A DNA stretch of 64,000 bases. Source: Komagataeibacter swingsii (GTDB lineage Bacteria; Pseudomonadota; Alphaproteobacteria; Acetobacterales; Acetobacteraceae). The position numbers and the translations under genes were made by a program. This document shows positions 1 to 64,000 of this stretch, piece by piece. The notes beneath the pieces were generated by a model, which worked only from the letters and a program-made list of their open reading frames with translations, was not told the DNA's origin and ran no database searches. Each line of letters opens with the position of its first letter. Position 1 is the first letter of the stretch. Where the stretch lies: the NCBI RefSeq assembly GCF_003207895.1, contig NZ_NKUB01000001.1:310001-374000 (forward strand). The letters run 5' to 3'.

Positions 1-669
1 GCCATTGCCGACATGGCGCATGCGGCGGGGGCGAAGGTGCTGTTCGATGGCAGCCAGCTTGCCGTCCATCGCCGCGTGGACGTGCGCGCGCTGGATGCGG
101 ATTTCTATGTGGTGACCGGGCACAAGCTGTATGGCCCGACCGGCATTGGCGTGCTGTGGGCGCGACGCGAGATCCTGGAGGCCATGCCGCCTTTCCTTGG
201 CGGTGGCGACATGATTTCCACCGTGTCGTTCGAACGGTCGACATGGGCCAGTGTCCCGCATAAATTCGAGGCCGGCACCCCCGCCATCATCGAGACCATT
301 GGGCTGGGCGCCGCCCTTGCCTATATCGAATCCATAGGCTTTGACGCGATCGGCGCGCATGAGGAAGCCCTGACCGCCCATGCGCTGAAGGCGCTGGGCA
401 ATGTCAGCGGGCTGAAGGTGATCGGGACCGCGCCGGATCGGGGCGGGGTGATTTCGTTCACCATGGATGATGTCCACCCGCATGACATCGCCACCCTGCT
501 GGACCGCAACGGCATCGCGGTGCGGGCAGGGCATCACTGCGCCGAGCCGCTCATGCGCCGGCTTGGGGTCTCGGCTACCGCGCGGGCCAGCTTCGGCATA
601 TACACCACGCCGGAGGAAATCGACTTCCTGGCCGCCACGCTGGAACAGATACGCGGCTTTTTTGTCTGA
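1..669 (+). CDS. sufS: Cysteine desulfurase SufS, C-terminal part (cut by window start)
   Basis: This is the 3' part of a PLP-dependent group II cysteine desulfurase, which takes sulfur from L-cysteine for Fe-S cluster assembly. The reading frame is open from base 1, so the true start lies upstream; the first ATG at 13 is internal. The visible 222 residues include the PLP-binding lysine in the motif VTGHKLYG (Lys codon at 124-126) and the persulfide cysteine in RAGHHCAEPLM (Cys codon at 538-540). The HHCA context is typical of SufS rather than IscS. It is followed 13 nt later by the sufU-like gene, consistent with one suf operon whose sufBCD genes would lie to the left of the window. Confidence 0.95.
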   Translation, partial: AIADMAHAAGAKVLFDGSQLAVHRRVDVRALDADFYVVTGHKLYGPTGIGVLWARREILEAMPPFLGGGDMISTVSFERSTWASVPHKFEAGTPAIIETIGLGAALAYIESIGFDAIGAHEEALTAHALKALGNVSGLKVIGTAPDRGGVISFTMDDVHPHDIATLLDRNGIAVRAGHHCAEPLMRRLGVSATARASFGIYTTPEEIDFLAATLEQIRGFFV

Positions 670-682
670 TGGCGTGACAGTC

Positions 683-1111
683 ATGGCGCAGGATGATCTG
701 TATCGCACCGTGGTGCTGGAACGGGCCAGGGCACCACGTTATTCTGGCCCGCTGGCAGGCGCGCAGATGCGGGGGGAAGGGTCGAACCCCCTGTGTGGTG
801 ACCGGGTGCGGTTGCAGGCCAGTGTGGATGCGCAGGGCCGGGTTGCGGCATTGCGGCATGAAACGCGGGGCTGCGCAATTTGCGCGGCGTCTGCGGACCT
901 CATGGCGGAACGGGTGACCGGGCAGGATCGCGCCCGGATCAGCCAGTTGCATGCGGACCTTGCGACGGCTGTTGAAACAGGTATGGCCCCCGAGGGCCTG
1001 GATGAACTTTCGGCTTTTGCGCCCTTGCACCGGCATCGTTCGCGTATCCGCTGTGCGATGCTGCCATGGTCGGCGCTGGTCGAAATGCTCAATGATGACA
1101 AAGACAGGTGA
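683..1111 (+). CDS. sufU: Iron-sulfur cluster assembly scaffold, SufU/NifU-like
   Basis: A 142-aa SufU-type protein, the sulfur acceptor/scaffold partner of SufS. The family's three conserved cysteine sites are visible: SNPLCGDRV near residue 38, RGCAICAAS near residue 65, and RIRCAMLPW near residue 125. The open frame extends upstream inside sufS; I chose ATG 683 because homology begins at MAQDDLYR and it directly follows the sufS stop. GTG 674 is an in-frame alternative. It is the second gene of the visible suf operon, with 7 nt to the next gene. Confidence 0.9.
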   Translation: MAQDDLYRTVVLERARAPRYSGPLAGAQMRGEGSNPLCGDRVRLQASVDAQGRVAALRHETRGCAICAASADLMAERVTGQDRARISQLHADLATAVETGMAPEGLDELSAFAPLHRHRSRIRCAMLPWSALVEMLNDDKDR

Positions 1112-1118
1112 AAGTCCC

Positions 1119-1583
1119 ATGGACGAGAAAAATCAGGTAGCGCCTGCCATCGGCATGGCAGAGGGAGCCGGGCATTTCTCCCTTGAGGGCAAAGACACGA
1201 CGCCCGATCCCAAGGCCGAACCCGTATCAACGTGGACGCCGGATGGGGAAAAACCGGCTGAAGCCGCGGCCAGCGCCAGCATGCCGGATGAAGACACGGT
1301 CATTGCCGCGATCGCCACCGTGTATGACCCGGAAATCCCGGTCAATATCTATGAACTTGGCCTGATTTACGCCATCGACCTGCATGAGGATGGGTCGGTC
1401 AAGGTCGAGATGACCCTGACCGCCCCCAATTGCCCCAGCGCCCAGGAACTGCCGGTGCAGGTCAAGGAAGCGGTGGAAAAGATCGATACGGTCACCACCG
1501 CCACGGTGGAAATCGTGTGGGAGCCGCCATGGGACATGTCGCGCATGAGCGAAGATGCGCGCCTTGCCCTGAACATGTTCTGA
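1119..1583 (+). CDS. SUF system Fe-S assembly protein, SufT/DUF59 (MIP18) family
   Basis: A 154-aa protein whose C-terminal ~100 residues form a DUF59/MIP18 domain, recognised by the stretches VYDPEIPVNIYELGLIYAI and LTAPNCPSAQELP, the latter with the family's conserved cysteine. The N-terminal ~50 residues are low-complexity and poorly conserved. DUF59 proteins act in Fe-S protein maturation, and the position between SufU and a SufA-type carrier supports the same role here. The start at ATG 1119 lies 8 nt after the sufU stop; the longer open frame upstream overlaps sufU and is not credible. Confidence 0.88.
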   Translation: MDEKNQVAPAIGMAEGAGHFSLEGKDTTPDPKAEPVSTWTPDGEKPAEAAASASMPDEDTVIAAIATVYDPEIPVNIYELGLIYAIDLHEDGSVKVEMTLTAPNCPSAQELPVQVKEAVEKIDTVTTATVEIVWEPPWDMSRMSEDARLALNMF

Positions 1584-1604
1584 ACCCAGCAAGGGGAACG
1601 TGCC

Positions 1605-1994
1605 ATGACTGAACATAACGCCACGACCACCACCACCACCACCACTGCCGCCCCGCGCCGGGCGCTGCCGCCGCTCATGACCCTGACGGACCGGGCGGCG
1701 CAGCGGCTGGAAAAGCTGTACCAGACCAACCATGCCGGGCACATGCTGCGCATTGCCGTCTCGACCAAGGGCTGTTCGGGCCACGCCTATGACATGAGCT
1801 TTGTCGAACAGGCCGGCCCGGGTGACGAAGTGGTGGTGGACAAGGGGGTGACCCTGCTGGTGGACCGCAAGGCGACGTTGTTCCTGATCGGGTCGGTGAT
1901 GGATTACGAGGTCAAGCAGCTTGAATCCGGCTTCACCTTCAGCAACCCCAATGAAAAGGGGCGCTGTGGCTGCGGGGAAAGCTTCCACGTCTGA
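1605..1994 (+). CDS. sufA: A-type Fe-S carrier (SufA/IscA/ErpA, HesB family)
   Basis: A 129-aa HesB-family A-type carrier that transfers Fe-S clusters to apo-targets. The three family cysteines are present: one in TKGCSGHAY and two in GRCGCGESF close to the C-terminus. An atypical N-terminal extension contains a run of eight threonines encoded by an ACC triplet repeat (about 1622-1647). ATG 1605 is preceded by AAGGGGAA, a good ribosome-binding site. It is the last gene of the visible suf operon and runs convergent to the methyltransferase gene, with a hairpin repeat between them. Whether it corresponds to SufA or ErpA cannot be told from sequence alone. Confidence 0.9.
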   Translation: MTEHNATTTTTTTTAAPRRALPPLMTLTDRAAQRLEKLYQTNHAGHMLRIAVSTKGCSGHAYDMSFVEQAGPGDEVVVDKGVTLLVDRKATLFLIGSVMDYEVKQLESGFTFSNPNEKGRCGCGESFHV

Positions 1995-1999
1995 TACAA

Positions 2000-2051
2000 G
2001 GCAGCGGTCTTTCGAAGCTTTTTGAAAAAAGCTTCATCAAAAACCGTTGCC
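2000..2051. repeat. Intergenic hairpin repeat, short copy A
   Basis: A hairpin of GAAGCTTTTT, a 2-nt loop and AAAAAGCTTC (2014-2035) lies inside an outer inverted repeat GGCAGCGGT (2000-2008) / ACCGTTGCC (2043-2051). The core matches the GAAGC arm of five other intergenic elements in this window (30541, 34190, 47321, 55575, 63451), but the second GCCGCC arm is absent. It sits between the convergent sufA and methyltransferase genes, where it could terminate both strands. Confidence 0.8.
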
Positions 2052-2054
2052 GTC

Positions 2055-3329
2055 TTACCGCCGGTTGCGGCGGCCTGCCCCCGGCAGGGTCAGCACGCAG
2101 ACGGATTCGACTTCCGCCGACCACAGGAACTGGTCAATAACCGTCACGCTATCCAGCCTGTAGCCTGCATGGCGCAGGGGCGTCAGGTCACGTTGCAGGG
2201 CTGCGGGATTGCAACTGACATAGATGACGCAGGCCGGCCTGCCCGCCACGATCTGGGCGATCTGCGCGCCGGCCCCGGCATGGGGCGGGTCCAGCACGAC
2301 CGCCGCCGCCTTGGCCAGATCGGTGGCCATGACCGGCTGGCGGTTCAGGTCACGCAGCGCGGGCAGGACGCGCGTGCCGCCACTGGCCTGTTTCAGGCAG
2401 GCAAGGGCGGCGCGATCACCTTCATAGGCATGTACCTTGGCCAGTCCAGCCAGTGCGAAGGACAGCGTGCCACAGCCCGCGTATAATTCGATAATCCCCG
2501 CTTTCAGCCCCTTGCGCGGCAGCCCCGCCACGACGGCGGCCTTGATAAAGGCTTCCCCCGCCCGCACGGGTTGCAGGAAGGCGCCCGGAGGCGGCGCCAC
2601 GCGCACGTCATCAAAATGATGGAAGACCGGCCCGGTCAGGGCCAGTGTCTCCGGCGGGCGGCCCTGCAGTGATATGCGCGGGACGCCATGCGCCTTGCCA
2701 AACTGCGCCAGGATACGCCGGTCATTGGCGTCTGGCGTGCCATCCATCGTAATCAGCAGGTCGGGACCACTATCCAGCAGGTTGATCTGGATATCACCAC
2801 CCGCATGCACGGCCGGCAGCGAACGCAGCATGGCGCGCAGCGGGGGCAGCAGGGCGAAAAGCGTCGGGTCGAGCAGCATGCATTCGCTCATGTCCACCAC
2901 ATCGCCACGACGGCGGTGCAGGCCCAGCACGATCTCTTTCCCGACGCGGCGGAAGGCCAGGTCAACCCGGCACCTGCCATGCGGGCCGACCTGATGGGCC
3001 TGTGGCGTGGGAATGGCGTCAAACCCCACATGTCGCAGGGCCTCGACCACGCGCCCCGTTTTCCAGTCCAGCAGGGCCGGTAGCGCCATGTCCTGGATGC
3101 GGCAGCCGCCACAGGCGCCGAACAGATGGCACGGGGCGGGCACGCGATCGGCCCCCGGCGTCACCACGCGGGCAAGCGTGCCGTGCGTACCGTCATGCGC
3201 CGCCAGCAGGATTTCATCACCCGGTACCGTGCCGGGCACGAATATCCGCCCCTGCGGGGTCTGGGCCACGCCATCCCCGTCATTGCCGAGTGCGATGACC
3301 CGGACGGCCTGCGCCACTGCGTTTTCCAT
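2055..3329 (-). CDS. RNA m5U methyltransferase, TrmA/RlmD (RumA) family
   Basis: A 424-aa SAM-dependent uracil-5 RNA methyltransferase. An N-terminal TRAM-like region (residues 1-60) is followed by cysteines at 67, 73, 76 and 150 that match the [4Fe-4S] site of the RumA/RlmD group. The C-terminal Rossmann domain holds VVLDPPHAGAG and the catalytic cysteine in VSCNP (Cys373), with a conserved Glu in SAEVESV. The iron-sulfur cysteines favour 23S rRNA methylation over tRNA U54, but the exact target is inferred. It lies on the opposite strand to sufA, and the DEAD-box gene is just upstream on the same strand (29-nt gap). Confidence 0.9.
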   Translation of the reverse strand: MENAVAQAVRVIALGNDGDGVAQTPQGRIFVPGTVPGDEILLAAHDGTHGTLARVVTPGADRVPAPCHLFGACGGCRIQDMALPALLDWKTGRVVEALRHVGFDAIPTPQAHQVGPHGRCRVDLAFRRVGKEIVLGLHRRRGDVVDMSECMLLDPTLFALLPPLRAMLRSLPAVHAGGDIQINLLDSGPDLLITMDGTPDANDRRILAQFGKAHGVPRISLQGRPPETLALTGPVFHHFDDVRVAPPPGAFLQPVRAGEAFIKAAVVAGLPRKGLKAGIIELYAGCGTLSFALAGLAKVHAYEGDRAALACLKQASGGTRVLPALRDLNRQPVMATDLAKAAAVVLDPPHAGAGAQIAQIVAGRPACVIYVSCNPAALQRDLTPLRHAGYRLDSVTVIDQFLWSAEVESVCVLTLPGAGRRNRR

Positions 3330-3358
3330 TCCCTGTCGCCGCCCGAAGGGCAGAGGCC

Positions 3359-4939
3359 CTATTCGTTCGCCGGGATGACGGATTTTTCCCGGCGCGGCAG
3401 TTGCATGAAGGCCGGGACGTCACTGCCAAAGCCGGTCACCGGCTGATCCGGCGCGGCAGGCAGCAACCCGGAGTCGCGACGCGGGGATGGCGCTGCGGAA
3501 GGGCCGCCCGCCGTGCCGCCCTGCGCCCTGCGCGGCTTGCGCGGGGCAGGAGTCGCGTCTTCGGCGGCCACTGCCGGGGCGGCGGGCGCTTCCTGCTGCG
3601 GGGCTGGCGTTGCCGCACTGCCCTTGCGGGCGGGCTTGCGGCGGCCATTGCCACGGGGTTCGTCCGACCATTCCAGCGTTTCGACGCCGGGGATTTCGAT
3701 TCTGGGAATGGGCTTGCCTGTCAGTTTCTCGATGGCCTGGACCAGCGCCTCTTCATCCGGCGTGGCCAGCGTATAGGCGTGGCCGGTGCGGCCCGCGCGG
3801 CCGGTACGGCCGATTCGGTGGACGTAATCCTCGGCATGGAACGGCACGTCGAAATTGAACACATGCGACAGGCCGCCAATGTCGATCCCGCGCGCCGCGA
3901 TGTCGGAACAGACCAGGATCTTCAGTTCGCCGGTCTTGAACGCTTCAAGCGTCGAGAAACGCAGCGACTGCGCCAGGTCGCCATGCAGGGCGCCCGCCGA
4001 AAAACCATGCTTGATCAGGGATTTGCACAGCACGTCGACATCACGCTTGCGGTTGCAGAACACGATGGCGTTCTGCATGTCGGCCGCCCGCAGCAGCTTG
4101 CGCAGCGCGCGGCGCTTTTCCTTGGCGTCGACAATGGCCAGTCCGGTCACGATGGTTGACGCGACGGAGGAGGGGCGGCTGACCGTGATTTCCTTGGGGT
4201 TGTTCAGGAACATGTCCGCCAGCCTGCGGATTTCCGGCGCCATGGTGGCGGAGAAGAACAGCGTCTGGCGCAGCGGCGAGAGCATGTTCACGATCTTCTC
4301 GATATCGGGAATGAAGCCCATGTCCAGCATGCGGTCCGCTTCATCGATCACCAGCAGCCGGGTCTGGGTCAGCAGCAGGCCGCCGCGTTCGAACAGGTCG
4401 ATCAGCCGCCCCGGCGTCGCGATCAGCACGTCCACGCCACGGTTCAGCACTTCCTTCTGTTCGGCCATGCTTTCGCCGCCGATCAGCAGCGCATGGGTCA
4501 GCTTGAGGTGCTTGCCGTAATTGACGAAATTCTCCGCGACCTGCAGCGCGAGTTCGCGCGTGGGTTCAAGGATGAGCGAACGCGGCATCCGCGCCCGCGC
4601 CCGTGACCCGGACAGGATTTCCAGCATGGGCAGGGTGAAGGACGCGGTCTTGCCGGTCCCGGTCTGGGCCACGCCCAGAACGTCGCGCCCCATCAGCACA
4701 TACGGGATGGCCTGCGCCTGGATGGGGGTGGGATGACGGTATCCCATCTCATCAATCGCCTGCTGGATGGGTTCGGACAGGCCAAGTTCGGAAAACAGCG
4801 GCAATGCGTCCTGTTCCGCGGGGGCTTCCGGGGTGGGGATGTCAGTGGGGGCGACCCCGTCCGTGCTGGCGGCGGGGGCTGGGGCTGCCGCCTTCTTTGC
4901 GGAGCGGGCCGGGGCGGAGGACGTTTTTTTGGCGCTCAA
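3359..4939 (-). CDS. DEAD-box RNA helicase (RhlE-like) with long disordered tails
   Basis: An ATP-dependent RNA helicase with all core motifs: the F/Q region GYRHPTPIQAQAI, Walker [34 protein letters not shown] and HRIGRTGRAGR. The helicase core is followed by about 120 residues rich in Ala, Pro, Arg and Lys, likely an RNA-binding tail. The frame is open to an ATG at 5035, but the extra 32 residues look non-coding. I chose TTG 4939, which begins a lysine/alanine-rich N-terminus and has a GAGAG just upstream. This is one of two DEAD-box genes in the window (the other at 40637). Function is probably ribosome assembly or RNA turnover, by family. Confidence 0.88.
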   Translation of the reverse strand: MSAKKTSSAPARSAKKAAAPAPAASTDGVAPTDIPTPEAPAEQDALPLFSELGLSEPIQQAIDEMGYRHPTPIQAQAIPYVLMGRDVLGVAQTGTGKTASFTLPMLEILSGSRARARMPRSLILEPTRELALQVAENFVNYGKHLKLTHALLIGGESMAEQKEVLNRGVDVLIATPGRLIDLFERGGLLLTQTRLLVIDEADRMLDMGFIPDIEKIVNMLSPLRQTLFFSATMAPEIRRLADMFLNNPKEITVSRPSSVASTIVTGLAIVDAKEKRRALRKLLRAADMQNAIVFCNRKRDVDVLCKSLIKHGFSAGALHGDLAQSLRFSTLEAFKTGELKILVCSDIAARGIDIGGLSHVFNFDVPFHAEDYVHRIGRTGRAGRTGHAYTLATPDEEALVQAIEKLTGKPIPRIEIPGVETLEWSDEPRGNGRRKPARKGSAATPAPQQEAPAAPAVAAEDATPAPRKPRRAQGGTAGGPSAAPSPRRDSGLLPAAPDQPVTGFGSDVPAFMQLPRREKSVIPANE

Positions 4940-5150
4940 ATTACTCTCGAACGTATCAGCAGATGAATATGGCCCCGTCCGATTGCCACCGTGTCGCGCT
5001 GTATCAGGCTGCCGTCCCTGATGTACCTGCAGCAATGCAGGGAAGGGGAGTGCGGCATGCCCGGGTCAGGTGCCCTGCCGTGCCACATTCCCTGTGCCTA
5101 CCCATATTTGCAACGGAAATCAAGGGGACGTGAGGATTGTCCCCGTAATT

Positions 5151-5603
5151 TCAGAACGGATGGGCCAGGCAGCCACAGATGATGGTCAGCACGCCGATGC
5201 CGGTGTTGAGCATGACCAGCGAGCGGATCGAGTCGAACGTGCCCTGCTGCGGGCGCAGCGCGCGGCGCGCCTTCTGGTAGGGACCGAAATAGATGCGTGC
5301 GAAAATGCCGGCCATGACCAGCCCGAACAACTGCATGAGGTTGATCGGCCATGGCACCACCGCAAACCCGCCATCGTGATAAATCAGGAGCCAGCCCGTA
5401 ATCAGCACCATCGGCATGGTATGCCATACGATACGGAAGAAACGGTTGAGCGTCTGCAGGTGGACGGAGGCGCGCTGCGTTCCATCCAGCAGGCTGAGGC
5501 TGGGCTTGAGCACGAAGGCCGCATAGATCATGCCGCCAACCCAGGCCGCCATGCCGGTTATGTGGAGTGCGAGCACAAGGCTCCAGACTATGGGATAGGA
5601 CAT
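5151..5603 (-). CDS. Small integral membrane protein, CopD-like family
   Basis: A 150-aa protein with about four hydrophobic segments and the motif HITGMAAWVGGMIY near the N-terminus, plus a second histidine in RIVWHTMP. Histidines in membrane helices with a WVGG motif are typical of the CopD-like/DUF2269 group, so it may bind heme or copper. An ideal AAGGAGG lies 6 nt upstream of ATG 5603. The much longer open frame extending to 6404 is antisense to the neighbouring NAD(P)HX repair gene and is rejected. It is divergent from that gene. The precise function is not known. Confidence 0.75.
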   Translation of the reverse strand: MSYPIVWSLVLALHITGMAAWVGGMIYAAFVLKPSLSLLDGTQRASVHLQTLNRFFRIVWHTMPMVLITGWLLIYHDGGFAVVPWPINLMQLFGLVMAGIFARIYFGPYQKARRALRPQQGTFDSIRSLVMLNTGIGVLTIICGCLAHPF

Positions 5604-5741
5604 GACGCCTCCTTGCGGGGGTGGATGGGTAAGAACAATCCGTGCCACGCGGGGCAGGATACGGAATGCTTGTTTCCCCATTCCTGTATCATGCGCAAGA
5701 CCGGTCACGCAGCCAAAGTTGCCGAAAGGGGGAAGGACATC

Positions 5742-7202
5742 ATGACCATGGATGAAACCGCACATGTGGCCGCGCGCCACCTGCTGCTGCCCACGCCTGA
5801 TGAAATGGGGCGGATCGACGCCGCGGCCGCCCGCCACGTGCCGGTGGCCGTGCTGATGGAAAACGCGGGCCGGGCCGTCGCCCGCGCCATACGCCGGCAC
5901 ATGCGCCCGTGCCGCGTGCTGGTGCTGTGCGGTCCCGGCAATAATGGTGGTGACGGATACGTGACCGCGCGCAGGCTGGCGCAGGAAGGCTGGCCGGTAT
6001 CGGTCGCGGCCCTTGCCCCCCCACATCCCGGTGGGGATGCCGCCGCGGCCGCCGCACTGTGGCGCGGGCCGGTCGTGGCGTTCACGCCTGAAAACGCCGC
6101 CCGCTTCGACCTGGTGGTCGATGCGGTGTTCGGCGCGGGGCTGAGCCGGGACATCGGCCCGGACGTGGCGGCGGTGCTGGAGGCCGCCCCCCGGCTGGTC
6201 GCCATCGACATGCCGACGGGCGTGGACGGGGCGACGGGTGCCGTCCGGGGATACGCGCCGCAGGTGGAGATGACGGTCACGTTCTGCCGCCTCAAGCCCG
6301 GGCACCTGCTGCTGCCGGGGCACACGCTGTGTGGCCGGACCGTGCTGGCGGATATCGGCATCGGGGAGGACGCCGTTGCATCGGTGCCGATTCGCACATG
6401 GCATAACGCGCCGGGCTTGTGGCGCACGCCCGCATGCGGGCCGACCAGCTATAAATACAGCCGTGGCGTTGTCAGTATATGTGGCGGGCGTGAAATGCCG
6501 GGCGCGGCGCGCCTGTCGGCGGCGGGCGCGCGGGGCGCGGGCGCGGGTCTTGTGCGGCTGGCGGCGGGCGATGGCGCGGATGTGTACCGCATGACCGCGC
6601 CGCCGGGGCTGATCGTCGATTCAGGCGCGCTGGCCGGGCTGCTGCAGGATTCGCGCCGCCATGTATGGGTCTGCGGGCCGGGCCTGTCGGTGGAGGAAGT
6701 GGCGGAAACCTTCCCGGCGCTGGTGTGCGCGGGCCGGGACGTGATTGCCGATGCCGGGGCGTTCACCATGGCGGCGGGACAGCCCGACCGGCTGAAGGGG
6801 GCCGCCATCATCACCCCGCATATCGGCGAGTTCTCGCGCGTGTTCGGCAGGCCGGGGCCGGACCGCGTCGCGGCGGCGCGGCAGGCGGCGGCGCGGACGG
6901 GGGCGGTGACCGTGATGAAGGGGCCGGACACCATCATCGCCAGCCCCGACGGGCGGGTGGCGATCAACAGCCACGCCACCCCCATGCTGGGTACGGCGGG
7001 GTCGGGCGATACGCTGACGGGAATCATCGCGGCCCTGCTGGCGGCGGGCATGCCACGCTGGGATGCGGCCTGCGCGGGGGTGTGGATGCATGGCGATGCG
7101 GCGCTGCATGCCGGGGAATGGCCGGTCGCCGAGGATTTTGACCGCCATCTTGGCGCGGCGCGGGCACGGGCGGAGCTTGAGGCAAAAAAAGTTTTAGGCT
7201 GA
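5742..7202 (+). CDS. nnr: Bifunctional NAD(P)H-hydrate epimerase / ADP-dependent dehydratase
   Basis: A 486-aa YjeF-type fusion that repairs hydrated NAD(P)H (NADHX and NADPHX). The N-terminal epimerase domain shows GPGNNGGDGYV at residues 64-74. The C-terminal ribokinase-like dehydratase domain has TPHIGEFSRVFG and the nucleotide-binding GTAGSGDTLTG near residue 417. ATG 5742 follows GGGGGAAGGA; the open frame extends far upstream to 5070 through the antisense CopD-like gene, which cannot be coding on both strands. The gene is followed by tRNA-Leu. Confidence 0.93.
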   Translation: MTMDETAHVAARHLLLPTPDEMGRIDAAAARHVPVAVLMENAGRAVARAIRRHMRPCRVLVLCGPGNNGGDGYVTARRLAQEGWPVSVAALAPPHPGGDAAAAAALWRGPVVAFTPENAARFDLVVDAVFGAGLSRDIGPDVAAVLEAAPRLVAIDMPTGVDGATGAVRGYAPQVEMTVTFCRLKPGHLLLPGHTLCGRTVLADIGIGEDAVASVPIRTWHNAPGLWRTPACGPTSYKYSRGVVSICGGREMPGAARLSAAGARGAGAGLVRLAAGDGADVYRMTAPPGLIVDSGALAGLLQDSRRHVWVCGPGLSVEEVAETFPALVCAGRDVIADAGAFTMAAGQPDRLKGAAIITPHIGEFSRVFGRPGPDRVAAARQAAARTGAVTVMKGPDTIIASPDGRVAINSHATPMLGTAGSGDTLTGIIAALLAAGMPRWDAACAGVWMHGDAALHAGEWPVAEDFDRHLGAARARAELEAKKVLG

Positions 7203-7282
7203 AAACGCCATTCGGGCCGCGTGGGATATTGCCCCGTGGCCAATGGTGCGCTAAAGCCCCGCGCTTACAGCCTGGGCACAGT

Positions 7283-7367
<85 letters not shown>

Positions 7368-7462
7368 AGATCCCGGCAAGTCGCGTTATGCGAGCAGACG
7401 TGGTGGCCAGACCGGCCTATTGCGTTCTTTGACACGTTCTGACCGAGAGGATGGCCTGGCAG

Positions 7463-8800
7463 ATGCAGGTTACTGAAACGCTTTCCGATGGCCTGAAACG
7501 CGGGTTTACCGTTACGGTGCCTGCTGCGGAAATCGAGAGCAAGCGCACCGCGCGCCTGAAAGAAGTTGGACAGTCCATGAAGCTGCCGGGCTTCCGCCCC
7601 GGAAAGGTGCCGATGAGCATCCTGCAGCAGCGTTTTGGTGAATCTGTCCAGGGCGAAGTCCTGGAACAGGTTGTAAGCGACGCAACCCGCACCCTGCTGG
7701 ATGAGCGCGGCCTGCGCCCGGCCATGCAGCCCAGGGTTGACCTGGTTTCCGGCAGCGAGCCGGGCAGCAAGGAAGACCTGAAGTTCACGGTCGAGTTCGA
7801 GGTCCTGCCCGAAATCACCATCCCCGACCTGTCCGGCCTGTCGCTCGTGCGGCTCAAGTCCGAAGTGAACGCCGAGACCGTGGACAAGGCCCTGACGGAA
7901 ATCGCCAGCCGCCAGCGCGAGTTCGAAAAGGTCGAGGAAGACCGCCCCGCCGCCAATGGCGACGTGGCCGTGGTTGACTTCGTGGGCAAGATCGATGGCA
8001 CGGCGTTCGAAGGCGGTTCCGCCGATGATGTCAGCGTCGAGCTGGGCGGCGCGGGCTTCATTCCCGGTTTCGCCGAGCAGATCGAGGGCATGAAGGTCGG
8101 TGACGAAAAGGTGATCACCGTGACCTTCCCCGCCGATTACGGCGCGGAGCACCTCGCGGGCAAGGAAGCCACCTTCGACATCAAGCTCAAGGAACTCAAG
8201 CGCCCGGTCGAGGCCAAGATCGATGACGAGCTGGCCAAGAAGCTCGGCTTCGACGGGCTGGAGCAGGTGCGTGAACTGATCTCCAAGCAGGTCGGCCAGG
8301 AATACGAGCAGCTGTCCCGCCTGCGCCTGAAGCGCGAACTGCTGGACAAGCTGGCGGAAAAGACCGATTTCGAAGCCCCTCCGGGCATGGTTGACGCCGA
8401 ATTCGCCCAGATCTGGAACCGCATCGAGGAAGACCGCAAGGCCGGTCGCCTGGATGAGGAAGACAAGGACAAGGACGAGGACACGCTGCGCGCCGACTAT
8501 CGCAAGATCGCCGAACGCCGCGTGAAGCTGGGCCTGCTGCTGGCTGAAATCGGCCGCGTGAACAACATCACCGTGACGCAGGAAGAAATCGTGCACGCGG
8601 TGCGCGCCGAAGCCGCGCGCTATCCCGGCCAGGAACAGGCCGTGTTCGAGTATTTCTCCAAGAACCCGCAGGCTGTTGACGGCCTGCGCGGGCCGATCTT
8701 CGAAAACAAGGTCATCGACTACATCGTCGAGCTTGCGAAGGTCGAGGACAAGGACGTGACGCCGGAAGAACTGGCTGAAATGCCGGAAGCTGACGTCTGA
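7463..8800 (+). CDS. tig: Trigger factor (ribosome-associated chaperone and PPIase)
   Basis: A 445-aa trigger factor that binds nascent chains at the ribosome exit. The N-terminal domain carries the ribosome-binding signature GFRPGKVP. It is followed by the FKBP-like domain (DVAVVDFVGKIDGTAFEGG) and the helical C-terminal chaperone domain. The family normally begins MQVTE, so I chose ATG 7463; ATG 7451 lies in frame four codons upstream, but GAGAGG directly abuts it, which would be too close for a Shine-Dalgarno. It heads the conserved tig-clpP-clpX-lon-hup block and is followed by a strong hairpin. Confidence 0.96.
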   Translation: MQVTETLSDGLKRGFTVTVPAAEIESKRTARLKEVGQSMKLPGFRPGKVPMSILQQRFGESVQGEVLEQVVSDATRTLLDERGLRPAMQPRVDLVSGSEPGSKEDLKFTVEFEVLPEITIPDLSGLSLVRLKSEVNAETVDKALTEIASRQREFEKVEEDRPAANGDVAVVDFVGKIDGTAFEGGSADDVSVELGGAGFIPGFAEQIEGMKVGDEKVITVTFPADYGAEHLAGKEATFDIKLKELKRPVEAKIDDELAKKLGFDGLEQVRELISKQVGQEYEQLSRLRLKRELLDKLAEKTDFEAPPGMVDAEFAQIWNRIEEDRKAGRLDEEDKDKDEDTLRADYRKIAERRVKLGLLLAEIGRVNNITVTQEEIVHAVRAEAARYPGQEQAVFEYFSKNPQAVDGLRGPIFENKVIDYIVELAKVEDKDVTPEELAEMPEADV

Positions 8801-8825
8801 TCCGCTTTCGCGACATAGGTGGCGC

Positions 8826-8861
8826 ATGCGGCGCGCGGAAGGGGACTTCCGTGCGCCGTAT
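8826..8861 (+). terminator. Hairpin terminator after tig
   Basis: A 16-bp stem (arms 8826-8841 and 8846-8861, two G-U pairs in RNA) with a 4-nt GGGA loop starts 25 nt after the tig stop codon. Only a short U-poor tail follows, so termination may be partial or Rho-assisted. Confidence 0.6.
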
Positions 8862-9057
8862 GTGTTTGCGGACAGATGAACACGCATGGTTTGTCACCCC
8901 CGTTCATGGCAAAATGACAGGGGTGGGGTGGTATCTGGCGTGTTTGTCTCTATTTTGTCATAAGTAACCGGGAAGGGTCCGGCTGCGCCCGCGTTGTCCG
9001 CGCATCTTTTGCCGGTAATCGTGCGCAGGACGGGGCCTTGCTTTTCAGGACGGGAAT

Positions 9058-9699
9058 ATGGCTATGAGGGATCGGGATCCCGTAGAGATCTTCAATAACG
9101 CTCTGGTGCCCATGGTGGTGGAGCAGACCTCCCGCGGGGAACGGGCATTCGACATCTATTCCCGCCTTCTGCAGGAACGGATCATCTTTCTGACCGGGCC
9201 GGTCTATGACCAGGTTTCCGCCCTTGTGTCGGCGCAGCTGCTTTATCTGGAAAGCGTGAACCCGAGCAAGGAAATCTCGTTCTACATCAACAGCCCCGGT
9301 GGCGTTGTGTCGGCGGGACTGGCGATTTACGACACCATGCAGTACATCCGCTGCCCCGTCAGCACGGTGTGCATCGGGCAGGCGGCGTCCATGGGGTCGC
9401 TGCTGCTGGCCGGTGGGGAAAAGGGGCGGCGATTCGCCCTGCCCAATTCCCGTGTCATGGTGCACCAGCCCTCCGGCGGCGCGCAGGGACAGGCCAGCGA
9501 CATCGAGATCCAGGCGCAGGAAATCCTGACCATCCGCAAGCGCCTGAACGAAATCTACAAGGAGCATACCGGCCGCACGCTTGAGGAAATCGAGCAGAAG
9601 CTGGAACGCGACAGCTACATGTCGGCGGAAGAAGCGCAGGCATTCGGTATTGTCGATGAGGTGGTCCGTCGTAACGTTGCGTCAAAACCTGCGGAGTAA
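9058..9699 (+). CDS. clpP: ATP-dependent Clp protease proteolytic subunit
   Basis: A 213-aa ClpP serine peptidase that forms the tetradecameric chamber used by ClpX and ClpA. The catalytic serine is in GQAASMGS (Ser111), the histidine in MVHQPSGG (His136), and the aspartate lies in the following conserved region. The N-terminal [19 protein letters not shown] is standard for the family. It lies upstream of clpX with a 129-nt gap, as in most proteobacteria. A 257-nt region upstream holds the tig terminator and probably the clpP promoter, although I could not assign boxes. Confidence 0.97.
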
Positions 9700-9828
9700 T
9701 CTGCACAGGGAAGCGCGCGCAGGTGCGCTTCCTGCCCCTGTGGGTGAAGATCACCTGCGGCGTGCCGTGCCCCCGTGGCCCGGCCGCAAGGTATGGAGAA
9801 GTTCCCCCACGTGGGAATAGGAGCGGTT

Positions 9829-11088
9829 ATGAATAACAAATCCGGCGATTCCAAAAATACGCTTTACTGCTCGTTCTGCGGCAAGTCGCAGCACGAGGTC
9901 CGCAAACTGATCGCCGGTCCCACCGTGTTCATTTGCGATGAATGCGTCGAATTGTGCATGGATATCATCCGTGAGGAACACAAGACGCATCTGGTCAAAT
10001 CACGCGACGGCGTGCCGACGCCGCGGGAAATCTGCAAGATCCTGGATGATTATGTCATCGGGCAGGGACACGCGAAAAAGGTGCTGTCGGTTGCGGTGCA
10101 TAACCATTACAAGCGTCTGGCCCACGCCCAGAAGAACAATGATGTCGAGATCGCGAAATCCAACATCATGCTGATCGGGCCGACGGGTTCGGGCAAGACG
10201 CTGCTGGCGCAGACGCTGGCCCGCATCCTCGACGTGCCCTTCACCATGGCCGACGCCACGACCCTGACCGAAGCCGGCTATGTGGGCGAGGATGTGGAAA
10301 ACATCATCCTCAAGCTGTTGCAGGCGGCGGATTACAACGTGGAGAAGGCGCAGCGCGGCATTGTCTATATCGACGAGATCGACAAGATTTCGCGCAAGTC
10401 GGACAATCCTTCCATCACTCGTGACGTCAGCGGCGAAGGCGTGCAGCAGGCGCTGCTGAAGATCATGGAAGGCACCGTCGCCTCCGTGCCGCCGCAGGGC
10501 GGGCGCAAGCATCCGCAGCAGGAATTCCTGCAGGTCGATACCACCAACATGCTGTTCATCTGTGGTGGTGCGTTCGCGGGGCTGGACAAGATCATCAGCG
10601 CGCGCGGCAAGGGTTCGGGCATCGGCTTTGGCGCCGATGTGCAGTCGCCTGACGAACGCCGGATGGGTGCGGTGCTGCGTGACGTGGAGCCTGAGGACCT
10701 GCTGAAATTCGGCCTGATCCCCGAATTCATCGGTCGCCTGCCCGTTGTCGCGACGCTGGAGGACCTGGATGAGGCAGCCCTGATCGAGATCCTGACCAAG
10801 CCCAAGAACGCGCTGGTCAAGCAGTATGCCCGCCTGTTCCAGATGGAAGACGTGCAGCTTACCTTTACCGAGGACGCATTGCGCCAGGTGGCCCAGCGCG
10901 CCATCGCGCGGCGCACCGGCGCGCGTGGCCTGCGCGCCATTCTGGAAAGCATCCTGCTGTCGACCATGTTCGAACTGCCCGGCCTGAAGAATGTCGAGGA
11001 AATCGTGGTCAACAAGGAAGTGGCCGAAGGCAAGGCGCAGCCTGTCTATGTGTATGGGAAGAACCAGCCGGCCGAACAGTCTGCCTGA
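9829..11088 (+). CDS. clpX: ATP-dependent Clp protease ATP-binding subunit ClpX
   Basis: A 419-aa AAA+ unfoldase that feeds substrates to ClpP. It has the N-terminal C4 zinc finger (Cys14, 17, 36, 39), Walker A GPTGSGKT near residue 117 and Walker [13 protein letters not shown] 9829 has TAGGAG directly upstream; the open frame starts at 9775, but those 18 residues are not part of the family. Located between clpP and lon. Confidence 0.97.
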
Positions 11089-11114
11089 CGGCAGGGGCCG
11101 GCTTACGCCGAAAT

Positions 11115-11140
11115 GCCATCACCGGGCTTGTGGTGATGGC
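11115..11140 (+). terminator. Hairpin between clpX and lon
   Basis: A perfect 9-bp inverted repeat, GCCATCACC / GGTGATGGC, with an 8-nt loop lies 27 nt after the clpX stop. There is no U-tract, so it may be a weak terminator or an mRNA 3'-end stabiliser. Confidence 0.4.
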
Positions 11141-11251
11141 GCGTCGTGACAACATGAAGTGAAGTTGTCGCATATGCGGCGCGACGGAGGGGCAGGCCGC
11201 AATGTCCGGGTGCCCGTCCGGGATCGTCCATCAGGAGGTCAAAAAAACAAC

Positions 11252-13741
11252 ATGTCTGAAACTGACAGGCTGAATCCCGTCCCTGACGGGACGGAAACGA
11301 CGGACAACAACATGGTAGCCAATCCGCCCCCCGCCCGGCGTGAGACGGAAGAGACAGCCAGCGCACATGATACGATCGCGGTGCTGCCGCTGCGGGATAT
11401 TGTCGTTTTTCCACACATGATCGTGCCGCTGTTCGTGGGGCGTGAAAAATCCGTGCGCGCGCTGGAAGCGGTGACGCGCAGCGACAAGCAGATCCTGCTG
11501 GTCGCGCAGAAGAACGCGGCGCAGGATGACCCGACGCCCGACGATATCTATCGCTACGGCACCGTGTCCACCATCCTGCAACTGCTCAAGCTGCCCGATG
11601 GCACGGTGAAGGTGCTGGTCGAGGGCGGCCGTCGCGCCCATATCACTGCATTGCACGAGGTCGATGGCCATTTCGAGGCCGAGATCGAGGACGTGCCGGA
11701 ACAGGAAACCGACGGCAAGGAAGCCGAGGCCATCGGCCGCACGCTGATCGGCCAGTTCGAGCAGTACATCAAGCTGAACAAGAAGATCGCGCCAGAGGTG
11801 CTGGTCTCGCTCAACCAGATTGATGACCTGTCGAAGCTGGCGGACACCATCGCCAGCCACCTGAACCTGAAGATTCCCGAAAAGCAGGAAATCCTTGAAA
11901 TCCAGGACGTGAATGCGCGTCTGGAGCGGGTTTTCGCGCATATGGAAGCCGAAATCGGCGTGCTGCAGGTGGAAAAGCGCATCCGCAACCGCGTGAAGCG
12001 GCAGATGGAAAAGACGCAGCGCGAGTACTACCTGAACGAGCAGCTCAAGGCGATCCAGAAGGAACTGGGCGAAGGCGAGGACGGCAAGGACGAGACCGCC
12101 GAGCTTGAGGAAAAGATCGCCAAGACCAGGCTGAGCAAGGAAGCGCGCGAGAAGGCGGTGGCCGAGCTGAAAAAGCTGAGGACCATGAGTCCGATGTCCG
12201 CCGAATCGACGGTGGTGCGCAACTACCTTGACTGGATCCTTGGCATCCCGTGGAAAAAGCGCTCCAAGGTGCGCCATGACCTGTCGGAAGCCCAGAAGGT
12301 GCTCGATACCGACCATTATGGTCTGGAGAAGGTCAAGGAACGCATCATCGAATACCTGGCCGTCCAGAGTCGCGCGCAGAAGCTGAAGGGGCCGATCCTG
12401 TGTCTGGTGGGACCGCCGGGCGTGGGCAAGACCTCGCTGGCCAGGTCCATCGCCAAGGCGACGGGGCGGCAGTATGTCCGCATGTCGCTGGGTGGCATGC
12501 GTGACGAGGCCGAGATCCGTGGCCACCGCCGCACCTATATCGGTTCCATGCCGGGCAAGATCATTCAGGGGATGAAGAAGGCCAAGACCTCGAATCCGCT
12601 GTTCCTGCTTGATGAAATCGACAAGCTGGGGGCGGACTGGCGCGGTGACCCGTCCTCCGCCCTGCTGGAAGTGCTGGACCCGGAGCAGAATTCGACCTTT
12701 GGCGATCACTATCTGGAAGTCGATTACGACCTGTCGGATGTGATGTTCATCACCACGGCCAACAGCCTGAACATGCCCCAGCCGCTGCTGGACCGCATGG
12801 AGATCATCCGCCTGTCCGGCTATACCGAGGATGAGAAGGTCGAGATCGCCAAGCGCCACCTGCTGTCCAAGCAGACGGCGGCGAACAACCTGAAGCCCGG
12901 TGAATGGTCGGTGTCGGATGACGCGCTGCGCGAACTGATCCGCAGCTACACCCGCGAAGCGGGCGTGCGTAACCTGGAACGTGAAATCGCGACCCTTGCG
13001 CGCAAGGCCGTGACCGAAATCGTGACGGGCAAGGCCAGGACCGTGGAGATCACGGCCCAAAACCTTGAGAAATACGCAGGCGTGAAGCGATTCCGCCACG
13101 GCGAGACCGAGTCGGAAGACATGGTCGGAGTCGTGACCGGGCTGGCATGGACCGAGGTGGGCGGCGAAATCCTGACCATCGAAAGCGTGATGGTGCCCGG
13201 CAAGGGCAACATCAAGCTGACAGGCAAGCTGGGCGATGTGATGAAGGAAAGCGTTGCCGCCGCCCTGTCCTATGTCCGCAGCCGCGCCGTGACGTTTGGC
13301 ATCAGCCCCGACCTGTTTGAAAAGCGTGACCTGCACGTGCATGTGCCCGAAGGGGCCACGCCGAAGGATGGGCCGTCCGCCGGTATCGCCATGGCGACAT
13401 CCATCGTCAGCGTGATGACGGGCATCCCTGTGCGCCGCGATGTGGGCATGACGGGCGAAATCACGCTGCGTGGCCGTGTCCTGGCCATTGGCGGGCTTAA
13501 GGAAAAGCTGCTGGCCGCCCACCGGGCCGGCCTGACCACCATCTTCATCCCCAAGGACAACGAGAAGGACCTGGTGGACATTCCCGAGGTCGTGACACAG
13601 GCCATGACCATCCTGCCGGTCTCGCATGTGGATGAGGTGATCGGGCAGGCGCTGGTGCACAAGCCTGAACCGATTGAATGGACGGAACCCGTGGCGGCAG
13701 GCAGCAAGGAAGGCACGGCAGCCCCCGCATTGACGCATTAA
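11252..13741 (+). CDS. lon: ATP-dependent protease Lon
   Basis: An 829-aa LonA protease. The N-terminal substrate-binding domain (VLPLRDIVVFPHMIVPLFVG) is followed by a coiled-coil region, the AAA+ domain with Walker A GPPGVGKTS (residues 387-395), and the protease domain with the Ser-Lys dyad: Ser709 in PKDGPSAG and Lys752 in GGLKEKLL. ATG 11252 is preceded by AGGAGG. The first ~50 residues are an extension beyond the usual Lon start. The large open frame on the opposite strand (11231-13738) is a GC-bias shadow. Confidence 0.97.
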   Translation: MSETDRLNPVPDGTETTDNNMVANPPPARRETEETASAHDTIAVLPLRDIVVFPHMIVPLFVGREKSVRALEAVTRSDKQILLVAQKNAAQDDPTPDDIYRYGTVSTILQLLKLPDGTVKVLVEGGRRAHITALHEVDGHFEAEIEDVPEQETDGKEAEAIGRTLIGQFEQYIKLNKKIAPEVLVSLNQIDDLSKLADTIASHLNLKIPEKQEILEIQDVNARLERVFAHMEAEIGVLQVEKRIRNRVKRQMEKTQREYYLNEQLKAIQKELGEGEDGKDETAELEEKIAKTRLSKEAREKAVAELKKLRTMSPMSAESTVVRNYLDWILGIPWKKRSKVRHDLSEAQKVLDTDHYGLEKVKERIIEYLAVQSRAQKLKGPILCLVGPPGVGKTSLARSIAKATGRQYVRMSLGGMRDEAEIRGHRRTYIGSMPGKIIQGMKKAKTSNPLFLLDEIDKLGADWRGDPSSALLEVLDPEQNSTFGDHYLEVDYDLSDVMFITTANSLNMPQPLLDRMEIIRLSGYTEDEKVEIAKRHLLSKQTAANNLKPGEWSVSDDALRELIRSYTREAGVRNLEREIATLARKAVTEIVTGKARTVEITAQNLEKYAGVKRFRHGETESEDMVGVVTGLAWTEVGGEILTIESVMVPGKGNIKLTGKLGDVMKESVAAALSYVRSRAVTFGISPDLFEKRDLHVHVPEGATPKDGPSAGIAMATSIVSVMTGIPVRRDVGMTGEITLRGRVLAIGGLKEKLLAAHRAGLTTIFIPKDNEKDLVDIPEVVTQAMTILPVSHVDEVIGQALVHKPEPIEWTEPVAAGSKEGTAAPALTH

Positions 13742-13819
13742 GCAGGGGTGCAGGGTCGCAAAATTGTCATGATGGGGGGGAATGACGGAATTTCTCTGTC
13801 ATTCCCCGAATTCTGTCGG

Positions 13820-13847
13820 TTGACGTGAGAAAAAACAGCGGCATAGT
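13820..13847 (+). promoter_or_regulatory. Candidate sigma-70 promoter of the HU gene
   Basis: TTGACG (13820-13825) and CATAGT (13842-13847) are separated by 16 nt, 66 nt ahead of the HU start codon. The match to consensus is moderate; HU genes usually have their own strong promoter. Confidence 0.45.
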
Positions 13848-13913
13848 GCGTGCAGAAATGCGGCGCGACTTTTGAATGATTGCGTAGGCGCACAGTACAA
13901 AGAAAGGCGTAAA

Positions 13914-14201
13914 ATGGAGAAGCCACTTAACAAGCAGGAACTCGTCGCTGCTGTAGCCGAGGAAGCCGATCTGGCCAAGGCTAAGGCTGGCGAAGTGGTT
14001 GATGCGGTTTTCGGTGCGATCGAAAAGGCGCTGGCAAGCAAGCAGGAAGTCCGTCTGGTTGGTTTTGGTACGTTCGTGACCGCAACCCGCAAGGCGGCCA
14101 AGGGACGTAACCCCCGCACGGGTGAGCCGCTGGACATCCCGGCATCCACATCCGTGCGTTTCAAGCCGGGCAAGAACCTGAAGGAAGCCGTCAGCAAGTA
14201 A
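13914..14201 (+). CDS. hup: HU family DNA-binding protein
   Basis: A 95-aa histone-like HU protein that bends and compacts DNA. The family signature appears in NKQELVAAVAEEADLAK and in VGFGTFVTATRKAAKGRNP, with the arm motif RNPRTGEPLDIPAS. ATG 13914 follows AGAAAGG; an in-frame ATG at 13872 would add 14 unrelated residues. It sits after lon as in many alphaproteobacteria and has its own candidate promoter and a clear terminator. Confidence 0.96.
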   Translation: MEKPLNKQELVAAVAEEADLAKAKAGEVVDAVFGAIEKALASKQEVRLVGFGTFVTATRKAAKGRNPRTGEPLDIPASTSVRFKPGKNLKEAVSK

Positions 14202-14231
14202 GGCTGGCTGCTTTTTCAGGCAAAAAAGGAA

Positions 14232-14265
14232 GGGGCAATCCATTTTTTGGGTTGCCCCTTTTTTT
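14232..14265 (+). terminator. Rho-independent terminator of hup
   Basis: The stem GGGGCAATCC / GGGTTGCCCC is followed immediately by seven T residues, 31 nt after the hup stop codon. Confidence 0.88.
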
Positions 14266-14286
14266 GCAATCGCTTAGTAGGGTCGC

Positions 14287-14361
14287 GGGCGATTAGCTTA
14301 GCGGTAGAGCATCTCGTTTACACCGAGAGGGTCGGCGGTTCGATCCCGTCATCGCCCACCA
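14287..14361 (+). tRNA. tRNA-Val (anticodon UAC)
   Basis: A 75-nt tRNA including the encoded CCA. The acceptor GGGCGAT pairs perfectly with ATCGCCC. The anticodon stem TCTCG/CGAGA encloses TTTACAC, anticodon TAC. The T-arm GGTTCGATCCC is intact. Confidence 0.96.
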
Positions 14362-14400
14362 TGTTTTCCCGTGCTTCATGCAGGCGCGGACATGCACCAC

Positions 14401-14477
<77 letters not shown>

Positions 14478-14507
14478 TTACGGCACGATCCATTCTTTTC
14501 CGCACCA

Positions 14508-14537
14508 CGCCAGATGCAGCCGCACTGGCGTTTTTTT
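14508..14537 (+). terminator. Rho-independent terminator after tRNA-Val/tRNA-Asp
   Basis: CGCCAG and CTGGCG (14508-14513, 14525-14530) form the stem and are followed by seven T residues. It ends the two-tRNA transcript ahead of the complex I operon. Confidence 0.85.
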
Positions 14538-14763
14538 ATGCCTACGGCGCACACGGAAAAATGAAAACAATATTTTGTGCCGTGTAAGTAATGGTCACGC
14601 AATATTGAGGGAACCTGTGCGGCACATATCCTCACAGTAATGTTCACCAAAGAACACGGTTAAGTAACTGTTCCCATCAGCACGTTGGGTCTAGCATCCC
14701 TGAAGCCATACATAAGTCGATTAAGACACCTGGTGGCGTATTAACAGGTTGGGAACACGGAAG

Positions 14764-15129
14764 ATGCATTCCGTTATCGCTGATTATTTGCCCGTACTTA
14801 TATTCGGGTGCATTGCGGTGGTGATTGCAGGCGCAATGCTGGGCAGTTCACTGCTGTTTGGCCACCAGAAACCCTATGCCGAGAAAACGTCCGCATACGA
14901 ATGTGGTTTCGAGGCATTCGACAATGCGCGCCATCGTTTTGACGTACGGTTCTATCTGGTGGCGATCCTGTTCATCATTTTCGATCTGGAAGTCGCATTC
15001 CTGTTCCCGTGGGCGGTCAGCCTGTCGCGGATCGGGTGGTTTGGTTTCGCGTCCATGATGGGCTTCCTGGGCGTTCTGGTGGTCGGCTTCATCTATGAAT
15101 GGAGCAAGGGCGCGCTGGACTGGGATTGA
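14764..15129 (+). CDS. nuoA: NADH-quinone oxidoreductase subunit A
   Basis: A 121-aa membrane subunit of complex I with three hydrophobic segments and the family motif [16 protein letters not shown], whose cysteine loop takes part in the quinone/deactivation site. ATG 14764 gives the usual family length; an in-frame TTG at 14749 adds only five residues. It is the first gene of the nuo operon. The 226 nt between the tRNA terminator and this gene must hold the operon promoter, but I see no convincing consensus pair. nuoB starts 24 nt downstream. Confidence 0.95.
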
Positions 15130-15152
15130 GCATGACAAGGGGAGGCGCGCCA

Positions 15153-15734
15153 ATGGGTGGCAACGATACATCCGGGCCGGACCGGCCGGCAGACAGTATT
15201 GCGTGGAACCGGGAAATGCTGCCCCCGGGGCCGCAGCAGGACGCGGTCATCAAGGGCATTACCGGCGAAATTACCGAAAAGGGCTTCGTGGTCGCAAGCC
15301 TGGACAAGCTGGTGAACTGGGGCCGGACCGGCAGCCTGTGGCCCATGTCGTTCGGGCTGGCATGCTGTGCGGTGGAAATGATCCACGCCTACATGCCGCG
15401 TTACGACCTGGACCGCATGGGCATCATCCCGCGCGGGTCGCCACGCCAGTCGGACGTGATGATCGTGGCGGGCACGCTGACCAACAAGATGGCCCCGGCG
15501 CTGCGCCGCGTCTATGACCAGATGGCCGAGCCGCGCTGGGTCATCTCCATGGGGTCATGCGCCAATGGCGGCGGGTATTACCATTATTCCTATTCGGTGG
15601 TGCGCGGCTGCGACCGCATCGTGCCGGTGGATGTGTACGTGCCCGGCTGCCCGCCCACGGCGGAGGCGCTGATTTACGGCATCCTGCAACTGCAGAAGAA
15701 AATCCGCAGGACAGGGACAATCCGCCGTGGCTGA
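15153..15734 (+). CDS. nuoB: NADH-quinone oxidoreductase subunit B
   Basis: A 193-aa peripheral subunit that carries the N2 [4Fe-4S] cluster, the electron donor to quinone. The four ligands are visible: the tandem cysteines of [10 protein letters not shown], the cysteine of [10 protein letters not shown], and that of [13 protein letters not shown] 15153 is chosen because AAGGGGAGG lies 7 nt upstream; ATG 15132 is in frame and would add seven residues. It overlaps nuoC by 8 nt. Confidence 0.96.
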
Positions 15735-16401
15735 TCCCGCAAGCAATCCCCCCATTACCGTCGCGGCACCTCGTGCGGTTTCAGGCCCGCTGGGCGTCAT
15801 CGCCTTCCGCCTGTCCACTACTGTTGCGGGCATCATTTCAGCCGGGATCGAGAAGGGGGAGCTGGTGGTGCGCACTACGCGCCATCGCCTGCTCGACCTC
15901 ATGACCATGCTGCGTGACGACCCGCGTTACGCCTGCCAGCAGGTGATGGATATCTGTGGCGTGGACTTCCCCGAACGGGCCGAACGGTTCGACGTGGTCT
16001 ATAACCTGCTGTCGGTCACCCATAACCACCGTATCCGCGTGATCGTGACCACGGACGAGACATCGCCCGTGCCGTCCGTCCACCAGCTCTGGCCCGCGGC
16101 CACATGGTGGGAACGTGAATGCTATGACCTGTTTGGCGTGCTGTTTACCGACCAGCCCGACCTGCGGCGCATCCTGACCGATTACGGGTTTGACGGGCAT
16201 CCGCTGCGCAAGGACTTCCCGCTGACCGGCTATGTCGAGCTGCATTACGACGAGGAACGGCGCCAGGTGGTCTATGGGCCGGTCGACCTGGTGCAGGATT
16301 TCCGCAATTTCGATTTCGAATCCCCATGGGAAGGCATCCTGACCCTACCGGGCGATGAAAAGGCGCATGCCGACCGCCAGGACATGAAACGACAGGGATA
16401 G
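15727..16401 (+). CDS. nuoC: NADH-quinone oxidoreductase subunit C
   Basis: A 224-aa 30-kDa-type peripheral subunit of complex I, identified by the C-terminal signature [19 protein letters not shown] and by [18 protein letters not shown] 15727 lies within the end of nuoB (8-nt overlap), which suggests translational coupling. It is separate from nuoD rather than fused as in Escherichia coli. Confidence 0.95.
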
Positions 16402-16408
16402 GCGACAG

Positions 16409-17665
16409 ATGAGCGACGTAACCCTTCGTAGCGATACGGACATTCCCGACAGCATGCTGCCGGAGGACAGTGACGGCGAGGTCAAGCGCCATGTGGTGGA
16501 AATCGATTCCCACGCGCTGAACTTCGGTCCCCAGCATCCTTCCGCCCATGGCGTGCTGCGACTGGTTCTGGAAATGGAGGGCGAGGTCGTCGCCCGCGCC
16601 ATTCCCCATGTCGGCCTGCTGCATCGCGGCACGGAAAAGCTGATCGAATACAAGACATATCCCAAGGCGCTGCCGTATTTCGACCGTCTCGATTACGTCT
16701 CGCCGATGTGTGAGGAACAGGCCTTCGCGCTGGCGGTGGAAAAGCTGCTGAATATCGAGGCCCCGGAACGCGCCAAATGGATCCGGGTCATGTTTGCCGA
16801 GATCACGCGCATCCTGAACCATATCCTCAACCTGACTTCCTTCGGGCTGGACTGCGGGGCGCTGACGCCCGCTTTGTGGGGGTATGAGGAACGCGAAAAG
16901 CTGATCGAGTTCTACGAGGCCGCGTCCGGCGCGCGGTTCCATGCCAATTATGTCCGCCCCGGTGGCGTCGCGCGCGACCTGCCGGCGGGGCTGGAGGAAC
17001 GCATTGCCGACTGGGCGCGGACCTTCCCCAAATGGATTGATGACCTTGAGGCGCTGCTGACCGGCAACCGCATCTGGAAGCAGCGTACGGTGGGCATCGG
17101 TGTTTTCACCACCGAACAGGCGCTGGCCTGGGGCTTCAGCGGCCCGTGCCTGCGGGCGTCCGGCGTGCCATGGGACCTGCGCCGCAGCCAGCCATACGAC
17201 AATTACGACAAGGTTGAATTCAACGTGCCCGTGGGCCGTCAGGGCGACTGTTACGATCGCTACCTGATCCGCGTGGCCGAAATGCGCGAAAGCGTGAAGA
17301 TCATCAACCAGTGCCTTGAACAGATACGCCCCGGCCCGGTCAAGGTGCGCGACCACAAGATCACGCCCCCGCCGCGCCGCGAGATGAAGCGCTCGATGGA
17401 AGCACTGATCCATCACTTCAAGCTGTTTACCGAAGGCTATCACGTGCCGCCGGGGGCCACCTACACCGTGACTGAAACGCCCAAGGGCGAATTTGGCGTG
17501 TATCTGGTGGCCGATGGCAGCAACCGGCCGTATCGCTGCAAGATCCGGCCCACGGGTTTTTCCCATCTCCAGGCAATCGACGAGATGTCGCGCCGGCACA
17601 TGCTGGCGGATGCCGTGGCCATTATCGGGTCGCTCGACCTGGTCTTTGGCGAGATTGACAGGTGA
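16409..17665 (+). CDS. nuoD: NADH-quinone oxidoreductase subunit D
   Basis: A 418-aa 49-kDa subunit that lines the quinone pocket with NuoB. The signature [15 protein letters not shown] begins near residue 35 and [11 protein letters not shown] near residue 75; the C-terminal [12 protein letters not shown] is the standard family ending. It is 7 nt downstream of nuoC and overlaps the GTG of nuoE by 4 nt. Confidence 0.96.
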
Positions 17666-18321
17666 CCGACATGTCCGTCCAGCCCAACGCGCCCGCGGGC
17701 GCGGAACCGACCCATTTCGCATTCGATGCCGAAAGCGAGCAGCAGATTGCGGTAATCCTTGCCAAATATCCGCCCGAGCGCAAGGCGAGCGGCGTGCTGC
17801 CGCTGCTCTATGTCGTGCAGAAGCAGATGGGCCGCCAGACCGGCAGCGCGTGGATACCCCGCGTGGCCATGGACGTGGTGGCCGCCCGTCTGGAAATGGC
17901 CCCGATCCGGGTGTACGAGGTCGCGACCTTCTACCTCATGTTCAACACGAAGCCGATTGGCCGGTACCACCTGCAGGTCTGCACCACCACATCGTGCTGG
18001 CTGCGCGGGTCGGATGATGTGACGGCGGCGTGCAAGGCGGCGACGGGCATCAGGGCGTTTGGCGAGACCAGCGCCGATGGCCTGTTCACCTTGACGGAAG
18101 TGGAATGCCTTGGCGCCTGCGCCAACGCCCCGATCCTGCAGGTTGATGATGATTACTACGAAGATCTGGACGGCCCGCGCACCCTCGAACTGATCGAGGC
18201 GCTGAAGCGTGGCGAACGTCCCACGCCCGGTCCCACAATCGACCGCCTGAATTCCGCCCCCGCCGGTGGGCGCAAGGTGCTGGTGGATGACGCGGCGCAC
18301 AAGCCGCAGGGGCAGGAGTAA
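17662..18321 (+). CDS. nuoE: NADH-quinone oxidoreductase subunit E
   Basis: A 219-aa 24-kDa subunit with a thioredoxin-like [2Fe-2S] domain. Ligands lie in [12 protein letters not shown] and [11 protein letters not shown]. The GTG start overlaps the nuoD stop in a GTGA arrangement; ATG 17671 is an alternative three codons on. The C-terminus carries about 45 residues after the ferredoxin fold, as in other alphaproteobacteria. It works with NuoF in the NADH dehydrogenase module. Confidence 0.95.
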
Positions 18322-18326
18322 GGGCC

Positions 18327-19652
18327 ATGCTGCAGGACAAGGATCGCATCTTCACCAACCTGTATGGCCAGAATGACTGGACGCTGGCCGGTGCCCGTGC
18401 CCGCGGCGACTGGGATGGCACGGCGGACATACTGGCGCGCGGGCGGGACGCCATCATCAACGAGATGAAGGCATCCGGCCTGCGCGGGCGCGGGGGGGCG
18501 GGTTTCCCCACCGGGGTCAAATGGTCGTTCATGCCGAAAAAGAACGACGGGCGGCCGCATTACCTGGTCATCAATGGCGATGAATCGGAACCCGGCACCT
18601 GCAAGGACCGCGAGATCCTGCGCCATGACCCGCACAAGCTGGTGGAAAGCGCGCTGATCGCCTCCTTCGCCATGGGGGCGCATGCGGCCTATATCTACAT
18701 CCGGGGCGAGTTCTATAACGAGGCGATGCACCTGCAGCACGCCATTGACGAGGCGTACGCGGCGGGCCTGATCGGAAAGAACGCCTGCGGGTCGGGCTGG
18801 GATTTCGACTTCTACATCCACCGTGGCGCGGGTGCGTACATATGCGGTGAGGAAACCGCCCTGCTGGAAAGCCTGGAGGGCAAGAAGGGCCAGCCGCGCA
18901 TGAAGCCGCCGTTTCCGGCGGCCATGGGCCTGTATGGCTGCCCCACCACGGTCAACAATGTGGAAAGCATTGCCGTTTCCGCCACCATCCTGCGCCGGGG
19001 GGCGGCGTGGTTCTCCGGGCTGGGGCGGCCCAACAACGCGGGCACCAAGCTCATGGCCATATCGGGCCACGTCAACACGCCCTGCGTGTTTGAAGAAGAG
19101 CTGGGTGTTCCGATGAAGGAACTGATCGAAAAGCATGGCGGTGGCGTGCGGGGCGGGTGGGACAACCTGCTGGCGGTCATTCCCGGCGGCTGTTCGGTGC
19201 CCATGCTGCCGCGTGACGTGTGCGACACCGTGCTGATGGATTACGACAGCCTGCGCGCCGAAGGGTCGGGGCTGGGCACCGGCTGCATGATCGTGATGGA
19301 CAAATCCACCGACATCATCGCGGCGATCGCCCGGTTCTCGAAATTCTTCAAGCATGAAAGCTGCGGCCAGTGCACGCCGTGCCGCGAAGGCACGGGCTGG
19401 ATGATGCGCATCATGGACCGCATGGTGCAGGGACGGGCGGAAATCGAGGAAATCGACATGCTGGAACAGGTCACCCGGCAGGTGGAAGGACACACCATCT
19501 GCGCGCTGGGTGATGCGGCGGCATGGCCGATACAGGGGCTGATCCGCCGGTTCCGGCCCGTCATGGAAGAACGCATCCATGCCTACAAGGCCGCCCATGG
19601 CGGCACGCGGCCCGCGCAGGTGCCCGCGGGCCTAGTTGAAGCTGCGGAGTAG
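18327..19652 (+). CDS. nuoF: NADH-quinone oxidoreductase subunit F
   Basis: A 441-aa 51-kDa subunit that binds FMN and NADH. It shows [15 protein letters not shown] (nucleotide site), [12 protein letters not shown], and the N3 cluster ligands [15 protein letters not shown] with the distal cysteine in [13 protein letters not shown]. The gap to nuoE is 5 nt and to nuoG 5 nt. Confidence 0.97.
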
Positions 19653-19657
19653 GAATA

Positions 19658-21721
19658 GTGGTAAAAGTAACCGTTGACGGTATTCCGGTTGAAGTCCCCG
19701 CAGGGTCCTCCGCGCTGCAGGCGTGCGAGGCGGCGGGCAAGGAAATCCCGCGTTTCTGTTATCATGAACGCCTGTCTGTCGCGGGCAACTGCCGGATGTG
19801 CCTGGTCGAGGTATCGGGCGGGCGCAAGCCGGTAGCCTCCTGCGGTTTCCCGATTGGCGACGGGATGCAGATCTTCACCGATACCGAGGTCGTGCGCCGC
19901 GCCCGCCGCGCGGTGATGGAATTCCTGCTGATCAACCACCCGCTGGACTGCCCCATCTGTGACCAGGGCGGTGAATGCGACCTGCAGGACCAGGCGTTTG
20001 GCTATGGCGCGGACCAGTCCCGCTACCGTGAAAACAAGCGCGCGGTGACCGACAAATACCTTGGCCCGCTGGTCAAGACGGTCATGACGCGCTGCATCCA
20101 GTGCACGCGCTGCATCCGTTTTTCGACCGAAATCGCGGGCGTGCCCGAACTGGGCGGCATTTCACGCGGCGAAAACCTTGAAATCACCAATTATGTTGAA
20201 AAGGCCCTGACATCCGAACTGTCGGGCAACCTGATCGATATCTGCCCTGTGGGCGCGCTGACATCACAGCCCTATGCGTTTACCGCCCGGTCATGGGAAC
20301 TCAAGCGCACGGATTCCATCGATGTGTGCGACGCGGTAGGCACCAATATCGTCATGCATGCCCGTGGGGCGGCGGTGCTGCGCATCGTGCCGCGCATCAA
20401 TGACGAGGTGAACGAGGAATGGCTGTCGGACAAGGGACGGTTCGTGGTCGATGGCTTCCGCCGCCGCCGCCTTGACCGCCCATGGGTGCGGGTGGATGGC
20501 AAGCTGCAGCCCGCAAGCTGGCAGGACGCCTTTGCCACCATCGCGACACGGCTGAAAAGCGTGCCGGGCGAACGCATCGGCGCGATCGCGGGCGACATGT
20601 GCGACGCCGAAAGCATGATGGCGCTGAAGGACCTTATGGAAACACTGGGGTCGGGCAATATCGACTGCCGGCAGGACGGGGCGAAATACGATACGTCGCG
20701 CCGTGACTTCTACACCTTCAACAGCGGCATTACCGGCATCGAGGACGCGGACGCGCTGCTGATCGTAGGCTCCATTCCCCGGCAGGAAGCACCCGTGCTG
20801 AATGCGCGCATCCGCAAGCGCTTCCTGGCCGCCGGGCGCGGTGGCTTCCCCATCGCCATGATCGGCGCGCCCAATGCCGACCCGACCTATGCGGCCGAGG
20901 TGCTGGGCGCAGGCCCCGACACGCTGGTGGAACTGGCGGATGGCAGGCTGCCCTTTGCCGATGTGCTGAAAAACGCGAAAAGGCCCATGATCATCGTCGG
21001 CCATGGCGCGCTGACACGGCCCGACGGGCAGGCGATTGCAAAGGCATGCTGGGACCTGGCGGCGCAGGTGGGGGCGATTGCCCCTGACTGGCACGGCTTC
21101 AACGTGCTGCATACGGCGGCCAGCCGCGTTGCCGGGCTGGACCTTGGCCTTGTGCCCGCGCCAAAGGGCCACGACGTGGCGGGCATGCTGGATGGCGGGG
21201 TGGACGTGCTGTGGCTGCTGGGCGCGGATGAATTCGCGACCGACCGCATCGGGCCGAAAACATTCGTCATCTATCAGGGCCATCATGGCGACGCGGGGGC
21301 CGCGCGGGCGGATGTCATCCTGCCCGGTACGCTGTATGCCGAAAAGCCCGGTACCTACACCAATACCGAAGGGCGCGTGCAGGAAGCCTTCCGCGCCATC
21401 ATGCCGCCCGGCGACGCGCGTGAGGACTGGCGGATCCTGCGCGCCTTTTCCGAAGTGGTGGGGCGCAAGCTGCCCTATGACACGATCGAGGCCCTGCGCC
21501 AGCGCATGATGCGGGCCAGCCCGGCATTCGGGGCGGCGTGGGCGCGCTGCGGCACGTCGGACACCGCTGGCCCGCAGGCGGGCATGGTGGCCATGTCCGG
21601 TGGGCCGTTCCACCCGGTCATTGCCGATTATTACCTGACCCATGCCGTGTGCCGCGCCAGCCCCACCATGGAAACCTGTTCGGGCATTTACGTGCACCCT
21701 GCAAACCAGGCGGCGGAGTAG
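19658..21721 (+). CDS. nuoG: NADH-quinone oxidoreductase subunit G
   Basis: A 687-aa 75-kDa subunit. The N-terminal [2Fe-2S] domain ([20 protein letters not shown]) is followed by the HxxxC-type cluster region, [14 protein letters not shown], the [4Fe-4S] pair [12 protein letters not shown] and [12 protein letters not shown], then a molybdopterin-oxidoreductase-like fold without its cofactor. The start codon is GTG 19658. It feeds electrons from NuoF towards NuoI and NuoB. The gap to nuoH is 4 nt. Confidence 0.96.
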
Positions 21722-21725
21722 GATC

Positions 21726-22748
21726 ATGGCGGATTTCTTCTTTCACACCCTGCTGGGCCAGCTTGTGCTGATCGTGCTGGAAACGCTGGCGGTACTGGTG
21801 CCGCTGCTGCTGGGGGTTGCGTACCTGACACTGGCCGAACGCAAGGTGATGGCCGCCATGCAACTGCGCAAGGGGCCGAACGTGAACGGCCCGTTCGGCG
21901 TGCTGCAGGCCTTTGCTGACGCGATCAAGATGCTGACGAAGGAGACGGTGATCCCGTCGGGCGCGAACCGGATGCTGTTCCTGTTCGCGCCGTTCCTGAC
22001 GTTCTCGCTGGCCATGGTGGCGTGGGCGGTCATTCCCACGGGTAACGGCCTTGCCATCGCCAACATCAATGTGGGCGTGCTGTACCTGCTCGCGATTTCA
22101 TCGCTGGGGGTTTATGGCATCCTGATCGCGGGGTGGGCGTCCAATTCCAAATACGCCTTCCTTGGCGGGCTGCGATCGGCGGCGCAGATGGTGTCGTACG
22201 AAGTCTCCATCGGGCTGGTGATCGTGTCGGTCCTGCTGGCGGTGGGCAGCCTCAACCTCAATGACATCGTGCTGGCGCAGCGCCACGTGTGGTTCTGCCT
22301 GCCCATGTTCCCGATGTTCATCGTGTTTTTCATCTCGGCCCTGGCCGAGACCAACCGCGCGCCATTCGACCTGCCCGAAGGCGAGAGCGAACTGGTGGCG
22401 GGCTTCTTCGTCGAATATTCGGCGCTTGCCTTCGGCCTGTTCTTCCTGGGTGAATACGCGAACATGTTCCTCATGTCGGGCATGGTCAGCATCCTGTTCC
22501 TGGGCGGTTGGCTGCCGCCGCTGGGGATCGCGCCCTTTACGTGGATACCGGGGCCGCTGTGGCTGATCGCGAAGATCCTGTTCTGCCTGTTCGTCTTTAT
22601 CTGGGTGCGCGCGACATTCCCCCGCTACCGCTACGACCAGCTCATGCGGCTGGGCTGGAAGGTATTCCTGCCGTTTTCGCTGGCATGGATGGTGCTGAGC
22701 GCGGGGTTCCTGATGGTAACGGGCCTTCTGCCCGGAGGAGCAGGCTGA
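21726..22748 (+). CDS. nuoH: NADH-quinone oxidoreductase subunit H
   Basis: A 340-aa membrane subunit with about eight hydrophobic segments that forms the roof of the quinone chamber. Signatures are [20 protein letters not shown] and [23 protein letters not shown] 21726 follows the nuoG stop; the extra open frame upstream overlaps nuoG. The TGA stop overlaps the nuoI ATG by one base. Confidence 0.96.
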
Positions 22749-23236
22749 TGGGTACATTAAGCAAGGCCGCCCGGTCCATGCTTCTGGCCGAACTGGTGTC
22801 GGGCATGAGCGTGACGCTGAAGGCATTCTTCAAGCCGAAGGCCACGATCAACTACCCTTATGAAAAGGGCGTGCTGTCACCGCGCTTCCGTGGCGAACAC
22901 GCGCTGCGCCGCTACCCCAATGGGGAGGAACGCTGCATCGCGTGCAAGCTGTGCGAGGCGACATGCCCGGCGGAAGCCATCACCATCGAGGCCGAACCGC
23001 GCGATGACGGCTCGCGCCGCACCACGCGCTACGACATTGACATGACCAAGTGCATCTATTGCGGCCTGTGCGAGGAAGCCTGCCCGGTCGATGCGATTGT
23101 CGAAGGCCCGAATTATGAGTTCGCGACCGAAACCCGCGAAGAACTGATGTACGACAAGGACAAGCTGCTGGCCAATGGCGACCGCTGGGAAAGCGTTCTC
23201 GCCCGCAGGCTCGAACTTGATGCCCCGTACCGCTGA
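22748..23236 (+). CDS. nuoI: NADH-quinone oxidoreductase subunit I
   Basis: A 162-aa ferredoxin-like subunit with two [4Fe-4S] sites, [16 protein letters not shown] and [16 protein letters not shown] (clusters N6a and N6b). ATG 22748 overlaps the last base of nuoH. The 78 nt before nuoJ contain GGAGGA-like sequence but no gene. Confidence 0.97.
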
Positions 23237-23314
23237 CACCGCATGGCGGGTGCGGCCAAGCGCGCCCCCGCCATGCCAGCAGGAGGAAACATCCATGCTG
23301 CAGGAAGCTCACCC

Positions 23315-24088
23315 ATGATGACCCAGCTTGTCTTTTACGTCTTTGCGGCGGTTCTGGTCCTGTCCGCCACCATGGTGGTGTGCGCGCGCAACCCCGTGCA
23401 TTCGGTGCTGTTCCTTATCCTTGCGTTCTTCAACGCGGCGGGGCTGTTCCTGATCGCGGGGGCCGAATTCCTCGCGATGACGCTGGTGATCGTCTATGTC
23501 GGCGCGGTAGCCGTCCTGTTCCTGTTCGTGGTCATGATGCTGGATGTCAATTTCACGCGCATGCGTGAAGGCGTGCAGCGTTACGCGCCCATTGGCGGCG
23601 TGGTTGGCGGCGTGCTGCTGGTTGAACTGATCATGGCGTTCACCCACTGGCGTGTCGCCTCCAACATTGACCAGATCGGGCATATCGTCCCGTCGTCGCC
23701 CGCGCGCACCAATACGGCCGCACTCGGCGACGTGCTTTATACCCATTACATCTTCCTGTTCCAGTCCTGCGCGCTGGTGCTGCTGGTGGCCATGATCGGC
23801 GCGATCGTGCTGACGCTGCGTGACCGGCCCACCGGGCGGCGCCAGAACATCGACCGCCAGCACGACCGCACGGCCGCCGACAGCCTGGAAATGCTCCAGG
23901 TCCCGCTGGGCGTGGGTGTCGCGGCGCAGGGCGGCTTCCTGCGCCCGCATGAATCATACGACGTGGCGGCGGTGCCGGGCACCTATGGCACGCAGGCATG
24001 GCGCGAACGGGAAATGGAAGAAGAGACACAGACCGCGCTGGTGGTCATTACCCCCGCGACAGGCACGAAAGGACAGGACAATGCATAG
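23315..24088 (+). CDS. nuoJ: NADH-quinone oxidoreductase subunit J, with C-terminal extension
   Basis: A membrane subunit with five hydrophobic segments and the motif [20 protein letters not shown], the pi-bulge helix of NuoJ. ATG 23315 has AGGAAG 7 nt upstream; the open frame from 23243 adds an unlikely 24 residues. At 257 aa it is longer than the usual ~200 aa: roughly 50-60 residues of charged, non-membrane sequence follow the last helix and end in the nuoK overlap. nuoK starts 8 nt before the stop. Confidence 0.94.
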
Positions 24089-24404
24089 CGCGATTGAGGG
24101 GATCGGCCTTGGGCCATACCTGAGCATTGGCGCGATCCTTCTGGTTCTGGGCGTGTTCGGCATTTTCGTGAACCGCAAGAACGTCATCATCATCCTGATG
24201 TCGATCGAACTGATCCTGCTTTCGGCCAATATCAATTTCGTGGCGTTCTCGGCTGCCACCGGCGACCTGTCGGGGCAGGTGATGACCCTGTTCGTGCTGA
24301 CCATCGCGGCGGCGGAATCCGCCATCGGGCTGGCCATCGTCACGGTCTATTTCCGTAATCGCGGCTCGATCGAAGTCGATGATATCACGATGATGAAGGG
24401 GTAG
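24081..24404 (+). CDS. nuoK: NADH-quinone oxidoreductase subunit K
   Basis: A 107-aa three-helix membrane subunit (MrpC-like) with the key glutamate in [18 protein letters not shown] and the conserved [16 protein letters not shown] with its second membrane glutamate. It starts at ATG 24081 within the end of nuoJ. Confidence 0.96.
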
Positions 24405-24409
24405 GGGAA

Positions 24410-26347
24410 ATGCAGACGGCATTCTTCCTTTTTGAAGTGGCGGTGTTCGCACCCCTTGTCGGCTTCCTGGTGGCGGGCTGTTTCGGGCACCTGATGGGCG
24501 ACGGGGCGGCGCGGTTCACCACCATCGGCCTCATGACCTGTTCGGCGCTGGCGGCCATTGGCGTGCTGGGGTTCGAGATGGGTGATGTCGGCACGTTTGT
24601 CGTGCCGGTGGTCGACTGGGTTCACGCGGCGGGCTTCCGGGCCGACTGGCAGTTGCGCATGGACATGCTTTCGGTCAGCGTGGTGGCCATGGTCACGGTG
24701 GTGTCCCTGCTGGTGCATGTGTACAGCGTAGGCTACATGGCGCATGAGGCGCGGCCGGTTTACCGTTTCTTCTCCTACCTGTCGCTGTTCACGTTCGCCA
24801 TGCTCATGCTGGTGACGTCGGACAACCTGCTGCAGCTCTTTTTTGGCTGGGAAGGGGTGGGCCTGGCCAGTTACCTGCTGATTGGCTACTGGTATGACCG
24901 GCCATCGGCCTGTGCTGCGGCCATCAAGGCGTTCGTGGTCAACCGCGTGGCCGACCTGTTCTTCCTTGTCGGGATCTCGCTGATCTTCATCCGGCTGGGC
25001 AGCGTGTCGTATGAGGAAATCTTCGCCGCCATCCCCTACCATGTGAACGACACGTTCGCGCTGTTCGGCACGCATCCGCTGTATGAAGTCATCGCCACGC
25101 TGCTGTTCATCGGCGCCATGGGCAAGTCGGCGCAGTTGTTCCTGCACACATGGCTGCCCGATGCGATGGAGGGGCCGACCCCGGTTTCCGCCCTGATCCA
25201 TGCAGCGACCATGGTGACGGCGGGCATCTTCCTGATGGTGCGCATGTCGCCGCTGGTGGAACTGGCGCCGGTCACCCGCGACCTGATCGTGCTGGTTGGC
25301 GGCACGACCAGCTTCTTTGCCGCGACCGTCGGGCTGGTCCAGCCCGACATCAAGCGCACCATTGCCTATTCCACCTGTTCGCAGCTTGGCTACATGTTCG
25401 TGGCCGTTGGCGTGGGGGCGTACCAGGCGTCCATGTTCCACCTGACCACGCATGCGTTCTTCAAGGCGCTGTTGTTCCTTGGCGCGGGCTGCGTGATCCA
25501 TGCCGTGCATGATGAACAGGACATGTTCCGCATGGGCGGGCTGTGGCGGAAGATCCCCTTCACCTACGCCGCCATGTGGATCGGCAGCCTCGCGCTGGCC
25601 GGTATCTTCCCCTTTGCCGGGTACTGGTCAAAGGATGCGATCCTTGAGGCCGCATGGATGTCGGACAGCGCCATGGGCCATTACGGCTGGGTCATGGGGT
25701 GTGTCACCGCGTTCCTGACCGCGCTGTACAGCTGGCGGCTGATCTTCCTGGTGTTCCATGGCAAGCCGCGCGATGCGCACCTGCATGACGGCGCGCATGA
25801 AAGCCCGGCCTCCATGCTGCTGCCGGTGGGCCTGCTGTCGGTGGGCGCGGTGGTGGCGGGTGTTGCGCTGGAACCGTTCTATATCGGCAGCCACCAGGCG
25901 GCGTTCTGGAACGGGGCGATTGCCGCCATTCCCGGCCATGACGTGATCGAACGCCTGGAACACACGCCCGGCTTCATAGCACTCGTGCCGACATTCGCCG
26001 CCATATTCGGCATTGCCGTGGCCTATGTCTGCTATATCGCAAGCCCCGGCATCCCGGCGGCGCTCGCGCGCAGCCTGCGTCCGCTTTACCTGTTCCTGCT
26101 GAACAAGTGGTATTTCGACGAACTGTATGACGTGGCCATCATCCGCCCCTACCGCGCGATTGCGCGCCTGTTGTGGAAAGGCGTGGATGAGGACGTAGTC
26201 GAGGGCATACCCGAAGGGCTGGCCCGCCTGACCGCGGGCAGCGCGGGGCAGGCCGTGCGCATCCAGACCGGGTCCATGGCGGTCTACGCCTTTTCCATGC
26301 TGATCGGGCTGGTGGTGCTGCTGACCACCATGCTGTTCTTCCGCTAA
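24410..26347 (+). CDS. nuoL: NADH-quinone oxidoreductase subunit L
   Basis: A 645-aa antiporter-like proton-pumping subunit. NuoL-specific sequence is clear: FFGWEGVGLASYLLIGYWYDR, FLHTWLPDAMEGPTPVSAL, and a C-terminal lateral-helix region ending in a transmembrane segment (LIGLVVLLTTMLFF). It is complete, so it is not a fusion with NuoM. The next gene is nuoN, only 26 nt away. Confidence 0.96.
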   Translation: MQTAFFLFEVAVFAPLVGFLVAGCFGHLMGDGAARFTTIGLMTCSALAAIGVLGFEMGDVGTFVVPVVDWVHAAGFRADWQLRMDMLSVSVVAMVTVVSLLVHVYSVGYMAHEARPVYRFFSYLSLFTFAMLMLVTSDNLLQLFFGWEGVGLASYLLIGYWYDRPSACAAAIKAFVVNRVADLFFLVGISLIFIRLGSVSYEEIFAAIPYHVNDTFALFGTHPLYEVIATLLFIGAMGKSAQLFLHTWLPDAMEGPTPVSALIHAATMVTAGIFLMVRMSPLVELAPVTRDLIVLVGGTTSFFAATVGLVQPDIKRTIAYSTCSQLGYMFVAVGVGAYQASMFHLTTHAFFKALLFLGAGCVIHAVHDEQDMFRMGGLWRKIPFTYAAMWIGSLALAGIFPFAGYWSKDAILEAAWMSDSAMGHYGWVMGCVTAFLTALYSWRLIFLVFHGKPRDAHLHDGAHESPASMLLPVGLLSVGAVVAGVALEPFYIGSHQAAFWNGAIAAIPGHDVIERLEHTPGFIALVPTFAAIFGIAVAYVCYIASPGIPAALARSLRPLYLFLLNKWYFDELYDVAIIRPYRAIARLLWKGVDEDVVEGIPEGLARLTAGSAGQAVRIQTGSMAVYAFSMLIGLVVLLTTMLFFR

Positions 26348-26373
26348 CCCCAGGCATGTCAGGGCCAATACCA

Positions 26374-27798
26374 ATGAACTGGACACTTGCACTGCCAGAA
26401 ATCGTGCTGGCCCTGTCGGGGCTGGTCATCCTGCTGGCCGGGGTGATGCAACGGCGCGGGCAGGCCTTTTTCTCCTGTGCGATGATGACGCTGCTGGCCC
26501 TGGTGGTCACGGGCGTCCTTGTCGTGCTGTCGCCCGATGGTACCGGGTACAACCATATCTTCATCAATGACGGCTTCGCCCGCTTCATGAAGGTGCTGAG
26601 CCTGACGGGCGCGGCGCTGTCGGTGGTGCTGAGCGTGGGGTACGCGCGGGAAATGGAAATCGACAAGTTCGAATTCCCTGTCCTGATCGTGTTTTCCACG
26701 CTGGGCACGATGATCATGGCGTCCTCGGGCAACCTCATGACGCTGTTTGTCGGGCTGGAACTGTCCTCGCTGTCCATCTACATCCTGTGCGCCTTCGCCC
26801 GTGACCGGGTGACGGCAGCGGAAGCGGGGCTGAAGTATTTCGTGCTGGGGTCGCTGGCGTCGGGGCTGCTGCTGTATGGCATCTCGCTGGCGTACGGCTT
26901 TGCCGGGACGATGGAATATGCGGGCCTGCAGCAGGCGGTGCGCGGTAGCGCCGTGCTGCCCGCCGGGCTTATGGTGGGCGTCGTGTTCGTACTGGTGGGG
27001 CTGTGCTTTAAACTGTCAATGGTGCCGTTCCATATGTGGACGCCCGATGTGTACCAGGGCGCGCCCACCTCGGTCACCGCCTATATGGCCGGTGCGCCCA
27101 AGATCGCGGCCTTCGCCGTGCTGCTGCGCGTCATGGCCGGCCCCTTTGGCAGCATGACGCCGCAATGGCAACTGCTGATCGAGGTCGTGTCCGCCGCGTC
27201 CATGGTGTTCGGCTCGCTTGCGGCGATTCCACAGGGAAACATCAAGCGGCTCATGGCGTATTCCTCCATCGGGCACATGGGCTACGCCATGATCGGCCTG
27301 GCCGCCGGCACGGCGGAGGGCACGCGCGGCACGCTGGTCTATCTGGTGACCTACCTGTTCATGAATGTCGGCGCGTTCGCGGGCATTGTCGCCATGCGCC
27401 GCAAGGGGCATGCGGTCAGCCGGATCAGCGACCTGTCCGGTCTGGGCCGCACTGATCCGGGCATGGCGCTGGCCATGGCGGTGTTCATGTTCTCCATGGC
27501 GGGCGCGCCGCCGCTGGCCGGGTTCTTTGGCAAGCTCATGGTGTTCTATGCCGCGATCAATGCGCATCTTTACGGACTGGCGGCAATCGGTATCATCAGC
27601 AGCGTGATCGGGGCGTACTACTATATCCGCATCGTCAAGATCATGTTTTTCGATGCCGCGGCCCCGGCGCTGGACCGCTCGCCTGTTTCCGTCTCGTTCG
27701 TTTCGGTGGGGATGGGGCTGGTGACCACGTTCTTCGTGGTGGGGCTTGGCCCTGTCGCAACGGCGGCACAGGCGGCGGCGAGCGCATTGTTCAGGTAA
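26374..27798 (+). CDS. nuoN: NADH-quinone oxidoreductase subunit N
   Basis: A 474-aa antiporter-like subunit. NuoN features include the start NWTLALPEIVLALSG, GLELSSLSIYIL, KLSMVPFHMWTPDVYQGAP and MAYSSIGHMGYAMIG. ATG 26374 has AGGG 8 nt upstream; ATG 26356 is in frame but badly spaced from any ribosome-binding site. In the canonical operon nuoM would lie between nuoL and nuoN; here no such gene is present. birA follows after 3 nt. Confidence 0.95.
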   Translation: MNWTLALPEIVLALSGLVILLAGVMQRRGQAFFSCAMMTLLALVVTGVLVVLSPDGTGYNHIFINDGFARFMKVLSLTGAALSVVLSVGYAREMEIDKFEFPVLIVFSTLGTMIMASSGNLMTLFVGLELSSLSIYILCAFARDRVTAAEAGLKYFVLGSLASGLLLYGISLAYGFAGTMEYAGLQQAVRGSAVLPAGLMVGVVFVLVGLCFKLSMVPFHMWTPDVYQGAPTSVTAYMAGAPKIAAFAVLLRVMAGPFGSMTPQWQLLIEVVSAASMVFGSLAAIPQGNIKRLMAYSSIGHMGYAMIGLAAGTAEGTRGTLVYLVTYLFMNVGAFAGIVAMRRKGHAVSRISDLSGLGRTDPGMALAMAVFMFSMAGAPPLAGFFGKLMVFYAAINAHLYGLAAIGIISSVIGAYYYIRIVKIMFFDAAAPALDRSPVSVSFVSVGMGLVTTFFVVGLGPVATAAQAAASALFR

Positions 27799-27801
27799 CG
27801 C

Positions 27802-28596
27802 ATGTCCCAGCCCGTCCTCCGCCCGTCCGTTGTCCCGATCCCCCGTGGTGGCGGGGCTACATGGCGGCTGGAGGTGCATGACAGGCTGGGATCGACATCC
27901 GACCTGTGCAAGGCGCGGCTTGAGGCGGGCGCGGGGGCGGATGGTATCGCCATCCTGGCGCTGGAACAGACGGCGGGGCGCGGCAGCCGGGGGCGCGCAT
28001 GGAGCGATCCCGGTGGCAACCTTGCCCTGTCCGTCATGCTGGTGGGGCAGGGGGCGGCGGTGCCGGTGGGGCTGTGGCCCTTCATCGCCGGGCTTGCGCT
28101 GCATGACGCCGTGGCGGGTTACGTGCCCGCCGGTCACGTGCTGGAACTGAAATGGCCCAATGACCTGCTGCTTGATGGGGGCAAGATGGCCGGTATTCTG
28201 ATCGAGACCGGCATCGGGGCCGGGGTGTCGTGGCAGGTGATCGGCATCGGCGCCAACCTGCGTGGCAAGCCCGATATCGCGGGCCGCACGCTGGCCTGCC
28301 TGGCGGATTGCGGGGTCGATGCGCCCGCAGCGCCCGCGGTCGCGCGTAAGCTCCTGCACCATCTGGGCCTGTGGCTGTCATGTTACGAAACCCATGGATT
28401 TGCCGCCATCCGCACCGCATGGCTGGACCGGGGACACGCAATCGGCACCCCCATACGGGTCAGGGCAGGAAACCAGCAGTTTACCGGCACGTTTGCGGGG
28501 CTGGGGGATGACGGTATCCTGTTGCTGCGCACGCCAGGCGGGGTGCGGCGCGTGGTGACGGGGGAGGTGCTGCTGGCCCCCGCGACCCCAGAATAA
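27802..28596 (+). CDS. birA: Biotin--[acetyl-CoA-carboxylase] ligase
   Basis: A 264-aa biotin protein ligase that activates biotin as biotinyl-AMP and attaches it to carboxylase carrier proteins. The catalytic loop TAGRGSRGRAW lies at residues 57-67 and the lysine motif LKWPNDLLLDGGKMAGIL follows. There is no N-terminal helix-turn-helix, so it is the monofunctional type without repressor activity. It is the last gene of the nuo operon block, as in many alphaproteobacteria. Confidence 0.93.
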   Translation: MSQPVLRPSVVPIPRGGGATWRLEVHDRLGSTSDLCKARLEAGAGADGIAILALEQTAGRGSRGRAWSDPGGNLALSVMLVGQGAAVPVGLWPFIAGLALHDAVAGYVPAGHVLELKWPNDLLLDGGKMAGILIETGIGAGVSWQVIGIGANLRGKPDIAGRTLACLADCGVDAPAAPAVARKLLHHLGLWLSCYETHGFAAIRTAWLDRGHAIGTPIRVRAGNQQFTGTFAGLGDDGILLLRTPGGVRRVVTGEVLLAPATPE

Positions 28597-28881
28597 TCGG
28601 CCCCGGCCAAGGAAAGAGATTTAAGTTGGCGGGATTACATGATAATCCCATGCAGGATTTTATGGTGAAAGGTGTCGAGCGCCGTTCCCCCATGCCGGGG
28701 GAGGACGGGCTGCTCCACCCGATGCCAGCAGGGCAGGCGGACCGGCGACAGGCTGGCGCCGGACAGGATCTTGGCCCCGACCGGGCTGACAACAGGGCAC
28801 GTACAACGGCACGGAACGGGCGTTCCGGGGCCATTTTTCCAACGCATCTGAAACCATGGCAACTGACCACAGGATTTATTG
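28597..28881 (+). other. Intergenic region birA-RNase J, no convincing gene
   Basis: This 285-nt stretch has an open frame of 87 codons from TTG 28626, but its translation is basic, low in hydrophobics and unlike any family I know, so I do not call it. It contains a perfect 7-bp inverted repeat GGGATTA/TAATCCC (28631-28649, 5-nt loop). In several alphaproteobacteria the coaX pantothenate kinase gene sits in this position; nothing here resembles it. Confidence 0.5.
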
Positions 28882-30525
28882 ATGAATGATATGACAGGCG
28901 TTTCATTCCTTCCGTTAGGCGGGACAGGCGAAATCGGCATGAACCTCAACCTGTACCGGCAGGGTGAGGCGTGGCTTGCGGTGGATTGCGGCATCGGCTT
29001 CAGCGGCAATGACACGCCGGAGGCGGAAATCATCCTGCCCGACCCGGTATTCATTGCCGAACGCAGGGACAGGCTGGCCGGCCTGGTCGTCACCCACGCG
29101 CATGAAGACCACCTGGGCGCGATCGCCCACCTGTGGCCGCAGCTTGGCTGCCCGGTCTACGTCACCCCGTTTGCCGCCGCCGTGCTGCGCCGCAAGCTGG
29201 GGGAGGCCGGGCTTGTGCAGCAGGTGCCCATCCATGTCATCGCGCCCGGTGGCGCCTTTACGGTCGGGCCGTTTGACCTGCGCTTCGTCTCGGTCACGCA
29301 TTCCGTGCCGGAATCACAGTCGCTGGTGCTGCGCACGCCACAGGGCATCATTGTCCATACCGGCGACTGGAAGATCGATCCCAACCCGCAGGTGGGACCG
29401 CCGACCGACCTTGAAACCTTTGCCGAACTGGGGCGCGAGGGCGTGCTGGCCATGGTGTGCGACAGCACCAATGTCCGCACCGAAGGCCCGTCCGCGTCCG
29501 AAGCCGATGTGCGGCGCGAGATGACGCGCCTCATCGCCTCGCTTGAGGGGCGGATCGCGGTCACCTGCTTCGCCAGCAACGTCGCCCGCGTGGAAACGCT
29601 GGCCATGGCAGCAAAGGCCGCGGGCCGCCGCGTGGCCGTGGTCGGGCGCAGCCTGCGCAACCTGGAGGTCGCGGCGCGTGAATGCGGCTACCTGTCCGAT
29701 GTGCCGCATTTCCTGTCGGAACAGGACGCCAATTCCATCCCCGACAATCAGGTCCTGCTGATCGTGACCGGCAGCCAGGGCGAGCCGCGTTCGGCCCTGT
29801 CGCGCATCGCGGCCGACACCCACCCCAACATCGCGCTGGGCGAGGGCGATACGGTCATCTACAGCAGCCGCATGATCCCCGGTAACGAGCAGGCCGTGAT
29901 CCAGGTGCAGGACAGCCTGACCCGGCGCGGCGTGCACGTGATTACCGACAAGGACCATCTGGTGCACGTATCGGGCCACGCCACGGGTGGTGACGTGCGC
30001 AAGCTGTATGACCTTGTGCGCCCGCGTTTCCTGATCCCGGTGCATGGCGAATGGCGCCACCTGACTGCCAATGCCGCCATTGCGCAGGAACTCAATATCG
30101 AACCCGTGCTGCTGGAAGATGGCGATATCCTCGACATCCGCGCCGATGGGGTCGAAATTGGCGATACCGCGCCCACTGGGCGGCTGGTGCTGGATGGCGG
30201 GCGTATCCTGCCCATGAATGGCGGCGTGCTGTCGGCGCGGCGGCGGATGCTGTTCAACGGCATGGTGCTGGGCAGCTTCGCGGTGGATGACGAGGGCTAC
30301 CTGATCGGTGACCCGAAGGTCAGCGCGCCCGGCCTGCTGGATGCCGAAGACCCCGAAACCCAGCGCGTGACCGAGGAATTCGGCAATGCGCTGGATGAAA
30401 TCCCCGATGAACTGCGTGAAAACGACGCAACCTTCCGCGAAGCGGCCAAGACCGCGCTGCGCCGCGCGCTGGGCCGCAAGCTGCAGAAGCGCCCGCTGGT
30501 GGATGTGCACCTGCTGCGGGTATAG
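28882..30525 (+). CDS. rnj: Ribonuclease J
   Basis: A 547-aa metallo-beta-lactamase/beta-CASP ribonuclease for rRNA maturation and mRNA decay (5'-3' exo- and endonuclease). It begins near MTGVSFLPLGGTGEIGMN, has the zinc motif THAHEDHLGAI (about residue 71), the beta-CASP motif SGHATGGD and the downstream HGEWRHL. ATG 28882 has AGGA about 9 nt upstream; ATG 28891 is an alternative. The gene is followed by a two-hairpin repeat. Confidence 0.94.
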   Translation: MNDMTGVSFLPLGGTGEIGMNLNLYRQGEAWLAVDCGIGFSGNDTPEAEIILPDPVFIAERRDRLAGLVVTHAHEDHLGAIAHLWPQLGCPVYVTPFAAAVLRRKLGEAGLVQQVPIHVIAPGGAFTVGPFDLRFVSVTHSVPESQSLVLRTPQGIIVHTGDWKIDPNPQVGPPTDLETFAELGREGVLAMVCDSTNVRTEGPSASEADVRREMTRLIASLEGRIAVTCFASNVARVETLAMAAKAAGRRVAVVGRSLRNLEVAARECGYLSDVPHFLSEQDANSIPDNQVLLIVTGSQGEPRSALSRIAADTHPNIALGEGDTVIYSSRMIPGNEQAVIQVQDSLTRRGVHVITDKDHLVHVSGHATGGDVRKLYDLVRPRFLIPVHGEWRHLTANAAIAQELNIEPVLLEDGDILDIRADGVEIGDTAPTGRLVLDGGRILPMNGGVLSARRRMLFNGMVLGSFAVDDEGYLIGDPKVSAPGLLDAEDPETQRVTEEFGNALDEIPDELRENDATFREAAKTALRRALGRKLQKRPLVDVHLLRV

Positions 30526-30540
30526 CTGACGGAAAGTAAT

Positions 30541-30621
30541 AAAAGTTTCTGGGTGCCGCCTTTTTTCAAAAAGGCGGCGTTTCCTGAAGCTTTTTGAAAA
30601 AAGCTTCATCAGGAACGTCTT
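30541..30621. repeat. Two-hairpin intergenic repeat, copy B
   Basis: Outer arm AAGTTTCTGGGTG, hairpin GCCGCC-T6-C-A5-GGCGGC (30555-30578), linker, hairpin GAAGCTTTTT...AAGCTTC (30586-30607), and outer arm CATCAGGAAC. It starts 15 nt after the RNase J stop and is in the opposite orientation to copies C, E and F. It probably ends the RNase J transcript. Confidence 0.85.
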
Positions 30622-30851
30622 GTAAATGATTATGGCAGGGAACGGATGGACCGTTTCCTGCCATTGTTTTTTGGTACGTTTTCCCTAAACCCGGCGTCTC
30701 GTGTGCAACCAGATTTGCCTGCGCACCTTAGCCCCGGGACGGGCGTGCCGCCATGCCCCCTCACGCGGATGTTTACGCGCCAACGGCCCCTGGCCATCAC
30801 GCTTCGGTGTGGCATGGGGGGCGATCACGCACATGCCCCATTCCACGGGCG

Positions 30852-30881
30852 TTGTGATTGGTCTAGGGTCCGCTGCATTAT
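30852..30881 (+). promoter_or_regulatory. Candidate promoter of proS-lolC-lolD
   Basis: TTGTGA (30852-30857) and CATTAT (30876-30881) are spaced 18 nt apart, 30 nt ahead of the proS start. The rest of the 386-nt gap holds repeat copy B and about 230 nt with no gene or other motif that I can support. Confidence 0.35.
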
Positions 30882-30911
30882 CGGTTCTCATACTTCAAGG
30901 TTCATACGGAT

Positions 30912-32234
30912 ATGCGTCTGTCCCGCAGTTTTCTGCCGACCCTCAAGGAAAATCCGGCCGAGGCCCAGATCACGTCGCACCGGCTCATGCTGCGTGCGGG
31001 CACGATTCGCCAGACAGCCGCGGGCATCTACGCCTGGCTGCCGACCGGCCTGCGGGTGCTGCGCCATATCGCGAATATCGTGCGCCACGAACAGGACGCC
31101 GTGGGCGCGCAGGAACTGCTGATGCCCACCATGCAGTCGGCTGACCTGTGGAAGCGTTCGGGCCGTTATGACGCCTACGGGCCGGAAATGCTGCGCATCC
31201 GTGACCGGCATGAGCGCGACATGCTGTTCGGGCCGACCAACGAGGAAATGATTACCGATCTGTTCGGTCAGGCGGTCAAGTCGTACAAGGAACTGCCGCA
31301 GGTCCTGTACCAGATCCAGTGGAAGTTCCGCGACGAGGTCCGCCCCCGCTTTGGCGTGATGCGCGGACGCGAGTTCTACATGAAGGACGCCTACAGCTTC
31401 GACCTCGACCATGATTCCGCCGTCGATACCTATCGCCGCATGATGCTGGCCTATCTGCGCACGTTCCAGCGCCTGGGCGTGCGCGCGATCCCGATGCGCG
31501 CCGATACCGGGCCGATCGGTGGTGAACTGAGCCACGAATTCCTGATCCTTGCCCCAACGGGGGAAAGCGGCGTGTTCTTCGACAGCGCGCTGGAGGACCA
31601 GGACTGGCTGGGGGAGAGCGTTGACCTCAATGACCGGGCATCGCTGGAAAGGTTCTTCACCGGCATGACGTCGTTCTATGCCGCGACGGACGAGATGCAT
31701 GACGCGGCGGCATGGGCGAAAGTGCCCGCCGAACGCCAGCGCGAGGGGCGCGGCATCGAGGTCGGTCATATCTTCAACTTCGGGCGCAAATATACCGAGT
31801 CCATGGATATCGCGGTCAGCGGCCCCGATGGCGCGCCGCTCTATCCGGAAATGGGGTCGTACGGCATTGGCGTCTCGCGCCTTGTCGCCGCGATCATCGA
31901 AGCCAGCCATGATGACAATGGCATCATCTGGCCCGCATCCGTAGCCCCCTTCCGGGCCGCCATCATCAACCTGAAGAATGGTGACGCGCAGTGCGACGCC
32001 ATCTGTGAAAAGCTGTATGCGGCAGCGCCCGATGACCTGCTGTATGACGACCGCGCCGAACGCGCGGGCGCCAAGTTTGCCGATGCCGACCTGCTGGGCC
32101 ATCCGTGGCAGCTGATCGTCGGCCCGCGCGGGGCGAAGGATGGCAAGGTGGAAGTGAAGAACCGTCGCACGGGTGAGCGCACCGAGGAAACGGTGGACGC
32201 GGCGCTGGCCCTTATCGCGAAAATACGCGCCTGA
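30912..32234 (+). CDS. proS: Prolyl-tRNA synthetase (short alphaproteobacterial type)
   Basis: A 440-aa class II aminoacyl-tRNA synthetase. Motif 2 ([18 protein letters not shown]) and motif 3 ([17 protein letters not shown]) are clear, with a C-terminal anticodon-binding domain. It lacks the large editing insertion between motifs 2 and 3, as is normal for the ~440-aa form. The stop codon overlaps the lolC start by one base, indicating an operon with the Lol transporter. Confidence 0.96.
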
Positions 32235-33478
32235 TGTTTGGCCCCTTCGAGCGGATGGTCGCCGGGCGTTACCTGCATGCCCGGCGGGGGGAACGGTTCG
32301 TTTCCGTCATTGCGATCTTCTCGCTTGTGGGGATCGCGCTGGGCGTCGCCACGCTGATCATCGTCATGTCGGTCATGAACGGGTTCAAGGCCGACCTGCT
32401 GGGGCGTATCCTCGGGCTGAATGGCGATCTCAGCGTATTCGGCGTGACACGCACCATCAGTGATTATGATGACGTGGCGGCCCGCGTGCGCAGGGTGCCG
32501 GGCGTCGTCTCGGCGGCCCCCCTGGTGGAATCGCAGGTACTGCTCAATTCCGGCAGCTACAATGCGGGCGGGCTGGTGCGCGGCATGACGCGGGCCGACC
32601 TGCTGGCGCTGCATGAGGTCAGCGACAACCTTGTCGCCGGGTCCGTGGACGATTTTGGCGGGGATGACACCATCATCGTCGGCACCACGCTGGCGGAACG
32701 CGCGGGGCTTACGGTTGGCGGCAGGCTGACGCTGGTTTCACCCCAGGGGGCGGCCACCGCGTTCGGCACCATGCCGCGCGTGCGCGCCTATCGCGTCGTG
32801 GGCATATTCGATGCCGGGGTGAATGATTATAACGCCAGCTATGTTTTCCTGCCGCTGCATGCGGCGCAGGTGTATTTCCAGCTGCCGGGGCAGGTGACGC
32901 AGGTGCAGGTCATGACCCGGGATGCGGAAAATGTCGGCCCCATCCGTCAGGCGATCGAGAAGGTCATGGATGGCAATGTGCGCGTCATGGACTGGACGCA
33001 GAGCAACAATGCCTTCTTCGGCGCGGTGCAGGTGGAACAGAACGTGATGTTCCTGATCCTGACGCTGATCATCCTTGTCGCCGCCTTCAATGTCATTTCC
33101 TCGCTGATCATGATGGTCAAGGACAAGAGCGCCGATATCGCCGTGCTGCGCACGCTGGGGGCCACGCGCGGGGCGATCATGCGCATCTTCCTCATGTGCG
33201 GGGCGTCGGTGGGGGTGACGGGCACGTTTGCCGGCACCGGGCTGGGCATTGTGTTCTGCCTGAATATCGAACATATCCGCCAGCTTCTGCAGCGCATTAC
33301 CGGCACCAACCTGTTCAACCCCGAGGTCTATTACCTTGAACACCTGCCCGCCAGACTGATCTGGTCGCAGGTGATCGAGGTGATCGTGATGGCGCTGGTG
33401 CTGTCGCTGCTGGCGACGCTGTATCCGTCATGGCGGGCGGCGAAAACCGACCCGGTGGAGGCCCTGCGCCATGAGTGA
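32234..33478 (+). CDS. lolC: Lipoprotein-releasing ABC transporter permease (LolC/LolE)
   Basis: A 414-aa inner membrane permease that releases mature lipoproteins to LolA. It has an N-terminal transmembrane helix ([20 protein letters not shown], then IVMSVMNGF), a periplasmic domain of about 200 residues, and three C-terminal helices of the FtsX/MacB fold containing [18 protein letters not shown]. Only one permease gene is present, so it probably forms the LolF-type homodimer known in alphaproteobacteria. It overlaps lolD by 8 nt. Confidence 0.93.
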
Positions 33479-34178
33479 TGTCCTGAACACCGCCCCGCCG
33501 CTGCGCATGGATGGTGTTGCGCGCCGCTATGTCAGTGGGGAGGAAACGCTGGACGTGCTGCGCGGCGCGGACCTGACGCTGCACCCCGGTGAGATCGTGG
33601 CCCTTGTCGCCCCTTCGGGCACGGGCAAGTCCACGCTGCTGCATCTGGCGGGCCTGCTGGAAAAGCCGGATGCGGGCTGCGTCATGGTGGCGGGGCAGGA
33701 TGCGGGCGCGCTGACGGATGCGCAGCGCACCGAAATCAGGCGCGACCGGATCGGGTTTGTGTACCAGTTCCATCACCTGCTGGCCGAATTCAGCGCGCGG
33801 GAAAACGTCATGCTGCCGCAGATGATCGCGGGTGTCGCGCGCAGGGCCGCACGCGCGCGGGCGGACGACCTGCTGTCCATTTTCGGGCTGGCGCATCGGC
33901 TGGACCACCTGCCGGGCAAGCTGTCGGGCGGGGAGAAGCAGCGCGTGGCCATTGCCCGCGCGCTGGCTAACCGCCCGCAGGTCCTGCTGGCGGATGAACC
34001 GACGGGCAACCTGGACGTGCATACGTCCGACGCCGTGTTTGACGCGCTGCTGGAAACCGTGCGCGCCCACGGGGTCGCCGCCCTGATCGCGACCCATAAC
34101 ATGGACCTTGCCCGCCGCATGGACCGCATCGTGACCCTGCGCGACGGGCTGGTGGTGCCGGTAGCACCCGCCACCTGA
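33471..34178 (+). CDS. lolD: Lipoprotein-releasing ABC transporter ATPase LolD
   Basis: A 235-aa ABC ATPase of the MacB/LolD type. Walker [14 protein letters not shown], the family signature [15 protein letters not shown], Walker [13 protein letters not shown] and the switch histidine in LIATHNM are all present. It is translationally coupled to the permease gene by an 8-nt overlap. A repeat element follows 12 nt after its stop. Confidence 0.95.
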
Positions 34179-34189
34179 AAAAAACGGTG

Positions 34190-34269
34190 AAAAGTTTCTG
34201 GTGAAGCGTTTTTCCAAAAAGCTTCGCAGAACGCCGCCTTTTTCAAAAAAGGCGGCACTCAAAAACTTA
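34190..34269. repeat. Two-hairpin intergenic repeat, copy C
   Basis: Outer arm AAAGTTTCTGGTG, hairpin GAAGCGTTTTTCC...AAAAAGCTTC (34203-34225), linker CGCAGAAC, hairpin GCCGCCTTTTTC...GGCGGC (34233-34256), and outer arm ACTCAAAAACTT. It starts 12 nt after the lolD stop and lies 64 nt before dnaE, so it probably insulates dnaE from the lol operon. Confidence 0.85.
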
Positions 34270-34332
34270 TGGGGATGGCAGGACCCGCACAGGGACGTGC
34301 GAATCATATGCGGTGTGGAGTAGGATGCAACC

Positions 34333-37300
34333 ATGTCCCATGCCGATTTCGTCCATCTGCGCGTCCACTCCGCCTATTCCCTCAGCCAGGGGGCCATCCG
34401 CGTGCCCGAACTGGTGGCGCTGGCGCATGACATGCGCATGCCCGCCGTCGCCATTACCGATACGGGCAACATGTTCGGCGCGCTGGAATTTTCGCAATAT
34501 TGCGGGAAGAAGGGCGTGCAGCCCATTATCGGCTGCCAGATCGGCCTGCCGTCGCGCAGCGACAAGCCCGGCAGCCCGGCCGAACCCGTGGTGCTGCTGG
34601 CGCGCAATGCGGAAGGGCTGGCCAATTTGCAGTTCCTGTCATCCGCCGGGTTCCTGCAACACGAAACGGATGAACCGACCGTAACCCTCGATCTTCTGTG
34701 CGAACGCGCGGGCGGGCTGTTCCTGCTGACGGGCGGCAGCCGGGGGCCGCTGTTCCACCTGCTGGCCGAAGGGCAGGAGCGGGAGGCAGCACACCTCATG
34801 GACCGGCTGCATGAAGCCTATGGCAGCCACATGGCGGTGGAACTGCACCGGCACGGTCAGGCGGCGGAACGCGCGGTGGAGCCGGGCATGATCGCCATGG
34901 CCGACCGCATGGGCCTGCCGCTGGTGGCGACCAATGAATGCTTCTTCCCCAGACCGGACATGTACGAGGCGCATGACGCGCTGCTGTGCATCGCGCAGGG
35001 CCGCACCATGGCCGAACGCGACCGCTGGCGCGTGACGCCCGAACACTGGTTCAAGCCGCCCGACGCCATGCGCGAACTGTTCGCCGACCTGCCCGAAGCC
35101 TGCGACAACACGCTGGATATCGCGCGCTGCTGCGCCATTGCGGTGGAAACGCGCAAGCCCCTGCTGCCGGTCTGCCCCAAGGTAGAGGAAGGCCAGACCG
35201 AGGAACAGACATTGCGGCACATGGCCGTGACCGGCCTGAAAAACCGCCTGTCGCGCATGAATGTCGATGATGAAACCCGGACGAAATACGAGGAACGCCT
35301 GGCGTTCGAACTCGATATCATCGCCCAGATGGGCTTTCCCGGTTATTTCATGATCGTGGCCGACTTCATCCAGTGGGCCAAGGCGCATGACATACCCGTG
35401 GGGCCGGGCCGTGGGTCGGGTGCGGGGTCGCTTGCGGCATGGGCGCTGACCATTACCGATATCGATCCCATTCCCTTCAACCTGCTGTTCGAGCGGTTCC
35501 TGAACCCAGAGCGCGTGTCGATGCCGGATTTCGACATTGACTTCTGCCAGGACCGGCGTGACGAGGTGATCCGCTACGTCCGCAACGAATACGGCCCCGA
35601 CCGCGTGGCCCAGATCATCACGTTCGGCAAGCTGCAGGCGCGCGCGGCGGTGCGTGACGTGGGGCGCGTGCTGGGCCTGCCCTTCGGCATGGTCAACCGC
35701 GTGGCCGAACTGATCCCCAACAATCCCGCCCAGCCGGTCACGCTGAAACAGGCGATCGAGGGCGAGCCGCGCCTGCAGGAAATGCGCGACGAGGACGAGG
35801 CCATCCGCCGGCTGATGGAAATCGGCCAGCAGCTCGAAGGCCTGTTCCGCCACGCCAGTACCCATGCGGCGGGTGTCGTGATCGGCGATCGCGAACTGGT
35901 CGAACTGGTGCCGCTGTACCGCGACCCCAAGAGCGACATGCTGGTCACGCAGTACAACATGAAGTTCGTGGAGCAGGCGGGGCTGGTCAAATTCGACTTC
36001 CTTGGCCTGACCACGCTCACCATCCTGCAACGCGCGGTGCAGTTCCTGCACGGCATGGGGGTAGAGGTCGACCTGTCGGCCCTGCCGCTGGATGACGCCC
36101 TGACCTACGACATGCTGGCGCGCGGCGATACTGGCGGCGTGTTCCAGTTCGAAGGGGCCGGCATGCGCGACGTGCTCAAGCAGATGCGCCCGACCCGGCT
36201 GGAAGACCTGATTGCCGCCGTGGCGCTGTACCGTCCCGGCCCCATGGCCAACATCCCCGATTACTGCCGGCGCAAGCATGGTGAGCCGTGGGAGCCGCCG
36301 CATGAGGAAATCCGCGATATCCTCGAAGAGACCTACGGCATCATGGTCTATCAGGAACAGGTCATGCAGATCGCCCAGAAGATGGCGGGCTACAGCCTGG
36401 GGGGCGCCGACCTGCTGCGGCGCGCCATGGGCAAGAAGATCCGCGCGGAAATGGACCACCAGCGCGAAATCTTTACCGAAGGGGCGATGAAGCGCGGGAT
36501 CGAGCGCGAAAAGGCCGCCGAGGTGTTCGACCTCATGGCCAAGTTCGCCGATTACGGGTTCAACAAATCCCATGCCGCCGCCTACGCGCTGGTGTCGTAC
36601 CAGACGGCGTGGATGAAGGCGAACCACCCCGTGGCCTTCATTGCCGCGTGCATGTCGCTGGCGCGTGAAAAGACCGACAAGCTGGCGGGCCTGCGGCAGG
36701 AAGCCGACCGGCTTGGCATTCCCCTCCTGCCGCCCGACATCAATGCGTCGGGTGCTGATTTCACGGTGGAAAAATTGCCTGATGGCAAGGGATACGGCAT
36801 CCGCTACGCGCTGGCCGCGATCAAGAAGGTCGGCCTGAGCGCCATGCAGTCGCTGGTGGCGGTGCGCGGCGACAGGCCCTTTACCGACCTTGAGGACCTG
36901 GCCGCCCGCCTTGACCCCCGGCAGGTCAACAAGATGCAGCTTGAAAACCTGGCCCGCGCGGGGGCGTTCGACACCATCATGCCCAATCGCGCGCAGGCCT
37001 GTGGCGGGGCGGAAACCGTGATGCGCCGCGCGCAGGCCAATGCGCAGGAAGCCGCCAGCGGCCAGATCGGCCTGTTTGGCGGGGGGGGCGCCATGCCCGC
37101 CCAGCGCGAGCCGCTGCGCCTGCCGCGCTGCGCCGACTGGCCGGAATTCGAACGGCTGAACATGGAAGCCGACGCCATCGGTTTCCACCTGACGGGACAC
37201 CCGCTGGATTCCTATGGCCCGCTCATGCGCAGGCTGGGCGCGGTCCGGGCCACGGGGCTGGAGGCGGCGGCACAGGCGGGCATTGGCCGCGTCAAGATCG

Positions 37301-37767
37301 CGGGCTGCGTGGTGGACCGCAAGGAGCGCCCCACCCGCACGGGCAACAAGATGGCGTGGGTGCGGCTGTCCGATGCGTCGGGCGGGTGCGAAATCACCTT
37401 CTTTTCCGAAGTGCTGTCACGGTCGCGCGAAATCCTTGTGGCGGGCAATGCCGTGGTGGTGACGGCGGACCTGAAGCTGGAGGGCGAGGCGCTGCGCATT
37501 ACGGCATCCGACGTGATGGAACTGGAACAGGCCGCCGCCGAGGCCGCGGCCGAACTGCGTATCTGGTTCGACCGGGCGGATGCGCTGGAACCGATCCGCG
37601 ACGTGCTGCAGGGGGGTGGCAACGGGCGGGGGCGGGTGATCCTGCTGCCATCGGTCGCGGAAACGCGCGATGTGGAACTGACGCTGGCCGAACGGTACCG
37701 CGTGACCCCGCGCGTGGCGCAGATGATCAAGGCCATCGAGGGCGTGGGCAAGGTGGAACAGTTCTGA
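34333..37767 (+). CDS. dnaE: DNA polymerase III subunit alpha
   Basis: The 1144-aa replicative polymerase of the DnaE1 type. The N-terminal PHP domain (FVHLRVHSAYSLSQGAI) is followed by the C-family polymerase core with catalytic aspartates in PDFDIDF (Asp399 and Asp401; a third lies further on), a helix-hairpin-helix region, and the C-terminal OB fold (about residues 980-1060). The length and spacing match the Escherichia coli enzyme. It stands alone between repeat copy C and the metX leader. Confidence 0.97.
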   Translation: MSHADFVHLRVHSAYSLSQGAIRVPELVALAHDMRMPAVAITDTGNMFGALEFSQYCGKKGVQPIIGCQIGLPSRSDKPGSPAEPVVLLARNAEGLANLQFLSSAGFLQHETDEPTVTLDLLCERAGGLFLLTGGSRGPLFHLLAEGQEREAAHLMDRLHEAYGSHMAVELHRHGQAAERAVEPGMIAMADRMGLPLVATNECFFPRPDMYEAHDALLCIAQGRTMAERDRWRVTPEHWFKPPDAMRELFADLPEACDNTLDIARCCAIAVETRKPLLPVCPKVEEGQTEEQTLRHMAVTGLKNRLSRMNVDDETRTKYEERLAFELDIIAQMGFPGYFMIVADFIQWAKAHDIPVGPGRGSGAGSLAAWALTITDIDPIPFNLLFERFLNPERVSMPDFDIDFCQDRRDEVIRYVRNEYGPDRVAQIITFGKLQARAAVRDVGRVLGLPFGMVNRVAELIPNNPAQPVTLKQAIEGEPRLQEMRDEDEAIRRLMEIGQQLEGLFRHASTHAAGVVIGDRELVELVPLYRDPKSDMLVTQYNMKFVEQAGLVKFDFLGLTTLTILQRAVQFLHGMGVEVDLSALPLDDALTYDMLARGDTGGVFQFEGAGMRDVLKQMRPTRLEDLIAAVALYRPGPMANIPDYCRRKHGEPWEPPHEEIRDILEETYGIMVYQEQVMQIAQKMAGYSLGGADLLRRAMGKKIRAEMDHQREIFTEGAMKRGIEREKAAEVFDLMAKFADYGFNKSHAAAYALVSYQTAWMKANHPVAFIAACMSLAREKTDKLAGLRQEADRLGIPLLPPDINASGADFTVEKLPDGKGYGIRYALAAIKKVGLSAMQSLVAVRGDRPFTDLEDLAARLDPRQVNKMQLENLARAGAFDTIMPNRAQACGGAETVMRRAQANAQEAASGQIGLFGGGGAMPAQREPLRLPRCADWPEFERLNMEADAIGFHLTGHPLDSYGPLMRRLGAVRATGLEAAAQAGIGRVKIAGCVVDRKERPTRTGNKMAWVRLSDASGGCEITFFSEVLSRSREILVAGNAVVVTADLKLEGEALRITASDVMELEQAAAEAAAELRIWFDRADALEPIRDVLQGGGNGRGRVILLPSVAETRDVELTLAERYRVTPRVAQMIKAIEGVGKVEQF

Positions 37768-37788
37768 TGACCCCACGGCCCGGCGGGC

Positions 37789-37854
37789 GGGGATTGCCAT
37801 GAACCTTGCATGTGCCGGGCCGGGGTGCCATACGCAATCCCTGTCAGTTTTTTT
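37789..37854 (+). promoter_or_regulatory. Structured leader between dnaE and metX
   Basis: GGGATTGC (37790-37797) and GCAATCCC (37834-37841) form a perfect 8-bp stem enclosing 36 nt that can itself pair, and seven T residues follow at 37848-37854. This could be the dnaE terminator or an attenuator in the metX leader. It does not match the SAM-II riboswitch consensus that I know from alphaproteobacterial met genes. Confidence 0.35.
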
Positions 37855-37887
37855 CATTGTCCCTGTCGACGCAATGCCGGATACAGA

Positions 37888-39057
37888 ATGGACCAGACCA
37901 GTCCCGCCACCGCCCTGTCGCACCAGCATGTCACCTTTCCGGACGGATTGCAGCTGGACTGCGGCTTCCACCTTGCCCCGGTGGATGTGGCGTACCGCAC
38001 CTATGGCGCCCTGTCGCCCGCGCGTGACAACGCGATCCTTGTCTGCCACGCGCTGACGGGCGACCAGTATGTGGCCGACCCCCATCCCCTGACCGGCAAG
38101 CCCGGATGGTGGGGGCGCATGGTGGGGCCGGGGCTGCCGATTGACACCGATCGTTTCTTCGTCATCTGCGTCAATGTGCTGGGCGGGTGCATGGGCACGA
38201 CCGGCCCGCGCAGCCTGCGGGTGTGCGATGACGGGACGGAGGAGCCATGGGGCACCGATTTCCCCGCCATCACCATCCGCGACATGGTGCGCGCGCAGCA
38301 CCTTCTGGTCGAACATATGGGCATCGAGCGCCTGCTGGCGGTGGTGGGCGGGTCCATGGGCGGCATGCAGGTGCTGGAATGGTGCGCGACCTATCCCGAT
38401 CAGGTGTTCGCGGCCATGCCGATCGCGACATCCCCCTTCCATTCGGCGCAGAACATCGCCTTCAACGAGGTCAGCCGCCAGGCCATATTCGCCGACCCGC
38501 AGTGGCATGGCGGGCGGTACTGGGAATGTAACGAGATCCCGGCCCGCGGGCTGGCGGTCGCGCGCATGATGGCGCACATCACCTACCTGTCCGAAGCGGC
38601 GCTGACGCGCAAATTCGGCCGCCGCGTGCGGACGACCCCCGGTCGGGGGGCGGTAGGCGCGCCGGGCGCGCTGTTTGGCGAGATGTTCGAGGTGGAAAGC
38701 TACCTGCGCCATCAGGGATCGACCTTCGTGCGGCGGTTTGACGCCAATTCCTACCTGACGATCACGCGCGCGATGGATTATTTCGACCTTGGCGCCGAGC
38801 ATGATGGCGACATGTCGCGCCCGTTCCGGGGCACGCCCACGCGGTTCTGCATCATATCGTTTTCGTCGGACTGGCTGTTCCCCACGTCGCAGGCGCGGCT
38901 TCTGGCGCGTGCGCTCAACCAGGTCGCGGCTAACGTATCCTTTGTCGAGATCGACAGTGACAAGGGGCATGACGCCTTCTTGCTGGATGAACCTGATTTC
39001 GACCGGACCATCCGTGGCTTCCTGTGCGGGGCGGCGGAACATGCGGGGATTGACTGA
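37888..39057 (+). CDS. metX: Homoserine O-acetyltransferase
   Basis: A 389-aa alpha/beta-hydrolase fold enzyme that makes O-acetyl-L-homoserine for methionine synthesis. The nucleophile is in VGGSMGGMQ (Ser156), with Asp328 in SSDWLFP and His361 in DKGHDAF completing the triad. The signature [12 protein letters not shown] is typical of MetX. ATG 37888 begins MDQTSPAT; the frame is open further upstream but unlike the family. It lies 2 nt upstream of metW, the standard metXW pair. Confidence 0.94.
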
Positions 39058-39059
39058 GC

Positions 39060-39671
39060 ATGCGGCTTGACCAGCGCCTGATCGCGGGCATGATCCGTCC
39101 CCGGACCCGTGTACTGGATGTGGGCAGCGGCGATGGCGCGTTGCTGGACTACCTGTTCCGCAACAGCGGGTGCGACGCGCGCGGGATCGAGATCGACATG
39201 CGCGAGGTCACCCGTTCCGTCGCCCACGGCCTGCCGGTCATGCATGGCGATGCCGACCACGATCTGGTCCATTACCCCGACAATGCATTTGATTACGTGG
39301 TGCTGCAGCGCACCCTGCAGGCGGTCGAACGCCCGCGTGAGGTGCTGCGCCAGATGCTGCGCATCGGGCGGTACGCCATCGTGTCCTTCCCCAATTTCGG
39401 TCACTGGCGGCTGCGCATGCAGCTTCTGCTGCGCGGGCGCATGCCCATGACCAGCGTGTGGAGCACGCCATGGTACGACACGCCCAACATCCACCCCTGC
39501 ACGATCCTGGACTTTTTGACGCTGTGCCGCGACGAGGGCTATGTTGTCCAGCAGTGGATGGCCGTTGATGAAGATGGCGAGCGCGCACCATGGCGGCGTT
39601 CGATCCGGCTGGCCAACCTGTTCGGGGAGCAGGCGCTGTTCCTGTTGCGGCGCAAGGACGCCCCCCGCTGA
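39060..39671 (+). CDS. metW: Methionine biosynthesis protein MetW
   Basis: A 203-aa methyltransferase-fold protein that partners MetX. The SAM-binding motif RVLDVGSGDGALLDYL is near residue 20, followed by the MetW hallmarks VLQRTLQAVERP and FPNFGHWRLR, and TPWYDTPNIHPCTILDF near residue 140. In other bacteria MetW activates MetX, and the tight gene pairing supports that here. Confidence 0.94.
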   Translation: MRLDQRLIAGMIRPRTRVLDVGSGDGALLDYLFRNSGCDARGIEIDMREVTRSVAHGLPVMHGDADHDLVHYPDNAFDYVVLQRTLQAVERPREVLRQMLRIGRYAIVSFPNFGHWRLRMQLLLRGRMPMTSVWSTPWYDTPNIHPCTILDFLTLCRDEGYVVQQWMAVDEDGERAPWRRSIRLANLFGEQALFLLRRKDAPR

Positions 39672-39699
39672 CCAAGTCGCCACGGTGGGAGATGTGATA

Positions 39700-40311
39700 T
39701 TGGATACCCTTGAAGCCATCGAGACCCGGCGCGCCATACGGGCCTATGACCCGGATCACACGATCAGCCCGGCGGACCTGCACAAACTGCTTGCGGCCGC
39801 GCGCCGGGCGCCGTCCGCCTTCAATATCCAGCACTGCCGTTTCGTGGTGGTGCGGGACCCGGCCCTGCGCCGCGCGCTGCGCAAGGTGGCGTGGGACCAG
39901 CCGGATGTGACCGATGCCTCGGCCCTGGTCGTGATCTGTGCCGACCGCGATGCGTGGAAAAAGGACCCGGCCCGTTATTTCGATGGCGCGCCCGATGACG
40001 TGAAGCAGCGCATGGCGGAGATGATCCGCGGCTATTACGAAGGCCGCGAATGGGTCCAGCAGGACGAGACCATGCGCAGCGCGGGGCTTGCGGCCCAGAC
40101 GCTCATGCTGGCCGCCACCGCCATGGGCTACCAGTCCTGCCCCATGGACGGGTTCGATTATGACGCGGTGGGCCGGCTGATCAACCTGCCGGCGGGCCAT
40201 GTGGTGGCGATGTTCGTCGTCATTGGCAGGGGGGTGGAACAGGCCGCGCCCCGCGTGGGCCGGCTGCCTGATGGCGAAGTCATCCTGACCGACCGCTTTC
40301 CCCCGTCCTGA
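39700..40311 (+). CDS. Nitroreductase family protein
   Basis: A 203-aa FMN-dependent nitroreductase-fold oxidoreductase. The family start DTLEAIETRRAIRAYDP, the FMN-contact segment AARRAPSAFNIQ, and the C-terminal GRLPDGEVIL are present. I chose TTG 39700, which has GGGAG 9 nt upstream; GTG 39694 is close behind and the longer frame overlaps metW. The substrate is unknown. It is probably co-transcribed with metXW (28-nt gap). Confidence 0.85.
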   Translation: MDTLEAIETRRAIRAYDPDHTISPADLHKLLAAARRAPSAFNIQHCRFVVVRDPALRRALRKVAWDQPDVTDASALVVICADRDAWKKDPARYFDGAPDDVKQRMAEMIRGYYEGREWVQQDETMRSAGLAAQTLMLAATAMGYQSCPMDGFDYDAVGRLINLPAGHVVAMFVVIGRGVEQAAPRVGRLPDGEVILTDRFPPS

Positions 40312-40636
40312 ACCGTGGCCGCCCATGGCGGGCGGGCATGGGGGCCGCATGAAAAAGCTTGCGGCCCGCCCCGTAACACTATACAGGCTCAGGCTTGGGA
40401 ACGGACCGCGCCTGTTCCTTGTGCTGGTTTGATTGCACGTGTCCTTGACGCGGGGGACACGAACAGAAGCAGACTGGACCGGCCTTTATTCCTTACATGA
40501 TATCCTTGCGACGACAGACCAAGTGCCCCCGTGCATATAAGGGCCGGTGTCGGGTATGTCTGTCAGTTCGCCATCCGGGCATGCAGGTTCCTGCACGCCC
40601 CACGGCCCTGTTTTTTCGCGCCAGGAGGCGCCATTC
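40312..40636 (+). other. Intergenic leader of the second DEAD-box gene
   Basis: A 325-nt gap without a convincing gene. An AT-richer patch near 40490-40545 (with CATATAAGG around 40534) may hold the promoter, but no good -35 lies at the right distance. A long leader would fit a cold-shock-regulated helicase mRNA, which is inference. Confidence 0.35.
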
Positions 40637-41974
40637 ATGACAACGTTTGCCGATCTTCATCTTGCAGAGCCGCTGCTGCGGGCACTGGACGAGGAAGGCT
40701 ACGCCACGCCCACCCCCATTCAGGCCGGCGCCATTCCCTACCTGCTGGAAGGGCGCGACCTGCTGGGTCTGGCACAGACCGGAACGGGCAAGACCGCGGC
40801 CTTCGCGCTGCCGATCCTTGACCGCCTGTTCCGTGAAAAGGGCCGCGCCCACCCCAAGGGCGCGCGCGCGCTGGTGCTGGCGCCGACCCGCGAACTGGCA
40901 TCCCAGATCGGGGAAAGCTTCGCATCCTATGCCCGCCACATGCGCTTCAGCCACGCCGTGGTGTTTGGTGGCGTGGGGCAGGGACGCCAGATCGAGGCGC
41001 TGCGCCGTGGCGTGGACGTGCTGGTCGCCGCCCCCGGCCGCCTGCTGGACCTGATGGGGCAGGGGCATGTCGACCTGTCCGGGCTTGAGGTGCTGGTGCT
41101 GGATGAAGCCGACCGCATGCTGGACATGGGCTTCGTGCGCGATATCCGCAAGATTGTCGCAGCCCTGCCGACCGACCGCCAGACGCTGCTGTTCTCGGCC
41201 ACCATGCCCAAGACCATTTCCGACCTGGCGCATGGCCTGCTGCGTGATCCCGCCACCGTGCAGGTCACCCCGCCGTCCAGCACGGTGGACCGCATCCGCC
41301 AGGCGGTGATGTTTGTCGATACCGGCAACAAGCGCGAGGCGCTGAAGCTGCTGGTGGACTCGCCCAAGGTCGAACGCGCCGTGGTGTTCACGCTGATGAA
41401 GCATGAAGCCAACAAGGTCGCGGCCTTCCTGAGCGAACACGGCATCACGGCCGAAGCCATCCACGGCAACAAGTCGCAGGGCGCGCGTGAACGCGCCATG
41501 TCGGGTTTCCGGTCCGGCAACGTGAAGGTGCTGGTGGCGACCGATATCGCAGCGCGCGGCATTGACGTGGACGACGTGACCCACGTGTTCAACTACGACC
41601 TGCCCAACGTGCCCGAAAGCTATGTCCACCGTATCGGCCGCACGGCGCGCGCCGGGCGTGAAGGCTGGGCCGTATCCCTGTGTGACGCGGAACAGCGGGC
41701 ATGGCTGCGCGATATTGAAAAGAATATCGGCAAGAAGATCCCGGTCGTGTCCGAACATCCGTACCATTCGGAATCGGCCGAGAACTCAACCATGCGCCCG
41801 CCCGTGCTGGGTGGCGGTGGCCGTGGTCGTGGCGGCGGCGGTGGCCGTTCCGGTGGCGCACGCCCCGGTGGTGGTGGACGCCCGGCCGGTGGCGGTCGTC
41901 CGTCCGGTGGTGGGCGTGGTGGCCGCCCCGGCGGCGGTGGCCGTGCCGGTGGCGCAGGTCGTCGCGCGGTCTGA
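40637..41974 (+). CDS. DEAD-box RNA helicase (RhlE-like) with Gly/Arg-rich tail
   Basis: A 445-aa ATP-dependent RNA helicase with [58 protein letters not shown] and [13 protein letters not shown]. After the core (about residue 385) comes a tail of roughly 55 residues made almost entirely of Gly, Arg and Pro (GGGG/RGG-type repeats), typical of RNA-binding tails in cold-adaptation helicases. ATG 40637 has AGGAGG 8 nt upstream; the upstream open frame is not conserved. A strong terminator follows. Confidence 0.93.
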
Positions 41975-42032
41975 TCGCGCAGGCGGCGTATTGCTGCCCC
42001 GACGGGCTGGCGCCGCACGGGCGATGATATGA

Positions 42033-42067
42033 AAAAGGCACCCGGTCCTGTGGATCGGGTGCCTTTT
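42033..42067 (+). terminator. Rho-independent terminator of the DEAD-box gene
   Basis: The stem AAAAGGCACCCGGTCC / GATCGGGTGCC, with a short loop, is followed by seven T residues about 60 nt after the stop codon. The A-tract on the left could let it act on both strands. Confidence 0.85.
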
Positions 42068-42069
42068 TT

Positions 42070-42451
42070 TGTCTGTCGCGATCATCCGCATGCATGTAAA
42101 ACGCGATATGTTATTTAATAAATTGCCGAATATGATTTATGATGCAAACCGCATTCATGGATTATGCCTGCCGGATATTGCGGGCAGGGTGCCGCGCCTG
42201 TTTTTTTTAACCGGCATTTAAAAATAAATCCGCATCCCACATAATGCCTTGCGGTTCCGATGGCACGTCATTTAATGTTCCTTCCCATTAAGAAACTCAC
42301 GGGAAAGAGATACCTTTTAAGCGGAACTGTTTGCCATAAGGAATAAATCATGCCTGGCGCGGGGCGCAGTAATGGTCCGTAAAATGCCCGGCGCGCCTGT
42401 TGCATGCATATGTATCAGCGGTTTTTATTCAGGTCGGTCTGGTTGTAAAAT
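42070..42451 (+). other. AT-rich leader upstream of bcsAB
   Basis: About 380 nt without a gene and much richer in A and T than the surrounding DNA, with many TTTAAT, AATAAA and TATG runs. This is the only place for the bcsAB promoter. I see no c-di-GMP riboswitch core. The gene's start is preceded by GTTGTAAAATATG, which lacks a clear Shine-Dalgarno. Confidence 0.6.
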
Positions 42452-45400
42452 ATGTTAAGGGAATTGTGGCTGAAGTGGGGCGGTCGTGCGTTCATGGCCA
42501 CGCCGCGCGGGTCGAAGTGGCTTGTCAGCTTTCTGTTGGCTGGGGGGGCGTTTCTCTGCCTGTCTGTTGGCAACATCACCCTTGCGCCCGAACAGCAGGC
42601 CTATATTTCCGTGGGCACGATCAGCCTGTTCTTCCTGCTGAACCGCAGGAAGGGGCGGCACGTCACCTGCATCCTCATGATGCTGTCACTGTTCGTGTCC
42701 TTCCGCTACCTGATCTGGCGGCTGGGCAGCACGGTGCAGTTCGCCGGCCCGCTGCAGATTGTCATGTCGGTGGCCCTGCTGCTGGCGGAGGGGTACGCCC
42801 TGTCCACCCTGTGCCTGAGCTATTTCCAGATGTCATGGCCGCTGGGCCGCAGGCCGCACCGCCTGCCGGACAACCCCGATGAATGGCCGATGGTCGATGT
42901 CTATGTCCCGTCCTATAACGAGGATCTGGAACTGGTGCGCTCGACCGTGCTGGGGGCGATGGACCTGCACTGGCCCGCGGACAAGCTGAATGTCTATATC
43001 CTGGATGACGGGCGGCGGAAGTCCTTTTACGATTTTGCACGGGAATCCGGCGCGGGCTACATCATCCGCGCCGAGAACAACCACGCCAAGGCGGGCAACC
43101 TCAACCATGCCATGAAGATCACCAGGGGGGAATTCGTGGTCATTTTCGACTGCGACCACGTGCCCACCCGGTCCTTCCTGCTCAAGACCATTGGCTGGAT
43201 GATGGCCGATCCCAACCTGGCCCTGCTGCAGACGCCGCACCATTTCTATTCCCCCGACCCGTTCCAGCGTAACCTTGCGGCCGGGTATGACGTGCCGCCC
43301 GAAGGCAACATGTTCTACGGGCTGGTGCAGGACGGCAATGATTTCTGGGATGCGACGTTCTTCTGCGGTTCGTGTGCCGCCATCCGCCGTTCGGCGTTGC
43401 TGAGTGTTGGCGGGTTCGCGACCGAAACGGTTACGGAAGACGCCCACACCGCGCTGAAGATGCAGCGCAAGGGGTGGGGTACGGCCTACCTGCGCCAGCC
43501 GCTGGCCGGCGGGCTGGCGACCGAACGGCTGATCCTGCATATCGGCCAGCGCGTGCGCTGGGCGCGTGGCATGCTGCAGATCATGCGGCTGGACAACCCC
43601 CTGCTGGGCGGTGGCCTGCGGTGGGAACAGCGGTTGTGCTACCTGTCGGCCATGTCGCACTTCCTGTTCGCCATTCCCCGGGTGACCTTCCTTGTCTCCC
43701 CGCTGGGGTTCCTGTTTTTCGGGCAGAACATCATTGCCGCGTCGCCCTTCGCCATCATGGTCTATGCGCTGCCGCACATCTTCCATTCCATCATGACCCT
43801 GTCGCGGATCGAGGGGCGATGGCGCTATTCCTTCTGGAGCGAGATCTACGAAACCTCGCTTGCGCTGTTCCTGGTCCGCATCACCATCGTGACCCTGCTG
43901 CAACCGCACAAGGGCAAGTTCAACGTGACGGACAAGGGCGGGCTGCTGGCGCGGGGCTATTTCGATTTCAGCGCGGTGTACCCCAATGTCGTCATGGCGC
44001 TGGTCCTGTTCGTGGGGATGGTGCGCGGCATCCTGGGCATGATTTTCCAGTATCACCAGAAACTGGCGTTCCAGTCCTTCGCGCTCAACACGCTATGGAT
44101 CACCATCAGCCTGATCGTGGTGCTGGCGTCCATCGCGGTGGGGCGCGAGACGCGGCAGATCCGGCACAAGCCGCGGGTGCGGGTCAAGCTGCCGGTTGAT
44201 GTCTGCTTTGGCGATGGTGCGGTCTTCCATGCCCATACCACCGATATCTCGCTGGGCGGGGCGGGCGTGACCCTCAGCCTGCCCAGGCAGCTCGAAACCC
44301 CGCTGGATGTCACCCTGCGCTACAGCAAGCCCGATGACGAAATCATGGTGGCGGTGCCGGCCACCATACTCGGGCAGCGCGGTTCATGGCTGCACCTGCA
44401 ATGGAAAATCGAGACGCTGGAACAGGAACGCCAGATTGTCAGCCTTGTGTTCGGTCGAAGCGATGCATGGCATAACTGGGCCGATTTCAAGGATGACCGA
44501 CCGTTGAACAGCATATATCAGGTCATAAAAAGCATAAGTGGCCTTCTGTCCCCGCCTTACCTGTGGGATCTCAGCCCGGCGCAGGAATCTGAAGAAGGTG
44601 ATGCAAGCGTGCACAAGGAAGAAACGCTGGAAAAAAAGAGCCTTGTGGTGCCGCCTGTCCATCGGGGCATTGGCTATGGCATGACCATGATGGCGGTAGG
44701 GGCGGGCATGCTGCTGTCGCTGGTGATGCCCGCCACGGCGCAGGACGCCGCCTTGCCCCCGCCCGCGCCGCCCGCACCACCCGCGCCGCCGTCGCAGGTT
44801 TACACGACGACCGGCGTGTCGCGCCTGACCCCGCTGGGGGATACCAACAGTGGCGACATCCCGCCCGTGGGCGGCATGGTGGACCCGACGCTGGCGGACC
44901 GGGTGGCCGATACCGAAATTACGCGCACCATCCCGTTCCATGACCTTGGCCTTGAAAATGGCCCGCTGACCCTGCGGGGCTTTTCGCCATTGCAGGGAAT
45001 TGACGTGGTGGTGCCGGCCAACCGCGTCGTGACCCATGCGACGCTGAAGCTGTCGGGGGCGATTTCGCCCTCGCTTCTGCCCGAAGCCACGGCGCTGACC
45101 GTCACCCTGAATGAACAGTATGTCGGCACCATCCGCATCGATCCCGCCCATCCGACTTTCGGACCGATGGAATTCGCGGTCGACCCGCTTTATTTCACGG
45201 GGGACAACAAGCTCAATTTCCATTTTGCCGGTGAATACAGGCGTGACTGCAACGACCTGTACAATGATGTGCTGTGGGCGCAGATATCGGACCAGTCCAG
45301 CATTACCCTGACCACGGCGCGGATCGTGCCTGAACGTGACCTGAGCCGGCTGCCGGTGCCCTTTTTCGATCCCAACCTGAAGGTGGCCATGCGGGTGCCG

Positions 45401-47086
45401 GTGGTCATGCCTGCGGCAGCGCCGGGGGAGGACATCATGCGGGCGGGGGGGCTTGTCGCCTCATGGTTCGGCAAGATGGCTGATTCCCGGCGGCTGTCCT
45501 TTCCCGTGTCGCGCAGCATGCCCGCATCCGGCAATGCCGTTGAAATCGGTCAGGACATTCCCGTTGATGACCAGGGGCACATGCCCGGCGGCCCGACGCT
45601 GCTGGAAATTGCCAACCCCAATGACAAATGGGGCACCATCCTGGTCGTGACGGGACGCACGCCGCATGAGGTGGAGGTCGCGGCCCGCGCACTGGTGTTT
45701 TCGCCCGATACCCTGGGCAGCACCGCGTCCACCGTGGTGCAGGACGTCACCCTGCGTTCCCGCACGCCTTATGACGCCCCGGCCTTCATCCCGACGGATC
45801 GCCCGGTGCGCTTTGGCGAACTGGTGACGGCAGGCGACCTGCAGGCAGGCGGTTTCACGCCCGGTACGCTGCATGTGCCGTTCCATCTGCCGCCGGACCT
45901 GTACACTTGGCACGGGCTGCCTTTCCTGATGGACCTGTGGGTACGCACGCCCGATAACCCGGTGGTCGATATCAGCGCGTCCCGCCTGGATGTCAGCCTC
46001 AACAACTCCTACCTGCAAAGCTATTCGCTGCTGGGCAACAGCCTGTGGCGCACATGGTCGGAACGGATGGTCACCCAGCATGCGGGCGCCGTGGGGCATG
46101 TCACGGCGCTGCCGTCATGGCTGCTGTTCGGGCAGAATGACCTGCAGTTCAATTTTGATACCCGCCCGATGGACCGGGGGGCCTGCCGCCGTACGCCCGA
46201 TAACCTGCGGCTGGGGATTGATTCGGATTCCGTGCTGGATTTCCGGCGCGGGGTGCATTTCGCGACGCTGCCCAACCTGTCCTATTTTTCCGAAATCGGG
46301 TTCCCGTTTTCGCGCATGGCCGACCTTGGGGAAACCACGGTGGTCCTGCCGCCCACGCCGGATACCGACACGATCGGGGCCTATCTTGACCTGATGGGCT
46401 TCATGGGGTCGGTCACGTGGTATCCCGCCGCGGGGGTGCATCTGGCGACGACGACGGATATCGCGCGCAACCCGCCATCGGGCGACATCATCCTGCTGGC
46501 GCCAGTAGGGCAGATGGGACCGGCGGCTTCCCTGCTGTCGCGTTCGGCATACCAGATTGACGACGGCCATATCCATGTCGGTCAGGATATGGGGCTGCAG
46601 GGTATCTGGTACATGTTCCAGGACCGTGACGGCAGCGGCCTGCGCAATGGCGTGACCGCCAACCTGAACGCCCCGGTGCATAACGTCGCGATGATGATCG
46701 GGGCGGAATCCCCCTATGCCAGCCATCGTTCGGTGCTGGCGCTGCTGGGGGATGACGGCGCGCATATCCATGAACTGGTCACCAGCCTGCATGACCGCAA
46801 GGCGCTGTCCAGCCTGCAGGGCGACCTTGTGCTGAAGAATGGTGACAAATTCACGACCTATCGCACATCCCCCACCTATACCGTGGGCAGTTTGCCGCTG
46901 TGGATGTGGGTGGACTGGTTCCTGTCGCGCCACCCGGTCCTGATGTACCTGTGCGGTGTGGCGGGTGCGTTCATGCTGGGAACGGGCGCATGGCTGTGGC
47001 TGCGTGCCCGCGCCCGCCGCCGGGTGCGTGAACAGGCCATTGCCGATGAAGCCGCACGCATGGCGGGGCATGTTCCCGGAGACTGA
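42452..47086 (+). CDS. bcsAB: Cellulose synthase BcsA-BcsB fusion (solitary copy)
   Basis: A 1544-aa fusion of the catalytic and periplasmic subunits, making beta-1,4-glucan from UDP-glucose. The GT2 domain has DDG (Asp185), DCD (Asp233/Asp235), TED (Asp330) and QRVRW (Gln366-Trp370), between blocks of membrane helices. A PilZ domain follows with the c-di-GMP ligands RHKPR (571-575) and DISLGGAG (Asp598), so allosteric activation by c-di-GMP is expected. A membrane segment at about 741-765, ending in a signal-like TAQDA, leads to the BcsB part (about 790-1500) and a final anchoring helix. No bcsZ/ccpAx lies upstream and no bcsC, bcsD, bcsX or bglX downstream, so this is not the main Komagataeibacter operon but a solitary paralog. 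Activity cannot be judged from sequence. Confidence 0.95.
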   Translation: MLRELWLKWGGRAFMATPRGSKWLVSFLLAGGAFLCLSVGNITLAPEQQAYISVGTISLFFLLNRRKGRHVTCILMMLSLFVSFRYLIWRLGSTVQFAGPLQIVMSVALLLAEGYALSTLCLSYFQMSWPLGRRPHRLPDNPDEWPMVDVYVPSYNEDLELVRSTVLGAMDLHWPADKLNVYILDDGRRKSFYDFARESGAGYIIRAENNHAKAGNLNHAMKITRGEFVVIFDCDHVPTRSFLLKTIGWMMADPNLALLQTPHHFYSPDPFQRNLAAGYDVPPEGNMFYGLVQDGNDFWDATFFCGSCAAIRRSALLSVGGFATETVTEDAHTALKMQRKGWGTAYLRQPLAGGLATERLILHIGQRVRWARGMLQIMRLDNPLLGGGLRWEQRLCYLSAMSHFLFAIPRVTFLVSPLGFLFFGQNIIAASPFAIMVYALPHIFHSIMTLSRIEGRWRYSFWSEIYETSLALFLVRITIVTLLQPHKGKFNVTDKGGLLARGYFDFSAVYPNVVMALVLFVGMVRGILGMIFQYHQKLAFQSFALNTLWITISLIVVLASIAVGRETRQIRHKPRVRVKLPVDVCFGDGAVFHAHTTDISLGGAGVTLSLPRQLETPLDVTLRYSKPDDEIMVAVPATILGQRGSWLHLQWKIETLEQERQIVSLVFGRSDAWHNWADFKDDRPLNSIYQVIKSISGLLSPPYLWDLSPAQESEEGDASVHKEETLEKKSLVVPPVHRGIGYGMTMMAVGAGMLLSLVMPATAQDAALPPPAPPAPPAPPSQVYTTTGVSRLTPLGDTNSGDIPPVGGMVDPTLADRVADTEITRTIPFHDLGLENGPLTLRGFSPLQGIDVVVPANRVVTHATLKLSGAISPSLLPEATALTVTLNEQYVGTIRIDPAHPTFGPMEFAVDPLYFTGDNKLNFHFAGEYRRDCNDLYNDVLWAQISDQSSITLTTARIVPERDLSRLPVPFFDPNLKVAMRVPVVMPAAAPGEDIMRAGGLVASWFGKMADSRRLSFPVSRSMPASGNAVEIGQDIPVDDQGHMPGGPTLLEIANPNDKWGTILVVTGRTPHEVEVAARALVFSPDTLGSTASTVVQDVTLRSRTPYDAPAFIPTDRPVRFGELVTAGDLQAGGFTPGTLHVPFHLPPDLYTWHGLPFLMDLWVRTPDNPVVDISASRLDVSLNNSYLQSYSLLGNSLWRTWSERMVTQHAGAVGHVTALPSWLLFGQNDLQFNFDTRPMDRGACRRTPDNLRLGIDSDSVLDFRRGVHFATLPNLSYFSEIGFPFSRMADLGETTVVLPPTPDTDTIGAYLDLMGFMGSVTWYPAAGVHLATTTDIARNPPSGDIILLAPVGQMGPAASLLSRSAYQIDDGHIHVGQDMGLQGIWYMFQDRDGSGLRNGVTANLNAPVHNVAMMIGAESPYASHRSVLALLGDDGAHIHELVTSLHDRKALSSLQGDLVLKNGDKFTTYRTSPTYTVGSLPLWMWVDWFLSRHPVLMYLCGVAGAFMLGTGAWLWLRARARRRVREQAIADEAARMAGHVPGD

Positions 47087-47320
47087 CCGGGCGGGACGCG
47101 GCACCGGATATGTCCCGCGTCCCGCATGTCCGTGTGGCGTGCAGGCATAACGGAGCAGTGGATTCCGGCATGGGAACGGGAATGGGCCTGTCACAGGCAT
47201 GGCAGGCCGGTCGCGGTGGGATCTGGCCGTCGCATCGCACGCGCGGTCCGACGGGGGGCGTAATGTTTTGACTGTATTATGTTTTTAAGGACTGTCTGAA
47301 ATCAGGCCATTGATGGATGA

Positions 47321-47400
47321 AAGGTTCCGGATGCCGTCTTTTTTCAGGAAAGCGGTATTTCGGAAAGCTTTTTGAAACAAGCTTTGCCAAAAACGTCTTT
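47321..47400. repeat. Two-hairpin intergenic repeat, degenerate copy D
   Basis: The order matches copy B: GGTTCCGGATGCCGTC, then TTTTTTCAGGAAAGCGGT (decayed GCCGCC arm), GGAAAGCTTTTTGAAAC...AAGCTTTGCC (GAAGC arm), then AAAAACGTCTTT. Both arms carry mismatches. It lies between bcsAB and the convergent tRNA-Ser gene. Confidence 0.7.
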
Positions 47401-47415
47401 ATGATTTTCAGGGCA

Positions 47416-47506
<91 letters not shown>

Positions 47507-47572
47507 ATATCGCCTGTTTAGCTACGTCTGCCGCCGCCGTCTAGGGGTTTGGCCGCACAAAAACCGCTGCCT

Positions 47573-47965
47573 TCAAGGGGGCGCTGTGCCGACTTTTGTG
47601 CCGACATGCAGCATATGGTCCAGTTCATCCGCGGTAAGGGCGGATAGATAGATCTCGGTCGTCTTGACCGATGTGTGGCCCAGATGGCGGCTTAGCCGAT
47701 AAATGTCTCCACCGGCCTTGAGCCACCGGATGGCGAAGGCATGACGGAAGTCATGGATGCGGAAGCGGGCAAACGGAATGCCCGTGGCTTCACACCGGGC
47801 AGCGACCCGGCGCATGATCTGCCCGTAATTCGAAGCGGCGTTGCGATAGGGATTGCCATCACGGTTGGGGAACAGGAAGCCGGTACAGGGTGCTTGCTCC
47901 AGCAATGCGGTTGCATTCCCGCCTGACGTGACCCATGCGATTGTACGGGGCCGACTGGTCTTGGT
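47573..47965 (-). pseudogene. Tyrosine recombinase (phage integrase), 3' fragment
   Basis: About 130 residues of an integrase catalytic domain with RIHDFRHAFAIRWL, LSRHLGHTSVKTTEIYL and the terminal nucleophile tyrosine. The open frame runs to 48091, but everything beyond about 47965 is antisense to the tail gene at 48000 and is not integrase-like, so the N-terminal DNA-binding and core-binding domains and the first catalytic Arg region are missing. A deletion has joined the integrase 3' end to the late virion genes. It cannot be functional. Confidence 0.85.
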
Positions 47966-47999
47966 GCGGAGCAGAGCCCGGCGATGGAGAGACAGAACA

Positions 48000-49202
48000 A
48001 TGAAGCGGATAGCAATAGCAGCTGCCATGCTACTGACCCCGATCGTGGCATGCGCTCGGGTGCCCCCGCAGAACTGGACGCAGAATTTCATTCCATCCCT
48101 GAAGGATTGGCAGGCAGCACTTCTTTATAAAGGAATGCCGCTTTCGGTACAACTTGATCAAATAGCTGTACAGATTAACGATGTTGCCGCACAAATAACG
48201 GGTATCAACTCAGATATCGGAACAAAGGTTGATGTAAAAAACGGCACGTCTGCAAATCAGTCTCTCACAACGCCTACGCTTACATCTCCTGTCATATCGG
48301 GAGGGGCGTCTACCGAACAGATCCTTAATGCTCCCACCATATCGGCTGGCACGTCTACCGGTCAGGCACTAACCCAACCGACGATAACCCAAGCCCCATC
48401 TGTCGATATTGCAGGAAATCAGTCACTGACGGTGTCGCCGGTAGGAAATCCGATCAGCACTTTGTCAAGTTTGAACGCTCAGGGAACAGCTACCAGTTCG
48501 ACAGGACGAGAATTCCTTGTAAATCTTGGATTTACGTCATCTGTGGCCGGTTCTGCGACGGGCGCGGATAAAGTGGTCCTCTACGCTGGCATGACTTGTA
48601 ATCAGGGGTCCGGAAATTGCTGGGCAATGAATCCACTTGCTACGGCGGGGACTGGTTATACCGGCAGCGTGCAGACGGTTGAGGCTGATCTCAACAACTT
48701 CGCATCTGATGCGCCGGTAGGGGGAACGTTTTTTCGATCAGCCCTGTCAGCCAACGGTGCGGTCACATCTGGTTACCTGAACACCTCGGGATTGTTTGTA
48801 GGGTCAGTGAATTCTGTACCAATTTTCCATGCCGGGGTTTTGTTCACGAATAACGCGGTGAAAGATGCGGCTATATGGGACCAAGCCAGTAGCGCAAACT
48901 ATGGGTATTATAACCAGTCATCGCATGCATCTGCCTTGATTAACGATACAGGTGCGTCGCCTGTCCTGATCAATGCTCAAGGAACATATTCTTATTCTAT
49001 CTTTGACACGCAGAATGCGACTGCCAACTACCTCCTGACAGCGAAAGCCGGGCAGCTTGTTTGTTTCGATGGTACAGCCATGTGCGTCTCATCCAGTTCC
49101 GGGAAGTTGACAGTGCAGTCCGGAGGCGCGAATCTTTTTTCAATAGATTCGTCAGGGAATGTTGTCATTAAAGGAACACTGACGCAATCGGGTTCACCTT
49201 AA
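48000..49202 (+). CDS. Phage tail-fibre-like protein with signal-peptide-like N-terminus
   Basis: A 400-aa protein of low GC. The N-terminus (KRIAIAAAMLLTPIVACA) resembles a signal peptide, which is odd for a virion protein. It is followed by IPSLKDWQAALLYKG, then imperfect repeats such as LTTPTLTSPVISGGAST and ILNAPTISAGTSTGQAL, and a Gly/Ser/Asn-rich beta-type C-terminal half ending VVIKGTLTQSG, typical of tail fibres. ATG 48000 has GGAGAG about 8 nt upstream; the frame is open to 47853, but that part is antisense to the integrase. It overlaps the next gene by one base. Function is inferred from composition and context. Confidence 0.65.
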   Translation: MKRIAIAAAMLLTPIVACARVPPQNWTQNFIPSLKDWQAALLYKGMPLSVQLDQIAVQINDVAAQITGINSDIGTKVDVKNGTSANQSLTTPTLTSPVISGGASTEQILNAPTISAGTSTGQALTQPTITQAPSVDIAGNQSLTVSPVGNPISTLSSLNAQGTATSSTGREFLVNLGFTSSVAGSATGADKVVLYAGMTCNQGSGNCWAMNPLATAGTGYTGSVQTVEADLNNFASDAPVGGTFFRSALSANGAVTSGYLNTSGLFVGSVNSVPIFHAGVLFTNNAVKDAAIWDQASSANYGYYNQSSHASALINDTGASPVLINAQGTYSYSIFDTQNATANYLLTAKAGQLVCFDGTAMCVSSSSGKLTVQSGGANLFSIDSSGNVVIKGTLTQSGSP

Positions 49203-51538
49203 TGGCAACGCCCATTCCATCCGGTCCGCACTCTACCATTTTATATAGACCGGCCTTCGCCGCCGGCATTATCTCGCCCATGCTGCGCTTTCGCTCGGAC
49301 ATGGAAAAGTGGCAGACTGGCGCGTGCCAGTTGACCAATTTTTTCGTGCATGTGCAGGGTGGCGCCAGCAACCGGCCCGGCACGCAGTATATCGGCGCGG
49401 TGAAGGATGCGGCGAACCTGCCGCGTCTGGTTCCCTTCGTTTACAATAACACGCAGTCCTATGTGCTGGAGATGGGCGATAAATATTTTCGCTTCATCTC
49501 CAATGGCGCGTATCTGACCAATACCGATGGCAGCGTGTATGAGGTCGCAACACCCTATGCCGTGGCGGATGTATGGGGCATCCGATGGGTGCAGTCGGCG
49601 GATGTGCTGACCATCGCCCATCCGTCCTACCCGCTCTACAACCTGTCGCGTAGCGGTGAGACCGACTGGACACTGGCCGAGGTTTCATTCGCCGCAGGCA
49701 TCGAAGCACCCGGCACCGTCAGCGCAACGGCTACGAACGGAAACGCAGGCAATACCGGCACGACACCAGGCATATCGTCCGCGACCTATGACTATGTGGT
49801 CACGGCGGTTTCCATCGCGCTGAACAGCGAAAGCAATGTGTCGGCGGTTGCGACCGTAAAAAATTACAATATCGGCTATTACACCCAGTACGGGAACTAC
49901 AACACCGTCAACTGGTCCGAAGTGTCGGGTGCGGATTACTATAACATCTACTGCAAATATGCCGGGTCATACGGCCTGATCGGGTCAACGACAGACCTGT
50001 CATTTCAGGATACCGACTATGAACCGGACACGGCCATTGGTCCGCCCACGCATGAGGACCCGTTCAGTGATGGAAACAACCCGTCTTGCGTGTCCTACTT
50101 CCAGCAGCGTCGGGTATTTGGCGGATCAACGGCTGACCCGCAGACCATCTGGATGACGCGCTCTGGCAACTACACCAACATGGACGTTGCCAACCCGGTC
50201 AAGGATGACGATGCCATCACAGCCACGATTGCATCCCAGCAGGTCAACCAGATCAAGCATATCGTGCCGATGGCCGACCTGATCATCTTCACCGCGGGCA
50301 GCGTGTGGAAGGTAAGCGGGGGTGATGCGGGCAAGGCCATCACGCCGGCGGATGTAACGGTCACGCCACAGATGTTCGTGGGGGCTGCCGATACCCTGCC
50401 GCTTCCCATCGACCAGGACGTGCTGTTTGTCGAAAGCAAGGGCAACCAGACGCCACGCATCCTGACAAACGATCAGGTTCAGGCGCTGTCGCAGCAGATT
50501 TCCAGAGCCGATCCGGCCAAGGAAGACATTGGCCAGACCATGGACGGCATTGCCCGCCAGTATGGGCAGCAGTGGCCGAAGGCGTTTGGTGAACTGGTCC
50601 AGTATGGAAAACTGCCGCCCGATTATCAGGTGCTGGCGAACATGGACACGGCCGACCAGACCATGGGCCGCGCTGATTTCCAGCGCGCCCTGCAGGCAGG
50701 CACCCTGCCACAATTGCAGGAGGCGGCAGGGCAGGCCGCCAGCAACATCTTGCCCAAGGGCGGCGATGACCCGGTCGAGGACCAGCTTGCCGCCTTCCGC
50801 GCCACCACGGTCAACAGCAGCGGGGGCGATGCGCTGTATCGCACCGTGCACGACGCGACCAAGCGGCTGGCACTCTACTACATTGCCCACGGGCAGGACA
50901 GCAGCACGGCCCTGACCAATGCGGTTGATGGCGTAATCAACAGCAAATACGACATCTCCGGCAGCATGCGCGTGCCCAAGGGGATGCTGCCTGCCGCGCG
51001 CACTGCCGCCGCCAGTGTCCTGTCATCGCTCAGGCCATCCGATCTTGCGCCGATCCCCGGTAGTGCGCCGGGCCTGACCGATCAGGACCGCAAGGATTTC
51101 GGCATCAGCGCTGCGCGCGCAGGAGGCCAGTGGGTGCAACAGGGCGGCGGGGCATGGATCTACGGTGATTTCCTGTTCGGTGAACAGAGTCGCATGGGTA
51201 ACTCGTTCCTCGAGGCGCTGGCAGGTCCAACCTTCTCGGACGCCAGCAGCCTGTTCAAGATGTTCGCCAACAGCCGCGACATGGCATTGGGCAGTGCCGA
51301 TGCCCCCAAGGGCAAGACGTTCGAGATGAACCTGCTGCAGGAAGCCCGGCGGGAACTGCCGTTCGGCAACCTGTTCTATACTCGTGCCGCCCTCGATTAC
51401 CTGGTGTTCTACCGCCTGCAGGAGATGATGAACCCCGGATACCTCAGACGCTACGAACTGGGTATCCAGCAGAACCAGGGCCAGAAGTTCTGGTTGTCGC
51501 CTACGTGGAATCCTTATCAGGCAATGGCAGGACGGTAA
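49202..51538 (+). CDS. Chimeric phage virion protein (tail protein N-part + internal virion protein C-part)
   Basis: A 778-aa open frame. Residues 1 to about 413 match a podovirus tail/FCCH-domain-type protein: ISPMLRFRSDMEKWQTGA, VQGGASNRPGTQYIG, and DVLFVESKGN just before the break. From about residue 417 the character changes to an alpha-helical, Gln/Ala-rich sequence (LTNDQVQALSQQISRADP onward, ending FWLSPTWNPYQAMAGR) that resembles the end of a large internal virion or structural protein. The tail domain is cut where it normally continues, so an in-frame deletion near 50430-50465 most likely fused two genes. Probably non-functional although open. Confidence 0.75.
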   Translation: MATPIPSGPHSTILYRPAFAAGIISPMLRFRSDMEKWQTGACQLTNFFVHVQGGASNRPGTQYIGAVKDAANLPRLVPFVYNNTQSYVLEMGDKYFRFISNGAYLTNTDGSVYEVATPYAVADVWGIRWVQSADVLTIAHPSYPLYNLSRSGETDWTLAEVSFAAGIEAPGTVSATATNGNAGNTGTTPGISSATYDYVVTAVSIALNSESNVSAVATVKNYNIGYYTQYGNYNTVNWSEVSGADYYNIYCKYAGSYGLIGSTTDLSFQDTDYEPDTAIGPPTHEDPFSDGNNPSCVSYFQQRRVFGGSTADPQTIWMTRSGNYTNMDVANPVKDDDAITATIASQQVNQIKHIVPMADLIIFTAGSVWKVSGGDAGKAITPADVTVTPQMFVGAADTLPLPIDQDVLFVESKGNQTPRILTNDQVQALSQQISRADPAKEDIGQTMDGIARQYGQQWPKAFGELVQYGKLPPDYQVLANMDTADQTMGRADFQRALQAGTLPQLQEAAGQAASNILPKGGDDPVEDQLAAFRATTVNSSGGDALYRTVHDATKRLALYYIAHGQDSSTALTNAVDGVINSKYDISGSMRVPKGMLPAARTAAASVLSSLRPSDLAPIPGSAPGLTDQDRKDFGISAARAGGQWVQQGGGAWIYGDFLFGEQSRMGNSFLEALAGPTFSDASSLFKMFANSRDMALGSADAPKGKTFEMNLLQEARRELPFGNLFYTRAALDYLVFYRLQEMMNPGYLRRYELGIQQNQGQKFWLSPTWNPYQAMAGR

Positions 51539-51591
51539 GCCCGTTGTACAGATACCCTACTGCGCGGTAGAGTCCTCATGTGGAGAGCATT

Positions 51592-51978
51592 ATGGATAAA
51601 CTGGTTGTCGAAATGGACCCCGATGTAAAAGCGGTCTGTGACTTCATGGGCAGCAATATCGACCCCGGAAAACTGGTTGTAGTGGCGCGCGCCGTTGCTG
51701 ATCTCGCCCCGGTCATGTGGCAGCATTTCCCGAATGTCGGGTTTTATGATCCGCCCCTATCGGTCAGGCGGATCACTGATTATTCTATGGGGAACCCTTC
51801 TCAATCGCCGCTGCAACAAGCTGCGCCCGGCTGGAAGCTGATGCGAAGGCGCAGGCTGAAACGGCACGTCCGGCCTACGAGAAGAAGAAAGCAGCATATG
51901 ACGCAAAAACAGGGCGTCGCGGCCGGGCGCCCAAACCGCCCGATGATGAACCACCACCCGACCGACAGATCAGTCTGA
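51592..51978 (+). pseudogene. Small phage protein, 3' end replaced by IS sequence
   Basis: ATG 51592, with GGAG 6-7 nt upstream, opens a frame beginning MDKLVVEMDPDVKAVCDFMG. The first ~65 residues look like a real small phage gene downstream of the virion genes; from about 51790 the frame reads through IS sequence in the wrong frame to a stop at 51978 (arginine-rich nonsense). I do not recognise its family. Confidence 0.5.
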
Positions 51979-52547
51979 CCGATCCCGACAGCCGCCTCAT
52001 GCGGCGCTCGGACGCCCATGAATTCCGGCAGGCTTACAATGCCCAGGCCGTAGTCTGCGCCGAAGGCAGCCAGTTGATCGTGACAACCGGCGTGGTCGCC
52101 ACGTCAGCGGACGCGCCATCCTTTGCCGACACGGTGCTGTCGATGGAAGACACAATCGGTCTCCCGGAGAAGGTGCTTGCCGACACCGGTTACGCCAGCG
52201 GGCAGGCGGTCCGGAAACTGCGGGAAAAGGGCATTGATCCGCTGGTCGCCATTGGACGGCTCCGTGCCCGCAGACCCTGCGACTTCCGACCCCGGCCCGC
52301 AGAAAGGGAGCCACGCCGGATAACCGAACCCTGGCGGCTTGCCATGAAGGCCAAGCTGGAAACTACAGAAGCCGGAGATCTTTACAGACTACGAAAACAG
52401 ACCGTGGAGCCGGTCTTTGGAATTATCAAAAGCATCATGGGCTTCAGAAGGTTCACCCTGCGTGGCCTTGCAAAAGTCACGACTGAATGGACACTCGTCG
52501 CTCTCGCATACAACTGCAAGAGAATGGCGCGACTTTACGCAGCGTAA
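51780..52547 (+). pseudogene. IS1182-type transposase, C-terminal fragment
   Basis: The frame is open from 51780 to the stop at 52547. It shows GRRGRAPKPPDDEPPP, QISLTDPDSRLM, EFRQAYNAQAVVCAEGSQLI, VLADTGYASGQAV and the terminal TVEPVFGIIKSIMGFRRF, characteristic of IS1182-like DDE transposases. The N-terminal half, including the first catalytic aspartate region, is missing. The first ATG in frame is 51999, so no functional enzyme is expected. Confidence 0.88.
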
Positions 52548-52610
52548 GCCGGGTCAGCCTCGGCCTTATGGCCCTCAAAATGGCCAACCCGACAGGCTGC
52601 TAAAATTCGG
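51790..52610 (+). mobile_element. Truncated IS1182-family insertion sequence (3' part only)
   Basis: Carries the 3' end of the transposase and about 60 nt of downstream sequence that ends near GACAGGCTGCTAAAATT (about 52590-52606), a plausible right terminal repeat. The left end is absent, joined directly to the phage gene. An IS-adjacent deletion probably removed both the IS 5' half and the phage right end. Confidence 0.75.
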
Positions 52611-52707
52611 TTGAGACAGCATGCATGGCCGGGCCGGTTGCGGTTTTGTCCCCGGCCTGTCTTGCGATACATCCCGCTGGCAGGGATGCGGACAGGGAGA
52701 ACGCAGG

Positions 52708-53979
52708 TTGAAGCAGCAGGCTGAACGGTGGATGTGGCGGATTGCAGCCGGGCTTGTCATCCCCATGCCGGTGCTGCTGCTGTATGCGCTGGCCCCTGCC
52801 GAAATCGTGGTGACGGTGGTGGCGGTGCTGTTCGTGGCCCACTGTGTCCTGACCCGGCACGGGAACTGGCTGCGGCAGCCCTGGGTCATCGTGGCGGGGT
52901 TGCTGTGGGGGCAGGTCATTTTGTCCTCCGTGGTGCAGGGGGGGAGCCACGGGGTCGTGCAGGCCATGTGCTTCGGGCGCTATTTCCTGTTCATCGCGGC
53001 CCTGCAGGCGTGGGTGCTGCCCGGCGCGCGCGTGCGCGCGGTGCTGGCGCGGGTTTATGCGGGCGTTGCCATATGGCTGGTGGTGGGGTGCTGGGAGCAA
53101 TACATATGCGGGCGCAACATATGGGGTTATGGCCGGTGGGCTGATGGCGCGCTGCTGGGGCCGTTATGGGCGCCGCGCGCGGGATCGGGGCTGTTCATGA
53201 CGGCGCTGCCGGGACTGTTTCCCATCGCCATACGCCTGTCGCAGCGCGCGGGCGCGCGGGGGCGGGTCATGGCCGCTGGCATGCTGCTGGGGCTGGTGCT
53301 GACCATGGTGCTTGTGGCGCAGCGCATGCCGCTGTTCCTCATGCTGGGGGGCATGGGCATTGTCGGGCTGCGGGTGCCGCGCCTGCGGGGCGGGCTGGTG
53401 GCCGTGGGGCTGCTGGGGGCGGGCGGCGTGGCGCTGTCGCCGGTGCTGGCGCCACAGGCGTATCACAAGCTGGTCGTGAACTTCATCGCGCATATGCACG
53501 CCTTTGCCGACAGCCCGTACGGCATGCTGTTCATCCGCGCGGGTGTGATGATCGGGCGGCACCCATGGTTCGGGCTGGGGTTTGACGGGTTTCGCCATGC
53601 CTGTCCCGACCCGGCCTATTTCCACGGCCTGCCGTGGCTGGGCGTGGCCGAGGGGCCGCATGGCGGCGCGACCGGCTGCAACCTGCATCCGCACAACCAT
53701 TACCTGCTGATGGGAACCATGGGGGGCATACCCGCCATGGGGCTGTTCATGGCCCTGGTCGCCTGCCTGCTGGTGCCCGCATGGCAGGCTGTCGCCCCCA
53801 CGCGCGATCCGCAGCGGCTGATGCTGGCGGTTGTCGTGACGCTGGTTTTCTGGCCCGTGGCGTCCACCAGTTCATTGCTGACGCAGCCTGCGGCGGGGTG
53901 GCTGTCCATGATCGTGGGGTGGGCGCTGGCGGCATCCCCGTTTACGGCCCGGTTGCGATACGTGCATGGCGGGGACTAG
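52708..53979 (+). CDS. O-antigen ligase / Wzy-like polysaccharide polymerase
   Basis: A roughly 423-aa polytopic membrane protein with ten or more hydrophobic segments and a large loop near the C-terminus containing LHPHNHYLLMGTMGG, the pattern of O-antigen ligase/Wzy proteins (Wzy_C family). TTG 52708 (start KQQAERWMW) follows AGGGAG; ATG 52732 is an alternative. It is followed by a Wzx-like flippase, so it likely polymerises or ligates an exopolysaccharide or O-antigen repeat. The sugar chain is unknown. Confidence 0.8.
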   Translation: MKQQAERWMWRIAAGLVIPMPVLLLYALAPAEIVVTVVAVLFVAHCVLTRHGNWLRQPWVIVAGLLWGQVILSSVVQGGSHGVVQAMCFGRYFLFIAALQAWVLPGARVRAVLARVYAGVAIWLVVGCWEQYICGRNIWGYGRWADGALLGPLWAPRAGSGLFMTALPGLFPIAIRLSQRAGARGRVMAAGMLLGLVLTMVLVAQRMPLFLMLGGMGIVGLRVPRLRGGLVAVGLLGAGGVALSPVLAPQAYHKLVVNFIAHMHAFADSPYGMLFIRAGVMIGRHPWFGLGFDGFRHACPDPAYFHGLPWLGVAEGPHGGATGCNLHPHNHYLLMGTMGGIPAMGLFMALVACLLVPAWQAVAPTRDPQRLMLAVVVTLVFWPVASTSSLLTQPAAGWLSMIVGWALAASPFTARLRYVHGGD

Positions 53980-54170
53980 CCCCGGCAGGCGCGGCGCATT
54001 ACAGTGCCGCCGTGGGATACGGGGACGAACGGCGGCAGGCGGCCAGCCTGGCGGCCTTTTCCCGCGTCCGTATTCAGATAGGGGAGCCTGCGCTATCGTT
54101 TTCGCCTGTTGTTCCGAGGGCACGTGTCCGGGGCCATCCCGTGCGCGGGTTTCTGTACGTGTGAGTATCC

Positions 54171-55550
54171 ATGTCCACTTCTGAACGGGACGCACTCAAG
54201 CGCATTTTCGGCAATACCGGTTTCCTGATTGCCGGGCGGGCGATCAATGCGGTCTGCAGTTTCGTCTATATCGCATGGGCGGTACGGGCGCTGGGGCTGT
54301 CGCAGTTCGGTGTGCTTATGCTGGTCACGACGTTCGGGGCCGCCATATCGCAGGCCACGCACCTGCTGTCGTGGCAACCGCTGCTGCATTATGGCACGGA
54401 CCCGTTCACCAATGGCCGCCAGGCGCAGTTTGCGCGCGTGCTGGCGTTCTGCATCCGTGCCGATTACATAAGCGGCGGCGTCGGGTGGCTGGTGGGCACG
54501 CTGGGGGTTGCGCTGTTCGGGACCTATATGGGGTGGCCGGCGGCGGACCAGGGGGCGGCTTTCGCCTATATGCTGACCATCGCGTTCACGAACACCAGCT
54601 GGTCGGCCGGGGTGTTCCGGCTGTGCAATTCCTTCTGGCTGACCATGCTGACCGACCTGTCCGGCGCGCTGGTGCGCACCGTGGGGTCGGGCGTCGGGTT
54701 CATGTATCACATGGGGCTGGATTACTACCTGCTGGTATGGAGCGTGACGCAGCTGGTCATGTTCATAAGCAGTACCACGCTGGGGTGGCTGCAACTGCGC
54801 CATGCGGGCGCCACGCGGCGTTTCAGCCTGTTTGCCCCGCTGGAGGCGGGCGATGCGCCGGGCATATGGCGCTTTACCCTGTCCACCAGTTGCAACCACC
54901 TGCTGGGATCGGTTTTCAACCAGTTCGGCACATTGCTGGTGGGGGGCATCCTTGGCCCGGCCGATGCGGCGGTCTATCGCGTCTCCCGCCAGATTGGCGA
55001 GGGGATCGCCAAGCCCGCGCAGCTCATGATGCCCGCGCTGTACCCCGAATTCATCCGCCTGCGTGAAGACCAGGACTGGTACGGCATCAAGCGCGTGACG
55101 ATCAAGCTGTTCCTGATGATCGGCGGGTTTTCCATCGTGCTGATGGGGGTGGCGATGGCGGTGGGCAATATCCTGCTGACGTGGATGCTGCATGTCCACT
55201 GGCATGGCGGGCGGTCGCTGATCATGCTCATGCTGGGCAGCGCCATACTGGGGCTGGGCGTCGTGCCGCTGGAGCCGCTGCTGACCGTGATCGGGCAGGT
55301 ATCGCAGGTGCTCAAGGGGCGGATCATCGTCACCCTGACCTACCTGCCGCTGATGTATGGCATGACCATGGCGTGGCATCTGGAGGGGGCCGCGGCGGCG
55401 GCCGTCGTGGCGGGGCTGATCATGCTGGGTGTCTGCCTGCGCCCGGTCGTGGCATGGTTCCGGCGCATGGCCCCGGGACGCAGGCCGGTAAACGGGAATG
55501 CATCACCTTCCATCATGCCACCCATGCCCGAAAAGGGCACGGGGACGTAA
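54171..55550 (+). CDS. Wzx-like polysaccharide flippase (MATE/MOP family)
   Basis: A 459-aa protein with about twelve hydrophobic segments and the family-type N-terminus TGFLIAGRAINAVCSFVYIAWAVRALGLSQ (split here: helix 1, then the YIAWAVRALG loop). It would flip lipid-linked oligosaccharide across the inner membrane for the neighbouring polymerase. The 191-nt gap upstream suggests it may have its own start site. ATG 54171 has no strong Shine-Dalgarno. It ends 24 nt before repeat copy E. Confidence 0.8.
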   Translation: MSTSERDALKRIFGNTGFLIAGRAINAVCSFVYIAWAVRALGLSQFGVLMLVTTFGAAISQATHLLSWQPLLHYGTDPFTNGRQAQFARVLAFCIRADYISGGVGWLVGTLGVALFGTYMGWPAADQGAAFAYMLTIAFTNTSWSAGVFRLCNSFWLTMLTDLSGALVRTVGSGVGFMYHMGLDYYLLVWSVTQLVMFISSTTLGWLQLRHAGATRRFSLFAPLEAGDAPGIWRFTLSTSCNHLLGSVFNQFGTLLVGGILGPADAAVYRVSRQIGEGIAKPAQLMMPALYPEFIRLREDQDWYGIKRVTIKLFLMIGGFSIVLMGVAMAVGNILLTWMLHVHWHGGRSLIMLMLGSAILGLGVVPLEPLLTVIGQVSQVLKGRIIVTLTYLPLMYGMTMAWHLEGAAAAAVVAGLIMLGVCLRPVVAWFRRMAPGRRPVNGNASPSIMPPMPEKGTGT

Positions 55551-55574
55551 TCCCCTGAAAGCCGGCTGAATTTC

Positions 55575-55659
55575 AAAGGGGTTCCTGGTGAAGCTTTTTC
55601 CAAAAAGCTTCAGGAAACGCCGCCTTTGGGGGAAAAAAGGCGGCGCCCGAAAACTTTTC
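55575..55659. repeat. Two-hairpin intergenic repeat, copy E
   Basis: Outer arm GGGGTTCCTGGTG, hairpin GAAGCTTTTTCC...AAAAAGCTTC (55590-55611), linker AGGAAAC, hairpin GCCGCCTTTGGGGG...AAAAAAGGCGGC (55619-55644), outer arm GCCCGAAAACTTTTCC. Lies between the convergent flippase and copper receptor genes. Confidence 0.88.
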
Positions 55660-55671
55660 CTTTTTGTCAGG

Positions 55672-57828
55672 TCAGAAATTGGCGGTCAGGCTGACATTGA
55701 ATGACCGCCCCATGCCCGGCAGCGCGCGCAGCACGCCGGTTGCCGCGTTATCGGCCAGCGACCATCCACCCAGCGGCAGTTCGTATTTCTGGTTCAGCAC
55801 GTTGTCGATGCTGGCATCCAGCGTCACGTAACGCCAGTGGTACTGCCCCCCCAGCCCCAGCAGGGCATAGCCGGGGGTACGGGGTTCATTGCGGACCCAG
55901 TCCACCGTGTCCTTGGCCTTCACGAAGGTCATTTCCACCCGGCCGCTCCAGTTCTGCCACCGTTCATTCAGCGACACGCTGCCATTGGTCGGCATCTGGT
56001 GGTACAGCCCCGCGCCATTGGTCAGGTCCTGCCCGCGCACCCAGTTGATGTTGGCCACGATTTCCCCACGGCCAAAGCGGGCGTTCTGCCACAGGCGGTA
56101 ATTGCCCGAGCCGTTGATGCCGTAGCTCTGGGCATTGTGGTTGACGAATCCCAGCGTGTAGAACTGCCCGGCCGGTGCGATACGCTGCGCGTTCACGTAA
56201 TTGTGGGTGTAGGTGTAGTAGGGCTGGACCTTCAGGTCCCACCTGTCGCCGTTCGGGTCATGCCAGTCGGCGGTGATGGAGGCGGTATTGGCCACTTCGG
56301 GCTTCAGGTCGGGATTGCCGACATAGCCGTTGCCGTCGCCAAACCAGTTGATCATGCTGGTGACCATGGCCGACCGCCCCCAGGCATAGCGTTCATACAG
56401 GTTGGGCGAACGGGTCTTGCGCGCATAGCCGCCCTCGATCGTAAGGTCGCGGCGGGGTTTCCAGCGCACCATGGCCGTGACATCGAAGCTCACGTCCGTC
56501 CGGCCCCGGTCGCTGGCGTTGAACGCATTGGCCGCGTTGATGTTGGCCATGTTCATCATGTTCATGGTCGATGAATAGCCGGAGACCGGCCCCGTATTCA
56601 TCATGACCAGGTCATTGCGAAAGCCCAGCAGCGTGGTCACGCGCGGGGTCCATGCCGCTTCCCATTCCACGAAATGGCCCAGCCGGTCGCGGTGGCCGTC
56701 ATTGATGCTGTGATAGGTGTCCGGTCCCATCATCATGCTGCCCGCAACGGGTGGCCACCAGTCATTCAGGCCGGAATGGTCGAACGAGCTGCCCAGCCGC
56801 AGGGTCTGCCCCTCGGCCAGCGGTATCGTGGCCTTGATGCTGTAGCCCGCCATGCGGGCGTTGGTGTTCATGGGCATGTGGGTGGTCTTGTCGCGGTCGG
56901 GCAGGAAGTCCATGGTGTGGTCCTCGCGCTGCCAGTAGCCGCGGGCCTCCAACTCGCCCCAGTCAAACGTGCCGAGATACTTGCCGTTGACGAAGGTCGA
57001 GCGGTTGTTGGTCATGTCCATGTACTGGTTGGCGAAACCTTCATGCGGGGTGTCCTGCTGCCCGAATGTCAGGGTGAACAGGTGGTTGTCCCTGTGCATG
57101 CCAAAGGTCACGGCATGGTTGTAGGTCAGGTAGCTGGTGGAACGGACGATACCCGCATCCCCGCCGCCGCTGTAATCGCCCGCCTGGCTGTAGGATGCAT
57201 TGTAGCGCAGGCTGAACATGTCATTGGCCACCGTCAGGCTGCCCGATGCGCCATACCCGCCGCCATTGCTGCGATAGGTGCCGGTGACATGCCCGGTGAC
57301 GAGGATCTTGCCATGGCGGGCGAATTGCGGGTCCTTGCGTTCCACGTCGATCGTGCCGCCGGTGCTGTCGCCGCCCATGCTGACGGGGGTGATCCCGGCG
57401 ATGGCGGTGGCGGTGTCCACGCTGTCGGGATCAATGAAGGACAGGGCGGGGTTCATGTGGTTGGGGCAGCCCGAGGCAATGCGTACCCCATCGACCATGG
57501 TCGCCACGCGATCATCCGCCATGCCGTTGATGACCGGCAGGGACGCAAGCCCACCGGCTAAATAGGTGCTGACGCCGGGCTGGTTGCGAAACAGGCTGGC
57601 GGTGTCGGGGCTGCTCAGGCTGGCTGCCGTGCGCGATGCCTGTGATGGGGAGCTGGCCGATAGCAGGCGGTCGCCCATCGGTGTGTCCTCGGCCGTGTCC
57701 TCGATCGACAGGCCGGGCAGGGTCACTGTGGTTTCGGCCTGCGCCATGACGGGATACAGGCCGGCGGCCAGCATGTAGCCGCCAGCAGCCGCGACAATGG
57801 GCGCGGCCGTTCTTTTTATGGAAGTCAC
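55672..57828 (-). CDS. TonB-dependent copper receptor (OprC/NosA-like)
   Basis: A 718-aa outer-membrane receptor: signal peptide (GGYMLAAGLYPVMAQA), plug domain (about residues 45-190) and beta-barrel ending in aromatic-terminated FNVSLTANF. The plug carries GVRIASGCPNHMNPALSFID, with the Cys-His-Met copper-binding pattern known from OprC, and the loops are unusually rich in Met and His (MDMTNNRS, THMPMNTNARM, SMMMGPDTYHS). Start is GTG 57828, with AGGA 8 nt upstream. It follows the DUF2946 gene on the same strand (65-nt gap) and is probably energised by the adjacent TonB. Confidence 0.9.
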   Translation of the reverse strand: MTSIKRTAAPIVAAAGGYMLAAGLYPVMAQAETTVTLPGLSIEDTAEDTPMGDRLLSASSPSQASRTAASLSSPDTASLFRNQPGVSTYLAGGLASLPVINGMADDRVATMVDGVRIASGCPNHMNPALSFIDPDSVDTATAIAGITPVSMGGDSTGGTIDVERKDPQFARHGKILVTGHVTGTYRSNGGGYGASGSLTVANDMFSLRYNASYSQAGDYSGGGDAGIVRSTSYLTYNHAVTFGMHRDNHLFTLTFGQQDTPHEGFANQYMDMTNNRSTFVNGKYLGTFDWGELEARGYWQREDHTMDFLPDRDKTTHMPMNTNARMAGYSIKATIPLAEGQTLRLGSSFDHSGLNDWWPPVAGSMMMGPDTYHSINDGHRDRLGHFVEWEAAWTPRVTTLLGFRNDLVMMNTGPVSGYSSTMNMMNMANINAANAFNASDRGRTDVSFDVTAMVRWKPRRDLTIEGGYARKTRSPNLYERYAWGRSAMVTSMINWFGDGNGYVGNPDLKPEVANTASITADWHDPNGDRWDLKVQPYYTYTHNYVNAQRIAPAGQFYTLGFVNHNAQSYGINGSGNYRLWQNARFGRGEIVANINWVRGQDLTNGAGLYHQMPTNGSVSLNERWQNWSGRVEMTFVKAKDTVDWVRNEPRTPGYALLGLGGQYHWRYVTLDASIDNVLNQKYELPLGGWSLADNAATGVLRALPGMGRSFNVSLTANF

Positions 57829-57893
57829 TTTTCATGTCCTGAACAGGAAACGGGAATGCGCACGCCCGGATGGACATGCGACAGCGCATGGGT

Positions 57894-58355
57894 TCAGGAA
57901 ATGGAAGGTGGCCCGCGTGACGGCGGCAGTCCGAGTGGGGCGGAAGGGGGCGCGCGGGGCTGTCGCGGCTCATGCCGGGCCTGTTTCCATGCCATGGGCG
58001 GCAGGGGCAGGAACGGCAGGGATACCAGCGCAAGGGCAGGCAGGTGCAGGAGCGGGCACAGCGGGCAGCCTTCGGCATGGTCATGGCCCGTATGGGGCGC
58101 CATGTCGTGCGTGTTGGCTGGCATGGCCCCCATCATGGCATGATGATGGGCGGGGCCATGGGCCGGGGTGGCCGCATGCGCCGGGGGGGCGATATCGATC
58201 CCCGTCAGCCGCATGATGGTGGTCCGGGGCAGTTCCCCCGGCATGCTGCGGCTTTCAACTAGCAACTGCCCCCACAGCCCCAGGCATGCGCACAGCACCA
58301 TGACCCAGCGGGTCACAGGCATGTCATGCATGAAGGGGTGACGGGCGTGGCCCAT
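57894..58355 (-). CDS. DUF2946-type His/Met-rich membrane-associated protein
   Basis: A 153-aa protein with an N-terminal hydrophobic segment (RWVMVLCACLGLWGQLL), a His/Met-rich middle (HGPAHHHAMMGAMPANTHDM), then HDHAEGCPLCPLLHLPAL, with the two cysteines typical of DUF2946, and a second hydrophobic stretch. DUF2946 genes commonly sit beside TonB-dependent copper receptors, and the metal-ligand richness fits copper handling in the periplasm. Start assigned at ATG 58355; ATG 58322 is possible and no clear ribosome-binding site separates them. Divergent from tonB by 47 nt. Confidence 0.72.
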   Translation of the reverse strand: MGHARHPFMHDMPVTRWVMVLCACLGLWGQLLVESRSMPGELPRTTIMRLTGIDIAPPAHAATPAHGPAHHHAMMGAMPANTHDMAPHTGHDHAEGCPLCPLLHLPALALVSLPFLPLPPMAWKQARHEPRQPRAPPSAPLGLPPSRGPPSIS

Positions 58356-58402
58356 GATTGAACATGTTCTTTCTGGTTGTAAGATAAGGCGGTAACAGAT
58401 TT

Positions 58403-59311
58403 ATGTTCTCGTGGGTGCGGCCCTTTTTGTCAAATGGAACGCAGGCCGCCGTACCGGCCATGATGGATGGAACCGTGCCGCAACAGCAAGACAGAACGGC
58501 AGCCCGGCTGCTTGTGCCCGACGGTGCGCGCACGCGCGGGCGCTGGGCGCGCATGGCGGCCGGGTGGGCGGTGCTGCTGGCGGTGCTGGGGCATGGGGTG
58601 ATCGGCGCATGGCTGCTGCCGGGCGGTGCGAAGGTGCCTGCGTCGCCCAGCGAAAAAAACGCCATCCAGGTCTTTTTTGATCGGCCGGAGGTTGCAACGC
58701 CCTCCGAACCGGCTACACCACAGCCACAGCCACAGCCACAGCCACAGCCACAGCCACAGCCACAGCCACAGCCACAGCCACAGCCACAGCCACAGCCACA
58801 GCCACAGCCACAGCCACAGGCCATGCCCCATGTGGCGGGCAGCCAGGAAACGCCGGTCGTGCGGCATGTCCCCGCCGGCACGCCTGTGTCACCCTTACGG
58901 GCACCCGCCCACGCAACGGCCCCGCATGCAGCGCCTGTTCCGCCGCCCGTGGCCCCATCCGGCTCACGGGCCGATACCGCCCATGCCATGGCGGCACCCG
59001 GCCATGCGCAACAGGCGGCAGCGGCGGCAATGCCTGCCGCCGCATTGCATTGCACGCCACCCGCATGGCGTTATCCCCCCATGGCCCGGCACATGCATGA
59101 AGAAGGTAGCGCGCTGGTGGATCTGGTCATTGGCGGGCAGGGGCAGGTGGTGCAGGCAAGCCTGCGCGCCAGCAGCGGTTATGATGATCTGGACAGCACG
59201 GCCGTCGCCGCCGCGCGCAATGTCCACTGCACGTCGGATGGGGGGGCGCTGGAGGGCAGGCATCTCACACTGCCGGTCGTCTTCCACCTGAAGGGGCAGG
59301 GAATGCCCTGA
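58403..59311 (+). CDS. tonB: TonB energy transducer with (PQ)17 linker
   Basis: A 302-aa TonB-type protein: cytoplasmic N-terminus (about 50 residues, long for the family), one transmembrane helix (GWAVLLAVLGHGVIGAWLL), a periplasmic Pro-rich spacer with 17 Pro-Gln pairs, and the C-terminal TonB fold (CTPPAWRYPPMARHMHEEG through LTLPVVFHL). It transfers proton-motive energy from ExbBD to an outer-membrane receptor; its divergent placement next to the copper receptor points to that partner. The shared 47-nt divergent gap allows joint control. exbB/exbD are not in the window. Confidence 0.88.
   Translation: MFSWVRPFLSNGTQAAVPAMMDGTVPQQQDRTAARLLVPDGARTRGRWARMAAGWAVLLAVLGHGVIGAWLLPGGAKVPASPSEKNAIQVFFDRPEVATPSEPATPQPQPQPQPQPQPQPQPQPQPQPQPQPQPQPQPQAMPHVAGSQETPVVRHVPAGTPVSPLRAPAHATAPHAAPVPPPVAPSGSRADTAHAMAAPGHAQQAAAAAMPAAALHCTPPAWRYPPMARHMHEEGSALVDLVIGGQGQVVQASLRASSGYDDLDSTAVAAARNVHCTSDGGALEGRHLTLPVVFHLKGQGMP
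58718..58819 (+). repeat. Hexanucleotide tandem repeat (CCACAG)17 in tonB
   Basis: Seventeen uninterrupted copies of CCACAG, 102 nt, encode (Pro-Gln)17. The perfect nucleotide identity of all units, with no synonymous changes, suggests recent slippage expansion. Gains or losses stay in frame and would change only spacer length. Confidence 0.97.
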
Positions 59312-60454
59312 TTACCGGATGGCGGTGGGATGGCCGGTACCGGCCCGCGAGGCGCCAGCCTGCGTGGCGACCAGTTGTTCCGCCCGTTCCATGACCGCAC
59401 GGGCCTGCGCCGTTATCGCATTCAGGTTGTAGGAGGACAGGATCTGCCGCCGGGCCGCGGTCCCCATCCGGGCGCATAGCGCGGGATCATCGTACAGCCG
59501 CAGCAGCAGGCTGGCCAGGCGTTCCGGCGTCGCGGGGTCAAGGAACAGGCCGCTTTCCCCATCCCTTACCACGTCGGCCATGGCGCCCACGGGCGTGACA
59601 ATGGATGGCACGCCCGCCTGCATGGCTTCATGCAGGGCGATGCACAGCCCCTCGAACAGCGATGGCTGCACATAGCCATGCAACCCGGCGCAATACGTGA
59701 ACGGGTCGGCCTGGAAACCTGACAGCGTGACATTGTCCAGCCCGAGCGCCATGATCTGCGTCCGCAACTGCGGGGCGAGGGAGCCTTCGCCACCGATATC
59801 CAGATGGATGCGGCACTGCGGCGCATGGTCGCGCAGCCAGGCCATGGCCTGGATCAGCAGCCCGTAATTTTTCTGGGGTTCCAGCCGGCCCAGCGTGCCC
59901 AGGCGGAATACGGCGCGCCCGTCATCCGCGCCCGCCCATGGCACGGCCTGGGGCATGCGGGCCTGCGCGGTGAACAGGGGCCATGTAATGACATCGCGCT
60001 GCGGCACATTCAGTTGCCGCGCCGTGCATTTGGCCACAAAGGGGGAATCCGCCACCCACAGGTCCGTCAGGCTGTGCGTGGCGTGCAGGAGCCGGCGATT
60101 CCACGGGCGCAGGTAGGCATTGTGCTGCCAGCTGACCACCGGCCTGCGCAGCAGCACGCCCGCCATCTGCCCATACAGGGTCGCGCGTGTCAGTGATGTC
60201 CAGATCAGGTCGGGCGCATGGCGGCGCACGGCGGCAAGCGTCGTGCGCAAGGACGCGAATTTATCAGGATCGGGGGAAAGGATGTCATAGGCAATTCCCG
60301 CCTCTTGCAGCCAGGCGACCGCGTTCCCGGCCTTCCGGGCCAGGGCGAGGACATGGACATCGTGCCCGCATGCACGCATTTGCGCCACGATATCGGGCAG
60401 GGGACGTTCAGCGCCCCCGCCGTTCAGGCTGTTGATGATGTAGACGATACGCAT
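59312..60454 (-). CDS. Glycosyltransferase family 4 (GT-B fold)
   Basis: A 380-aa retaining-type glycosyltransferase. It starts RIVYIINSLNGGGAERPL, the typical GT4 N-terminus, and has the nucleotide-sugar site LGTLGRLEPQKNYGLLIQA and QPSLFEGLCIALHEAMQAG with the conserved glutamates. Start at ATG 60454 matches the family; the extra 19 upstream codons are AT-rich leader. It may belong with the Wzy/Wzx genes, although the copper module separates them. Its stop abuts the tonB stop. Confidence 0.88.
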   Translation of the reverse strand: MRIVYIINSLNGGGAERPLPDIVAQMRACGHDVHVLALARKAGNAVAWLQEAGIAYDILSPDPDKFASLRTTLAAVRRHAPDLIWTSLTRATLYGQMAGVLLRRPVVSWQHNAYLRPWNRRLLHATHSLTDLWVADSPFVAKCTARQLNVPQRDVITWPLFTAQARMPQAVPWAGADDGRAVFRLGTLGRLEPQKNYGLLIQAMAWLRDHAPQCRIHLDIGGEGSLAPQLRTQIMALGLDNVTLSGFQADPFTYCAGLHGYVQPSLFEGLCIALHEAMQAGVPSIVTPVGAMADVVRDGESGLFLDPATPERLASLLLRLYDDPALCARMGTAARRQILSSYNLNAITAQARAVMERAEQLVATQAGASRAGTGHPTAIR

Positions 60455-60732
60455 GCAAACGATTTTGACACGTAAAAATAGAAAATTAATACAGTTTATA
60501 ATCGTTGACACATTTTATGTCTTATTTGAAACAAAACACACATATCTGTTACAAATTGATACTTAAGCGCTTATGGCATATATTATGGTTTTTTATGGCG
60601 TGGATGCGGGCTTCTGTTCCCTGTACCTGCATTCATGGCATAATGGTTCCGGTTTCGCAATAATGGGCCGGGATACCGGTGGCAGCCGGCGCGTATGCGC
60701 CATCGTGATGTGCCCCCTATGGCCCGCCTATG
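60455..60732. other. AT-rich intergenic region upstream of the glycosyltransferase
   Basis: About 280 nt, strongly AT-rich between 60460 and 60600, with several TTGACA-, TATAAT- and TTAATA-like strings on both strands but none at ideal spacing. It probably contains the glycosyltransferase promoter. No gene is seen. The AT-rich patch could be a silencer-protein target or a remnant of transferred DNA. Confidence 0.5.
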
Positions 60733-60766
60733 AAAAAAAACGCCCCCCGTCCTGTAACGGGGAGCG
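60733..60766 (-). terminator. Rho-independent terminator of the succinate-semialdehyde dehydrogenase gene
   Basis: On the minus strand a 9-bp stem CGCTCCCCG / CGGGGGGCG (one G-U) with an 8-nt loop is followed by eight T residues, 18 nt after the stop codon. Confidence 0.88.
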
Positions 60767-60784
60767 CCATCCGGCGGGGCCGGA

Positions 60785-62158
60785 TCAGGGGGTATGGACC
60801 AGTTTGCGGTTCAGGAATTCCTCAATGCCGAATTCCGAAAGCTCACGGCCATAACCGGAGTTCTTGATCCCGCCAAAGGGCAGGTCGGGGGCCGTGCCGG
60901 TAATGTTGTTGATGAACACCATGCCGGTGTCGATCCGGGCTGCGACGCGGCGGCCACGTTCCACATCGGTGGTCTGGATGGACCCACCCAGCCCGTATGG
61001 CGAATCATTGGCCATGGCGATGGCTTCATCATCGCTTCCGACAGGATAGATGATGGCGACGGGGCCGAAGATTTCCTCATGGAAAATGGGGTTGTCCCTG
61101 GTGATGTTGGTCAGGATCGCGGCCTTCATGAAAAAGCCTTCGCGGTCGATCTTCCTGCCGCCCACGACCAGTTCCGCCCCGTGGGATACGGCCTTTTCCA
61201 CCTGCGACACGGCGCGTTCCATGGCGGCCTGGCTGCTCATCGGGCCATGGGTGACGCCCTGTTCCAGCGGGTCGCCGTACTGGAATTCGCTGACCGCCGC
61301 CTTCAGGCGCGACGTGAAATCGGCAACCAGCGACTTGTGCACGATCATCCGCTTGGCGGCGGTGCAGACCTGGCCGTTATTGGACATGCGCCCCCGGATC
61401 GCCATGGGCACGGTCTTGTCCAGGTCGGCGTCATCCAGCACGATGAAGGCGTCGGACCCGCCCAGTTCCATCGTGCTCTTCTTCAGCGCGCGCCCGGCCT
61501 GCGACGCCACGGCGCTGCCCGCGCGCTCGCTGCCGGTCAGGGCGACGCCGCGCACTTCGGGGCGTTCGATCAGCTTTTCCGACTGGTCATTGGTAATGAA
61601 CAGGTTGGTATAGGCCCCTTCGGGCGCGCCCGCTTCACGGAACAGGTCTTCAAACGCGACGGCGCATTGCGGCACGCTTGGCGCGTGCTTGACCATGACG
61701 ACGTTGCCCGCCATCAGGTTGGGGGCCGCGACGCGGGCCAGCTGGTAGTAAGGGAAGTTCCACGGTTCCACGCAATAGATGATGCCCAGCGGTTCGCTGG
61801 TGACGGTTGCATGGCCCTGCGATACCGGCAGTTCGCGCGGCGCGAGGAAGGTTTCGGCCTTTTGTGCGTAATAGGCCAGGATGTCAGCCGAAAGTTCGAT
61901 TTCCCCAATGGCTTCGGGCAGGATCTTGCCCATTTCGATGGAAATCAGGCGGGCATGCTTTTCCTTGTCCCGGCGCAGGATTTCCGCGGCCTTGAGCATG
62001 ATCGCCTTGCGCTGTGCGATGGAACGGTGCCGCCAGTCGCTTTCCCATAACTGGTGGGCGGTGGACAGCTTCGCCAGCATTGCCTTGTCGTCATGCAGGT
62101 CAAAGACCTTTTCCGTCTTTCCGGTGGCCGGATTGATGGTGCGGTAGGGACTGGTCAT
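60785..62158 (-). CDS. NAD(P)-dependent succinate-semialdehyde dehydrogenase
   Basis: A 457-aa aldehyde dehydrogenase of the GabD/Sad group, oxidising succinate semialdehyde to succinate. Glu231 in MELGGSD and catalytic Cys265 in NNGQVCTAAKR have the family's 34-residue spacing; the C-terminal PFGGIKNSGYGRELSEFG is typical of this group. I chose ATG 62158 because AGGA lies about 10 nt upstream and homology starts at SPYRTINPATG; ATG 62194 would add 12 residues. In acetic acid bacteria this enzyme can complete an alternative TCA route, which is inference here. Confidence 0.88.
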   Translation of the reverse strand: MTSPYRTINPATGKTEKVFDLHDDKAMLAKLSTAHQLWESDWRHRSIAQRKAIMLKAAEILRRDKEKHARLISIEMGKILPEAIGEIELSADILAYYAQKAETFLAPRELPVSQGHATVTSEPLGIIYCVEPWNFPYYQLARVAAPNLMAGNVVMVKHAPSVPQCAVAFEDLFREAGAPEGAYTNLFITNDQSEKLIERPEVRGVALTGSERAGSAVASQAGRALKKSTMELGGSDAFIVLDDADLDKTVPMAIRGRMSNNGQVCTAAKRMIVHKSLVADFTSRLKAAVSEFQYGDPLEQGVTHGPMSSQAAMERAVSQVEKAVSHGAELVVGGRKIDREGFFMKAAILTNITRDNPIFHEEIFGPVAIIYPVGSDDEAIAMANDSPYGLGGSIQTTDVERGRRVAARIDTGMVFINNITGTAPDLPFGGIKNSGYGRELSEFGIEEFLNRKLVHTP

Positions 62159-62212
62159 GTCGTCAATGTCCTTTGTGGCTGCTTCGTAGGTCATTTTTCA
62201 TAACCGGCGAAG

Positions 62213-62237
62213 GTTTGCGTTGTCTGAACGCACAAAC
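62213..62237. promoter_or_regulatory. Imperfect inverted repeat upstream of the aldehyde dehydrogenase gene
   Basis: GTTTGCGTT (62213-62221) and AACGCACAAAC, with one extra base, face each other across 5 nt about 55 nt upstream of the start codon. The size fits an operator for a dimeric regulator. The rest of the 429-nt gap up to the SDR gene has no gene that I can support. Confidence 0.35.
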
Positions 62238-62523
62238 GGGTTGCTACGCTATGGGATGATCCCGGCTGGCGCGACCCGTTGCGGGAACGCTCTCCCTATC
62301 GTGACTATATCCACACGTATATTGTCAATGCATGCCGGGAACAGGGCAGGGGCACATCCGGGACGTGGTTCCCGGCCACGGCCACGACCGGGGCGGGGGA
62401 AGCCGTATGACGGGCGTGCCGCCCCGCGTCATCATCACGCGGGTTTGAACAATACGTTGCCATGGGCTGCGGCACGGGACGGGCGGCCGGCCCGTTCATG
62501 TCCCGTCATGGCCGCCGGGCCGG

Positions 62524-62551
62524 TTGTGTGGGGCAACGACTGGTGTACGAT
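62524..62551 (+). promoter_or_regulatory. Candidate promoter of the SDR gene
   Basis: TTGTGT (62524-62529) and TACGAT (62546-62551) with a 16-nt spacer, 36 nt before the start codon. Confidence 0.35.
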
Positions 62552-62587
62552 GCGGCCCGTTTTCAGATATTGCAGGAGGTAGGGACC

Positions 62588-63376
62588 ATGCGCATTGACC
62601 TGACGGGCCGCACGGCCATTGTAACGGGATCGACCGGCGGCATCGGGATGGCCATTGCAAGGGGGCTGGTCACCAGCGGGGCGCGGGTGGTGGTGAACGG
62701 GCGGAAAGCCCCTGCGGTGGACAGGGCGGTGCGCGACCTGTCCGCCCTGGGCGTGGGAAAGGCCGAAGGGTTCACGGGCGACCTGGGTACGGCGGTGGGG
62801 TGCGCCGCGCTGGTGGCGGCCCATCCGACCTGCGATATCCTGATCAACAATCTGGGGATTTTTGAACCGAAGGATTTTTTCGAGACGCCGGATGCGGACT
62901 GGAGCCGGTTTTTCGAAGTCAACGTCATGTCCGGCGTGCGCCTGTCGCGGGCCTACCTGCTGGGCATGAAGGCAAGGAACTGGGGGCGGGTCGTTTTCAT
63001 TTCCTCGGAATCCGCGCTGAACATCCCGGTTGAGATGATCCATTACGGCTTCAGCAAGACAGCGCAGCTTTCGGTGGCGCGCGGCCTGGCGGAACGGATG
63101 GCGGGAACGGGGGTTACGGTGAATTCCGTGCTGCCGGGGCCTACGCTGTCCGAAGGGCTGGCGGACATGCTGAAACCCGAACAGGAAAGGACCGGCAGGC
63201 CACTGGAGGAAGTGGCCGCGGAATTCGTCATGACGCACCGCCCCTCATCCATCATCCGCCGCGCGGCGACGGTGGAGGAAGTGGCGAACATGGTAGTCTA
63301 CCTGTCGTCCCCGCAGGCATCCGCCACCACCGGAGCGTCCGTGCGTGTCGATGGCGGGGTGCTCAGCACGATCTGA
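62588..63376 (+). CDS. SDR family NAD(P)-dependent oxidoreductase
   Basis: A 262-aa classical short-chain dehydrogenase. Cofactor motif TGSTGGIGMAIA (residues 13-24), NNLG in place of NNAG, catalytic Ser in ISSESAL, and YGFSK giving the YxxxK pair. ATG 62588 has AGGAGG upstream. The cofactor site lacks an acidic residue after beta-2 (VVVNGRK), which favours NADP over NAD. The substrate is unknown. It is transcribed divergently from the aldehyde dehydrogenase gene. Confidence 0.9.
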   Translation: MRIDLTGRTAIVTGSTGGIGMAIARGLVTSGARVVVNGRKAPAVDRAVRDLSALGVGKAEGFTGDLGTAVGCAALVAAHPTCDILINNLGIFEPKDFFETPDADWSRFFEVNVMSGVRLSRAYLLGMKARNWGRVVFISSESALNIPVEMIHYGFSKTAQLSVARGLAERMAGTGVTVNSVLPGPTLSEGLADMLKPEQERTGRPLEEVAAEFVMTHRPSSIIRRAATVEEVANMVVYLSSPQASATTGASVRVDGGVLSTI

Positions 63377-63450
63377 GGGGACAGCCCCCGGAAACATGTA
63401 TTTCTTAGAGACTGTTTGAAACGTCAGATCATGATAGCGCTTTAAAATTA

Positions 63451-63533
63451 AAGGAAGTTTTTGGTGAAGCTTTTTGCAGAAGCTTCGAAAGAACGCTGCC
63501 TTTTTGAGAAAAAGGCGGCACCCAAAAACTTTT
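63451..63533. repeat. Two-hairpin intergenic repeat, copy F
   Basis: The best-preserved outer arms: AAGTTTTTGGTG (from 63455) and CACCCAAAAACTT. Inside are GAAGCTTTTTGC/AGAAGCTTC (63466-63487) and GCTGCCTTTTTGAG/AAAAAGGCGGC (63495-63519). Lies between the convergent SDR gene and the hypothetical gene at the window end. About 40 nt upstream, GACTGTTTGAAA resembles GACTGTCTGAAA ahead of copy D. Confidence 0.9.
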
Positions 63534-63612
63534 ATTGTTTTTTATCAATGAGTTGTTTTCAAGTAGTCTCTTGCCGATTGCCCGGCCTCCCGCAGCCAGG
63601 CAATGGGGCTGG

Positions 63613-64000
63613 TTACTGGAACGGGCTGGCGGAATAGGATGGGGCGGTCGTGTAGCCCGCCGCCGGTACCGGCATGCTGGGTGCGGGATAGCCGGAGGGG
63701 CGGGTGGTCGGTGCGACATAGCTCGGGCTGGACAGTTTCTGTTCGGCGACAGAGGAATGCGCCGTAATGTTGCCCGTTCCCGTTCCCGTTCCCGTTCCCG
63801 TTCCCGTGTATGGACTGATGCCGCTGTGGATATTGCCGCGGGCGGGCATGGTCGTGACTGCCGGGGCCGGGCGGTCGGGCAGTATCCTGTCAGGATAGAC
63901 GGCGCCGGTGCTGTCATAATCCGTTGCGTTATAGCGCCCCACGCAGTTCTTGCCGCGTTCGGCGGTATGGACAGCGTCCAGTTCGCCTTTCAACTGGCCG
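63613..64000 (-). CDS. Hypothetical protein, C-terminal part (cut by window end)
   Basis: At least 128 residues open on the minus strand through the window edge, so the true start lies outside. The visible part begins QLKGELDAVHTAERGKNCVG, then becomes Pro/Ser/Thr/Ala-rich with a (Thr-Gly)6 run and a disordered C-terminus ending SYSASPFQ. One cysteine in KNCVGRYNATDYD. I do not recognise the family; an exported or lipoprotein-type product is possible but unproven. Confidence 0.6.
   Translation of the reverse strand, partial: GQLKGELDAVHTAERGKNCVGRYNATDYDSTGAVYPDRILPDRPAPAVTTMPARGNIHSGISPYTGTGTGTGTGTGNITAHSSVAEQKLSSPSYVAPTTRPSGYPAPSMPVPAAGYTTAPSYSASPFQ
63773..63808. repeat. Hexanucleotide tandem repeat (CCCGTT)5-6
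   Basis: Five exact CCCGTT units and one CCCGTG encode Thr-Gly pairs on the minus strand. A second in-frame dipeptide microsatellite in the window, after the one in tonB. Confidence 0.93.

Follow-up and report, generated by a model that had tools for sequence, protein, structure and literature searches.

What is the short non-coding repeat that recurs between genes in the window, by which is meant the whole 64,000-nucleotide stretch of the Komagataeibacter swingsii genome analysed here, and does it do anything for the genes beside it? The preliminary description of this DNA recognised six intergenic elements of shared design, present in both orientations, that could fold as three-way junctions and resembled a REP/MITE-type repeat. 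The structure, mobility, distribution and genomic position of these elements suggest a 3′-end function for the transcripts of neighbouring genes.

Architecture and abundance of the element

All six places in the window carry the ~80-nt element, three on each strand, although only five of the copies (B to F) are complete, the sixth (copy A) being truncated (Table 1). The core comprises an outer stem around two T/A-cored hairpins, and consists in order of AAAAGTTTTTGGGT, hairpin 1 (GCCGCC-T6-C-A5-GGCGGC), a linker of 7-8 nt, hairpin 2 (GAAGC-T5-G-A6-GCTTC), an A and CCAAAAACTT, with variation among copies. The best RNA fold, in the element's own direction, is the three-way junction for copies B, E and F, in agreement with the preliminary description, but that of copy C differs and copy D folds no more stably than shuffles, 31 of 200 of which fold as well. 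In copy A the 5′ arm of the GCCGCC hairpin is missing, so that this copy does not form the three-way junction of the others. Flanking this copy are GGCAGCGG and CCGTTGCC, which are predicted to form a new stem around its hairpin 2.

Table 1. Coordinates of the element copies and associated features (positions in the window unless a locus is named).
Feature	Position	Strand	Context or basis
Copy A, truncated: 3′ half of hairpin 1, linker, hairpin 2, 3′ outer arm	1996..2046	+	
Copy B, three-way-junction core	30541..30619	+	16 bp 3′ of the stop codon of an RNase J-type gene (Pfam); co-directional gap
Copy B, outer stem 5′ arm GTTTCTGG	30545..30552	+	Sequence, predicted fold
Copy B, hairpin 1, GCCGCC-T6-C-A5-GGCGGC	30555..30578	+	Sequence, predicted fold
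Copy B, hairpin 2, GAAGC-T5-G-A6-GCTTC	30586..30607	+	Sequence, predicted fold
Copy B, outer stem 3′ arm TCAGGAAC	30609..30616	+	Sequence, predicted fold
Copy C, core	34192..34270	-	Between ABC-transporter gene (ends 34178) and DNA polymerase III alpha gene (starts 34333); Pfam
Copy D, core	47320..47397	+	Convergent gap between fused cellulose synthase gene (ends 47086) and tRNA-Ser gene
Copy E, core	55580..55658	-	Convergent gap 55551-55671
Copy F, core	63454..63533	-	Inside full-length MITE
Copy F, full-length MITE, 163 bp	63408..63570	-	Sequence
Copy F, terminal inverted repeat GAGACTGTTTGAAAC	63408..63422	+	Sequence
Copy F, other terminal inverted repeat TTTTCAAGTAGTCTC	63556..63570	+	Sequence
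821-bp IS5-type element	L095:7454-8274		Further sites: L089, L112, L113, L118-L122, L183, L325

The prediction that the density of copies in the window would amount to hundreds per genome holds. Searches with nhmmer returned 45 matches (E<1e-6) in the window plus 400 kb of the K. swingsii genome and 70 (E<1e-4) in 864 kb, the latter extrapolating to ~302 copies per 3.73 Mb. A scan of the 864 kb for the architecture only, which is specific but insensitive (it recovers two of the six window copies), identified 32 elements, compared with none in one dinucleotide-shuffled copy.

The mobile unit is a 162-bp MITE

The limits first assigned to the element were too narrow. Beyond the cores, in the outward direction, a subset of copies have longer ends in common, GAGACTGTTTGAAAACAA...TTTTCAAACAGTCTC, and the best-kept copies form the core of a 162-bp MITE with 15-bp terminal inverted repeats (TIRs), GAGACTGTTTGAAAA, and TNA duplications. 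With at most one mismatch allowed, the 15-bp TIR matches the genome at 93 places and its reversed pattern at none, and all 30 of the 93 ends inspected have a core nearby and belong to the MITE. Twenty full-length MITEs listed span 159-164 bp, 11 of them with an exact 3-bp duplication, while another full-length copy is 150 bp. Across all loci compared, exact 3-bp duplications border 18 of 31 full-length copies and 17 of these are TNA (p about 1e-19 against 1 in 32).

Transposition is also evident from an orthologous empty site, a comparison proposed in the preliminary description. In genome G015 the element lies six bases 3′ of a TAG stop codon, while the orthologous K. swingsii site shares both the gene end and the sequence downstream but lacks the element; the left duplication of the G015 copy is altered (TTG) and the right is TTA. 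The remaining candidate matches to empty sites are nested copies or remnants. These data, together with the TIRs and TNA duplications, bear out the earlier MITE-type classification.

Full-length copies in K. swingsii are about 92-97% identical to copy F, and one that is 91% identical resides on a Novacetimonas hansenii plasmid. A search of plasmids with the MITE and its two ends found copies in Komagataeibacter and Novacetimonas, plus short chance matches, and no recognisable IS; a 20-base match lies under a K. saccharivorans transposase annotation. No phage match was obtained. None of the 23 PF13340 and 28 PF01609 matches in the K. swingsii assembly, a draft of 113 contigs at whose ends pieces of IS occur, is a transposase bearing the MITE ends. 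TNA duplications are typical of one IS5 subgroup, and an IS5-type DDE transposase presumably mobilises the MITE in trans.

The fold is conserved within Acetobacteraceae

The preliminary description also suggested that differences between copies maintain the fold rather than the exact sequence. Within K. swingsii, stem pairing is 94-96% for the hairpins and 78% for the outer stem, but compensating changes of the kind cited only just exceed shuffles (23 copies; these 23 of the 42 rows of alignment A1 were used for both this test and covariance model R1). RNAalifold predicted hairpin 1 alone on A1, as hairpin 2 is shifted in one subfamily. It is between genera that the evidence for retention of the fold is strong. 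The 14 genera sampled have this architecture with stems that differ in sequence yet remain complementary, and a similar outer stem (around ATAAAAGTTTTT/AAAAACTTTTAT) encloses two T/A-cored hairpins with stems such as CTCCC/GGGAG, GTTC/GAAC, CTTC/GAAG, GGGGGC/GCCCCC and GTCC/GGAC. In 26 elements from these genera, 197 of 208 pairs at the four stem positions adjoining the T/A core are Watson-Crick, compared with a mean of 108 and a maximum of 132 when arms were swapped among the 26 molecules (5000 trials); because the model that retrieved the distant loci rewards pairing, their pairing level is partly selected, whereas the difference in arm sequence is not. In an alignment (A4) of 13 of the 17 distant loci L308-L324, 10 pairs have changed on both sides, against a mean of 5.1 in shuffles, none of 500 of which was as high, and 1-7 pairs for slid structures; further pair types in this alignment do not exceed shuffles. 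Covariation of hairpins can also arise from templated repair of palindromes. In one distant genome (G038; L308, L367 and L384) the hairpin stems differ among copies while the architecture is kept, unlike the near-identical copies of Komagataeibacter.

The covariance-model search of relatives envisaged at the outset was extended from the genus to the class. R1, built from K. swingsii copies, finds matches in every one of the 19 genomes of the genus, with at least 150 (all the candidates scored) in each of 12 genomes and the lowest value, 54 of 150, in G010. A second model, R2, was constructed from the 13 distant copies and contains no Komagataeibacter sequence, yet finds 19 of 19 Komagataeibacter-group genomes. 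With 17, 11 and 11 candidates scored per genome under strict filters in the family, order and class, respectively, a depth at which absence is unproven, R1 matched 44 of 249 genomes and 21 of 102 genera in the family, and R2 matched 105 of 395 genomes in the order (each match listed lying within Acetobacteraceae) and 2 of 385 in the class, both Acetobacteraceae, with nothing outside the family matched. The recovery of Komagataeibacter by R2 and the confinement of matches to one family show that this is a structure of the Acetobacteraceae, and not merely the repeat of one genus.

The element lies behind genes

Neither the spread of the element over the family nor its position at gene ends formed part of the earlier account. 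Genes were called with a simple codon-score gene finder plus tRNAs, and at distant loci by a longest-ORF rule; 52 of 54 seeds were kept in the position analysis. The 70 K. swingsii copies occupy 45 convergent, 23 co-directional and 2 divergent gaps, although these classes make up 15%, 52% and 33% of intergenic bp, respectively. In a second genome, G014, the 57 copies are distributed 32, 24 and 1. Convergent gaps are thus occupied in 45 of 105 cases (43%) in K. swingsii and 32 of 56 (57%) in G014, and divergent gaps in 2 of 109 and 1 of 59 (2% each), a difference in occupancy with p=1e-14 and 4e-12, respectively. Measured against the share of intergenic bases, the convergent excess (p=2e-20 in K. 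swingsii, 6e-5 in G014) and the divergent deficit (p=7e-10 and 3.5e-6) are both apparent, and the median distance to the stop codon is 35 bp in K. swingsii and 17 bp in G014.

The preference is not uniform. In 320 kb from four other genomes, 10 of 13 copies are co-directional and three convergent. An element is present in 3 of 42 convergent gaps (7%) and in none of the 40 divergent gaps, so that these four genomes show no convergent excess. The 26 loci of distant genera comprise 12 co-directional, 11 convergent and 3 divergent gaps, and 27 of the 34 adjacent gene 3′ ends at these loci lie at most 60 bp from the element.

Cores outlast MITE ends, and single sites turn over

Among full cores away from stretch ends, 64 in K. 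swingsii and 36 in G014, many have no detectable MITE flank. In K. swingsii 15 retain both flanks, 23 one and 26 neither, and the last group has a median identity to the core consensus of 0.87; in G014 the corresponding cores number 26, with a median identity of 0.85.

Individual sites were compared among relatives. The gene pair around copy E was compared at 16 loci in 15 genomes, at eight of which the core is present, five times in one orientation and three in the other; hairpin 2 in G003 is now GTGAC/GTCAC. The other eight loci have a 75-82 bp gap without the element, indicating that it is dispensable there, and G004 contains one locus of each type. At the site of copy F, where six genomes match on both sides, K. 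swingsii has the full MITE, G011 and G001 have a core in the same orientation, G003 and G008 have it in the opposite orientation, and G002 contains a remnant. K. saccharivorans LMG 1582 has no element at the sites orthologous to copies B and C. These comparisons show that single sites gain, lose and invert the element. The regions compared in a survey of five genomes were not syntenic. A separate comparison covered 20 orthologous pairs of neighbouring genes, of which six have the element on at least one side, too few for a test.

The turnover bears on whether the element is a purely selfish MITE that inserts into AT-rich intergenic DNA, with copies purged from promoters so that the survivors lie behind genes. 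Its hairpins would then be transposition signals with no role for the host, alike through recent spread, gene conversion and palindrome repair. The TIRs, TNA duplications and empty site, the high identity of full-length copies, the two orientations at one site and the absence of the element from both K. saccharivorans sites and half of the copy E loci would all be expected of such a repeat. It is harder to reconcile with the co-directional gaps of K. swingsii, which hold only 33% of copies, with the persistence of cores without MITE ends, or with the distant loci, where no MITE ends were visible by eye and stems vary inside one genome. A purely selfish MITE is regarded as unlikely.

An IS5-type element inserts in the hairpins

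The hairpins are themselves targets for a second mobile element, an 821-bp IS5-type element with ends GGGCCTGTTGGG and a transposase in two overlapping frames. At all 11 K. swingsii sites in the stretches and transposase loci sampled its junction falls in the central T-run of an element hairpin, hairpin 2 in most cases, although at L122 only a hairpin half remains beside the IS. A search of the whole K. swingsii genome lists eight left ends of this IS, all among the 11 sites. Of the two left ends listed in G016, one lies within a hairpin of the element and the second in no more than a T6CA run, which suggests that the target may be the T-run, a feature that the element supplies. Two of these loci were considered as the MITE parent. 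The IS at L095, with half a core on each side, proved to be an insertion into hairpin 2 with other ends, and L119, where a TIR-like 15-mer precedes a transposase, is the same case.

A proposed terminator-like role at transcript 3′ ends

On balance, the element is interpreted as a bidirectional, terminator-like 3′-end element that spread as the passenger of a MITE, a reading to which we assign a probability of about 0.5, with termination being the step that we infer. Directly behind the outer stem the transcripts would have U-rich tails, containing on average 4.69 of 8 U on one strand (n=72) and 5.53 of 8 on the other (n=45), compared with an intergenic background of 1.80 of 8; these counts cover the 72 and 45 copies that fit the search pattern. 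In these copies U-rich tails are thus found on both strands, as in bidirectional intrinsic terminators, and in combination with the position of the element this suggests a terminator usable from both sides.

Mismatches in the stems provide a hint at the RNA level. In co-directional gaps, those on the transcribed strand comprise 26 G-U and 11 A-C (p=0.02; p=0.04 for the same versus the opposite orientation), an excess that would follow if pairing were maintained at the RNA level. The test is weak, as data are few, copies share ancestry and convergent copies are likewise G-U-rich (20 G-U vs 10 A-C on the element + strand). The G-U excess, and the existence of co-directional copies, argue against a DNA-level element, a cruciform or protein-binding site that would relieve positive supercoils between convergent genes. 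Such a role would account for the convergent preference in two genomes and for strong palindromes with A/T tracts, and insertion of the IS at hairpin centres implies that something at the DNA level recognises the hairpins or their T-runs. Gyrase at Escherichia coli BIMEs offers a parallel. Nevertheless, a DNA-level role of this kind is considered very unlikely.

The mismatches, the structure and the position behind stop codons would equally suit a REP-like mRNA 3′ stabiliser or processing site, which would protect the transcript from exonucleases or be cleaved by a double-strand ribonuclease but would not terminate transcription. U-rich tails on both strands are a better fit to termination, and stabilisation or processing by itself is considered improbable.

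Several observations count against the terminator role. Canonical terminators are equally common at gene ends with and without the element: 12 of 90 vs 17 of 96 convergent ends and 3 of 23 vs 41 of 347 co-directional ends in K. swingsii, and 8 of 64 vs 4 of 42 and 1 of 23 vs 20 of 147, respectively, in G014. The proposal that the element replaces canonical terminators was therefore rejected. The stem next to the U-tract is A/U-rich (closing stem GTTTTTGG/CCAAAAAC), and not the G+C-rich stem that directly precedes the U-tract in intrinsic terminators. Copy B is located in front of an older canonical terminator, which is present in K. saccharivorans too, and the best fold of its reverse strand consists of two hairpins without the outer stem. 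To these can be added the dispensability of the element at the copy E gene pair, the missing convergent excess in four genomes and the 3 of 26 distant loci that are divergent.

In the terminator model, a flanking gene transcribed past its stop codon would yield an RNA in which the two hairpins are held by the outer stem, followed immediately by a U-rich stretch, whichever strand is read. The folded RNA may release RNA polymerase, fix the 3′ end of the transcript, or both, and one element could thereby insulate two convergent genes. In Komagataeibacter the core would ride in the 162-bp MITE, moved in trans by the putative IS5-type DDE transposase; insertions 3′ of stop codons would be tolerated or useful, and the core would be kept there while the MITE ends decay.

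Relation to known systems

IS5-type bacterial MITEs are short and non-coding, with TIRs and 3-bp TNA duplications. The element shares these traits and is dispersed, but departs from them in its inner core, whose fold is conserved in many genera and which persists after the ends are lost; a transposase gene with the element's ends was not found in the draft genome. Like REP sequences and BIMEs, the element is dispersed, palindromic and intergenic and has an IS inserted in its hairpin loops; IS1397 inserts in BIMEs. Unlike REP/BIME repeats with RAYT, it is an 80-nt three-way junction in a genome where the Y1 transposase (PF01797) has no match in the draft assembly (5 of 14 control genomes match); a REP/RAYT identity was rejected on this result, and the REP-type label is not supported in the strict sense. 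A survey of REP/RAYT-type repeats records CGTC repeats as missing from Acetobacteraceae (BMC Genomics 2013, PMC3733652).

The element also resembles bidirectional terminators of convergent genes in being near-symmetric, in its U-rich tail on both strands and in its position at convergent gene ends, but is distinguished from bidirectional intrinsic terminators by two hairpins in an outer stem, an A/U-rich closing stem and mobility. Pairs of uptake sequences can also serve as terminators. Correia/NEMIS, ERIC and RUP are short mobile intergenic elements that fold as RNA, as does the element described here, which has another sequence and fold. Rfam identified only four tRNAs above gathering score in the window, and only microRNA-family matches, far below gathering scores, for five relatives. 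The literature searched, in which most subscription journals are outside coverage and which includes the accessible parts of PMC3733652 and PMC4686929, holds no description of the element.

The element is classified here as a MITE in Komagataeibacter and its core as a structural element of the Acetobacteraceae, the terminator role being advanced as a hypothesis. More broadly, the Acetobacteraceae may possess their own class of 3′-end element, a bidirectional three-way-junction terminator that in Komagataeibacter and its neighbours became a transposon passenger, colonising up to half of a genome's convergent gene pairs, so that a mobile element would format many gene ends, with a function that outlasts mobility and a second life as the landing site of a specialised IS; this fuller proposal is held at slightly less than even odds. 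If it is correct, one mobile element would provide the transcript ends in a large part of some genomes and would represent a clear exaptation of a transposon for a basic function. It would also offer compact insulators for engineering these bacteria and a named repeat family for annotation. As the cellulose producers are easily grown, the terminator role is directly testable.

The fused cellulose synthase gene (42464-47086), behind which copy D is located, combines glycosyl transferase, PilZ and BcsB domains in a single frame. A DEAD-box helicase gene carries Gly-rich coding repeats (41810-41956) at its 3′ end, and a gene encoding a TonB C-terminal domain (PF03544) contains a tandem CCACAG repeat (58694-58831), possibly a linker of variable length.
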